A DNA stretch of 39,205 nucleotides from Pararcticibacter amylolyticus (GTDB lineage Bacteria > Bacteroidota > Bacteroidia > Sphingobacteriales > Sphingobacteriaceae). A program made the position numbers and the translations under genes. The notes under the pieces are model-generated. The model saw only the letters and a program-made list of their open reading frames with translations, had not been told where the DNA came from and made no database searches. The stretch lies in NCBI RefSeq assembly GCF_003130405.1, contig NZ_QEAS01000007.1:253757-292961 (forward strand). Reading direction: 5' to 3'. Within the stretch, counting starts at the first letter, position 1. Every line of letters begins with the position of its first letter. Positions 1-39,205 of this stretch are shown here, in pieces.

Positions 1-1113
1 AACAAGGCGTGCTTTTTCAATAGCCTTAGTCCTTACATCATCAATGATCGTTACGTGCCCCATTTTTCTGAATGGTTTTGTGTATTTTTTGCCGTAAAGA
101 TGGACGTAGACGCCGTCCAGTTTCAGTACTTCTTCCAGGCCTTCATAAAGAGCCATTCCTTCGTATCCTTTTTCTCCCAGCAGGTTGATCATCACGGCAT
201 TTGTGACAGGCCTGATATCACCTAAGGGAAGATTGAAAATAGCACGAAGATGCTGCTCAAATTGAGATACGTAGTTTCCTTCAATAGTATGGTGGCCGCT
301 GTTGTGCGGACGGGGCGCCAGTTCATTGACAAGAACGCTTCCGTCTTTCGTCAGAAACATTTCTACGGCCAGAAGGCCGACAATTTTTAATGATTTTGCT
401 ATCTCAAGTGCAAGGATCTCAGCCCTGTTCTGGATTTCAAGCGGAAGGGCAGAGGGAGATATAAGAAACTCCACAAGATTTGCATCCGGATTGAATTCCA
501 TTTCCACACAGGGAAATGCTTTTGTATCACCGTTTTCATTTCTGGCAACGATGACGGCTATTTCTTTTTCGAAATCTACCCATTCCTCAATAATGCTCGG
601 CGCTTCGAAGGCATCCGGAAGATCTTCCGCTGAGCGCACTTTATATACCCCACGTCCGTCGTAGCCGTCTTTTCTAAGCTTTTGTACGAAAGGATAATTC
701 AGACTGGCCTTCTTCAGCGCTTCTCTTGACGAAATTAACTGGAAAGGTGCCGTTGGAATTCCATGTTGTTTGAAAAATTCTTTCTGAAGCCCTTTGTCCT
801 GTATTAAGCGGATTACGCGTGGCTGTGGGTATACTAATACTCCTTCTTCTTCGAGCTGCTGGAGTGCATCCACATTTACTTTTTCAATTTCAATTGTGAG
901 CAGATCCGTCTGTTTCCCGAAATTATAGACAGTTTCGTAATCAGTTAAAGATCCTGTAATGAACTTATCACACAGGTTTTTGCAGGAAGCGTCTGGATCG
1001 GGATCTAACACCCGGATATTAACATTGTAGTTGATGGCATCCTGAATCAGCATGCGACCCAGCTGACCGCCGCCAAGAATTCCGACACGCATGTCTCCGT
1101 AAAATGCTTTCAT
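1..1113 (-). CDS. purK: N5-carboxyaminoimidazole ribonucleotide synthase PurK (3' end cut by window edge)
   Basis: PurK is the ATP-grasp enzyme that carboxylates AIR to N5-CAIR with bicarbonate and ATP in de novo purine synthesis in the cytoplasm. The reading frame is open for 371 codons from an ATG at 1113 to the left edge. It opens with the dinucleotide-fold-like motif VGILGGGQLGRM, followed by VLDPDPDASC, and later shows the ATP-grasp signatures KLRKDGYDGRGV, IIEEWVDFEKEIAVIVARN and VNELAPRPHNSGHHTIEG, all typical of PurK. A second in-frame ATG at 1092 begins MRVGILGGG and is an equally plausible start. Family members are about 350-390 residues, so only a few residues should be missing. 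It lies 51 nt downstream of nuoB on the same strand and could be cotranscribed with it; purE is not visible. Confidence 0.95.
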   Translation of the reverse strand, partial: MKAFYGDMRVGILGGGQLGRMLIQDAINYNVNIRVLDPDPDASCKNLCDKFITGSLTDYETVYNFGKQTDLLTIEIEKVNVDALQQLEEEGVLVYPQPRVIRLIQDKGLQKEFFKQHGIPTAPFQLISSREALKKASLNYPFVQKLRKDGYDGRGVYKVRSAEDLPDAFEAPSIIEEWVDFEKEIAVIVARNENGDTKAFPCVEMEFNPDANLVEFLISPSALPLEIQNRAEILALEIAKSLKIVGLLAVEMFLTKDGSVLVNELAPRPHNSGHHTIEGNYVSQFEQHLRAIFNLPLGDIRPVTNAVMINLLGEKGYEGMALYEGLEEVLKLDGVYVHLYGKKYTKPFRKMGHVTIIDDVRTKAIEKARLV

Positions 1114-1164
1114 TGTTGCAAGTTTAACTGAATTCTGCGAGAAAAGCGAATTCGGCGGCGCTTC

Positions 1165-1647
1165 TTAGCTGCTAAGGAGGCTTTCGCCTTTTATTTTTTT
1201 CTGAAGTTCCAGAATTGCCCCGATGAGTGCTTCCGGGCGGGGAGGACAGCCCTGAACATAAACGTCGACCGGGATTATCCTGTCAACACCTTTTACCACA
1301 TGATAGCCATGCTGCCAGTAAGGACCACCGCAATTGGAACAGGATCCCATGGAAATAACATATTTAGGGTCGGGCATTTGTTCGTAGAGACGTTTGATCC
1401 GGTCGGCCATTTTGAAGGTCACTGTACCGGCAATGATGATAACATCGCTCTGCCGGGGGGTTGGCCTCGGGAAGACTCCAAGCCGGTCGAGATCGAAATT
1501 TGAAGAGTAGGCTCCCATCATTTCAATGGCGCAGCATGCGATGCCGAAGCTAACCGGCCACAGGGAAGACAAGCGTGCCCAGTTTAGCAGGTCATCCAGT
1601 TTTGTGACAATAATACCCCCGTCCTGCGGCATCTTCTCTAAACTCAT
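1165..1647 (-). CDS. nuoB: NADH-quinone oxidoreductase subunit B
   Basis: NuoB is the peripheral-arm subunit of respiratory complex I that holds the terminal iron-sulfur cluster N2, next to the quinone site. The 160-residue product has the adjacent cysteines C38-C39 in [11 protein letters not shown], then C103 in GSCSNCGG and C134 in [10 protein letters not shown]. The spacing matches the four N2 ligands of the family. Highly conserved blocks [18 protein letters not shown] and [14 protein letters not shown] are present. The start ATG overlaps the nuoA stop in an ATGA tetranucleotide, so the two are translationally coupled. The next gene downstream is purK, not nuoC, so the remaining complex I subunits must be encoded elsewhere. 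Confidence 0.97.
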
Positions 1648-2225
1648 TTCTGTACTCTTTTAAATGTTGGTTTAAATGCAGGCTTCGTTCCTGTAACTGA
1701 TGTGCTGCTTTCTTTAATCACGTCTTCCCGGCTGCTATGAACGGAGAACGGTCTGATCTTGTAAGTTTCCTGGTTGATGCGGTCATAAGCTGACGCTGGT
1801 ATCGCCGTTTTCACCTCCGGAAGCTTCGGCTCCGGTTTTATCCACTCCAGATCTCCGCGTTTCCACACATATACCAGACCCAGCAAAAGGATCCCCACAA
1901 ACACAAACATTTCTGTCAATGTAAGCCATCCCCAGGAGGGAGATACAGCCAGCAGTTCTTTTTGGGCGAAGACCGTCGACCACGGAAATATAAAGATCAT
2001 TTCTACATCGAAAAGCAGGAAGATCAAAGCAATAACATAAAACCTGCTGTTAAACTGTACCCATGAATTTCCGGAAGTTTCTTCTCCGCATTCATAGGAA
2101 CTGAGCTTTAGCGGCGTGGGCTTTTTGGGAGCCAGCATTTTCGAAAGCAGCAAGGTTAGGGTTACTAAAAGTATCCCGGTAAGAAGAATGATTAAAATCT
2201 TGCCAAATTCTGATATATGTCCCAT
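1644..2225 (-). CDS. nuoA: NADH-quinone oxidoreductase subunit A
   Basis: NuoA is a three-helix membrane subunit of complex I near the junction of the membrane and peripheral arms. The ATG at 2225 gives 193 residues beginning [15 protein letters not shown]. Hydrophobic segments lie near residues 8-28, 67-90 and 100-122. The conserved loop [23 protein letters not shown] and the acidic motif FDVEMIF in the second helix are present. The C-terminus carries a hydrophilic tail of about 65 residues after the third helix that the roughly 120-147 residue bacterial homologues lack. An upstream frame extension to 2378 is possible but would run through the divergent promoter region, so it was rejected. 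It overlaps nuoB by 4 nt. Confidence 0.95.
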
Positions 2226-2272
2226 AACCCGCTTGTGGTTTCCGCCGGTAGCTGGTTGCCCGGCCTTGCTGG

Positions 2273-2280
2273 CAAATGTA
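2273..2280 (-). promoter_or_regulatory. -7 box of nuoAB promoter
   Basis: On the minus strand this reads TACATTTG, an exact match to the Bacteroidota -7 consensus TAnnTTTG. It lies 47 nt upstream of the nuoA ATG, which predicts a leader of about 40 nt. No clear TTTG -33 element is visible. The box faces away from the rpmH promoter in the same 234-bp divergent region. Confidence 0.6.
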
Positions 2281-2391
2281 ATAAAAAATGAAAGAGGCTG
2301 ATGGTTTAAGGGGTATGATGCAGATAAATAATGATAGAAGAATGATAATGTGTCTGATTGAAATGAACCTGTTACCAATACTGAAATATAA

Positions 2392-2422
2392 TTTGATTTT
2401 GAGAAAAAACTCCCTATATTTG
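2392..2422 (+). promoter_or_regulatory. rpmH promoter (-33 TTTG, -7 TATATTTG)
   Basis: TTTG at 2392-2395 is separated by exactly 19 nt from TATATTTG at 2415-2422. This is a complete match to the Bacteroidota primary-sigma promoter (TTTG, about 19 nt, TAnnTTTG). Transcription should begin near 2427, giving a leader of about 30 nt before the rpmH ATG at 2460. It is the best promoter in the window, as expected for a ribosomal protein gene. Confidence 0.85.
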
Positions 2423-2459
2423 CGCTCTTTGTTTTTAAGAGCTACATTTTTATAAAGTC

Positions 2460-2618
2460 ATGAAAAGAACATTTCAACCTTCTCAGAGAAAAAGAAGAAA
2501 TAAGCACGGGTTCAGAGAGCGTATGAGCACCGCTAATGGTAGAAGGGTTTTAGCTTCCAGAAGAGCTAAGGGCAGAAAAAGATTATCAGTGTCTGACGAA
2601 CGTCGTCATAAAGCATAA
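2460..2618 (+). CDS. rpmH: Ribosomal protein bL34
   Basis: This 52-residue, very basic protein is large-subunit ribosomal protein L34, which sits in the 23S rRNA near the exit tunnel. It starts [18 protein letters not shown], continues [25 protein letters not shown] (the bL34 signature) and ends in a short tail [10 protein letters not shown]. Length and order (rpmH directly upstream of rnpA) match the usual bacterial arrangement. It is too short for many ORF filters. The start follows a consensus promoter at 2392-2422. Confidence 0.98.
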
Positions 2619-2691
2619 TTGATTCACTATAGGTGAAGCTGGTAAAAATGTTTTATGTGCTTTTCTGAAGGCATTTAAAGCATTTTTATCT

Positions 2692-2755
2692 TAGTTTTGA
2701 TTGCAGCCACAGTGGTCTGCAGATCATCTGCAAAGGCAGACTTAGGGCAATCAAA
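2692..2755 (+). promoter_or_regulatory. rnpA promoter box within a nested inverted-repeat leader
   Basis: An exact -7 box TAGTTTTG lies at 2692-2699. Overlapping it is a 9-bp inverted repeat, TTTGATTGC (2696-2704) with GCAATCAAA (2747-2755), which ends one base before the rnpA ATG. Inside it are two mutually exclusive pairings: GTCTGC (2715-2720) with GCAGAC (2736-2741), and the near-palindrome TGCAGAT-C-ATCTGCA (2718-2732). Transcripts from rpmH could form the whole structure, whereas transcripts starting at the local box would lack the outer left arm. No T-tract follows, so it is not a simple terminator. Confidence 0.55.
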
Positions 2756-2756
2756 C

Positions 2757-3158
2757 ATGTATACATTTAAAAAAGAAGAACGGTTATGTAGTAAGAAGCT
2801 GCTGGATCAGCTTTTTAGTAGCGGTTCTTCTTTTCTTGTATATCCTTTTAAGGTAGTTTACCTTCGCGAAGTCCTTCCTGTAAATTATCCTTCACAAGTT
2901 GTCATTGTGGTGCCTAAACGGCGGTTTAGAAGGGCGCATGACCGGAACCTGATCAAACGTCGCATCCGTGAAGTTTACCGTCTTCATAAGCATGATCTTT
3001 TTTATTCATTTTTAAAAGAGCGTAATATGCAAATCCTGCTTTCTTTGCAATATGTTGGAAAGGAAATAGTGAATTTTAGTATGATGGATAAAAAGCTACA
3101 GGCTGTATTCAGGCAATTGAATAAGATTTATAGCGAAGATGGTCATAAGGATAATTAA
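2757..3158 (+). CDS. rnpA: Ribonuclease P protein component
   Basis: RnpA is the protein cofactor of RNase P and helps the catalytic RNA bind and cleave the 5' leader of pre-tRNAs. The 133-residue product from the ATG at 2757 begins [20 protein letters not shown]. It contains [28 protein letters not shown], whose core RNxxKRxxRE is the RNase P protein signature that binds RNA. An earlier TTG start at 2697 would place the start inside the inverted-repeat leader and adds 20 residues unlike the family. The gene overlaps yidD by 20 nt, giving the common rpmH-rnpA-yidD order; yidC is not next to it here. Confidence 0.96.
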
Positions 3159-3375
3159 AAAGTGCTTTGCCGTTATATTCCTGCTGTTGATACGCCTTTA
3201 CCAGTATCTTCTGTCGCCGCTTCTGGGTGCATCCTGCCGGTATACGCCAACATGCTCCCAGTACGGGGTTGAAGCAATAAAGAAGCATGGCCCTTTTAAG
3301 GGTGGGTGGCTCACTCTCAAACGTCTCTCAAAATGTCATCCCTGGGGAGGCCATGGACACGACCCCGTTCCTTAA
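3139..3375 (+). CDS. yidD: Membrane protein insertion efficiency factor YidD
   Basis: YidD is a small membrane-associated protein that assists YidC-dependent insertion of inner-membrane proteins. The 78-residue product has an amphipathic/hydrophobic N-terminus (residues 4-30) followed by the family signature [23 protein letters not shown], and then [13 protein letters not shown]. The three cysteines and the CHP motif are those of the family. Its start lies 20 nt inside rnpA, so translation is probably coupled. Length is typical for YidD. Confidence 0.96.
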
Positions 3376-3426
3376 AAACATATTAAACTTTTCATTCACA
3401 TTTCCTATTTGCATCTTTGCCTTCAA

Positions 3427-4122
3427 ATGGCACTTATTCTCCAAATAGAAACTTCCACAACGAGCTGTTCGGCTGCATTAGCCAGAGACGGTGAAATACT
3501 CTCTGTAAAAGAAGTGAATCAACCGAACGTTCATGCATCATCACTTACACTATTCATTAACGAAGTTCTTCAAAGTGCGGGTGTGCGGATGGAGCAGGTG
3601 GAGGCTGTTGCTGTCAGTATGGGCCCCGGGTCGTATACAGGTTTGAGAATTGGAGTATCCACAGCTAAGGGTATCTGTTATGCAATGGATATTCCTCTTA
3701 TATCTGTTAATACGCTGGAAGCTATGGCATGGAAAATGAAAGGACTGGGATCTTATCCGGATGCATTGTTTTGTCCTATGATCGATGCCAGGAGGATGGA
3801 AGTCTACACCGCCGTATACGACCAGGAATTGCAAATGATAAGTCCTGTTGAGGCAAAGATCATTGACGAAAGTTCATTTGCGGAGCTTCTGAAAAGCCAC
3901 AGGATCGTTTTCTTTGGGGATGGTGCTGATAAATGCCGCGAGGTACTTGGCCTCTCGCCGAACGCCCTGTTTGCAGATGACTTTTTTAATTCTTCATCAG
4001 GTTTAACATCTCTGGCTTACCGCAATTATCAGAATAGCCGGTTCGAAGATACTGCTTATTTCGAACCCTATTACCTGAAGGATTTTATTGCGGGTAATCC
4101 GGCTGCCGGAAAGAAAATTTAG
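3427..4122 (+). CDS. tsaB: tRNA N6-threonylcarbamoyladenosine biosynthesis protein TsaB
   Basis: TsaB is the ASKHA-fold partner of TsaD in the complex that makes t6A37 in ANN-decoding tRNAs. The 231-residue product from the ATG at 3427 begins MALILQIETSTTSCSAALA. It carries the family block VAVSMGPGSYTGLRIGVSTAKGICYAMDIPLISVNTLEAMA and FCPMIDARRMEVYTAVYD. An in-frame TTG at 3409 would add six residues and is less likely. A promoter-like CATCTTTG (3412-3419, one mismatch to the -7 consensus) ends 7 nt before the ATG, so the mRNA may be nearly leaderless. The stop overlaps the stop of the convergent minus-strand gene by 4 nt. Confidence 0.93.
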   Translation: MALILQIETSTTSCSAALARDGEILSVKEVNQPNVHASSLTLFINEVLQSAGVRMEQVEAVAVSMGPGSYTGLRIGVSTAKGICYAMDIPLISVNTLEAMAWKMKGLGSYPDALFCPMIDARRMEVYTAVYDQELQMISPVEAKIIDESSFAELLKSHRIVFFGDGADKCREVLGLSPNALFADDFFNSSSGLTSLAYRNYQNSRFEDTAYFEPYYLKDFIAGNPAAGKKI

Positions 4123-5531
4123 TACTCCGACCGTTTGCCGAAGAGCTTTTTGAAAAATCCTGTATTTTCTGAAGTTTTGATGTTAATTCCGGGGATGTAC
4201 GTGTCGTTTTGCCAGCGGCTCATCAGCCTGCCGAACTTCATTGAAAATCCGAGGTATACAGATGCGCCCATGTTGCCTTTTCCTCCTGTTCCGTCTGAAT
4301 TAACGAGAGCAGTTTTAGTCTCAGCAGTTTTAAATATCTGATCGCTTCCAAGAAAGAATTCTACATTGGGAGACTTTATCATTACCTGAGCGCCCGCCTG
4401 GAAGAAGCGGTTAAGATTATAGTCCGCCGTTGCACTGAAGTGAAGTGACTTGTATTGATAGGAATTTACCCAGGCGATATCCCCGCCCTTATAAAAGAGA
4501 TTTTTGGAAAGAATGAGGTTGGAGTCGAAATCGCCTAAATCTTTGTTTACCAGAATTTCGGCCTTTGAGTTGACCGGAGTGATGTAACTCTTGTTCTTCA
4601 GTTGCTTTTTTATGTCTTTCCACAAACTGTCGTCTACGGCACTTGCCTTAATTTTGTAATCCTTATCTCTGAAGATATAGGAGTTTTTACTCCATCTGAT
4701 GAATCCCAGATCTTTAACGTTTGCCATGATATTCCAGCCTTGTTTCAGCTTGTGATCTGTACTGAGACTGAGTGATAAACCGGGGTTCTTTATTCCGGGG
4801 ATCAGCATCTTACGCCCCATATCATCATAATACACATTGGTCCTGAGATCACCATCCAGGTAAAGGCTATAATCGTCCAGTCCGGGATCGAACTGGATAT
4901 TCGATGAATTGACCTTCAACTTACTATAAGCGATACCGCTGAGGTAGCTCAGTTTCAGACCGTAGGCGAACGTTTTGTTGTATTGTTCCCTGTAGGTCAT
5001 GGAAAACTGGTGGTAGGATTGGGCGTATATATGTGTATTAAAAAGATTGTTGTTAAAATCCGTGTTATTCAGCTCATCGTTAATAACGCGGTTGTAATCC
5101 TGGAAGATAATCAAAGCCGGATTAGACGTGACGCCGTAGCCATCAGTACGCACCTGCCAGGAAAATCCCAGTTCACGATGGTATCTTACTGAGTAAAATG
5201 CTTTAAACGCAAGGAGGTAAGTGTTTTCCGATAATGTCACCCTGCTAAGCTTTTTTTCAGTTTCCGACAAATCCCGGACATCATATTTGCCGGTGTACAA
5301 AGCTTTTTTTACAGTCGGAACTCCAGGACCGCTTACTCCATAGGTCGCTGATAACGTGGGTATAAAAAAGTTGAAAGCATAACGTCTGCTGCTGTCGGTA
5401 ACAAAGGCCGTTTGCGAGGGGTTTTCAAATGAGTCATATAATGTACCTGTCCGGTATAATGCGAAGGTCTGGCCTGATATGTCAGAACAAACACAAAAAA
5501 GAAGTATACAGGAAAAGATCGCTAACCTCAT
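4119..5531 (-). CDS. DUF5723-like secreted beta-rich protein, probable outer-membrane protein
   Basis: I recognise this only as a Bacteroidota envelope protein resembling DUF5723; its function is unknown. The 470-residue product from the ATG at 5531 starts with a signal peptide (MRLAIFSCILLFCVCSDISGQ). It continues with a stretch typical of that family (LYRTGTLYDSFENPSQTAFVTDSSRRYAFNFF, then GVSGPGVP). The rest is rich in alternating polar/hydrophobic strands with many Tyr, Asn and Ser, consistent with an outer-membrane beta-barrel. Its ATG follows the stop of the upstream gene after a single base, so the two are almost certainly cotranscribed and translationally coupled. An ORF extension to 5597 overlaps the upstream gene and was rejected. 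Confidence 0.75.
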   Translation of the reverse strand: MRLAIFSCILLFCVCSDISGQTFALYRTGTLYDSFENPSQTAFVTDSSRRYAFNFFIPTLSATYGVSGPGVPTVKKALYTGKYDVRDLSETEKKLSRVTLSENTYLLAFKAFYSVRYHRELGFSWQVRTDGYGVTSNPALIIFQDYNRVINDELNNTDFNNNLFNTHIYAQSYHQFSMTYREQYNKTFAYGLKLSYLSGIAYSKLKVNSSNIQFDPGLDDYSLYLDGDLRTNVYYDDMGRKMLIPGIKNPGLSLSLSTDHKLKQGWNIMANVKDLGFIRWSKNSYIFRDKDYKIKASAVDDSLWKDIKKQLKNKSYITPVNSKAEILVNKDLGDFDSNLILSKNLFYKGGDIAWVNSYQYKSLHFSATADYNLNRFFQAGAQVMIKSPNVEFFLGSDQIFKTAETKTALVNSDGTGGKGNMGASVYLGFSMKFGRLMSRWQNDTYIPGINIKTSENTGFFKKLFGKRSEY

Positions 5532-5532
5532 T

Positions 5533-8139
5533 TTACATTTTATATGCCTGAAGTAAATTGTCGTAAGTCCCTGAAAGCAGATACCTGATTCCGTCATTTC
5601 GCAGATAGCCTATATTAAAGTTTCCAGTACCTTTAACTGGAAATCCTCTGAAAAGGTTACCATCCTCTTCAAATAAAAAAAGCATATTATTGGGCGATGA
5701 AAATGCGGGTCTGAACTCACCTTCCTTCAGCATGATCAACTGGGGAGCTGTTTTCACGGTTTGCTCAAATGAGTATGTGTAAACAGGAGACCCGTCCTGA
5801 TTAAAAACGTTCAGCTGTGATTTGTCGAAGTAAATGAACTCGGGGCTGGCCTGGCTGGAAACATTGGCAAATATAAATTTATGGTCAGGAGACCATGGGC
5901 CGGTTTCCTTTTCGGATACGGTGCCGTCGATATTGATGAAGTAAACTGTGCCGGAAGTGTCGGTTGTTACGAGCTCTGGTTTTCCCGGATTAACGAATAC
6001 CGGGTTTTTAAACCTCGTTTTTGTTGTTATCTCTATTTTTCTGGCTACTTCACCTTTCTGATTGAAGAAGAAGAATTTGCCCTCAGTAGTCCCCGCTGCA
6101 AGGTAATCGCTGTTGCCCGAAGATATTAATCTGAGTTCGCTGAGTATCCTGGAGGGTAGGGGCTTATTCCAGCCCGGTAATACTTTTCCGGAGATATCAT
6201 ATGCCAGAATTGTTGTCTGGGCCGGGATAAATATCCTGGTGTTGGTGACATTACTGCTGCTGAGAGTCATTCCAGCAGAAGCAATAAACGGAAGTTCAGC
6301 CGGAAATCCCTTCCGGTTCGTTCCATTTACCTCAATATGATATAAATTACGGCTTGTATTGAACAGGATAGAACCGTCACTCAGCTGATGCACAGAGCCT
6401 TCAATCCCGCCGTCTATCTGGTAAGCCCACAAACGCTTTCCGTCTTCAGACAGCGCATACAGGTTGTTAACATTATCCTGTACCAGCACCATGTTTTTAT
6501 CCCCGTTTTTAAGGATCCATGGAGTCGATCCGATACGTGCATTCATCTTAAACTTCCATACGGGTTTTAATTCTTTCCTGCCGTTTGATAAATAGTTTGC
6601 ATAGAGATTCACCTGGAAATGATTCTTGTCGGAGCTCCACTGCCAGGAAAGTCCGTAGAAGTTTTTAATTTCATAGTGGTCGTTTGCAAACATACCAGCA
6701 TATCCTTTTTTCAGCACCCTGTTAATGATATGTTCCGAATTCTTCGTGTTTATGAAATAAAGGATATTGCTTTTGTTCGCAACCAACTGATCATGTTCAG
6801 CATATTCTTTCGTTTTTGAAATAAAGCGGCCGCCCGAGTAGTCATTCAGATAATTTTGAATGACGCTCTGTGAATTGGATACGATCAGATAATTGTCGAT
6901 CACTGTAAAGTAGGGGCGCACAAACGATTTAAACGGATCGCCAAAGTAGTAATACAACAGGTTGGAATTATTGAACCTGGCGATATTGTCGCTGGCCTGC
7001 TGGCTGATCAGTTTTAAGGTAAAATTAACCTTGGTGCCGTTTGACAGCTTCACAATGCCCAGATTCTCCCTTGTTTTTGTTTCAATAAGCGCGAATTCGT
7101 TTGATATAAACGGCTTAATGTCTGTCTCAATGTTGACACCACTCTGATTTCTGATCAATTTTATTTGGCTTTGCAGACGTTTCAGGTCCCCCCTTTTGTT
7201 AATGTATCTGAGTAACCGCGTGTGAAACTTTTTGTAGTCAGAAAACGCAAAGAGGATCGAATTAGCGGTGTTGTCCGGCAGCAAGTTCTTAAGCTGGTTC
7301 AGCACAGGCCGCTGATTCAGAAAGAGGTTCAGATAAGCCAGTTCTGAAGTGTCGGGAGTGCTGATGCCGTTAAACATCAAAGCATTGTGTTTGAAATTCA
7401 TGTTAAGGGAGGATATTCCCTTAAGTTTTTTTAACAGAGCAGAATTGCCGTCTGGTTTTCCACGCGTAAATGAGGCGAGGAAACCAGGGAGGGTAGTATG
7501 ATTGACGAACAAGCTGACGGGAGAACTCAGCTTTTTTGAACTGTTCTCGTCTATTTCATCAACAAAGTCCTGGCTTATTTTCCGCGACTCAGGGTCGGAT
7601 ACCCGCAGAAGGAGGTCTTTTGAGAAACTTGCAGATACCAGATCGTCCGATATAAAAAGGAAGAAGGGTCGGTTGACAGCACTGAACTTAAGGCTGTACA
7701 GTCGGGGAGTTGTTTCACTCTTCACGGATACTCCTTTTATTCCAGTTGAAAAGAACTTGTCGGGGGATATTTTCTTACTCAGCGCCATGGAGAAGAGCAT
7801 ATCAACCGAGTCGGCCTTCTGAGGATGAAAGGACACAAAGATTTTTTGTTGCTGTGTTAATTCTTTTATGGCTGGCTGTTCGAGCAATAGTGTTTTCAAC
7901 TGGGTTAGTTCAGAGGCCCTTGACTCACCGAGTACAGCATTGAAGAGTTCATAGTTTCGGAAGATATCGTAAAATGACTCATCGTTGTTAAAACTCATGA
8001 CGACTGCTGCATCATAAGGTATATATTTTAATACTTTTGCGTTGTTGTTGTTGCTAACAGAGATTACAGAAAAGTAGCGAACTGCCAGGAAAGCAATGAT
8101 AATTAATAAAACAGAACTCAGAATAATTATTTTCCTCAT
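5533..8139 (-). CDS. Large membrane-anchored protein with C-terminal beta-propeller-like repeats, function unknown
   Basis: The 868-residue product has one N-terminal hydrophobic segment (about residues 4-24), which should anchor it in the inner membrane with the rest in the periplasm. Residues of about 35-500 form a region opening LKYIPYDAAVVMSFNNDESF, reminiscent of DUF3352-type proteins. From about residue 520 onward, short repeats such as WAYQIDGGIEGSVHQLSDGSILF and YFINIDGTVSE resemble PQQ/quinoprotein-like beta-propeller blades. It forms a two-gene operon with the predicted outer-membrane gene 1 nt downstream, so the pair may act together in the envelope. A consensus -7 box sits 10 nt before the start. 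No catalytic motif was recognised. Confidence 0.7.
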   Translation of the reverse strand: MRKIIILSSVLLIIIAFLAVRYFSVISVSNNNNAKVLKYIPYDAAVVMSFNNDESFYDIFRNYELFNAVLGESRASELTQLKTLLLEQPAIKELTQQQKIFVSFHPQKADSVDMLFSMALSKKISPDKFFSTGIKGVSVKSETTPRLYSLKFSAVNRPFFLFISDDLVSASFSKDLLLRVSDPESRKISQDFVDEIDENSSKKLSSPVSLFVNHTTLPGFLASFTRGKPDGNSALLKKLKGISSLNMNFKHNALMFNGISTPDTSELAYLNLFLNQRPVLNQLKNLLPDNTANSILFAFSDYKKFHTRLLRYINKRGDLKRLQSQIKLIRNQSGVNIETDIKPFISNEFALIETKTRENLGIVKLSNGTKVNFTLKLISQQASDNIARFNNSNLLYYYFGDPFKSFVRPYFTVIDNYLIVSNSQSVIQNYLNDYSGGRFISKTKEYAEHDQLVANKSNILYFINTKNSEHIINRVLKKGYAGMFANDHYEIKNFYGLSWQWSSDKNHFQVNLYANYLSNGRKELKPVWKFKMNARIGSTPWILKNGDKNMVLVQDNVNNLYALSEDGKRLWAYQIDGGIEGSVHQLSDGSILFNTSRNLYHIEVNGTNRKGFPAELPFIASAGMTLSSSNVTNTRIFIPAQTTILAYDISGKVLPGWNKPLPSRILSELRLISSGNSDYLAAGTTEGKFFFFNQKGEVARKIEITTKTRFKNPVFVNPGKPELVTTDTSGTVYFINIDGTVSEKETGPWSPDHKFIFANVSSQASPEFIYFDKSQLNVFNQDGSPVYTYSFEQTVKTAPQLIMLKEGEFRPAFSSPNNMLFLFEEDGNLFRGFPVKGTGNFNIGYLRNDGIRYLLSGTYDNLLQAYKM

Positions 8140-8149
8140 GGTCTGTCAG

Positions 8150-8157
8150 CAAAAATA
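8150..8157 (-). promoter_or_regulatory. -7 box for the 8139 envelope operon
   Basis: On the minus strand this reads TATTTTTG, an exact TAnnTTTG match that ends 10 nt before the ATG at 8139. It predicts a leader of only a few nucleotides for the two-gene operon. It lies in the 66-bp divergent gap shared with the DUF423 gene. Confidence 0.6.
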
Positions 8158-8205
8158 CTTTTTTACAGTTAACAGGGTTTATTAATTTAGTATATTTTAA
8201 AACGT

Positions 8206-8589
8206 ATGAACAGAAAAATTATCATCACAGCTTCTGTTTTTGGAATTCTCGCCGTTATCCTCGGAGCATTTGGTGCACATGGGCTAAAAGCCAGAATTTC
8301 CGCAGCGGATCTTGAAAACTGGAAAACCGGTGTTAGTTATCATTTTTATCATACTCTTGCTTTGTTATTTCTTTCTACAATTGCCAAATACCGCGATGGG
8401 TTTATCAATATAGCTTATTACGCATTTACGGTGGGAATAGTTTTTTTCTCGGGATCACTATATCTTCTGTCTACGAGATCAGTCACGGGCTTGCAGGCTG
8501 GTATCCTTGGTCCGGTAACACCCATTGGAGGAATGTTTTTCATTGCAGGCTGGCTGTTCCTGCTTCTTGCTGCCATAAAAAATAAATAA
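8206..8589 (+). CDS. DUF423 small membrane protein (YgdD-like)
   Basis: The 127-residue product belongs to DUF423, a family of four-helix inner-membrane proteins of unknown biochemical role. It begins MNRKIIITASVFGILAVILGAFGAHGLKARIS, which includes the conserved GAFGAHGLK block, followed by GVSYHFYHTLALLF and a C-terminal hydrophobic pair around GPVTPIGGMFFIAGWLFLL. These are hallmark DUF423 features. The stop codon overlaps the priA start by one base (TAATG), so the two are translationally coupled, although no functional link is known. A TATATTTT near-match to the -7 box precedes it. Confidence 0.9.
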   Translation: MNRKIIITASVFGILAVILGAFGAHGLKARISAADLENWKTGVSYHFYHTLALLFLSTIAKYRDGFINIAYYAFTVGIVFFSGSLYLLSTRSVTGLQAGILGPVTPIGGMFFIAGWLFLLLAAIKNK

Positions 8590-11072
8590 TGCTTGAACTG
8601 AATGAAGGAAAGAGGGATGACAGGACCTTCTTTGCTGATGTTATACTACCCCTGGCAATTTCGAAGACCTACACGTATAGGGTACCTCAGGCCCTGAAGG
8701 CGCAGGTTGCTGTGGGGAAAAGGGTTGTTGTTCAATTTGGTAAAAGCCGGATATATACAGCTATCGTTTACCACATCAGTGAAACACCTCCTCAGTTGTA
8801 CGAAGCCAAATATATCATGGATGTCCTGGATGAGATTCCTGTTGTAAATGCGCATCAGATCAGTCTTTGGGAATGGATTTCATCCTACTATATGTGTCAC
8901 ATCGGAGAAGTGATGCAGGCGGCCCTTCCTTCTGCCCTGAAGCTTGCCAGCGAAACGAGGGTGGTATTGATGAAAGATGCTGTTTATGATAAAGGCGAGC
9001 TTTCCGACAAGGAGTTTCTTATTATGGACGCGCTTGAAATACAGCCGGAGCTGAAGGTAAGCGATATTGCAAAGCTGCTTGGTCAGAAATCGGTATTCAG
9101 GCTACTGAAATCGCTCTTTGATAAGGGCATTATTCATATCTCGGAAGAAATAGCAGAGCGCTTCAAACCTAAACAGTTAACGTTTTTGCGGTTGAACAGT
9201 TATTACGACGAGCCTGAAAACAAAAGAGCACTTTTTGAGATACTCGAGAAAAGCCCTAAGCAGCTGGAAGTTCTTCTGGCTTATATGAAATTAAGCAGGA
9301 ATGCCCCCTCCTCTGTGGCTAAAAAAGATCTTCTTGAAGAAAGCGGTTGCAGCAGTGCGATTTTGAAAACCCTGATAACGAAAGAAATATTTATCTCCGA
9401 AAGCCGCGTGGTAAGCCGTCTTTATGAACAAGATCAGGCCTTATCTCCTGAATTCAGATTAAGTGATGACCAACAAGCCGTATCAGAGTCCATAAAGACT
9501 CATTTTCAGGATAAGGACGTGACATTATTGCATGGGGTGACCTCTTCTGGTAAGACTCAACTATATGTAAAACTGATAGAGGAAGTGATCCAAAGCGGGA
9601 AGCAAGTGCTCTATCTTTTGCCCGAAATCGCCCTGACCGCCCAGATCATTGAGCGCCTCCGTGCATATTTCGGAAAGAAGATCGGGATCTATCATTCGAG
9701 GATTGGTGATAACGAGAGAGCTGAAGTGTGGAATAAAGTTCTGAATAAAGAGTATTCTGTGGTTCTCGGTGCAAGATCAGCTGTATTCCTCCCTTTCTCA
9801 GAGTTAGGACTCATCGTGGTGGACGAAGAGCACGAGTCTTCTTACAAGCAATACGATCCTGCTCCCCGCTATCATGCCCGGGATACTGCCATATATCTCG
9901 CTCATCTGCACCGGTCGAAGGTGCTTCTGGGCTCTGCTACACCATCTCTGGAAAGTTATTATAATGCTAAAACCGGTAAGTATGGCTTTGCAGAGCTTAA
10001 GCAGCGATATGGTGATTCAAACCTTCCGGTGATACAAGTGGTGAGCATAGCAGAGGAGACGAGCAGAAAGACTATGCAGTCGCACTTCACCAGCGTGCTG
10101 GTGGCGGAGATCAAACAGGCACTGGGAAGGAAGGAGCAGGTAATCCTGTTTCAGAACCGGCGGGGCTACACGCCAATGCTCATCTGTAAAACCTGTGGCT
10201 ATATCCCGCAGTGTATTCATTGCGATGTAAGTCTTACCTTTCATAAAAGCACGGGCAAGCTGCACTGTCATTATTGTGGCTATAAGCAGGATACCGTTTC
10301 GGTGTGCCCGGCATGCGGGTCCACACACATCGAACAGAAGGGTTTCGGCACTGAAAAAATAGAAGATGACCTGCAATTTATTTTCCCTGACGCCAGGATC
10401 AGCCGTATGGATCTTGATACAACGCGCAGTAAAAACAGCTTTCAAAGGATTCTGAACGATTTTGAAGATCAGAAAATAGACATTCTCGTCGGTACGCAAA
10501 TTGTAGCCAAGGGGCTTGATTTTGATAAAGTTACGCTCATCGGTATCATCAACGCTGATTCTTTGCTGAACTATCCCGATTTCAGAGCCTTTGAAAAGAG
10601 CTTTCAGCTTTTGTCTCAGGTGGGGGGAAGGGCCGGAAGGCGTGAAAGGCAGGGAAAGGTGATTATTCAATCCCATAATATTCATCACCGGGTGATTGAC
10701 CAGGTGATCCACCATAATTATGAGGGACTTTTCAGAACTGAAATGACCGAAAGGAAGAGCTTCCATTATCCGCCCCTGTACAGAATGATCCGCATTGATG
10801 TTAAAAATAAAGATCAGTTTGTATTGAATGAAGCTGCTCAGCGGCTCGCCGCAGAGTTTAGAAATGTATTGGGTGCAAGGGTGCTTGGTCCGGAGGACCC
10901 TCTCGTTACGCGCGTGCGGAATTTCTTTATTAAGACCATGTATATAAAGATTGAGCGGGAAGGAATTTCAGTCAGTAAAGTAAAGAATTTTCTCAAATCT
11001 GCTTTGTTAACTTTCGATACAGACAAGCGGAATAAGGGAACGATAGTGCAGGTAGATGTTGATCCGTATTAG
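8589..11072 (+). CDS. priA: Primosomal protein N' (replication restart helicase PriA)
   Basis: PriA is a superfamily 2 3'-5' DNA helicase that recognises stalled forks and reloads the replicative helicase. The 827-residue product has an N-terminal 3'BD-like domain (residues about 10-105, FADVILPLAISKTYTYRVP), Walker A GVTSSGKT at 316-323 and DEEH at 412-415. Eight zinc-binding cysteines (C533, C536, C542, C545, C560, C563, C573, C576) sit in the middle of the helicase core. Motif VI region QVGGRAGRRERQGKVIIQ is intact. All catalytic features are present and the length is normal for Bacteroidota. It starts by overlapping the DUF423 stop. Confidence 0.97.
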   Translation: MLELNEGKRDDRTFFADVILPLAISKTYTYRVPQALKAQVAVGKRVVVQFGKSRIYTAIVYHISETPPQLYEAKYIMDVLDEIPVVNAHQISLWEWISSYYMCHIGEVMQAALPSALKLASETRVVLMKDAVYDKGELSDKEFLIMDALEIQPELKVSDIAKLLGQKSVFRLLKSLFDKGIIHISEEIAERFKPKQLTFLRLNSYYDEPENKRALFEILEKSPKQLEVLLAYMKLSRNAPSSVAKKDLLEESGCSSAILKTLITKEIFISESRVVSRLYEQDQALSPEFRLSDDQQAVSESIKTHFQDKDVTLLHGVTSSGKTQLYVKLIEEVIQSGKQVLYLLPEIALTAQIIERLRAYFGKKIGIYHSRIGDNERAEVWNKVLNKEYSVVLGARSAVFLPFSELGLIVVDEEHESSYKQYDPAPRYHARDTAIYLAHLHRSKVLLGSATPSLESYYNAKTGKYGFAELKQRYGDSNLPVIQVVSIAEETSRKTMQSHFTSVLVAEIKQALGRKEQVILFQNRRGYTPMLICKTCGYIPQCIHCDVSLTFHKSTGKLHCHYCGYKQDTVSVCPACGSTHIEQKGFGTEKIEDDLQFIFPDARISRMDLDTTRSKNSFQRILNDFEDQKIDILVGTQIVAKGLDFDKVTLIGIINADSLLNYPDFRAFEKSFQLLSQVGGRAGRRERQGKVIIQSHNIHHRVIDQVIHHNYEGLFRTEMTERKSFHYPPLYRMIRIDVKNKDQFVLNEAAQRLAAEFRNVLGARVLGPEDPLVTRVRNFFIKTMYIKIEREGISVSKVKNFLKSALLTFDTDKRNKGTIVQVDVDPY

Positions 11073-11135
11073 CCGGTTCTTTGCTCTGCTACAGCCAGCC
11101 TCCGGTTTGATCCCTGGAAGGGTGAAAGACCGTGT

Positions 11136-11867
11136 TTAGTTAATCTCTCCAAAATTGTATTGAAGCGACAGCATGCCGAGGGGTTTGATGAGGTATTCCC
11201 AGTGGTGCTTGTTTTGAACAGAATTGCTGCCATTATTTTCTTCCCGTCGCTCGTGACTGTATAATACATCAAATGTGCCTTCTGCTGCTACAGTAAAGTG
11301 ATTTACAAGGTTCAACTTAACGCCCAGGACCGGAGAAAGTGAGAGTCCTTCTTTTTCAGTTTTTACATCGTAAGGAGAGACGGTAATCTGCCTGTCGGTT
11401 GCCCTGCTGTATGCATCTCCTTTAAAAACACTTCTTTTAACACCCAGGTCAAATCCAAAATATGGCTGAACAGATGAGTATATGATGTTTTTCTCAAAAC
11501 CAGCTTTTATGTGGCTGTCTGTTAATCGTCCCCGGAGAGGGTTGTATTCCTCAGACCGGTTGGTAAAAGAAAGGTGTTGCGAGAAAAAGTTACCTGATAA
11601 CCTGTAGCTTATTTGTTTGTCGTTATATTTCAGGATAATGCCGTTGAACTTTGAAGTCCTGAGCGCATCCGGGTCAGTCTGATCCAGAACCTTCGGGAAG
11701 GCTTCTACACTTAAAAATTTAAATCCTATACTATATGAGTACAGTGTAGCGTTATTATATCCTGACGTGTAATGTTGCGCTCCTGCGGAAATATTTTCCG
11801 GTTTTCCGGTTTGTGAGAAAGAATAAAGAGAAAGAAAAATCAGGACCGATAGTATAATTGATTTCAT
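11136..11867 (-). CDS. Predicted outer-membrane protein, function unknown
   Basis: The 243-residue product begins with a clear signal peptide (MKSIILSVLIFLSLYSFSQ), then a mature part of alternating strands such as NATLYSYSIGFKFLSVEAFP, NGIILKYNDKQISYRLSGNFF and GVKLNLVNHFTVAAEGTFDVLYSHE. It ends in MLSLQYNFGEIN, which resembles the aromatic-terminated last strand of small beta-barrels. I recognise no specific family. It is convergent with priA (63-nt gap) and separated by about 200 nt from the divergent pcm gene, so it appears monocistronic. Confidence 0.7.
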   Translation of the reverse strand: MKSIILSVLIFLSLYSFSQTGKPENISAGAQHYTSGYNNATLYSYSIGFKFLSVEAFPKVLDQTDPDALRTSKFNGIILKYNDKQISYRLSGNFFSQHLSFTNRSEEYNPLRGRLTDSHIKAGFEKNIIYSSVQPYFGFDLGVKRSVFKGDAYSRATDRQITVSPYDVKTEKEGLSLSPVLGVKLNLVNHFTVAAEGTFDVLYSHERREENNGSNSVQNKHHWEYLIKPLGMLSLQYNFGEIN

Positions 11868-12057
11868 TCGTGTGGTTGAATTTTAAATAAGCACTGAACG
11901 CAGATATCATGTATTAGCACTGTGAGCTACGGTAAAAAACCTCATCGATTCATTGCTTCCAGTTAAAAATAGCCCCCCAAAGATATTTTATAGAACTGGC
12001 TAAGAACGGGATAAAAATAGGAATTGCTTTTTATTATTAAATGAATTTCCGGAAGTT

Positions 12058-12065
12058 TATTTTTG
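12058..12065 (+). promoter_or_regulatory. -7 box of pcm promoter, close to the start codon
   Basis: TATTTTTG is an exact TAnnTTTG match ending 6 nt before the pcm ATG at 12072. Transcription should begin at or within a few bases of the start codon, implying a leaderless or nearly leaderless mRNA. No TTTG -33 motif is visible at the usual spacing. Confidence 0.6.
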
Positions 12066-12071
12066 TTCGGG

Positions 12072-12731
12072 ATGGCTTATAAGTTTGTTGATAATTACCG
12101 GGAAAAGGGTGCCCGGAAAAAACTGGTAACACAATTGAGAGATGACCGGAAAATAGAAGATAAAAGGGTGCTTGAAGCAATAGGGAGGGTTCCCCGTCAT
12201 TTCTTTTTCGATGAAACATTCTGGAATCAGGCTTATAAAGACATTGCCTTTCCGATAGGTGAAGGCCAGACAATTTCCCAGCCCTACACGGTTGCCTATC
12301 AGACTCAGCTTCTCCATGTAAACGAAGGCGACAAGGTACTCGAAATAGGTACGGGCTCAGGTTATCAAACCTGCATCCTTCTTGAACTGGGTGCAAAGGT
12401 TTACACTATTGAAAGGCAGGAAAAGCTTTTTCTGCGTGCCAAGCTTTTCTTATCAAAAATGGGGTATACGGCAGAGTTCTTCTGTGGCGATGGTTCGAAA
12501 GGAATACCTGCGCATGCGCCTTACGATAAGATACTGGTGACGGCTGGAGCTCCGTTTGTGCCCGATATAATGCTAAAGCAGTTGAAGATAGGAGGAACGA
12601 TGGTAATCCCCGTCGGAGACGAAAAAACGCAGAAGATGATTACGGTTATCCGGGTAAGCGAAACGGATTATGAACGAATAGAACTTGACACTTTCCGGTT
12701 TGTACCTTTGGTTGGAGACCAGGCCTGGTAG
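12072..12731 (+). CDS. pcm: Protein-L-isoaspartate O-methyltransferase
   Basis: Pcm uses S-adenosylmethionine to methylate L-isoaspartyl residues in damaged proteins and so starts their repair. The 219-residue product from the ATG at 12072 contains the family motif EGQTISQPYTVAYQTQLL near residues 75-92, the SAM-binding motif I VLEIGTGSGYQTCILLEL, motif post-I VYTIERQ and DKILVTAGAPFVP. A TTG at 12063 could add three residues but overlaps the predicted promoter box, so the ATG is preferred. It converges with smpB (26-nt gap). Residues 1-45 form a charged helical N-terminus common in the family. Confidence 0.94.
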   Translation: MAYKFVDNYREKGARKKLVTQLRDDRKIEDKRVLEAIGRVPRHFFFDETFWNQAYKDIAFPIGEGQTISQPYTVAYQTQLLHVNEGDKVLEIGTGSGYQTCILLELGAKVYTIERQEKLFLRAKLFLSKMGYTAEFFCGDGSKGIPAHAPYDKILVTAGAPFVPDIMLKQLKIGGTMVIPVGDEKTQKMITVIRVSETDYERIELDTFRFVPLVGDQAW

Positions 12732-12757
12732 GCCGGTTCTCCGATATTCATTCTCCG

Positions 12758-13201
12758 CTATCTTTTCATGACCCGGTCAAGTTCTATCTTACTTTCCCTT
12801 TCTTTTATTGTTTCTCTTTTATCAAACGCTTTCTTTCCCTGGGCCAGGGCAATTTCCAGTTTGGCAAAGCCCCGTTCACTTATAAAAAGGTATAAGGGAA
12901 CAATGGTATAGCCTTTCTCTTCTGTTTTATCTTTAAGTTTCTTTAACTCTTTTTTAGTGAGCAGCAGTACCCGGTCGCGTTTTGATTCATGATTGTAAAA
13001 AGACCCGTGCGAGTACTCGGCTATGTGCATATTTCTAACATAAAGCTGGTCATTCAAAAAAGCGCAGAATGAATCATTCAGATTCGCTTTTCCTTCCCTA
13101 ATCGACTTTATTTCCGTTCCAAGGAGCTGGATACCAGCCGTGTACTTATCCAGGATATGATATTCGAAATATGCTTTTTTATTCTTTACGCTTGTGTTCA
13201 T
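12758..13201 (-). CDS. smpB: SsrA-binding protein SmpB
   Basis: SmpB binds tmRNA and delivers it to stalled ribosomes for trans-translation. The 147-residue product shows the OB-fold motifs AYFEYHILDKYTAGIQLLGTEIKSIREGKANL and DSFCAFLNDQLYVRNMHIAEYSHG, and the basic C-terminal tail GKKAFDKRETIKERESKIELDRVMKR that mimics the codon-anticodon helix. Length is normal. No tmRNA gene (ssrA) was recognised in the window. It lies 60 nt downstream of the DtxR-type gene on the same strand but appears functionally unrelated. Confidence 0.97.
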   Translation of the reverse strand: MNTSVKNKKAYFEYHILDKYTAGIQLLGTEIKSIREGKANLNDSFCAFLNDQLYVRNMHIAEYSHGSFYNHESKRDRVLLLTKKELKKLKDKTEEKGYTIVPLYLFISERGFAKLEIALAQGKKAFDKRETIKERESKIELDRVMKR

Positions 13202-13261
13202 TGGATATGTTGCTGAAAGCTGGCAGGCGCGACTTCCGTTTTAGCCCGCCCGGCCAGGTAA

Positions 13262-13918
13262 TTAAACGATAAAAATATTCTCTGCAAACTTTTGGGAGAC
13301 AGTTGTCCTGGTGTCGTTAATAACAATTTCCATTGAACCATCATACGCCTGGCGGCCGAGAACCTTTATTTCGGAATCAATGCCGAGATGCAATTGACTT
13401 ACGTACTGAAGGAATGCAGCTGAATTGTCTTTTACAGCAACCATCCGGCATTGAGTTCCCTCCTGGACTTCCGAAAGGGTCTTTTTATAGGAGGGCTTCA
13501 GGTTACCCTGAGCATCAGGTATGGCGTCACCGTGGGGATCATATTCGGGAAAACCCAGGAACTTGTCGAGCTTATCCACCAGTTTGGCCGATTGGATATG
13601 TTCCAGCTGTTCCGCTACTTCATGGACTTCATCCCAGGTGAAATCCAGTTTCTCGTAGAGGAATGTTTCCCATAACCGGTGCTTTCTTAATACCTCGACC
13701 GCCTTTCTTCTGCCCTCGTCAGACAATGATATTTTACCGTATTTTTCATACGAAATAAGTTTTTTCTCCTTTAGTTTTCTGAGCATGTCAGTTGCGGTAG
13801 CCGGTTTTACGCCCAGATATTGCGCAAGCTGATTCGTTCCCGCCTCATTTTTATGTTGTACCTCCAGGGTAAGGAGTAGCAACGCTTTAAGATAATTCTC
13901 TTCTGTAAAAGAAAGCAT
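13262..13918 (-). CDS. DtxR/MntR-family metal-dependent transcriptional regulator
   Basis: This family represses manganese or iron uptake genes when loaded with metal. The 218-residue product from the ATG at 13918 (MLSFTEENYLKALLLL) has a winged-helix domain (residues 1-70, with recognition helix VKPATATDMLRKLKEK). The metal-binding dimerisation domain follows, with H80 and E84 in HRLWETFLYEK, H99 and H107 in EVHEVAEQLEH, and the conserved DPHGDAIP. A C-terminal FeoA/SH3-like domain spans about residues 150-218. No metal transporter such as mntH or feoB is adjacent, so the target is remote, unless it regulates the antiporter ending 20 nt upstream. An exact -7 box ends 4 nt before the start. 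Metal preference cannot be decided from sequence alone. Confidence 0.9.
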   Translation of the reverse strand: MLSFTEENYLKALLLLTLEVQHKNEAGTNQLAQYLGVKPATATDMLRKLKEKKLISYEKYGKISLSDEGRRKAVEVLRKHRLWETFLYEKLDFTWDEVHEVAEQLEHIQSAKLVDKLDKFLGFPEYDPHGDAIPDAQGNLKPSYKKTLSEVQEGTQCRMVAVKDNSAAFLQYVSQLHLGIDSEIKVLGRQAYDGSMEIVINDTRTTVSQKFAENIFIV

Positions 13919-13922
13919 ACGG

Positions 13923-13930
13923 CAAAAGTA
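13923..13930 (-). promoter_or_regulatory. -7 box of the DtxR-type gene, close to the start codon
   Basis: On the minus strand this reads TACTTTTG, an exact TAnnTTTG match separated from the ATG at 13918 by only CCGT. It lies between the antiporter stop and the regulator start, suggesting an internal promoter that makes a leaderless mRNA. Confidence 0.6.
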
Positions 13931-13937
13931 CAAAAAG

Positions 13938-16166
13938 CTAACCTTTTAATAACTCGGAAATCTTTTTAGGGTTTCCGACAATCCATACAATATCGCCAGC
14001 CTTCAGCACGTACGAAGATTCGGGATTCAGTATCCTCTGGTTATTACTTTCAATACCCACTATCAATCCCTGTGTTTTCTCTCTGATTCCCGAATCCCTT
14101 ATGGAAAGATTGCATACGGGTGAGGTGGAAGAAAGATCAACTCTTAGCAATTTCATGTCCTTCTTTGTACCCTGGATGACAGGGTTAACCAGTTCCGACA
14201 CCTCGATCTGGCGCTTAAGTGCCTCCAGCTGATCGTCTGACCCTATAACGGTGAGCTTATCGTTGGGAAATAGCCTTTCGTCTCTCCCCGGGGTTGCAAT
14301 AACCAGTTTTCCTCTTTCAATGAGAGCAATGTTCACCCCATATCGCTCGCGAACCGCCAGTTCTTGTAAAGTTTGCCCAATAAGCGGGGATTCAGGTGCT
14401 ACAACCAGTTCAGAAAGGTGCGTATCCCAGGGAACCAGCGTGTTTAGATCTGAATTCTGACTTTCCCGGTCATTCAGATTCTCGAGGAAACGGTTTTCAA
14501 TCCTGCTATAGAATGCCTGGAGCTTCTTTGACAGAATTGCAATCATGATTACGATAGTAACCAGGGCGATAGTTATTGCCAGTACCGCGTTGAAAAATAT
14601 ATTGATCAGAAAACCAATGTAAATAATAGCGAGGATGATTCTGACAGCTTCAATCGTAATAATAGGCCCTCTGTTGTACCGCTTGTTCAGCCACAAATTA
14701 GCATAGGCTTTTTTCTCAATCCTTCTCAGTGCAAAAGCCCACAGAAATGGAGCCATGAGAATAAAAGATACAGAAAGGCTGATCACTGATCCTTTCGTTC
14801 CGTTAGAAATATTAGCCGTGACAAATGGATGAATGAAGCGGCTGGATGCGTAAAGTATGGCAATAAGGATAACGGAGTGAATCACGGCATTCAGCAGATA
14901 TGCACGAAGTAATTTTTTCCAGTTGCTGGTAGTAGTGATGTTCTGGGCATTTGTGCTGTAATCATTTAAGCTTTTTACCCATTTTTCCGGTAATTTCTTC
15001 TCCAGGTAACTGGAAAAAGGCTCTGACAGCTTAATCAGATAGGGAGTGGTAAAAGTCGTGATTGCGGACACGGCCACAGCAATGGGATAAAGGAACTCAT
15101 TTGTAACCTTCAGATCCAGACCCAGTGTTGCAATGATGAAGGAGAACTCGCCGATCTGTGCGAGGCTCATACCTGCCTGTACCGCGGTTTTAATAGGCTG
15201 CCCCGACAATATTGCCCCTGTTATAGTACTGATTAGCTTGCCTGCTACGGTGACGGCGGTAATAATAACAATTGGCACAGCAAAGTCTTTCAGGATAGAG
15301 GGATTTATAAGCATCCCCACTGAAACAAAGAAGACAGCTGCAAACAGATCTTTAACAGATTTTGTGAGGTGTTCGATCCGCTTCGCCAAAGTAGTCTCAG
15401 CAAGGATAGATCCCATAATGAAAGCACCTAAAGCAGGTGAGAAACCTACCTTTACCGCCAGGATCACCATCAGCAGACAAAGAGCCAGAGAAACGATCAG
15501 TAAGGTTTCTTCATTCATCAGTTTTTGAGTCCTTTTAAGAAATGTAGGTATCAGGAAGATCCCTCCCAGAAACCAAAGGATCAGGAAAAAGCCGAATTTC
15601 AGAATGGAGAAGATCATTTCGGATCCTTCAAAGTTACGGCTTACCGCTACTGTCGAAAGTACAACAAGCAGGAGAATGGCAACGAGGTCTTCCACAATGA
15701 GGACGCCGAATACAAGCCCTGCAAACTTTTTATGCTTGATCTTCAGTTCATCAAAGGCCCTGATAATAATAGTTGTGGAAGATATGGACAGGATCCCTCC
15801 CAAAAATATACTGTCCATCAATGTCCAGCCCATCAATTGTCCGGTCAGATATCCGATCAGAAGCATAATAACAGCCTCGGTAACCCCCGTAACAGAAGCC
15901 GCTGCACCTACTTTCGCAAGCTTTTTGAAGCTGAATTCGAGTCCCAGGCTGAACAGGAGGAAAATTACCCCTATCTCTGCCCAGGTCGATATACTTTCTT
16001 CTTCGGCAACTGTAGGGATGAACTTGAAATGAGGGCCTACTAAAAAACCGGCAATGATATACCCCAGTACAAGAGGCTGTTTGATGAGTTTGAAAATGAG
16101 TGTTGTTATGGCTGCTGCTGCCATAATCAATCCCAAATCCGTTATTAATTGTGGAAGGTGAATCAT
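13938..16166 (-). CDS. CPA2-family cation/proton antiporter with two RCK_C domains (KefB-type)
   Basis: The 742-residue product is a monovalent cation/proton antiporter of the CPA2 family (Pfam Na_H_Exchanger type). Residues of about 5-390 form the transport core, with GYIIAGFLVGPH, LLFSLGLEFSFKKL and GVLIVEDLVAILLL; E159-D160 sit in the ion-binding helix. A further block of about four helices spans residues 425-560. After it come two TrkA-C-like (RCK_C) domains, recognisable as PLIGQTLQELAVRERYGVNIALIERG and a second around VCNLSIRDSGIREKTQGLIVGIE ending in AGDIVWIVGNPKKISELL. There is no Rossmann RCK_N domain as in E. coli KefB/KefC, so gating is unlikely to be by that route. Whether it carries K+ or Na+ cannot be said. 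Confidence 0.88.
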   Translation of the reverse strand: MIHLPQLITDLGLIMAAAAITTLIFKLIKQPLVLGYIIAGFLVGPHFKFIPTVAEEESISTWAEIGVIFLLFSLGLEFSFKKLAKVGAAASVTGVTEAVIMLLIGYLTGQLMGWTLMDSIFLGGILSISSTTIIIRAFDELKIKHKKFAGLVFGVLIVEDLVAILLLVVLSTVAVSRNFEGSEMIFSILKFGFFLILWFLGGIFLIPTFLKRTQKLMNEETLLIVSLALCLLMVILAVKVGFSPALGAFIMGSILAETTLAKRIEHLTKSVKDLFAAVFFVSVGMLINPSILKDFAVPIVIITAVTVAGKLISTITGAILSGQPIKTAVQAGMSLAQIGEFSFIIATLGLDLKVTNEFLYPIAVAVSAITTFTTPYLIKLSEPFSSYLEKKLPEKWVKSLNDYSTNAQNITTTSNWKKLLRAYLLNAVIHSVILIAILYASSRFIHPFVTANISNGTKGSVISLSVSFILMAPFLWAFALRRIEKKAYANLWLNKRYNRGPIITIEAVRIILAIIYIGFLINIFFNAVLAITIALVTIVIMIAILSKKLQAFYSRIENRFLENLNDRESQNSDLNTLVPWDTHLSELVVAPESPLIGQTLQELAVRERYGVNIALIERGKLVIATPGRDERLFPNDKLTVIGSDDQLEALKRQIEVSELVNPVIQGTKKDMKLLRVDLSSTSPVCNLSIRDSGIREKTQGLIVGIESNNQRILNPESSYVLKAGDIVWIVGNPKKISELLKG

Positions 16167-16254
16167 GTAAAAAAATTAAATCCGTCTCTCTCAGAACGGA
16201 TAGATTGTAACAAAAGATTAAATGATGAAAACCAGTTAGATACCCTTGAGTGGG

Positions 16255-16614
16255 TTAGCTGAACCAGTGTGCGGGAAAAAAGATCAGGGATTTACATCTG
16301 TCGAATAAAATCCGGCAGGAATCTGCTAGAAAAACACTTAAGGCAATAAAATGCACCAAAGCGATATTGTTGCTGCCCAGTAGCTGAATCACAGACGGCG
16401 CAGGGGTATTTTGACCCTTGCTGATCCTGTTTGCCTGTGGCAGGGAAGGATGAGATCTGAAGCTTTCTCTCTGCGCTTTTTTGTATGCCGCAATACTCCT
16501 GATAAAAGGTTGCCTGAGAGAGACTCCTTTTTTATTCAGAAAGGTATGGGCATTAAACAACAAGCTTAAAGCCAGGATTAAAAAGATAGTATGTTTCAAG
16601 TTTAATCCCCTCAT
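16255..16614 (-). CDS. Small hypothetical membrane protein
   Basis: This 119-residue frame has no recognised family. It begins MRGLNLKHTIFLILALSLLFNAHTFLN, a membrane segment or uncleaved signal. A basic, polar middle (KKAQRESFRSHPSLPQANRISKG) follows, then a second hydrophobic stretch IALVHFIALSVFLADSC. The ATG at 16614 is chosen because an exact -7 box (TATATTTG) ends 5 nt before it. The frame is open further upstream to 16716, but that part overlaps ykuK. It follows ykuK on the same strand by 37 nt. Its reality rests on the promoter and on a plausible two-helix topology. Confidence 0.5.
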   Translation of the reverse strand: MRGLNLKHTIFLILALSLLFNAHTFLNKKGVSLRQPFIRSIAAYKKAQRESFRSHPSLPQANRISKGQNTPAPSVIQLLGSNNIALVHFIALSVFLADSCRILFDRCKSLIFFPAHWFS

Positions 16615-16619
16615 ACTGG

Positions 16620-16627
16620 CAAATATA
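16620..16627 (-). promoter_or_regulatory. -7 box upstream of the small membrane protein gene
   Basis: On the minus strand TATATTTG is an exact TAnnTTTG match ending 5 nt before the ATG at 16614. A second exact match, TATTTTTG, lies immediately upstream at 16629-16636. Both sit in the gap between ykuK and the small gene, and both predict an extremely short leader. Confidence 0.5.
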
Positions 16628-16651
16628 CCAAAAATAAGGCGGATCCGGGCA

Positions 16652-17125
16652 TTAGTGCACCATCTTATTGGCACACGCAGAGCTTGCAAACGCTTCAGGC
16701 TTAGCTTTAAAAACAAAGCCCATACTCAAAATGTAACCCATCGCTTCATGTAATGCCTGGTTTGACTTAAACATCGGATTTGTGTTGATATCAGCATGCA
16801 CTTCCAGGTCTACATTGTAAAGATCAAGCAGATCGCACAAGGCATAAGCTATCTCAATAGATTTTTGAACCTCCGTTAGCATCCTTTCTTTAATGCTCAT
16901 TTTTCTATTACTTCTTTCCTGGTGGATGAACATAAATGCCCCTTTTTTTTCACGCAGGAAAACAATTACTGTTGCATAGTCAATTACAGCACCTTTTACC
17001 TGCGAATCCGTCCCGATACAAACCTTAAGTTTGTTTCCCAGGCCGTTTTCACGTTCAATCGCTCTCTTTACTTCGTCATGAATGTCTGAATGAATAATTT
17101 CTCCGCTAAATTTTTTCCAGGTCAT
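16652..17125 (-). CDS. YkuK-family ribonuclease H-like protein (DUF458)
   Basis: The 157-residue product matches the YkuK/DUF458 family, which has a ribonuclease H-like fold but no established substrate. Key features are KVCIGTDSQVKG near residues 34-45 with the first conserved aspartate, then FIHQERSNRKMSIKERMLTEVQKSIEIA, DLEVHADINTNPMFKSNQALHEAMGYI with a second acidic cluster, and the C-terminal AFASSACANKMVH. These positions are where an RNase H-like active site would be. Length is typical of the family. Whether it is a nuclease is an inference from fold only. Confidence 0.82.
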   Translation of the reverse strand: MTWKKFSGEIIHSDIHDEVKRAIERENGLGNKLKVCIGTDSQVKGAVIDYATVIVFLREKKGAFMFIHQERSNRKMSIKERMLTEVQKSIEIAYALCDLLDLYNVDLEVHADINTNPMFKSNQALHEAMGYILSMGFVFKAKPEAFASSACANKMVH

Positions 17126-17282
17126 ATATGAATGTTTTACAGGTTAAGTGATCCGGAGAGCCTTTTTTCAGAATGATTCCGGTGTCTTATAAAGATAAAT
17201 CAAAAGATGTTAGTATTGAATAAACTTTTTGTTAACATATTAACAATCAGTCACCCGGAAAGTGTTGCGAGAAGGCAGAATG

Positions 17283-17310
17283 AAAAAGGCCAGCCTTTTG
17301 GGGCTGGCCT
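17283..17310 (-). terminator. Rho-independent terminator after the phosphohexomutase gene
   Basis: On the minus strand the stem AGGCCAGCC / GGCTGGCCT (17302-17310 with 17287-17295; 9 bp, 6-nt loop) is followed by a run of five T residues. It lies about 20 nt past the mutase stop at 17331, a standard intrinsic terminator. Confidence 0.88.
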
Positions 17311-17330
17311 TGCAGATTTATTTAGGGGAT

Positions 17331-19067
17331 CTAAACTCCCAGGTCATTCATAATAGAAGACACCTTTTCTTCGAGCAGGGCATCGGCTTCTTTGTAAGCT
17401 GATTTGTCCGACAAAGAACCTTTCACGCTGCAATAGAACTTAATCTTGGGTTCAGTTCCTGAAGGTCTGGCAGAAATAATACTTCCTTCTTCCGTTATAA
17501 ACTGAAGTACGTCTGATTCGGGAAGATCAAGTTCCTTCTTTGTGCCCGATAAAATGTCGGTTTCGATCCTTTGTTCGTAATCTTTCAGAGCTACTACTTT
17601 TGAACCGCCCAGCGTTGCAGGAGGGTTGTTTCTGAAGCGTTCCATCATCGCTTTAATTTCCTCGGCACCGCTTTTTCCTTTTTTAGTAACAGAAACGAGT
17701 TTTTCTTTATAAAAACCATATTGCTGGTACATTTCCAGGAGAGCGTCGAACAGACTGGAACCCTTATCTTTGTAGAAGGCTGTCATCTCTGAAATGAAAG
17801 CGGCAGAAACAACGGCGTCCTTATCACGCACAAGGTCGCCGATCAGATAGCCGTAACTTTCTTCTCCGCCTCCGATGAATGTTTTCTGACCCTCGAACCT
17901 GGTCATAAGTTCGCCGATATATTTAAATCCGGTGAGCGTATTATAACATTCAACATTTTTTGAAGCTGCAATCGCGTCGATGATATACGACGTTACAATC
18001 GTTTTAACGATGTATTCATTGCCCGTGAGTTTCCCTTTTTCCTGCCATGCTGTTAGCAGATAGTTTATCAAAAGACTGCCTGTCTGATTTCCGTTAAACA
18101 GGATGAATTCACCGTCATTGTTTTTAACGGCGATGCCAACGCGGTCTGCATCAGGATCTGTGGCCAGGATAAGGTCGGCATCAATCTCCATTCCTTTTTT
18201 AAGGGCAAGGGTGAGGGCCTCTTTCTCTTCAGGATTGGGGTAGACAACTGTCGGGAAGTTTCCGTCTGGTTTTATCTGTTCGTCGACAAGGGTAACATTT
18301 GTAAACCCGAATCTTTTCAATGCCTGGGGTACCAGGGTTATTCCTGTCCCGTGGATCGGTGAAAACACGATCTTAAGGTCGTGCTGCCGTTTTATAGCTT
18401 CAGGAGAGACAGACAGTTTGGTAATTTTGTCAAGATACAGTTCGTCGATTTCTTCACCAATCATCTGGATATTCGATTCTTCCGGATCAAATTTTACTTC
18501 ATCTATGCTGCTGATGGCTGCAACTTCAACCATCACTTTTTTATCTTCCGGAGTAACGAACTGGCCACCGTCGGCTCCATATGCTTTGTACCCGTTGTAT
18601 TCTTTTGGATTGTGGGAAGCAGTGAGCATGACCCCGCTTTTACATCCCAGTTCCCTAATGGCGAACGATAACTCTGGCGTAGGCCTCAACTCCTTGAAGA
18701 AGTAGACAAAAATTCCGTTTGCAGAGAATACTTCTGCCGTGATCCGGGCAAAATAATCAGAATTATTGCGGCTGTCGTGCGCTATCGCCACTTTAATCTG
18801 TTCCGACGGATAGGTCTTCTTAAGATAGTTGCTCAAACCCTGGGTAGCGGCACCTATCGTATATTTGTTAATACGGTTAGAGCCTGGTCCCATGATGCCA
18901 CGCAGGCCGCCCGTACCAAATTCGAGATCTCTATAAAATGAATCTGTTAATTCAGTAAACGCTTTCTCGTTCAGTAATTTTTGAATTTGCTGTTTGGTGT
19001 CAGCATCATAGCTTCCCTGAAGCCATTCTTCGACTTTTTTAAGAACTGAGGGTTCTAATTCCTGCAT
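17331..19067 (-). CDS. Phospho-sugar mutase (phosphoglucomutase/phosphomannomutase)
   Basis: The enzyme interconverts hexose 1- and 6-phosphates through a phosphoserine intermediate. The 578-residue product from the ATG at 19067 (MQELEPSVLKKVEEWL) carries FGTGGLRGIMGPG and the catalytic serine loop MLTASHNPKEYNGYKAY (Ser about residue 151). It also has the Mg-binding loop LATDPDADRVG, the sugar-recognition motif GGEESYGYLIGD and the phosphate-binding RPSGTEPKIKFY near the C-terminus. All four active-site loops are intact. An in-frame ATG at 19100 would add 11 residues; the shorter start agrees with how this family usually begins. It appears monocistronic, with a terminator at 17283-17310. Glucose versus mannose preference cannot be read here. 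Confidence 0.95.
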   Translation of the reverse strand: MQELEPSVLKKVEEWLQGSYDADTKQQIQKLLNEKAFTELTDSFYRDLEFGTGGLRGIMGPGSNRINKYTIGAATQGLSNYLKKTYPSEQIKVAIAHDSRNNSDYFARITAEVFSANGIFVYFFKELRPTPELSFAIRELGCKSGVMLTASHNPKEYNGYKAYGADGGQFVTPEDKKVMVEVAAISSIDEVKFDPEESNIQMIGEEIDELYLDKITKLSVSPEAIKRQHDLKIVFSPIHGTGITLVPQALKRFGFTNVTLVDEQIKPDGNFPTVVYPNPEEKEALTLALKKGMEIDADLILATDPDADRVGIAVKNNDGEFILFNGNQTGSLLINYLLTAWQEKGKLTGNEYIVKTIVTSYIIDAIAASKNVECYNTLTGFKYIGELMTRFEGQKTFIGGGEESYGYLIGDLVRDKDAVVSAAFISEMTAFYKDKGSSLFDALLEMYQQYGFYKEKLVSVTKKGKSGAEEIKAMMERFRNNPPATLGGSKVVALKDYEQRIETDILSGTKKELDLPESDVLQFITEEGSIISARPSGTEPKIKFYCSVKGSLSDKSAYKEADALLEEKVSSIMNDLGV

Positions 19068-19206
19068 TTTCGTAATGTGTTGATTTGAGTTATATTTCAA
19101 TGTCCAGTAAATACTGCAAGTATAATAAAACAGGTATAATTAAGGAGCAGGCGGCGTAATAAAATATTTCAGGTACCGGTTTCTTAATTATGCAATAACA
19201 ATAAAT

Positions 19207-19659
19207 TTAAAATACCCGTCTTCTGTTTTGCATTAAGGAAAATTCCTGCAATATGTTTTGGATTTCCTGAAAATGGCGGAGGAGCATGCCGTTCACCCTG
19301 TCGGCAACGCCTGAAAAAAGGAGTGCATTATTATACCGGTTAAGGGTTAGCCGTACATATCTGATCCCGGTGTTCAGAATTGCAGGATTGTCTTTTTTGT
19401 TCACTGATTCAATGAAAAAGTTCCATAATCTTTCATTTTGTAAAGGGCTTAAAGACGGAAGCTCATATTTGTGATTTGTCCTCAGGAGATAGGTTTTGAT
19501 CCCGACAATATGTTCACCTCTTATCCATAGGTATTTTGCAAAAGCAGACTTAAGCTCAGGTGCAATAATCTGATCAGTAGCCCTGTCATAAAAATCTGTT
19601 TCCAAAACAGAGTGCGACAGCAATTGCTGTACTTTTATTATAAGCCTTTTCTGCTCCAT
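19207..19659 (-). CDS. Hypothetical helical protein, possibly DUF2383/ferritin-like
   Basis: The 150-residue product is not confidently recognised. It is almost entirely helical, opening MEQKRLIIKVQQLLSHSVLETDFYDRATDQI. Regularly spaced segments (APELKSAFAKYLWIRGEHIVGIKTYLL, RLWNFFIESVNKK, NALLFSGVADRVNGMLLRHFQEIQNILQEF) are reminiscent of the four-helix DUF2383/PA2169 bundle. It lacks an obvious paired ExxH di-iron motif. It is monocistronic, 139 nt upstream (in transcription order) of the mutase gene and divergent from the DUF92 gene. The four-helix-bundle idea is an inference from pattern only. Confidence 0.6.
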   Translation of the reverse strand: MEQKRLIIKVQQLLSHSVLETDFYDRATDQIIAPELKSAFAKYLWIRGEHIVGIKTYLLRTNHKYELPSLSPLQNERLWNFFIESVNKKDNPAILNTGIRYVRLTLNRYNNALLFSGVADRVNGMLLRHFQEIQNILQEFSLMQNRRRVF

Positions 19660-19905
19660 CTTTTTCTATGTTGGGTGAGTACATATTTCGCCGGTAGCGG
19701 TTGCTTAATTGTATGACTAACTATAGCAATATAATGCTAATATAGTGAAAAAGGTTTAAAGTTTGATAATTGATTGACTTATACGTAAATATGAGAGATG
19801 GGCTTCGGGGTGCTGTCCCGGATCTGGAATTTTACGCTTGTCATAATCCTCTGTAGTGAATATATTTCTTATTATCACAAAGGTTGTATAATTTACAGCC
19901 CTGTC

Positions 19906-20607
19906 ATGGAATTCCCGTTATTACTTATTGCAGGTCTTCTTACAGGAGGATTTCTCAGTGCAAGAACACGAAAGCTTACACCAGGCGCCTCGCTTACAGG
20001 TGTTGTACTTGCATTAGTCATTTATCTCGGAGCGGGTTATAGCGGCATAGCGATGATGGCAGCTTTTTTTGTATTGGCAACACTGGCAAGCTCCTGGCAA
20101 CAGAATTTTAAAGAGGGGGCTGGTATTGCAGAAGCCAATAAAGGGCAACGGAATATTAGTCAGGTTCTTGCAAATGCAGGTATGGCCGCAGTCTTTGGAG
20201 GATTGAGCTTCGTTAATCCCGAAAATAGTCATTTGTTCAGATTAATGATGGCTGCCGGTTTCGCTTCAGCCACAAGTGATACCTTGTCGTCCGAACTGGG
20301 GTCTGTCTATGGGAAGAATTTCTATAACATACTCACATTCAGACGCGATATGCGCGGGAAAGACGGAGTCGTTAGCCTTGAAGGGATGATAGCGGGCGTG
20401 CTGGGCGCACTGATCATAGCGCTTATTGGAAGTGACTTAAAGAGCCGGGCGCTGTTTATTATTTGCCTCAGTGGGATATCAGGCAATCTGGCTGATTCTC
20501 TTTTAGGAGCGTCTCTGGAAAGAAAAGGAGTGATAGGCAATGATGCCGTAAATTTTCTCAGTACTATGGCAGCCTCCTTACTGGCATTTGCGTTGTCAGC
20601 AATCTAA
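19906..20607 (+). CDS. DUF92 family integral membrane protein
   Basis: The 233-residue product from the ATG at 19906 (MEFPLLLIAGLLTGGFLSARTRKLTPGASLTG) belongs to DUF92, a six-helix membrane family; plant VTE6 (phytyl-phosphate kinase) is a distant relative. Characteristic stretches are the RKLTPGASLTGVVLALVIYLGAGYSG start, AAGFASATSDTLSSELGSVYG and a C-terminal GISGNLADSLLGASLERKGVIGNDAVNFLSTMAASLLA. An ORF extension to the ATG at 19798 adds a hydrophobic 36-residue leader that is not family-like. A role in prenyl-phosphate metabolism is only an inference from the plant enzyme. Its stop overlaps that of the convergent gene by 4 nt. Confidence 0.85.
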   Translation: MEFPLLLIAGLLTGGFLSARTRKLTPGASLTGVVLALVIYLGAGYSGIAMMAAFFVLATLASSWQQNFKEGAGIAEANKGQRNISQVLANAGMAAVFGGLSFVNPENSHLFRLMMAAGFASATSDTLSSELGSVYGKNFYNILTFRRDMRGKDGVVSLEGMIAGVLGALIIALIGSDLKSRALFIICLSGISGNLADSLLGASLERKGVIGNDAVNFLSTMAASLLAFALSAI

Positions 20608-21185
20608 ACGATCCTTCCTTCAATTTTGGCAAAGTATCTTGCTATAATAAATCCCTGAATAGCCGAATCAAAGTCTTCGATAGCATCCAGCAGAAGTGCG
20701 ACGCTTTTTTCATAAACGGCATCGGGCTTGGGATAATGTCCGGAGTTGTGGGGCTGAGAGTGCAGCATCTGCATGCCGGGAGTGATGACTGTCAGCATCT
20801 GGACCGGGAAGAAAGATATTTGTTTATAACAAAATCTAACCAGGTCATGATACTCCCATTTTCGTTTGCTTTCCGGAGGTTCCTCGTCAAAAATATCCAG
20901 CATATGCCATGATTCAATCTCAAAGGGATCGAGATCATTAATCACCATAATGATCTCCAGCTTGTCTCTCAGCTTTTCTGCAAGCTGATTTAGTTCTGTA
21001 GCATAAGGGTTTTGCTTTAACTCTATAATCTCTTCTTCAAGGTCTGACGAAGTGATGGTGGATGCGGTATTAGCCCGTTTGTCATCGCACAAGGCAATCT
21101 CAATGCTAAGCTCAAATAAAAGATGACTTGCAACACTTAGCCATTGGCAGGCTTTGACTAAACCGTTTTGATAACGGAACTCCAT
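20604..21185 (-). CDS. Hypothetical soluble protein
   Basis: The 193-residue product from the ATG at 21185 begins MEFRYQNGLVKACQWLSVASHLLFELSIEIALCDD and looks like an all-alpha cytoplasmic protein. An acidic stretch (SSDLEEEIIELKQN), a helix-rich middle and PDAVYEKSVALLLDAIEDFDSAIQGFIIARYF near the C-terminus can be seen. There is no signal peptide and no motif I recognise. A longer start at 21227 is possible. A near-consensus TACCTTTA box upstream, preceded by TTG at a 20-nt spacing, supports a promoter before 21185. It overlaps the DUF92 stop codon and is divergent from the M1 peptidase gene. Confidence 0.65.
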   Translation of the reverse strand: MEFRYQNGLVKACQWLSVASHLLFELSIEIALCDDKRANTASTITSSDLEEEIIELKQNPYATELNQLAEKLRDKLEIIMVINDLDPFEIESWHMLDIFDEEPPESKRKWEYHDLVRFCYKQISFFPVQMLTVITPGMQMLHSQPHNSGHYPKPDAVYEKSVALLLDAIEDFDSAIQGFIIARYFAKIEGRIV

Positions 21186-21330
21186 GCTGATTGCTGTTCG
21201 CCGTAAAGGTATAGAACCTTTTTGCAAATGACAATGAAATATTTGTGTTTGTTTTGCTATTTTGTACGGAATTGCAGTTTTTTATGGCTTAAATGCAATA
21301 TTTGTAGTAGTATTTTAGGGTATTTTCAAT

Positions 21331-23217
21331 ATGTTCAGGTATCTCTCTTTCTCTTTTTTGTTGTTTTTCCTGCAGCCTTCAGTCATCATACGCGCGCAAA
21401 CATTATATCAGCCAAGGGATATTAAGCAGGCTTACAAAGCCCAAACCCGGTCTTCCAACGGAAAGCCCGGAAAAAATTACTGGCAAAACCGGGCGAAATA
21501 TGATATTGATGTGACCGTGTTGCCTCCGGACAGGATAGTCAGAGGAAAAGAGAAGATAACTTACGTAAACAATAGCCCCGATACGCTTTATAGCATTGTC
21601 ATTAAATTGATCCTAAACAACCATAAACCAGGCTCCGCGCGTTATGGTGCTGCCGGACGCGATTATCTCACAGAGGGAGTCACCGTTGATGCTTTTGATG
21701 TGAATGGCAAGCCGGGCTTATGGAAAGAAGGGATGGGGGAAACTACCAGACAGGCGATTAAGCTTGCCAAGCCGCTTTTTCCTAAAGATTCGCTTACCTG
21801 TTCTGTACGCTGGCATTATCCCGTTTCTCTGCAAAGCGGGAGAGAAGGGAGGATTGACAGTACCACTTTTTATCTCGCTTATTTTTATCCAAGAATAGCA
21901 GTTTATGATGATTACAACGGCTGGGACCTCACCGAACATACCGGAAGTCCCGAGTTTTATAATGATTTTAATGACTACAGGCTTACGGTGAACGTACCGG
22001 CAAATTTTGTTGTTTGGGCTACGGGTGATCTGATGAATCCATCAGAGGTACTGCAGTCCCGCCATTTAGAAAGGCTTGCCCGTTCTTTGGGCACCGATTC
22101 CATTGTTCATGTAGCCACCCATAAAGAAATGCTGTCAGAGACGGTAACAGCACAGAACAAACTTAATCAATGGAAATTCCACAGCTCAAATGTCAGTGAT
22201 GTTGCTTTTGGCGTAAGTAATCATTTTGTATGGGATGCAACAAGCGCAGTAGTTGATGAGAAAACCGGAAGAAGGGCAAGTATGCAGGCTGCCTACGCTG
22301 ACACTACTTCTTCTTTCAGGGATATGGCGAAATGGGGAGCTTATGCTTTGCACTGGTTTTCGCATAACTGGCCGGGAGTACCTTATCCTTATCCAAAAAT
22401 GACGGCTTTTCAGGGGGACGCTGATATGGAATACCCGATGATGATTAATGATTCTCCTATTCCGGGTCTTGAAGGAAGAAGGGTGGCTAACCACGAAATT
22501 GCTCATACCTGGTTCCCTTTTTACATGGGGACGAATGAAACCCGGTACGCTTTTATGGACGAAGCCTGGGCTACTACGCTCGAATTCCTGATCGCACCTT
22601 CTTATATGGACAGGCTTAAGGCAGAAGAAAATTATAAAAGGGTAAGAGTTAGCAAATGGGTGAATAACTCCAGTCAGGCTACTGATCTTCCAATCATTAC
22701 CCCTTCTTATGAGCTCAAAGAAGCTTATCGTACCAACGCTTATGGGAAACCTTCCCTTGCTTATCTTGCTTTAAAAGATATGCTGGGAGATCAGATGTTT
22801 AAGAAATGCTTACACGAATATATGAACCGGTGGAGCGGCAAACATCCGACACCCTGGGATTTCTTCTTTACTTTTAATAATGTTTCAGGAAAGGATCTCA
22901 ACTGGTTCTGGACTAATTGGTTCTTTTCAAATAATTATATCGATCTTGGATTGGGGGCTGTGAATAAGACAGCATCCGGTTATCTTTTGACGGTGGAAAA
23001 TCCCGGCGGCTTCGCTGTTCCTTTCGACATCCGGATAAATTATGCGGACGGCAGACAGGATCTTTTTCACCAGGATCCTTCAGCTTGGAAGGAGAATCAA
23101 CAGAAAATCATTGTAAATCTGAAGATCTCCCGGAAGGTAAAATCCATCACTCTTGACGGAAATGTTTTTATAGATTCTTATCCGGAAAACAATCAATGGA
23201 TGAATAAAGGAATATAA
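21331..23217 (+). CDS. Secreted M1-family metallopeptidase
   Basis: The 628-residue product has a signal peptide (MFRYLSFSFLLFFLQPSVIIRAQ), so it should act in the periplasm or outside the cell as a zinc aminopeptidase-like enzyme. An N-terminal beta-sandwich domain (residues about 50-230) precedes the catalytic domain with HEIAHTW at 388-394 and the third zinc ligand E411, 19 residues after H392, as in M1 peptidases. The usual substrate-site GAMEN is replaced by DADMEYP (363-369), keeping only the Met-Glu core, as in other secreted Bacteroidota M1 enzymes. The C-terminal helical part contains WFWTNWFFSNNYIDLG. Substrate is unknown. It appears monocistronic or paired with the downstream lipoprotein (53-nt gap). 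Confidence 0.9.
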   Translation: MFRYLSFSFLLFFLQPSVIIRAQTLYQPRDIKQAYKAQTRSSNGKPGKNYWQNRAKYDIDVTVLPPDRIVRGKEKITYVNNSPDTLYSIVIKLILNNHKPGSARYGAAGRDYLTEGVTVDAFDVNGKPGLWKEGMGETTRQAIKLAKPLFPKDSLTCSVRWHYPVSLQSGREGRIDSTTFYLAYFYPRIAVYDDYNGWDLTEHTGSPEFYNDFNDYRLTVNVPANFVVWATGDLMNPSEVLQSRHLERLARSLGTDSIVHVATHKEMLSETVTAQNKLNQWKFHSSNVSDVAFGVSNHFVWDATSAVVDEKTGRRASMQAAYADTTSSFRDMAKWGAYALHWFSHNWPGVPYPYPKMTAFQGDADMEYPMMINDSPIPGLEGRRVANHEIAHTWFPFYMGTNETRYAFMDEAWATTLEFLIAPSYMDRLKAEENYKRVRVSKWVNNSSQATDLPIITPSYELKEAYRTNAYGKPSLAYLALKDMLGDQMFKKCLHEYMNRWSGKHPTPWDFFFTFNNVSGKDLNWFWTNWFFSNNYIDLGLGAVNKTASGYLLTVENPGGFAVPFDIRINYADGRQDLFHQDPSAWKENQQKIIVNLKISRKVKSITLDGNVFIDSYPENNQWMNKGI

Positions 23218-23270
23218 TCGCTGTTTTCTTCATCTTTCCCGGGGATATATTGTTAGATCAATATTAACCT

Positions 23271-23534
23271 ATGAATAAGATGAAGATCAAGTTTTTTCTA
23301 TTTGCTGTCATGATAAGCTTCATGGTACAGGGCTGTACAAGTTCAGACAGAAATCCCAATGGATATGGTGAGGATGAAAAGGGGGCAGATACATCTGGTT
23401 CGATCAGCGGCTTAATGCCTGATAGCTCGGGAACGGCAGATACGGCACAAAATCCAACCCACTTGGATGAGAATAATGACCAACGGGGCACCAGGATCAA
23501 AGCTGCTCCTGATTCCGCAGGGCAAAAACGCTGA
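23271..23534 (+). CDS. Small lipoprotein, hypothetical
   Basis: The 87-residue product has a basic N-terminus, a hydrophobic run KFFLFAVMISFMVQGC and a lipobox (VQGC), so it should be lipid-anchored. The mature part is low-complexity and rich in Ser, Asp, Gly and Pro (SDRNPNGYGEDEKGADTSG, DSSGTADTAQNP). An alternative ATG at 23280 removes the first three residues. A 6-bp inverted repeat, ATATTG/CAATAT at 23247-23264, sits just before the start. It follows the M1 peptidase by 53 nt on the same strand. No family is recognised; it resembles the lipoprotein at 29583-29792 only in composition. Confidence 0.65.
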   Translation: MNKMKIKFFLFAVMISFMVQGCTSSDRNPNGYGEDEKGADTSGSISGLMPDSSGTADTAQNPTHLDENNDQRGTRIKAAPDSAGQKR

Positions 23535-24064
23535 TCACGGGGGGCTAACTTCCGGTTCAATCAACCTGGTATGTATCCTGCATTCAACAGATGTTTTCTC
23601 TAAAATCCTGAACACTGGACAGAAGATAAGGTTCAGGGAATTGTGTCAAAGTGAAGGGTTGTAGTATTGTTAATTGTGATTTTTTCTGTATAAAATTAAG
23701 CATACCAGTCGTTCAACAAAATGATTTGTATCATAAAATGGAATTTAGACGGATGTTTTAAGTTCTTAAAAAAATAAAAATATTTAAAACAATTGCGGAT
23801 TTTGTTGTTTTAGGTATTAGGAAACAAAAAAGGGTCGGATAGTGATCCGACCCTACATCTACCTATGAAAAACATACCCTTTGGGAGGGTTATAATTCTT
23901 AAGACAAAAAATAAGCCATTGTTGTTCGTTTTGTTAGCCGGTTGTAACACTGTATCTTAGCTTTTTAGATAAAAATTATTCTTGGTAATTTGGGAATAAA
24001 AATCCCCCTTTTGGGTAAATAAGTTCACACCGCAGTGGTGGTTTTTCAGCATATCTGAATGTGT
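23535..24064. other. 530-bp gene-free stretch containing a duplicated structured element
   Basis: No convincing protein gene is seen. Contents are a weak inverted repeat CCTGAAC/GTTCAGG (23607-23613 with 23631-23637) with no T-tract, an AT-rich part around 23690-23820, and the structured repeat at 23831-23890. A 31-codon frame starting inside the repeat (23865-23960, beginning MKNIPFGRV and ending in a hydrophobic LLFVLLAGC stretch) is open but unproven. The flanking genes converge on it. Confidence 0.7.
23831..23890 (-). repeat. Structured repeat element, copy 1 (candidate small RNA)
   Basis: This 60-nt unit recurs at 31762-31820. It has a 10-bp hairpin, AGGGTCGGAT / ATCCGACCCT (23831-23840 with 23845-23854, 4-nt loop), then a 22-nt linker and a second 5-bp hairpin ACCCT / AGGGT (23876-23880 with 23886-23890). 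Positions 23851-23890 are identical to copy 2. On the minus strand the large hairpin is followed by six T residues, exactly like an intrinsic terminator. That makes a minus-strand RNA entering from the small hairpin the simplest reading. On the plus strand the linker contains an ATG that opens a short frame starting MKNIPFGRV. Confidence 0.7.
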
Positions 24065-24364
24065 TTACTTCTGTTGCTTTATAAGATTTTCAAGCGCTTT
24101 AAGATGAAGCTTGAACGCATCCCGGCCTTTATCCGATGCAGCGTAGCTTGTGTTGGGTTTGCGTCCAAGAAAAGTCTTGGTCACAGTGATATATTCTTCT
24201 TTTTCCAGGGCCTTTAAGTGCGAAGCGAGGTTGCCATCCGTTACTTTCAGCAGATCCTTCAGTGAATTAAAATCATAGCTGTCATTGGCAACAAGCACGC
24301 TCATAATCTGAAGCCTGATGCGGTTCTCAAATGCTTTATCAAAATGTTCTAACGATAATTTCAC
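24065..24364 (-). CDS. Winged-helix transcriptional regulator
   Basis: The 99-residue product is a minimal winged-helix DNA-binding protein (HTH_34/ArsR-like). Residues 10-70 form the domain: FDKAFENRIRLQIMSVLVANDSYDFNSLKDLLKVTDGNLASHLKALEKEEYITVTKTFLGRKPNTSYAASDKGRDAFKLHL, with recognition helix DGNLASHLKALE and a basic wing. There is no ligand domain and no cysteine pair for metal. Its start overlaps the stop of the upstream membrane protein gene by 4 nt, a two-gene arrangement common in Bacteroidota. Autoregulation of the pair is likely by analogy but not shown. Confidence 0.87.
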   Translation of the reverse strand: MKLSLEHFDKAFENRIRLQIMSVLVANDSYDFNSLKDLLKVTDGNLASHLKALEKEEYITVTKTFLGRKPNTSYAASDKGRDAFKLHLKALENLIKQQK

Positions 24365-24981
24365 CTGTCGTATTTAAAGTGCATAACAGAACCGTAGAGT
24401 ATATGCAGCAGTCCAAAACCGATGGTCCAGAATATCAAGCCGTAGCCGGGCATAAGTGCGGCCAGCAAACCCAATATAATCTCACATATCCCCAGCCATT
24501 TTACATCCGGATATGTATAGTGACTTCCGGATACCAGTGCAAGCCCGTAAAATAAAAGACAGGCCGGCGCAATTATCCCGTAATATCCACGATACAGAAG
24601 GATAAGGATAAACAGCCCCCCGGCAGCAAGAGGAATCAGAAGGCTCAATAGGAGCTTCCTGCTGACAGGGTTCCATACGGTTTCGCCTTTTTTTCTGGCA
24701 TTTCTCACGGTGAGCAATATTCCCGTGCCAATTGAAAAGACCAATACAGTTACTGCTACCATAAACAAGCGGAAAATAATTGAATATTCATCAATATAAT
24801 ACTCACGGTATGTGAGTCCGCTCGCTTCATAGTAAACTATTCTGTAGCCTGTATAAGCACCCAGAAGGGCATAGATCCCTGCCATCACCCCGGATAATCC
24901 GCTTAGCGAAATGAACTTGGCCGAACGTTCCATAAGGCTCCGGATGGAACTAAGTTCCGAGTAAATATCTTTTTCTTTCAT
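24361..24981 (-). CDS. Integral membrane protein coupled to a winged-helix regulator
   Basis: The 206-residue product starts with a soluble helix (MKEKDIYSELSSIRSLMERSAKFIS). About five to six hydrophobic segments follow: LSGVMAGIYALLGAYTGY, FRLFMVAVTVLVFSIGTGILL, LLLSLLIPLAAGGLFILILL, IIAPACLLFYGLALVSG, and two at the C-terminus. Such proteins commonly precede a small winged-helix gene in this phylum, but their function is unknown. A 5-bp inverted repeat CTTTG-TTTAC-CAAAG (24991-25005), 9 nt before the start, could be the regulator's operator. Confidence 0.8.
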   Translation of the reverse strand: MKEKDIYSELSSIRSLMERSAKFISLSGLSGVMAGIYALLGAYTGYRIVYYEASGLTYREYYIDEYSIIFRLFMVAVTVLVFSIGTGILLTVRNARKKGETVWNPVSRKLLLSLLIPLAAGGLFILILLYRGYYGIIAPACLLFYGLALVSGSHYTYPDVKWLGICEIILGLLAALMPGYGLIFWTIGFGLLHILYGSVMHFKYDR

Positions 24982-25182
24982 TTAAAAGAACTTTGTTTAC
25001 CAAAGGAAGATATTTTGTGAAAACTATGCAAGAGTAAATACTTTTTTTCATCCTCTTTTCGCAAGATAACAGAACGCACCAGATGTCGGACATAGACGGA
25101 ATAGACGACTGAGATCTGAAAAGAACAGGAGGCGGCAGCAATCACCCCATTGAAACTGCCGCTCTGCCTGTTCAGGACAACA

Positions 25183-25599
25183 TTAATGTCGCCCTCTTCC
25201 TCTATGTGTGTGTGGTTTTTTCCATTTACCCGGTCCGTGATGACCTCTTTCCCCATGATGGCCGGGGCCGGCATGGTACCTGCTGCGGTAATAGTCGTGG
25301 CGTAAATAGGGTCTCTCTTCGTGAACCTGTATGTGACGCACATTATAAACATTATAACTGCGGTAACCAGGAAGGCGGCGGTTAGATACCCATTGGCCGC
25401 GGTCCCGGTAATAATATATCTTTTGAGGAACGTAATAATAAGCCTCAATATCGGGTAAATAATAATAGCTTACAGGCACTGGGGCCGGAACTACATATAC
25501 TGGCCGGCCGACATTTACATCAACACGAACTTGTGCTTTGCTCTCTGCTACAGAACATACTGCAAGAATTATTGAACTATAAAATATGACCTTCTTCAT
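25183..25599 (-). CDS. Secreted His/Tyr-rich protein, function unknown
   Basis: The 138-residue product has a signal peptide (MKKVIFYSSIILAVCSVAESKAQ) with cleavage expected after KAQ. The mature part is rich in Tyr, Pro and Val (VYVVPAPVPVSYYYLPDIEAYYYVPQKIYYYRDRGQW). It ends in a histidine-, glycine- and arginine-rich tail (HAGPGHHGERGHHGPGKWKKPHTHRGRGRH) that could bind metal ions. Similar short proteins occur in Bacteroidota without known function. An overlapping frame on the same strand (24978-25448) lacks a signal peptide and family features and was judged a shadow. The gene seems monocistronic. Confidence 0.75.
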   Translation of the reverse strand: MKKVIFYSSIILAVCSVAESKAQVRVDVNVGRPVYVVPAPVPVSYYYLPDIEAYYYVPQKIYYYRDRGQWVSNRRLPGYRSYNVYNVRHIQVHEERPYLRHDYYRSRYHAGPGHHGERGHHGPGKWKKPHTHRGRGRH

Positions 25600-25768
25600 A
25601 ATGTTATATCTTTTTATTCAAAGAACATTATGGATCATGAAAATAAAATGAAATTCCGGAAGTTTTTTCTTTTTCTTGTGTAGTTGCCTGAAAATGAGTT
25701 TTTTAAATGTAGGGTCGCTTCCCTGGTTCCCGCTTTGATACTCAAACTTAGAACACTATAGGCAGCGT

Positions 25769-26617
25769 TCATCCAATAAATGAATCACTGTTTTCTGTTA
25801 AATAGTGCAGCCAGTCACCGGTAGAATAACGCCACTGCAGCAGGGAGGGGATTTTTCTGCTTTTTACAATTTTCCAGCCTCCTGCGGTGCCTGAAAATTC
25901 GGGAATTGTGAATCCTCCTGTTTGTGCCGCAAGTGTATAAAAATCTTTTCTCGAAGGATGGTCAGGTGCGCATACATTAAAAGTATGACCGAATAGTTTA
26001 TTGGTAATGATCTCTTTGGTAATACCTAAGCAGTCATTGAGATGAACAAGATTTACAGGAGCATCGCCATCCGGAACCTGTTTTTTCCCGGAGAGAAATC
26101 TTCCCGGATGTCTTCCCGGCCCCACTAAACCAGCGAACCGGAGAATGGTCGTGTGAAAATCTGACTCCTTTTTCAGGAGATTCTCAGCTTCAAGCAAAGC
26201 CTTTCCCGACGAGGTTTCCGGAAGGGGCGTGGTGTCTTCGTCTACTTCTGCGTTTTGATCCCCATAAATACTGATGGAACTAATGAACAGCACCTCTTTT
26301 ACCGGTGACTTCAGGATTCTCTTAATCAGGTTCCTGATCTTCTGAACATATTCTGACGCATCACCTCCTTTCACACCCGGTGGAAAACTGACCAGCAAAA
26401 CCTCGCATTCGAAGAAGTCATCCTGAGCATTTATTTCATGCTGGCTGACCTCTGCCAGGTAGGGATGTATTCCTTGTCCGGATAAACGTTCCATTTTGTG
26501 GATACTTCTGGTTGATCCGTTTACCCTGTAACCCAGGGAGGATAGCAAATGCCCTGCCGGTAATCCATACCATCCGCAGCCAAGGATACTGATAGTGGTT
26601 GCCTCTTTATTCTTCAT
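25769..26617 (-). CDS. NAD(P)-binding epimerase/dehydratase-like protein (YeeZ type)
   Basis: The 282-residue product from the ATG at 26617 (MKNKEATTISILGCGWYGLPAGHLLSSLGYRVNGSTRS) is an atypical short-chain dehydrogenase/reductase of the YeeZ kind. It has the nucleotide-binding GCGWYGLPAG near residue 13, VLFISSISIYGD at about 113-124 carrying the Ser and Tyr of a YxxxK-like site, and LRFAGLVGPGRHPGRFLSGK. The expected catalytic lysine is not obvious (SIYGDQNAE), so activity may be weak or absent. The substrate is unknown. It lies downstream of pirin but is separated from it by a terminator hairpin at 26643-26663. Confidence 0.82.
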   Translation of the reverse strand: MKNKEATTISILGCGWYGLPAGHLLSSLGYRVNGSTRSIHKMERLSGQGIHPYLAEVSQHEINAQDDFFECEVLLVSFPPGVKGGDASEYVQKIRNLIKRILKSPVKEVLFISSISIYGDQNAEVDEDTTPLPETSSGKALLEAENLLKKESDFHTTILRFAGLVGPGRHPGRFLSGKKQVPDGDAPVNLVHLNDCLGITKEIITNKLFGHTFNVCAPDHPSRKDFYTLAAQTGGFTIPEFSGTAGGWKIVKSRKIPSLLQWRYSTGDWLHYLTENSDSFIG

Positions 26618-26642
26618 AATGCTCTGCAAAACTGCAAAAAAA

Positions 26643-26663
26643 TAGCCGGTACGAGACCGGCTA
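26643..26663. terminator. Bidirectional-looking hairpin after the pirin gene
   Basis: TAGCCGGT and ACCGGCTA (8 bp, 5-nt loop ACGAG) are flanked by A/T runs on both sides. On the minus strand, in the direction of the pirin gene that stops at 26684, the stem is followed by TTTTTTT, so it should terminate pirin transcription. Confidence 0.85.
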
Positions 26664-26683
26664 AAAAGAAATTCCAGGTTCTG

Positions 26684-27406
26684 TTAAAGTCTTACTGTCA
26701 TCGGGACGTCCATCAGCAGGAACTCTGCTTCGGTGTCTGCGGTGATATCCAGTTTATCTGTTTCCCATATTCCTATTCCATCCCGGGCAGACAATGAATG
26801 GCCGTTGATGCTGACATTTCCGCTCAGAATAAAAGCGTATACACCGTTATCCTGGTCTTTGATTGTGTACTCTGCTTTTACGCCTGCATCAAAATGGCCA
26901 ATATGAAACCAGGCATTCTGATGGATCCAGACTCCCTCATCATCGGCAGAAGGAGAGAGGATCTGCTGAAGTTTATTATGTCTGTCTGCCGGATTGAGGC
27001 TGATCTGATCATACCTGGGAGTTACGTCCCTTTTGTTCGGAAATACCCAGATTTGCAGAAATTTCACCAGTTGATCGTTGTTCTTATTGTATTCGCTGTG
27101 ATAGATGCCTGTACCGGCACTCATTACCTGGATATCTCCTTTTTTTATTACCGCGACGTTACCCATGCTATCTTCGTGCTGAAGGTCTCCTTCAAGCGGA
27201 ATAGAGATGATTTCCATGTTGTCATGCGGATGGCGGCCAAAGCCCTGCTTTGCAGCAACAGTGTCGTCATTAAGTACACGAAGGGCTCCGAAGTGCACGC
27301 GGGAAGGATCGTAGTAGCCGCTGAAGCTGAAGGTATGATAGCTGTTAAGCCAGCCGTGATCCGCTTTTCCCCGTGTATCCGCTTTGTGAATTACTGTTTG
27401 TGCCAT
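26684..27406 (-). CDS. Pirin family protein (probable quercetinase-type cupin)
   Basis: Pirins are bicupin iron proteins; bacterial members often have quercetin 2,3-dioxygenase activity or regulate metabolism. The 240-residue product from the ATG at 27406 (MAQTVIHKADTRG) has NSYHTFSFSGYYDPSRVHFGALRVLNDDTV. The metal site is visible as H59 and H61 in GRHPHDNMEIIS and H103 and E105 in IYHSEYN, matching the four ligands known from human pirin. The C-terminal cupin half contains NGVYAFILSGNVSING. An exact -7 box at 27429-27436 supports this start; an ORF extension to 27460 was rejected. The divergently spaced Crp/Fnr gene next to it (same strand) may regulate it. Confidence 0.93.
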   Translation of the reverse strand: MAQTVIHKADTRGKADHGWLNSYHTFSFSGYYDPSRVHFGALRVLNDDTVAAKQGFGRHPHDNMEIISIPLEGDLQHEDSMGNVAVIKKGDIQVMSAGTGIYHSEYNKNNDQLVKFLQIWVFPNKRDVTPRYDQISLNPADRHNKLQQILSPSADDEGVWIHQNAWFHIGHFDAGVKAEYTIKDQDNGVYAFILSGNVSINGHSLSARDGIGIWETDKLDITADTEAEFLLMDVPMTVRL

Positions 27407-27428
27407 GATCTTTTTGTTTTTGTTTATA

Positions 27429-27436
27429 CAAAAGTA
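27429..27436 (-). promoter_or_regulatory. -7 box of the pirin promoter
   Basis: On the minus strand TACTTTTG is an exact TAnnTTTG match, 22 nt before the pirin ATG at 27406. It lies between pirin and the Crp/Fnr-type gene stop at 27497, so pirin has its own promoter. Confidence 0.6.
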
Positions 27437-27496
27437 GGTGGTATGGCAGCCCCATTTCATAATGTAGGTTAAGAAAAGGCGGGGTAAAGCAGATCG

Positions 27497-28087
27497 CTAT
27501 CTTTTCTTCAGAAGTCCCTTTTTCATTTTGCTCAGGAACTCCGGTGTAATGCCGAGGTATGAGGCGATTTGTTTCTGGGGAAGGGTCTGTATCAGCATGG
27601 GATATTTTTTACAGAAGTTGAGATACCGTTCTTCGGCTGTAAAACTCAGACTTTCTGTCAACCTTTGGTAAGTGCTCACCAGTGAATTCTCGGTGATCAC
27701 CCGGAAGAAGTGCTCAAACTTGGGAACCTTCGTACAGAGTATTTCCTGATTAACTTTTGATAATTGCAGAATGTCGGTGTCTTCGAGCGCCTGTATATTC
27801 ATCACTCCGGGTTTTTGAGTGATCATGCTGTACATATCACCTATCCACCATCCTGGAGGGGCAAAGTTCAGAACATGTTCAAATCCATTTTTATCCAGTG
27901 TAAACCCCCTCAGGCATCCCTTATTTACAAATGAGGAATGTTTACAGATCATTCCTTCCTTTAGAATGAACTGTCGTTTCTTGACTTTACCGGCTTGCAG
28001 CAGGTTTACAAAATAATCTTGTTCGTCCCCGGTCAGGTGTATATGCTTTCCGATGTGTTCAAGGATAAGAGTAACTTCAGTATTCAT
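27497..28087 (-). CDS. Crp/Fnr family transcriptional regulator
   Basis: The 196-residue product from the ATG at 28087 (MNTEVTLILEHIGKHIHLTGDEQDYFVNLLQ) has an N-terminal cyclic-nucleotide-binding-like beta-roll (residues about 20-120). A dimer helix and a C-terminal helix-turn-helix follow (LPQKQIASYLGITPEFLSKMKKGLLKKR). There is no N-terminal cysteine cluster, so it is not an FNR-type oxygen sensor, and the cAMP-binding Arg-Ser motif is not evident; the ligand is therefore unknown. A frame extension to 28192 overlaps the upstream small gene and was rejected. A perfect 12-bp inverted repeat 3 nt upstream of the start overlaps a near-consensus promoter. Confidence 0.9.
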   Translation of the reverse strand: MNTEVTLILEHIGKHIHLTGDEQDYFVNLLQAGKVKKRQFILKEGMICKHSSFVNKGCLRGFTLDKNGFEHVLNFAPPGWWIGDMYSMITQKPGVMNIQALEDTDILQLSKVNQEILCTKVPKFEHFFRVITENSLVSTYQRLTESLSFTAEERYLNFCKKYPMLIQTLPQKQIASYLGITPEFLSKMKKGLLKKR

Positions 28088-28090
28088 GAA

Positions 28091-28122
28091 TATCTGCCTG
28101 CGTATATATCCGCAGGCAGATA
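28091..28122 (-). promoter_or_regulatory. 12-bp perfect inverted repeat at the Crp/Fnr gene start (candidate operator)
   Basis: TATCTGCCTGCG (28091-28102) and CGCAGGCAGATA (28111-28122) are exact inverted repeats separated by 8 nt. The downstream edge is 3 nt before the ATG at 28087. Its upstream end overlaps TATTTTTA (28121-28128, one mismatch to the -7 box), so transcription would start inside the palindrome. This is where an autorepressor would bind; alternatively it forms a hairpin that hides the start codon. Confidence 0.6.
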
Positions 28123-28148
28123 AAAATAGTGAAAATCCGTATATCTGT

Positions 28149-28385
28149 CTAATATTGTGCAGATGTGAACGTTCCCAGCTCTTTACAGTCATATCCGGCA
28201 GAATGCAGTGTGCTTTCTACTTTCCTGGGGTTCAGGGCATGATCCGCTTCAATCCTCAGAATAAATTCATCATCAAGAAGATCAAAGTTCCACTTAAAAA
28301 TTTCCCTGAGAGTGTGAAGATAAGGGCGAACGGATTCCACATGCTGCCTGGTGCTCACATTTGTCTTAAATATTAATATGTCCAT
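28149..28385 (-). CDS. Small HMA-like fold protein lacking the CxxC motif
   Basis: The 78-residue product reads like a heavy-metal-associated ferredoxin-fold protein: MDILIFKTNVSTRQHVESVRPYLHTLREIFKWNFDLLDDEFILRIEADHALNPRKVESTLHSAGYDCKEL. Two beta-alpha-beta units can be followed, and AGYDCKEL resembles the end of HMA domains. The metal-binding CxxC is missing; its place after the first strand is TNVSTR. Similar proteins are common in Bacteroidota with no known function. It lies upstream of the Crp/Fnr gene on the same strand with a 61-nt gap. Confidence 0.78.
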   Translation of the reverse strand: MDILIFKTNVSTRQHVESVRPYLHTLREIFKWNFDLLDDEFILRIEADHALNPRKVESTLHSAGYDCKELGTFTSAQY

Positions 28386-28416
28386 AGCTTTCGGAATTAA
28401 ATGATTATATACAGAC

Positions 28417-28821
28417 TTATTTGTTAGACTCGTCTGGTTCTGTTTTGTTAACGTTTTCCTGATTTTTATAGAAAGAATGACGGAAATTATCTGAAGGCGA
28501 ATGCCAGCAGTCCATTCTGCGGTACATCTCTTCTTTAAATTTCTCTCTTTCCTCGGCAGTCATGTTTCTCATCTTTTTTCGCATCTCCCTCTTCCACCAG
28601 AATGGGCGCCCTCCGCCCGGCCCCTTTCCGCCAAATCCGAAAAGGATTTTTGCCAGAACAAATATTCCCAGAGCCTGCCAGAACGTGATGGTACCGGCGT
28701 GTATCGTGCCAGGCAGGATACTGTTCCATAAATACATTATTACGAATCCAAGGGCTGTAAATGCAGCAGCCGCAATTAAAATACCCAGCAGGACTTTTCC
28801 TGCATTAAATCGTTTGTTCAT
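28417..28821 (-). CDS. Small membrane protein paired with an ECF sigma factor
   Basis: The 134-residue product from the ATG at 28821 (MNKRFNAGKVLLGILIAAAAFTALGFVIMYLWNSILP) has two hydrophobic segments (about residues 9-32 and 46-64). A Gly-rich turn (GFGGKGPGGGRPFWW) and a basic, charged cytoplasmic helix follow (KREMRKKMRNMTAEEREKFKEEMYRRMDCW). Proteins of this layout routinely follow an ECF sigma gene in Bacteroidota. A sigma-controlling role is plausible from context, but no anti-sigma domain is recognisable. It begins 2 nt after the sigma gene stop, so the two are coupled. Confidence 0.78.
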   Translation of the reverse strand: MNKRFNAGKVLLGILIAAAAFTALGFVIMYLWNSILPGTIHAGTITFWQALGIFVLAKILFGFGGKGPGGGRPFWWKREMRKKMRNMTAEEREKFKEEMYRRMDCWHSPSDNFRHSFYKNQENVNKTEPDESNK

Positions 28822-28823
28822 AA

Positions 28824-29369
28824 TCAATAAATTAATATCTCATCTCTAAGTACTCTGAGCCGGTTCCGGAGATGCAGTACGGCATATCTTTTCCGCGTAA
28901 TCAGGGTATTCGTTTTTTCTCCGGTAAGTTCGGCGATATCCGCAAAGGAGAGTCCCTCCAGTTCGTGCCACAGGAATACTTGCCGCTGTTCCGGGGGTAG
29001 TTCTTCCAGCGCATCGAAGAACTGTTTCCAGAAAATGGACCGCAGGTATTCTGTTTCGGGAGTATTGCTGTCTGTCATCAGAAATTCTTTCAGGTCAGTT
29101 TCGGCTTCGCTGTCATCCTCTTCATCTACCAGCATCTCCGATTTCTTTTTGTGTTTGTCGATGATCCGGTTTCTTGCAACTTTGAAGAGCCACGCGCCGG
29201 TTTGCTCTATCGGGCCGGCGTTGACCACCGAACTGAATTGTGTCCAGACATCCTGAAGAATATCCTCTGCATCAGCATCGCTTTTTACTCTTCTGCGAAT
29301 GAAATTCATCAGGCTTCGGCCATACTCCTTTATGGTTTGTACAATATGGCTTTCGTTTGCTGATGTCAT
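28824..29369 (-). CDS. ECF-type RNA polymerase sigma factor
   Basis: The 181-residue product from the ATG at 29369 is a sigma-70 family group 4 (ECF) factor. Region 2 covers about residues 15-85 with YGRSLMNFIRRRVKSDADAEDILQDVWTQF and TGAWLFKVARNRIIDKHKKK (core-binding and -10 recognition). An acidic linker (LVDEEDDSEAETDLKEF) follows. Region 4 is LPPEQRQVFLWHELEGLSFADIAELTGEKTNTLITRKRYAVLHLRNRL, with the -35 recognition helix. A TTG at 29384 could add five residues. It is followed after 2 nt by the small membrane protein. No FecR-type anti-sigma gene or SusC receptor is nearby, so this is not a typical FecI system. Confidence 0.93.
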   Translation of the reverse strand: MTSANESHIVQTIKEYGRSLMNFIRRRVKSDADAEDILQDVWTQFSSVVNAGPIEQTGAWLFKVARNRIIDKHKKKSEMLVDEEDDSEAETDLKEFLMTDSNTPETEYLRSIFWKQFFDALEELPPEQRQVFLWHELEGLSFADIAELTGEKTNTLITRKRYAVLHLRNRLRVLRDEILIY

Positions 29370-29550
29370 TGCCGCGGAGTTCAATTTGTTTGTTTTTCTA
29401 TGCAGACGAACTGCACGGAGAAATATTTTAAAGAAAAATAAAAATTATTGATCAGATGTGAATCTTCTCGTTGCAAAGAAAGACGGCGGCATGACAATGG
29501 TATGTCAGCAGAGATAAGAAAGAGATAAGAAAAGGAAATTGCGTAAACGG

Positions 29551-29573
29551 AGGAAGGGGTAACGCCCCTTCCT
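29551..29573. terminator. Weak hairpin after the small lipoprotein gene
   Basis: AGGAAGGGG / CCCCTTCCT forms a perfect 9-bp stem with a 5-nt loop, about 10 nt past the lipoprotein stop at 29583. No T-run follows on the minus strand, so it may be an RNA-stabilising hairpin or a weak terminator. Confidence 0.45.
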
Positions 29574-29582
29574 GATAAGAGA

Positions 29583-29792
29583 TTATCTTGCAGCAGATGA
29601 GTCAGTGCCGCTGCTTGTGTCAGGAGAATCTTTCTGAGAGGTGATGTCATACGATGAAGTGTCATTCCTGATTGAATCATGGACCGCATCAAGCGAGTCG
29701 GATACTTTGTCACCTGTTTTGTTAGAAGTACAGGAGGCTAGCATGACAGCACATACAATAGCTAATATTCCTGATTTTAAGTTGTTTTTCAT
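29583..29792 (-). CDS. Small lipoprotein, hypothetical
   Basis: The 69-residue product from the ATG at 29792 begins MKNNLKSGILAIVCAVMLASC, a lipoprotein signal with lipobox LASC. The mature part is short, acidic and Ser/Thr/Asp-rich (TSNKTGDKVSDSLDAVHDSIRNDTSSYD...). An ATG further upstream would add an unlikely charged leader, so the lipoprotein start is preferred. It is transcribed toward the ECF sigma gene, 213 nt away. It resembles the 23271 lipoprotein in composition but not in sequence. No family is recognised. Confidence 0.65.
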   Translation of the reverse strand: MKNNLKSGILAIVCAVMLASCTSNKTGDKVSDSLDAVHDSIRNDTSSYDITSQKDSPDTSSGTDSSAAR

Positions 29793-30105
29793 GGGCTTTC
29801 TGTGTTTAGTAAACGCATCAGTATCTTTTTTTAACATGTGAATGCCACGAATGTTCTGGCGCATTCAGTCTGGTCTCTTTACATGACAAAAAATCACGAA
29901 AACGATACGGATAGGTAGGTTGTCGTCCTCTCAATGTCAGAGATGTTTAAATAAGCCAAAAATTTCAAAACTTCTTTTAAATGAAATATTTATTAACTGA
30001 TCTGTGCGGATTTTTTCCTGTTGGATAAGTGTGTTGGGAAAAGAATACAGATCTGGCATGTTCCTTGTTAGACTGAACTTAGTTTTTTGTACAAACTTAA
30101 TTGAA
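29793..30105. other. 313-bp intergenic region
   Basis: This region lies between the divergent lipoprotein and beta-barrel genes. It is AT-rich toward 29980. I see no exact TAnnTTTG box, hairpin or convincing short gene in it; promoters for both flanking genes should be here. Confidence 0.6.
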
Positions 30106-30633
30106 ATGACTATGAAAACGACAATTAAACTATTGACATCTGCTTGTGCTATAGCTCTGATGCTGATAACGACGCAAAGTAAGGCCCAGGATTCGAAAGC
30201 CTGGAGGTTGGGAATTTCCGCTAATCCTGGGGTAGCAATCGATGATGATTGGCACGGATTTGTTTTGGGTGGCGACGTAAGATTACAGAAAGATTTTACA
30301 GGTCCGCTTTCCGGTATGTTAACCACCGGCTTTACGCACTTTTTTTTGAAGGACGAGTATAAGGATATACCTGGCGCTGAAGGATACAATGTTATTCCGG
30401 TAAAAGTCGGTCTTAAAGGCTTCCTTACGAGAAACTTTTATCTCTCAGGCGAACTTGGAGCCGGTTTTTCAACAAACGAAGGAGCTGAAACTTCATTCGT
30501 ATGGTCGCCTGCTTTGGGCTGGGCGTTTTCGAATGGACTGGATGTTGGTGTAAAATATGAAGATTTTGCCAAGACCGGTTATCCGCAACAGATCGCTCTG
30601 CGTGTAGCCTACGGCTTTAATCTGAGCAAATAG
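30106..30633 (+). CDS. Predicted outer-membrane beta-barrel protein
   Basis: The 175-residue product from the ATG at 30106 (or 30112) begins with a signal peptide (MTMKTTIKLLTSACAIALMLITTQSKAQ). The mature part is strand-rich: WRLGISANPGVAIDD, FVLGGDVRLQKDF, NVIPVKVGLKGFLTRNFYLSGELGAGFS, and a final QQIALRVAYGFNLSK whose terminal aromatic strand is typical of outer-membrane barrels. It fits small porin-like/OmpA-barrel (OMP_b-brl) proteins, probably of eight strands. A longer start at 30004 was rejected. A strong bidirectional terminator follows. The role is unknown. Confidence 0.75.
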   Translation: MTMKTTIKLLTSACAIALMLITTQSKAQDSKAWRLGISANPGVAIDDDWHGFVLGGDVRLQKDFTGPLSGMLTTGFTHFFLKDEYKDIPGAEGYNVIPVKVGLKGFLTRNFYLSGELGAGFSTNEGAETSFVWSPALGWAFSNGLDVGVKYEDFAKTGYPQQIALRVAYGFNLSK

Positions 30634-30644
30634 TATTTTTTTAC

Positions 30645-30692
30645 TTATAACAAAAAGGAGGATGCAGGATTGTATCCTCCTTTTTGTTATAA
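30645..30692. terminator. Strong bidirectional terminator
   Basis: TTATAACAAAAAGGAGGAT (30645-30663) and its exact 19-nt inverse (30674-30692) flank a 10-nt loop. The GC-rich core GGAGGAT/ATCCTCC followed by TTTTTG makes an intrinsic terminator for the outer-membrane gene. The glycosyltransferase promoter begins only 10 nt later. Confidence 0.9.
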
Positions 30693-30701
30693 AGAATATT
30701 T

Positions 30702-30709
30702 TACTTTTG
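30702..30709 (+). promoter_or_regulatory. -7 box of the glycosyltransferase gene, close to the start codon
   Basis: TACTTTTG is an exact TAnnTTTG match with only TGT between it and the ATG at 30713, predicting a leaderless mRNA. TTTTTG at 30681-30686, inside the terminator's right arm, is the only upstream TTTG and is about 15 nt away. Confidence 0.6.
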
Positions 30710-30712
30710 TGT

Positions 30713-31759
30713 ATGAAAATCCTTTATGCCATACAGGGCACGGGCAACGGTCATTTGAGCAGAGCTATGGATATCGTTCCATGCCTCAGTCGCAAAGGCG
30801 AAGTTGACGTTCTGGTAAGTGGTATTCAGGGAGACCTTCCTTTGCCGTTCCCGATAAAATATAAATTGACAGGCCTTAGTTTTATCTTCGGGAAGTCCGG
30901 AGGGGTGGATCTCTGGAAAACCTTTGTTAAAAGCAGCTTAAAACGACTTATAAAAGAAATCAGGGCTCTTCCTGTGGATGAGTATGACCTGGTCATCACT
31001 GACTTCGAGCCTGTATCCGCATGGGCCTGTTATATGAAGAATAAGCCTGTCGTCGCCTTAAGTCATCAGTCAGCAGTGCTGGCTCCAGGGACTCCAAAGC
31101 CTGAACACCTCGATATGCTGGGGAGGCTTATTCTGAGAAATTATGCCCCTTCCAGCCTTCAGTATGGTTTTCATTTTGAATCCTATAATGAAAATATCTT
31201 CACCCCGGTTATCCGTAAGCAGGTCAGGCAACGGATTGTTTCAGATAGAGGCCACTACACGGTTTACTTACCTGCCTATGACGATAAAAGTTTGCTCAAG
31301 AGGTTGTCTGCATTTCCGGAAGTGAAATGGGAGGTGTTTTCGAAACACAACAAGCGGGCCTTTAAGTATAAAAACATTGAGATACGCCCTGTCAATAATG
31401 AGCAGTTTATCAGCAGCATGTCGAGTAGTTCGGGGGTATTGTGCGGTGCTGGTTTCGAGACTCCCGCAGAGGCGCTGTTTATGGGGAAGAAATTGATGGT
31501 GGTGCCCATGAAAAATCAATATGAACAGCATTTAAATGCTGCCGCCCTCGAATCAATGGGAGTGCCGGTCATTAAAAATTTAAAACACCGTCACGATTCG
31601 GAGATCCGGGAATGGATTAACAATGGAACTGGAATAACAGTAAATTATCCTGATATTACCCAGGGTATTGTCGACCGGGTGATAGATGAATATATGGATC
31701 TGGGCACTGCAGAGTGGAATGTAGAGAATCAGTGCGACTCATTTTTAAAAAGTAAATAA
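30713..31759 (+). CDS. MJ1255/VC2487-type glycosyltransferase
   Basis: The 348-residue product from the ATG at 30713 (MKILYAIQGTGNGHLSRAMD) resembles the TIGR00661 (MJ1255/VC2487) group, with a GT-B fold like MurG and UGT enzymes. The glycine-rich N-terminal loop GTGNGHLSRA sits at residues 9-18. DLVITDFEPVSAWACY forms the middle of the acceptor domain. The donor-domain motif SSSSGVLCGAGFETPAEALFMGKKLMVVPMKNQYEQHLNAAALESMGV matches the family's nucleotide-sugar site. The real substrates are unknown. An ORF extension to 30662 would run through the terminator and was rejected. The stop lies 2 nt before the copy 2 repeat. Confidence 0.88.
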   Translation: MKILYAIQGTGNGHLSRAMDIVPCLSRKGEVDVLVSGIQGDLPLPFPIKYKLTGLSFIFGKSGGVDLWKTFVKSSLKRLIKEIRALPVDEYDLVITDFEPVSAWACYMKNKPVVALSHQSAVLAPGTPKPEHLDMLGRLILRNYAPSSLQYGFHFESYNENIFTPVIRKQVRQRIVSDRGHYTVYLPAYDDKSLLKRLSAFPEVKWEVFSKHNKRAFKYKNIEIRPVNNEQFISSMSSSSGVLCGAGFETPAEALFMGKKLMVVPMKNQYEQHLNAAALESMGVPVIKNLKHRHDSEIREWINNGTGITVNYPDITQGIVDRVIDEYMDLGTAEWNVENQCDSFLKSK

Positions 31760-31761
31760 GA

Positions 31762-31820
31762 AGGGCCGGATAAGATCCGGCCCTACATCTACCTATGAAA
31801 AACATACCCTTTGGGAGGGT
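31762..31820 (-). repeat. Structured repeat element, copy 2 (candidate small RNA)
   Basis: This is the second copy of the 23831-23890 unit. The hairpin arms are AGGGCCGGAT / ATCCGGCCCT (31762-31771 with 31775-31784), so the T-A pair at the fifth stem position of copy 1 is replaced by C-G on both sides. The following 36 nt plus the last four stem bases (31781-31820) are identical to copy 1, including the ACCCT/AGGGT hairpin. The loop is 3 nt instead of 4. On the minus strand the sequence after the hairpin is TTCTTATTT, a poorer T-tract than in copy 1, and it runs into the stop codon of the glycosyltransferase. The plus-strand frame starting at 31795 (MKNIPFGRV...) has 19 codons. Confidence 0.7.
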
Positions 31821-32216
31821 CCTTAAAGATAGGAAGAAAAAATTAATTTGCTAAACAAAAAGTATCTTTTGTAAAAACAAGATTATGTCTGGGGGGATAA
31901 TCTGACAAATATATCTGAAGTTTTTTGCCCCTTCGGAAAATATTATCTAACTTGCGGCACTGTTTATGCCCATTATGAGCCTTTATCTGGGTTAGTCAGT
32001 GCCAAAAACAAATAAAAAGAGCAATTAGTTAAGATGGGAAGCCATAGCTTTACACATTAAAAAAATATTCATCTATATGTATCGTTTATAGAACAGGGGA
32101 TTGTGAATAATATATTTCGACCTGACACAATTTATTGAAACAATCAATTTACTTAATAGTATAATAGTATTAAAACAAGAGATGGTCACAACCATCGGGA
32201 GATACACACAAACATA
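31821..32216. other. Remainder of the 457-bp gene-free region before the RRM gene
   Basis: This AT-rich stretch follows repeat copy 2 and precedes the RRM gene. The only clear structure is a perfect 6-bp hairpin GATGGT-CACA-ACCATC at 32181-32196, 20 nt before the RRM ATG. An AT-rich tandem stretch around 32150-32175 (repeated ATAGTAT) lies just upstream. No exact -7 box for the RRM gene was found, and no protein-coding frame is convincing. Confidence 0.6.
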
Positions 32217-32636
32217 ATGGTTAAATTATTTGCAGGCGGATTTCCGCGTGATCTGGAAGACCTCGAGCTTAAAGAGATTTTTGAGCAATTTGGAAAGGTA
32301 GAGGCTGTTAATATTGTAAGAGACAAGCACACGAAGATTAGCCGGAGGTTCGGATTCGTCGACATGGCGGATGAAGAGGAAGCCAGGAGGGCAGTGGCTA
32401 ATCTGCACGAAGCCAGCATTGATGACGAAACGATCAGTGTCACATTTGCAGACGACAGGCAAAAGGAGAAAGTAGCTAATAAACGCAGGGGAGCCCAAAA
32501 GGTAGATATAAAGAGCCGGCCGAAGTTTAAAGCAAAGACCTATCAGAAGGTGAGCAGACCGGGTGAAGTAACTTATCAAAAGGTTACCCGTCCGGGAGAG
32601 GGTATCTCCGGAAGGCGTCCCCGTAAGCGGATCTGA
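32217..32636 (+). CDS. RRM-domain RNA-binding protein
   Basis: The 139-residue product has one RNA recognition motif in residues 1-80, with RNP2 LFAGGF (4-9) and RNP1 RRFGFVDM (43-50). It is the single-RRM type found in Bacteroidota and cyanobacteria that binds single-stranded RNA. The C-terminal tail (81-139) is very basic and contains a tandem 11-residue repeat, TYQKVSRPGEV (108-118) then TYQKVTRPGEG (119-129), ending SGRRPRKRI. The tail probably adds nonspecific RNA affinity. The gene stands alone with a 5' hairpin at 32181-32196. In Bacteroides, an RRM protein (RbpB) has been linked to paralogous small RNAs, which makes the nearby repeat interesting. Confidence 0.92.
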   Translation: MVKLFAGGFPRDLEDLELKEIFEQFGKVEAVNIVRDKHTKISRRFGFVDMADEEEARRAVANLHEASIDDETISVTFADDRQKEKVANKRRGAQKVDIKSRPKFKAKTYQKVSRPGEVTYQKVTRPGEGISGRRPRKRI

Positions 32637-32684
32637 CAGGACATTTTAATGACAGGCCATCTTCAGGAAAGCCTGCTGGCATAT

Positions 32685-33803
32685 TTAGTTGGTTTTCCTG
32701 TAATTTAGTATCGCCCAGCTGTTTAATGCAATAGTAAAAAACGACAGCTTGATGAGGTGTGGCACAACATCACGGAAATCACTGCCTTTTAGTACGACCA
32801 TTCGTACCACTTCGATAAGGTAACTTGCCGGATTAAGCCATGAGATTACTTTTGCCCATTCCGGCATGCTGTCTATTGGTGTATAGAGACCTCCCATCAG
32901 GATAAAGATCATCATAAAAAAAAACATGATGAGCATTGCCTGCTGCTGCGTTTCGCAGAATGTAGATATCAGCAGCCCGAACCCTAAGAGGGCCAGAAGA
33001 TATACAGACGTACAGGTAAAAAGAACGAGGAGACTTCCGGCCGGGACAATGCCGTAAACCAAGCGCGCAATTACCAGGCCGATAGTAAAAATGAGGTTTC
33101 CCAGTACCCAGAAGGGGATGAGCTTGCCGATGATAAAATGGTGCTTCTTAATGGGAGTAACATTGATTTGTTCCATAGTACCTGCTTCTTTTTCCTTCAC
33201 TATATTCAGGGCTGAAAGGAATCCGCCAACCATGGTCACCAGGATGGCGAGAATGCCGGGTACCATGAATACATGGTAACTCATTTCCGGGTTGAACCAG
33301 TTTGAGGCTGTAATTTCAATGACCTGCTCCCGGTTAAATCTGTCCGGCTGTATCAACTCTGTCAGGATTTTTTCGTTGAATTTTCTGATAATGGAACTGA
33401 TGTAAGCGCTTCCGAGCCCTGCCTTTACGCCGTTTATCGCATTTACAGCAATAAAGAGTTTATTGCTGTTGTCTCTGATCAGGTTCTTTTCAAATCCTTC
33501 CGGGATTTCGAGCAGTACATCTGCTTCATCTTTTTTTACCTGTTCGAGGGCTTCCCGAAAAGAACTGCAGTATCCTGTAAGCTTGAAATATCCTGAGGCT
33601 GTAATGTCTTCCAGCAGTTTCTGTGTATAGGGGGAATGGTCATGATCGATTACCACCAGGTTAATATTTTTTATCTCATAATCAGCCGCTAGAGGGATGA
33701 TAAGAAGCTGGGCTACAGGCATAAAAAAGATCATCATTCTGATTGTTTTGTTTCTGAGGATCTGCCTGAACTCCTTTTGTAGCAAAAATTTTAGCGTGCG
33801 CAT
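32685..33803 (-). CDS. ABC-2 type permease of a YbhFSR-like exporter (last gene)
   Basis: The 372-residue product is an ABC-2 type transporter membrane subunit. It starts with a short cytoplasmic helix and a first membrane segment (IRMMIFFMPVAQLLIIPLAAD). A large periplasmic domain (residues about 45-170) is followed by five membrane segments near GILAILVTMVGGFLSALNI, FWVLGNLIFTIGLVIARLVYG, CTSVYLLALLGFGLLIS, MLIMFFFMMIFILMGGLYTP and a last one. VKEKEAGTMEQINVTPI is the characteristic coupling segment. It is the distal gene of the operon, 17 nt after the second permease; the pair should form the transmembrane dimer. Confidence 0.92.
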   Translation of the reverse strand: MRTLKFLLQKEFRQILRNKTIRMMIFFMPVAQLLIIPLAADYEIKNINLVVIDHDHSPYTQKLLEDITASGYFKLTGYCSSFREALEQVKKDEADVLLEIPEGFEKNLIRDNSNKLFIAVNAINGVKAGLGSAYISSIIRKFNEKILTELIQPDRFNREQVIEITASNWFNPEMSYHVFMVPGILAILVTMVGGFLSALNIVKEKEAGTMEQINVTPIKKHHFIIGKLIPFWVLGNLIFTIGLVIARLVYGIVPAGSLLVLFTCTSVYLLALLGFGLLISTFCETQQQAMLIMFFFMMIFILMGGLYTPIDSMPEWAKVISWLNPASYLIEVVRMVVLKGSDFRDVVPHLIKLSFFTIALNSWAILNYRKTN

Positions 33804-33820
33804 TGTTTGTGATTAATAGG

Positions 33821-34954
33821 TCATTCCAACCGGGTTTTAAAACTTTTTAAGCTGATGGTCAGAAGAAATATTGCCATAGCCATCAATATGAGCGTCTCCT
33901 TCCACAAAAGAGCGAGTCCGGTTCCCTTGATCATAATAGATTTCACTATAATGTAGTACCATTTTGCCGGGACTATATTGGACAGCACTTGCAGTGGCAC
34001 CGGCATATTTTCGATCGGAAACATGAATCCGCTGAACATTACCGTAGGGAGCAACATGCCCATAAGCGAAATGGTCATGGCTGCCTGTTGCGTGGCTGTC
34101 TTAATAGAGATGAAAATTCCCAGGCTCAGACATGCAGTGATATAAAGCGTGCTTTCTGCGAACAGGAGCAAGATACTGCCATTGACGGGCACATCCAGCA
34201 AAAATACACTCAGTAATAAAATGGATACGACATTAATGAGCGATAGGATCAGGTAAGGAATCGTTTTTGAGACAATAACCAGCATGGGTTTGAATGGCGA
34301 GACAAGCAATATCTCCATGGTGCCGGTCTCTTTTTCTTTCACAATCGATATGGCAGTCATCATTACGCAGACAAGCATGAGGATTAATGACATCACACCG
34401 GGAACAAAAGAATGTGCACCTTTTAGCTGGGGATTATAAAGCATGCGTACCTCGGGAATTATGCTATACGGGACGGAATGGAGCATATTTAACTCTGCCT
34501 GGTAGTCTCTGATAATGGATGATGCATAGTTGACCAGCGTGTTTGCTGTATTTGGATCGGAAGCATCCGTGATCAATTGTATCTGTGCACTGTTTCCGTG
34601 CGACAGGCTTTCATTAAACTGCGCCGGAAAGATGAGGGCGAGTTTAATAGTCCCTTCTTTAAACGCTGACTCGATTTCCCGGTGGCTCACCAGCCTCCTT
34701 TCAATGTCGAAATAATTGCTGGCGGCCATTCTTTCGGTGATCCGGCGGGACGCAGGGTCGTTAGCATAGTCAGAAACTACAATCCGTGTGTTTTTTACTT
34801 CGTTGGTCAGTGCGAACCCAAAGATCAGGATCTGCGCTACCGGCATTCCAAATAGGATGAGAAGTGTTTTTCTGTCACGCATTACATGGTAGAACTCCTT
34901 CCTGACAAACGAAAAGAACTGCTGGTTAGAAAATTGCCTGCTGATTGATTTCAT
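33821..34954 (-). CDS. ABC-2 type permease of a YbhFSR-like exporter
   Basis: The 377-residue product is the paralogue of the last gene and shares its plan: a cytoplasmic N-terminus, TLLILFGMPVAQILIFGFALTNEVKNTRIVV, a periplasmic domain, VKEKETGTMEILLVSPF, and five C-terminal membrane segments ending ALLWKETLILMAMAIFLLTISL. Its start overlaps the stop of the upstream ATPase gene by 4 nt (ATGA). It should dimerise with the 32685 permease; the substrate is unknown, but related exporters move drugs or other amphiphiles. Confidence 0.92.
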   Translation of the reverse strand: MKSISRQFSNQQFFSFVRKEFYHVMRDRKTLLILFGMPVAQILIFGFALTNEVKNTRIVVSDYANDPASRRITERMAASNYFDIERRLVSHREIESAFKEGTIKLALIFPAQFNESLSHGNSAQIQLITDASDPNTANTLVNYASSIIRDYQAELNMLHSVPYSIIPEVRMLYNPQLKGAHSFVPGVMSLILMLVCVMMTAISIVKEKETGTMEILLVSPFKPMLVIVSKTIPYLILSLINVVSILLLSVFLLDVPVNGSILLLFAESTLYITACLSLGIFISIKTATQQAAMTISLMGMLLPTVMFSGFMFPIENMPVPLQVLSNIVPAKWYYIIVKSIMIKGTGLALLWKETLILMAMAIFLLTISLKSFKTRLE

Positions 34955-35733
34955 GCCGCTGGGTTTTTATCTCCTCTCTGAGCGCCTCTGGCTATCTGGT
35001 AGAATACTGCGTCCATATCGGGGACATTAAACTGCTGTTTTAAATTAGAGGGGGTATCCAGCGCCTTAATTTTCCCGTCCACCATGATAGATATCCGCTT
35101 GCAATATTCCGCTTCATCCATATAATGGGTGGTCACAAAAACCGTGATCCCCCGTTCGGCAGCTTCATAGATCAGGTTCCAGAACTGCCGGCGCGTTACC
35201 GGGTCGACTCCGCCGGTCGGTTCATCCAGAAAAACGATTTGAGGATCATGCAGAATGGCGACCGAAAAAGAGAGTTTTTGTTTCCATCCAAGGGGAAGAG
35301 ATGAAACAAGCTTTTTAGCTTCCCGTTCTAGTCCCAGGTCACCAATAAGTTGCCTGGTCTTGCTTTTCAGTTGTTTGTCTGTCAAGCCATAGATGCCGCC
35401 AAAGAAATGAATGTTCTCTGTTACGGTCAGATCTTCATATAAGGAAAACTTCTGGCTCATATACCCGATATTCTTTTTTATCTGTTCCGCTTGTCTGTAT
35501 ACATCGAAGCCCGCTATTCTTGCTTTCCCCGATGTCGGAGCGGAAAGTCCGCATAACATCCTGATGGCTGTTGTTTTTCCCGCTCCGTTTGCTCCCAGAA
35601 ATCCAAAGATCTCTCCTTTCTGCACATCAAATGTGATCTTGTCTACTGCTACGAAATGAGAAAAGTGTTTGCTTAGCTCTTCTACCTGGATGGTAAGCTG
35701 CTGATTATTGTCTGGTTTCTCTTTCATATTCAT
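34951..35733 (-). CDS. ABC transporter ATPase, second nucleotide-binding subunit
   Basis: The 260-residue product has Walker A GANGAGKTT (47-55), a Q-loop glutamine Q94 in GYMSQKFSLY, Walker B with E171 in VFLDEPTGGVDP, and an H-loop histidine H203 in TTHYMDEA. The signature LSGGQ is degenerate, reading LPLGW (146-150). In a heterodimer with the 35705 ATPase, the Walker A, B and H-loop of this subunit would pair with the intact LSGGM signature of its partner to form the working site. It corresponds to the second half of E. coli YbhF, here a separate gene. The start overlaps the upstream ATPase by 29 nt. Confidence 0.94.
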   Translation of the reverse strand: MNMKEKPDNNQQLTIQVEELSKHFSHFVAVDKITFDVQKGEIFGFLGANGAGKTTAIRMLCGLSAPTSGKARIAGFDVYRQAEQIKKNIGYMSQKFSLYEDLTVTENIHFFGGIYGLTDKQLKSKTRQLIGDLGLEREAKKLVSSLPLGWKQKLSFSVAILHDPQIVFLDEPTGGVDPVTRRQFWNLIYEAAERGITVFVTTHYMDEAEYCKRISIMVDGKIKALDTPSNLKQQFNVPDMDAVFYQIARGAQRGDKNPAA

Positions 35734-36661
35734 TTCTTGATAGTAACCTGATAAAACAGTCTTCTATAGTGGGTTTCGTTTCCTTAAGTGTAGCGTCTTT
35801 AATGCCCGCCCCGGCAAGGTAAGAGAGGATCTTCTCTTTTTTAGCTTCTTGCAGGTGTCCTTTATCTCGTTTTAGTGCCAGGTGAACATGTTCGCCGAAG
35901 GCATAAGCAGCAGAGGCTCCCGGGTATCTGCCAAGTTCTGTGATGAGCCGGTAATAGTTTTCCGCTTTAACAGCATAAAGGAGGTCTGGATAGGAGCTCA
36001 CAATGGCTTCGGGAGTGTCTACAGATAAAATACTTCCATTTTGGATCAGCGCAATTCTGTCACATAGGGTAGCTTCGTCCATGTAAGGAGTTGAAACGAT
36101 AATAGTGATGTTTTGCTGTTTCAGCTGCTTCAGCATTTGCCAGAATTCCTTCCTTGAAACCGGATCGACGCCTGTTGTGGGCTCATCCAGAAAAAGTACG
36201 GAAGGCTTATGAATTAAGGCACAGCATAAAGCGAGCTTTTGCTTCATTCCCCCCGACAGCTTTCCGGCTCTGCGCGACTTGAAGGGCTCTATCTGTACAT
36301 AGATGTCGTGGATCAGCGAATAGTTTTCCCGGATACTGCTACCGAAGACAGTAGCAAAGAATTTGAGATTTTCTTCGACAGTAAGATCCTGGTACAGCGA
36401 AAATCTGCCGGGCATATATCCGATACAGTTTCGTATCTCCTTAAAGTCCTTCACGACATCGAACCCTTCTACTGTTGCACTCCCGCTATCAGCGAGCATA
36501 AGGGTTGTCAGAATTCTGAAAATGCTGGTTTTTCCGGCGCCGTCGGGTCCAATCAGGCCAAATAATTCCCCCTGCTTCACTGCGAAAGAGACTTTGTCTA
36601 CAGCCAGCTTTTTTTCCTTGCCGTAGGTCTTGGTAATGCTGTGTAAAATAACCGGCTCCAT
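35705..36661 (-). CDS. ABC transporter ATPase, first nucleotide-binding subunit with degenerate active-site residues
   Basis: The 318-residue product has Walker A GPDGAGKTS (38-46), a canonical signature LSGGM (135-139) and Walker B with D159 and E160 in VLFLDEPTTGVDP. The Q-loop glutamine is replaced by glycine (G85 in GYMPGRFSLY) and the H-loop histidine by proline (P192 in STPYMDEA). Its composite site, completed by the degenerate LPLGW of the partner, is therefore predicted to be inactive. It matches the N-terminal half of YbhF/RbbA-type ATPases, whose H-loop, as I recall, is also altered. The C-terminal ~90 residues are an extra domain. It overlaps the HlyD gene by 1 nt (TAATG). Confidence 0.94.
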   Translation of the reverse strand: MEPVILHSITKTYGKEKKLAVDKVSFAVKQGELFGLIGPDGAGKTSIFRILTTLMLADSGSATVEGFDVVKDFKEIRNCIGYMPGRFSLYQDLTVEENLKFFATVFGSSIRENYSLIHDIYVQIEPFKSRRAGKLSGGMKQKLALCCALIHKPSVLFLDEPTTGVDPVSRKEFWQMLKQLKQQNITIIVSTPYMDEATLCDRIALIQNGSILSVDTPEAIVSSYPDLLYAVKAENYYRLITELGRYPGASAAYAFGEHVHLALKRDKGHLQEAKKEKILSYLAGAGIKDATLKETKPTIEDCFIRLLSRNEYERETRQ

Positions 36662-37557
36662 TATAGAAATTTTACTTCACCATACATGCCGATCTTGAGG
36701 TAACCATCGTTCCTTACCCGGATCTTTACGGCGTATACCAGGTTAGCCCGCTCGTCTTTCGTTTGGATAGTTTTTGGTGTGAACTCCGCTTTGTCGCTGA
36801 TCCAGGAAACAATTCCCTCATGCTGCTGGTAGGTATCTGCCGTTTTATCAGTTAAGACCTTTACTTTCTGATGCAGCCTGATATGAGGCAGCTGATCTCC
36901 CGTTATATAAGCGCGCAGGGTTAGTGCCGACACATCTGCAATCTTGTAGAGTGGTTTTCCCACGCTGACCACCTCGCTTTTTTCGGCGTACTTCGTTAGG
37001 ACTGTACCGCTTACGGGGTTTATAATGATGCTTTTTTTGATCTGATCATCAATTTGTTCCACCTGTATTTCCAAGGGAGAGGTCTGACGCTGAATGGAGG
37101 TCGTGGTGATGTCCAGCGAAGATCGTTGTGCTGAGATCTGCTTTTTCAACAGATCCACCTGTGCTGATACGTCATCCAGTTGTTTTCGGGTGGCTGCATC
37201 AGCTTCTACAAGCTTCGTGAACCTCCTTTGTTCTCTGAGCGCCGTTTGCAGTTGCGACTGAAGGGCTGCCAGTTGTGCATGTGTATCCGGCATCTGTGCA
37301 AGTGTGGAAAGGATCTGGCTTCGCAGCTGTTTTTTTCGGAGATACAGTTGCAAAGTATCTATGTATCCTATGTTATCTCCGGCATTTAAACTTTGTCCTT
37401 CTTCCAGACTGAATAACTTAAGAGCTCCGGAAGCTTCTGCTGAGATGATCGTTTCCTCCGCTTCAAAAGTTCCGGATGCATCGTATTCGCTTTCCTGATG
37501 GCATGATACCAGAAGAGCAATTCCGATGCTTAACATACTTGATTTGTATCTGTTCAT
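36661..37557 (-). CDS. HlyD-family periplasmic adaptor (membrane fusion protein), probable lipoprotein
   Basis: The 298-residue product starts MNRYKSSMLSIGIALLVSC with a lipobox LVSC (C19), so it is probably a lipoprotein anchored in the inner membrane. It then shows a short lipoyl-like half (TIISAEASGALKLFSLEEGQSLNAGDNIGYID), a long coiled-coil hairpin (residues about 75-170) and the second half with INPVSGTVLTKYAEKSEVVSVGKPLYKIADVSALTLRAYITGDQLPHI. It matches YbhG/YhiI-type adaptors that bridge the ABC permeases to TolC. It follows the TolC gene by 43 nt and overlaps the ATPase gene by 1 nt. Confidence 0.94.
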   Translation of the reverse strand: MNRYKSSMLSIGIALLVSCHQESEYDASGTFEAEETIISAEASGALKLFSLEEGQSLNAGDNIGYIDTLQLYLRKKQLRSQILSTLAQMPDTHAQLAALQSQLQTALREQRRFTKLVEADAATRKQLDDVSAQVDLLKKQISAQRSSLDITTTSIQRQTSPLEIQVEQIDDQIKKSIIINPVSGTVLTKYAEKSEVVSVGKPLYKIADVSALTLRAYITGDQLPHIRLHQKVKVLTDKTADTYQQHEGIVSWISDKAEFTPKTIQTKDERANLVYAVKIRVRNDGYLKIGMYGEVKFL

Positions 37558-37600
37558 TATAATCTTTATTAAAATTTAAGATGTCGTTTTACGGGCAGGT

Positions 37601-38887
37601 TCAGTTTCCTGCGGTTGTATTATAGTTGTACTGTGCCATCAGCAACTGTATCTGGTGGAGACTGGCGGCTTGCCTGGCCTGGTCTTCTGCATTGATTTCT
37701 TTTACATAATCATTAACCGTTATTACACCGTTATCAAGCTGGCTGTTTGCTGTTGTTTTGATGGATGTCCTCAGTTTCACAATCTCTATGTCTGTATTAA
37801 TCAATTCCCTGAGCCTCGAAATTTCGCTGTTCTGCTGAAGTAAAGATTGCCTGGTATTAAAAACAAAGGTTTCCTGCTCAACCCCCACCAGGGCCTGGTT
37901 AATTTCATTGAGTTTCTTTTCTTTCCTGAGTGTGTAGAAATTGGATATCGACCAGTTTAATTTTAGGCCTGCGATATAATAGCCCGACATATCCGGATTA
38001 AGCATATTAACGGGGGAGGGCTGGCCGATGCCTCCCTGTACGAACAATGAAAATTTTGGTAATGCATGAATATTCAGCAGGTTACTCTGATAATCGTAAA
38101 CCTGCTTCCTCGCGGTAAATGACTTCAGTTCCGGGCGGTTGAGCTGGCCGGAGGTGAGTGGTTCTGCTGGTTTTTCTAACCTCACCGAATCATCGAGGGA
38201 CTGGTTTATAAATGCGGCAAGCATATCAAGGAATGCACGGCGTGCCGACTTAAGTTCGATGTCTTTTTGGGTGGCTTTCAGCATTTCAGCTTTTAATTTA
38301 TCAAGACTGCTCCTGAATTCGGTTCCATTCTTTATCGAAGCTGTCACTTTATCGATGCCGAGAGAGATATCTTTCTTCGTTAACCCATTCTGGCGAAGCT
38401 GTTCTTCCAGCAGGATAACTCCAAAGAACAATTGGTTGATCCTCTCCTTAATCTTATATAGTTCTGCTTCGAGACTTTGCTGTTGAATTTGATTGTTCGC
38501 CTCCTGAAGTTTTTTTTGCGCTTTTACAGTGATCAGATCAGTGAGGGCCTGGTTCGCTTCACCGTATAACCTGTACTGATCTTTGTTGAGAACGGGCATA
38601 TCAAGCCCGGGAAGGTGAACAGGGATCTGTGTGACCCCGGATTGGTACGTTGCCTGGCCATTGATATAGATCTGGGGCAGACTCCCCTTTGAAATATTTT
38701 CGAGTGAATAAATATTGCTCTTTTCAATAAGTGAATGCTGCTTCAACAATGGATAATTTTCGCGTGCCCGGGAGTAACATTGTTCAAGACTTAAAACCGG
38801 ATTCGCCTGCGGGAAAACGATCGAAGGAAATAAGCTCAGTGTTATGTGAAGCAGTATCCTCATTACCTTTGTCTTACGGTTGTTCAT
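37601..38887 (-). CDS. TolC-family outer-membrane efflux protein
   Basis: The 428-residue product has a signal region (LHITLSLFPSIVFPQ) followed by the TolC/OEP repeats: PVLSLEQCYSRARENYPLLKQHSLIEKSNIYSLENISKGSLPQIYINGQATYQS in the first half, and GYYIAGLKLNWSISNFYTLRKEKKLNEINQALVGVEQETFVFNTRQSLLQQNSE in the second. It is the outer-membrane channel of the exporter. It is the first gene of the operon after the TetR gene, from which it is separated by 51 nt holding a palindrome, a likely regulator site. Confidence 0.93.
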   Translation of the reverse strand: MNNRKTKVMRILLHITLSLFPSIVFPQANPVLSLEQCYSRARENYPLLKQHSLIEKSNIYSLENISKGSLPQIYINGQATYQSGVTQIPVHLPGLDMPVLNKDQYRLYGEANQALTDLITVKAQKKLQEANNQIQQQSLEAELYKIKERINQLFFGVILLEEQLRQNGLTKKDISLGIDKVTASIKNGTEFRSSLDKLKAEMLKATQKDIELKSARRAFLDMLAAFINQSLDDSVRLEKPAEPLTSGQLNRPELKSFTARKQVYDYQSNLLNIHALPKFSLFVQGGIGQPSPVNMLNPDMSGYYIAGLKLNWSISNFYTLRKEKKLNEINQALVGVEQETFVFNTRQSLLQQNSEISRLRELINTDIEIVKLRTSIKTTANSQLDNGVITVNDYVKEINAEDQARQAASLHQIQLLMAQYNYNTTAGN

Positions 38888-38905
38888 TTGATTTTATCAT
38901 TATGT

Positions 38906-38921
38906 TTAATCGTTTGATTAA
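38906..38921. promoter_or_regulatory. Palindrome between TetR and TolC genes (candidate operator)
   Basis: TTAATC and GATTAA are exact inverted repeats separated by GTTT (38906-38921), 18 nt upstream of the TolC start at 38887 and downstream of the TetR stop. Its size and symmetry are typical of a TetR-family operator. No exact -7 box was seen in this gap, so where the promoter lies relative to it is uncertain. Confidence 0.5.
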
Positions 38922-38938
38922 CTGTAGTGCAAAAAAAT

Positions 38939-39205
38939 TTAATCGCTGTCCATAATGGCCTTAATCCATTTGGGGAGCACCGTCTTTCTCTCTTCCAGCA
39001 TGTTGTCAAACGTTTTGGGATTTAAGTCTCCTAATTTCTGTATGAGGGGGCTGGCTATAAAAGGAAATACGGTCATACCTATAATAGTCATGATGAACTG
39101 AATCGGATGAATAGGCGTCTTGTTATGATCTTTCGCATATTGCTGATATTGCTTCATAAAATGAGAGGAAAAAATAAAGTCCTTGATATTCATGCGGGTG
39201 AGAAG
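38939..39205 (-). CDS. TetR-family transcriptional regulator (C-terminal part; start outside window)
   Basis: The frame is open from the right edge, giving 88 codons of the C-terminal half. It reads LLTRMNIKDFIFSSHFMKQYQQYAKDHNKTPIHPIQFIMTIIGMTVFPFIASPLIQKLGDLNPKTFDNMLEERKTVLPKWIKAIMDSD. That is typical of the ligand-binding domain of TetR regulators encoded beside ABC/HlyD exporters in this phylum (PIQF, FPFIASP, MLEERK). The DNA-binding domain lies outside the window, so the call rests on context and this short stretch. It should repress the exporter operon. Confidence 0.8.
   Translation of the reverse strand, partial: LLTRMNIKDFIFSSHFMKQYQQYAKDHNKTPIHPIQFIMTIIGMTVFPFIASPLIQKLGDLNPKTFDNMLEERKTVLPKWIKAIMDSD

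Follow-up and report, generated by a model that had tools for sequence, protein, structure and literature searches.

Two hairpin units on the minus strand

The window, i.e. the whole 39,205-nt stretch of DNA analysed here, contains two related units that, judging from their sequence, appear to be two members of a small-RNA gene family absent from the RNA family database. A previous sequence-only reading had proposed a shared 40-nt core, and direct comparison confirmed that 23851-23890 and 31781-31820 are identical at 40/40 nt. This pair accounts for all 21 repeated 20-mers of the window, whose 39,205 nt contain no 20-mer repeated in inverted orientation. Read on the minus strand, both units display the same order, from a 5' hairpin to a conserved linker of ~20 nt (GUUUUUCAUAGGUAGAUGUAG), a GC-rich hairpin and a U-rich tail, and both RNAs are predicted to fold as two hairpins (z -2.8 and -2.4).

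The predicted transcript of copy 1 (~65 nt, 23826..23892, minus strand) was delineated from its fold, a covariance-model match (G000:C117:277573-277656) and the alignment, with a 5' end that we infer near 23892. It comprises, on this strand, the 5' hairpin ACCCU/AGGGU with loop CCCAA (23876..23890; covariation and fold), the conserved linker and proposed seed GUUUUUCAUAGGUAGAUGU (23855..23873; alignment and linker conservation), and a putative terminator hairpin of 10 bp with loop CACU (23831..23854, plus the T-run 23826-23831; sequence, covariation and fold). The latter pairs 23831-23840 with 23845-23854 around the plus-strand loop AGTG, and the six minus-strand T residues previously noticed after it correspond to six plus-strand A at 23826-23831, the last of which lies inside the stem. 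Upstream, a motif scan identified a sigma-54-like promoter motif, TGGCTT-N5-TTGTC (23903..23918, minus strand), a class that L083 and L084, its syntenic orthologs, also carry.

Copy 2, with a predicted minus-strand transcript at 31760..31822 (fold and covariance-model match G000:C117:285504-285586; both ends putative), carries its 5' hairpin at 31806..31820 (fold and pairing analysis), its linker and proposed seed at 31785..31803 (sequence), and a terminator-like hairpin of 10 bp with loop CUU at 31762..31784 (sequence and fold), whose low end lies 3 nt beyond the stop codon that closes the converging ORF 30662-31759. This hairpin (31762-31771/31775-31784, plus-strand loop AAG) carries a compensated C-G pair where that of copy 1 has T-A. 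The compensated change and the loops of 4 and 3 nt described earlier stand, as does the small hairpin of 5 bp (ACCCT/AGGGT) at 23876-23890 and 31806-31820. The linker, given as 22 nt, is indeed constant between copies but measures 21 nt, reaching 22 only when the large stem is taken without its outer A-T pair. Likewise, both copies had been considered intergenic; copy 2 is not wholly so, because its T-rich but interrupted tail (TTCTTATTTACTTTTT) runs into the 3' end of ORF 30662-31759. A -7-like box in front of copy 2 (TATCTTTA, 31824..31831, minus strand) matches TAnnTTTG at 7/8 positions with the spacing of housekeeping-type copies, and fails the strict motif pattern. The upstream promoter-like motifs agree with the proposed strand, with termination at the large hairpin and with a length of ~65 nt.

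Copies, promoters and covariation

Seven linker copies, each with both hairpins, were recovered from the source genome (G000), putatively of the genus Arcticibacter, and a covariance model built from them matched 31/37 sampled Sphingobacteriaceae genomes, with 1-12 copies each (12 in genome G035), while 6/37 gave no match. Outside this family, the phylum sample (296 genomes) yielded only two weak matches (E 0.0035 and 0.0096) and the search giving the 31/37 count two more at E about 0.006; these four (E 0.0035-0.0096) were taken as chance and a broader range was rejected. A loose pattern (ATGNNNAACATACCCT, 2 mismatches) returned 171 places vs 125 with the reversed pattern, near background.

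Upstream motifs were scored against shuffled and reversed sequence in 167 distinct copies, short upstream parts and repeats having been dropped. The housekeeping motif TAnnTTTG occurred in 100/167 copies (shuffled mean 11.4; reversed 15), with 65 matches in one register, the sigma-54-like TGG[CT][AT][CT]-N5-TTG in 32/167, window copy 1 included (shuffled 0.29; reversed 0), and the ECF-like GTAAC-N14-19-[CA]GTA in 10/167 (shuffled 0.36; reversed 1). At least one of these patterns stood at the expected distance in 138/167 copies, the other 29 fitting none of the three, and each promoter class has a syntenic ortholog within the genus. An RpoN gene is present in the source genome (PF04552, 192.5 bits), so that both features expected of a sigma-54-driven sRNA, a -24/-12-type motif and an rpoN gene, were found, the motif being confined to the 32 copies.

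Among 109 distinct copies, two-sided changes affected 15/16 pairs, with 319 such cells vs 66 in shuffles (0/500), and when the alignment was free of model fitting, all pairs of the terminator stem (10/10) were two-sided. The MAFFT alignment did not recover the 5' hairpin, and the arm-swap control, which gave 10.5 vs 7.6 bp for the 3' stem, gave only 6.4 vs 5.6 bp for the 5' stem, a small gap because many 5' stems share GGGC; support for the 5' stem is thus drawn from model-based covariation and pairing analysis, leaving aside the arm-swap and MAFFT results. Judged by shuffles and slid controls, covariation is strong and involves both stems. The single-stranded linker is the most conserved part, above the palindrome, with a core exact in 159/162 distinct copies, a figure biased because most copies were fetched by that string. 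The further copies and the covariation anticipated by the sequence-only reading were thereby found, and the existence of the sRNA family is strongly supported at the sequence level.

The linker as a candidate seed, and alternative readings

The linker is antisense to gene start regions (ACAUCUACCU-AUG-AAAAA). Its 16-nt pattern TCTACCTATGAAAAAD occurred at 50 places in 251 genomes, whereas two permuted patterns gave 7 each. These places, sorted by eye and then through a model search of 46 loci, finally comprised 17 sRNA copies (13 loci assigned by the model with E <0.001, plus G000 twice, G003:C339 and G009:C34 from the family search), one ambiguous locus (L267), 13 start regions, 7 pre-terminator sites, 4 places in one RNA and 8 others. 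L271 is an sRNA by model (51.7 bits), L287 is weak at 27.3 bits and E 0.004, against 22-27 bits for plain linker matches, and the start-region match of L267 also scores as an sRNA on the opposite strand (33.5 bits, E 0.0002). ORFs of 47-70 codons also begin at the matches in L246, L283 and L244, but these loci, being a pre-terminator site or sRNA copies, were kept out of the start-region count. In several mRNAs the antisense of the seed sits past the stop codon and ahead of the terminator, and in Mucilaginibacter-type genomes it is found within a separate RNA.

In 7/11 non-sRNA loci, an exact 18-nt antisense coincides with the first codon of an ORF at least 182 codons long. Of the 13 start regions, 9 pair beyond the pattern as far as CATCTACCT (background 5.7%) and 6 as far as ACATCTACCT (background 2.0%), a result that holds with the ambiguous L267 removed. 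The number of start-region matches represents a moderate excess (13 vs 3 and 6 in controls), with 4/13 being orthologs of one gene. For the putative GH76 target, complementarity was full in L326, L327 and L329, altered in L328, L330 and L331, and faded in the remaining 24/30 loci read, of 32 matches; being limited to close orthologs, it is not conserved genus-wide.

Across 1.24 Mb of the source genome (904 ORFs, 1326 ATG regions), the seed had no advantage over permuted seeds in pairing with start regions, as 131, 127, 111, 99 and 46 of 150 permutations reached the observed counts at -12, -14, -16, -18 and -20 kcal/mol, respectively. This test was negative for broad targeting of start regions in this genome and suggests that targets, if real, are few. 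No start region of the source genome showed a near-full match; allowing up to 3 mismatches gave three non-sRNA places, as many as the reversed control pattern, and none of them opened an ORF of more than 27 codons.

The RNA family could be real while its linker serves mainly as a binding site for a protein, e.g. an RRM protein like RbpB, through which it would act instead of by antisense pairing. Such a role would be in line with a linker core that is near-invariant (159/162, with the bias mentioned above) while both stems vary, with the lack of a broad start-region pairing excess in the source genome, with the RRM gene located ~400 bp from copy 2, and with the binding of FopS to an RRM protein described in PMC11697453. 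We regard it as unlikely, since the long antisense matches at the first codons of long ORFs extend past the searched pattern and the RRM gene adjoins copy 2 only: tblastn over the family loci (mostly 1.5-4 kb of flank) retrieved no homolog elsewhere, and this neighbour was rejected as a linked partner.

Genomic context bears on two further readings. The copies are numerous, mostly located between genes and in one case arranged as a tandem array of three at ~120 bp, and their palindrome is adjoined by a GTAG-like foot, which we take to be a REP likeness; these traits could evoke a mobile palindromic repeat, REP-like or of another kind, that a transposase has spread and that has no RNA function of its own. 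However, promoter-like motifs and terminator lie at fixed distances, the linker and not the palindrome is most conserved, the same flavoprotein gene follows in 69/171 distinct contexts, and Y1_Tnp (PF01797) gave no match in G000 (97.7% complete) while 5/14 control genomes were positive. The REP/RAYT reading was rejected as extremely improbable on the absence of Y1 transposase, the promoter motifs and the covariation, and the search for this REP/IS200-type transposase, the one mobile-element test made, gave nothing against the earlier reading. The units might also represent terminators acting in cis, or the 3' ends of adjacent genes, alike through a shared way of ending transcription, as the copy 2 hairpin starting 3 nt after the stop codon of a converging gene and the 11/186 rows overlapping an ORF of at least 60 codons would suggest. 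This is very unlikely with a promoter-like motif at the expected distance in 138/167 copies and neighbour strands that vary (upstream 87 + / 94 -; downstream 131 + / 50 -) over the 186 rows, which represent 171 distinct 140-nt contexts with 15 places fetched twice, non-sRNA loci having been taken out by eye before the set was built.

Resemblance to FopS and proposed mode of action

Rfam 15 gave no match at gathering threshold over the 39,205 bases on both strands, in accordance with the initial claim of an undescribed family, and sub-threshold matches were treated as leads only. The family is thus unrecognised by database score but not in architecture, because its seed resembles that of FopS (RF04319), a paralogous sRNA family of Bacteroides. 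Both families are multicopy, have the promoter motif TAnnTTTG in common, and carry a single-stranded seed GUUUUUCAU(A/G)G..UAGAU followed by an intrinsic terminator, FopS sharing GUUUUUCAUAG..UAGAU with the Sphingobacteriaceae family. The FopS R1 seed (GUGUUUUUCAU..) and the linker have UGUUUUUCAU.G and UAGAU in common with a different middle, and they may have converged, because AUGAAAAA is a common gene start. RF04319 scores fall below the gathering value of 56 bits (window copy 1 at 17.7, two L009 copies at 20.9 and 18.4), and this model reached its cut-off in 4/149 class genomes and in 0/5 of the Sphingobacteriaceae genomes listed in that sample. In addition, the seed-to-terminator stretch is longer in FopS, and the 5' hairpin, which covaries in the Sphingobacteriaceae family, was not visible by eye in the FopS copies compared. 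For FopS, PMC11697453 describes a single-stranded 5' stretch without 5' hairpin, an action at the start codon repressing susC translation, a counteraction by the RRM protein RbpB, and Bacteroidota without classical sRNA chaperones.

These data are best read as an sRNA family that would act by base pairing, resembles FopS and is served by several types of promoter, with a mechanism that we infer. Specifically, we consider it likely that this is a multicopy trans-acting sRNA family of Sphingobacteriaceae, whose linker seed blocks the translation start of few genes and whose paralogs stand under several promoter types. Both units would be minus-strand genes, each preceded by a promoter-like motif whose end lies a few to ~20 bases from the short 5' hairpin, and, from sequence and covariation, their RNA would expose the conserved ~20-nt single-stranded linker and end in an intrinsic terminator. 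Within the linker, GUUUUUCAU would pair with AUGAAAAAC at the coding-sequence start and AGGUAGAUGU with bases just upstream of it. The ~65-nt RNAs would probably switch off chosen genes by this pairing with message starts, which would keep translation of a few selected proteins, most of them exported, from starting, in the manner of FopS in Bacteroides. The paralogs differ in the promoter motifs observed and may use different sigma factors, through which a single seed could serve several signals. Little is understood of most Bacteroidota small RNAs, and this family would provide a concrete, testable case of start-codon pairing outside gut species, with one fixed, FopS-like seed under several promoter types; its covariance model could be deposited and serve to annotate genomes where these sRNA genes are unlisted. 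More tentatively, FopS and the Sphingobacteriaceae family might form two branches of one old Bacteroidota anti-start-codon sRNA lineage, which in Sphingobacteriaceae would have been duplicated under three sigma-factor types and be countered by RNA sponges, namely the sites of seed antisense mentioned above in mRNAs and in a separate RNA; we hold this scenario as conceivable but doubtful.

Other RNAs display partial likenesses. The alphaproteobacterial suhB/mmgR sRNA (RF00519), among the best sub-threshold matches (23.9 bits; L009 copy 23.7; gathering 41), combines a short 5' hairpin with a pyrimidine-rich loop, a linker and a terminator, but its linker sequence is unlike that of the Sphingobacteriaceae family. 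Qrr sRNAs are gammaproteobacterial and Hfq-dependent; their sigma-54 promoters have a counterpart in the sigma-54-like motif of the Sphingobacteriaceae family, borne by only 32/167 copies. By description, the two are also alike in having several paralogs with a common pairing region (Qrr of Vibrio, a family named in PMC11697453). Finally, Rfp18 of Flavobacterium, a conserved Bacteroidota sRNA thought to tune secreted proteins, is set apart by its description in PMC9723704, which gives it three or more stem-loops, the third of which does the pairing.

Two structured units and their relatives

The sequence-only reading had drawn attention to a 40-base repeat flanked by a hairpin with one compensated difference, and both observations bear out: bases 23851-23890 and 31781-31820 are identical, 10-bp hairpins adjoin this core, and a single compensated pair separates the two copies. 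Every repeated 20-mer in the window belongs to this pair of units. Read on the minus strand, copy 1 (23826-23892) and copy 2 (31760-31822) comprise, from 5' to 3', a hairpin (ACCCU/AGGGU), the linker AUGUUUUUCAUAGGUAGAUGU, a 10-bp terminator-like hairpin and a T-rich tail, with a predicted two-hairpin fold in both (z -2.8 and -2.4, respectively). Copy 1 is bordered by a small ORF without Pfam match and, on the other side, by a winged-helix regulator (PF13601); copy 2 converges with a glycosyltransferase gene (PF13528), its hairpin beginning 3 nt beyond the stop.

As the same reading had anticipated for a small RNA family, further copies exist, and the genome of origin (6.31 Mb, 153 contigs) carries seven in total: the two in the window, one on contig C117 (241.4 kb), three in tandem on C73 (241.4-241.7 kb) and one on C137 (193.7 kb). 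The covariance model search of Bacteroidota genomes that it proposed, run with a model of these seven copies, gave matches at E <= 0.01 in 33/60 genomes, including 31 of 37 Sphingobacteriaceae and, weakly, 2 of 23 outside the family. A second model, built from 109 distinct copies, matched 10 of 296 genomes of the phylum, eight of them in the family and two outside (E 0.0035 and 0.0096); strict filters were applied in both searches, with loss of weak matches. An exact search with 18 nt of the linker matched at least 119 stretches in named genomes, and the 80 titles among the matches listed were mostly Pedobacter, Mucilaginibacter, Sphingobacterium, Arcticibacter (also a Sphingobacteriaceae genus) and related genera.

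The expected covariation was likewise recovered. Among the 109 copies, in an alignment fitted to the covariance model, 96.5% of cells were paired, two-sided changes affected 6/6 pairs of helix 1 and 9/10 of helix 2, and the covariation score (0.580 vs 0.237 shuffled) was reached by 0/500 shuffles and fell to 0.05-0.13 when partner columns were slid by 1-3. In a model-independent alignment (69 copies, <80% identity), RNAalifold returned the terminator as the only helix, with two-sided changes in 10/10 pairs (123 such cells, vs 28 on average in shuffles), and missed the 5' hairpin, probably because its loop lengths differ. A MAFFT alignment of the seven own-genome copies contained two-sided changes in 8 of 16 pairs, spread over both helices. 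We consider it very likely that the small RNA family is real.

Promoter-like motifs and genomic contexts

Upstream motifs were counted in 167 distinct copies, with patterns picked after inspecting these very sequences. TAnnTTTG, the housekeeping Bacteroidota -7 box, precedes 100 copies (shuffled mean 11.4, most 22; reversed 15), and 65 of its matches share one end position. GTAAC-N14-19-[CA]GTA, which resembles ECF promoters, was found in 10 (shuffled 0.36, most 3; reversed 1). Of the tandem copies on C73, two carry this pattern; the remaining one matches it nearly, as does the ortholog L082. The pattern TGG[CT][AT][CT]-N5-TTG (32/167; shuffled 0.29, most 2; reversed 0) is of the -24/-12 type, which has been reported in Flavobacterium (PMC9723704). 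An rpoN gene is present in the own genome, and copy 1 falls in this sigma-54-like class together with L083 and L084, its syntenic orthologs from two further genomes of the genus. None of the three patterns occurred at the expected distance in 29/167 copies, including copy 2, which has TATCTTTA at the usual promoter position.

In 69 of 171 distinct contexts, one flavoprotein gene (PF02441, presumably UbiX) recurs directly downstream, and this position looks like the ancestral locus. In a Mucilaginibacter subgroup of the sRNA (L130, L138, L144, L205, L220 and others like them), the terminator loop is conserved as CUGCGAGAG and most promoters are sigma-54-like; L220 holds four copies within 8 kb. 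A divergent type in genus g17 (L282-L286, L288; 30.8-42.1 bits with model R2) has a differently built terminator stem and, in most, the linker UUUUUCAUAGGUAGAUU.

Resemblance to FopS

The layout resembles that of FopS (RF04319), which is reported to comprise 14 paralogs in B. thetaiotaomicron, to combine a single-stranded 5' seed with a terminator, to have sigma-ABfr promoters and to block susC translation at the start codon (PMC11697453). RF04319 copies read, e.g., TATATTTGCACTGTG-UUUUUCAU(A/G)GUAUUAGAUUUAAGG, and the seed begins alike in both families, a likeness that could be convergent; the 5' hairpin of the Sphingobacteriaceae sRNA was not seen in RF04319 copies. Since scores against RF04319 were 17.7-20.9 for a cut-off of 56, membership was rejected; a common origin of the two families is conceivable, though we lean slightly against it. 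The FopS partner RbpB is an RRM protein, and an RRM-domain gene (PF00076; 32217-32636, plus strand) lies ~400 bp from copy 2; no RRM homologs were found beside other copies among the retrieved loci. Four linker strings had no occurrence in the mostly open-access literature searched, and the literature matches listed contained no description of sRNAs or sigma-driven sRNAs in these genera; an earlier description in subscription papers is conceivable.

Antisense matches to the linker

The reverse complement of the linker, ACAUCUACCUAUGAAAAAC, could serve as a start region. By eye, 11 of the at least 119 exact matches were not sRNA copies, and seven of these open an ORF of at least 182 codons: two orthologs of a fasciclin-domain protein (one scanned, PF02469), two of a GH76 lipoprotein, and one case each in L163, L204 and L128, of which L128 comes from an Alistipes MAG outside the family. 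Three viral contigs also matched exactly; in L241 the antisense match opens a 127-codon ORF, and in L240 the match adjoins a terminator-like hairpin.

The pattern TCTACCTATGAAAAAD occurred 50 times in 43/251 family genomes, vs 7 and 7 for two controls with permuted upstream bases. Sorting, including a covariance model check, gave 17 sRNA copies, one ambiguous place, 13 start regions (vs 3 and 6 for the controls), seven sites before a terminator, four in one repeated RNA and eight others. The ambiguous place (L267, G247:C1:2461599) can be read on one strand as the start of a 46-codon ORF and on the other as a weak sRNA match (33.5 bits). Ten of the original 14 start-region proteins were scanned with Pfam, giving GH76 twice (two genera), an outer-membrane beta-barrel protein, a glucose/sorbosone dehydrogenase-like protein, a branching-enzyme glycosyltransferase, a histidine-specific methyltransferase and an ECF sigma factor, with no match over cut-off in three.

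The key test of targeting was extension of the pairing upstream beyond the searched pattern, against 1326 own-genome ATG regions. The next bases were CA in 9/13 start regions (background 5.7%; P 3e-9) and ACA in 6/13 (2.0%; P 1e-7), and remained enriched with four GH76 orthologs collapsed (6/10, P 6e-6; 4/10, P 3e-5). Against targeting, seed pairing did not exceed that of permuted seeds in an energy test of 904 own-genome ORFs, and the own genome yielded no near-full linker match at any start codon. On balance, these sequence patterns suggest that the family probably regulates its targets through seed pairing at start codons.

Some other antisense sites lie just before terminator-like hairpins. 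In the own genome, a non-sRNA 16-nt match (L048/L243, G000:C54:25508-25528) stands just beyond the stop of a 50-codon ORF and directly precedes a terminator-like hairpin with a T-run; L246 (G003:C160:8318-8333) is likewise placed between a small-ORF stop and such a hairpin, and both are possible 3' UTR sponges. By eye, the antisense linker also precedes terminator-like hairpins after other genes in five genomes (L249, L251, L252, L260, L280), in three of which these genes are related. Four loci in Mucilaginibacter-type genomes (L255, L266, L269, L273) share an RNA-like, seemingly non-coding segment of ~200 nt that includes the antisense linker, GAATTCTCAG..CCCAAGCTGAG and, at some of the loci, an end resembling a terminator. 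The only Rfam family to reach its cut-off in these loci was a tRNA lying elsewhere in L273; when one locus was scanned at a low threshold, the sole match was an implausible plant microRNA. Extension to CA occurred in 3/7 pre-terminator sites, a weaker signal, and in 4/4 sites of the repeated RNA, whose members are related copies; in these small numbers, both kinds of site would fit RNA sponges.
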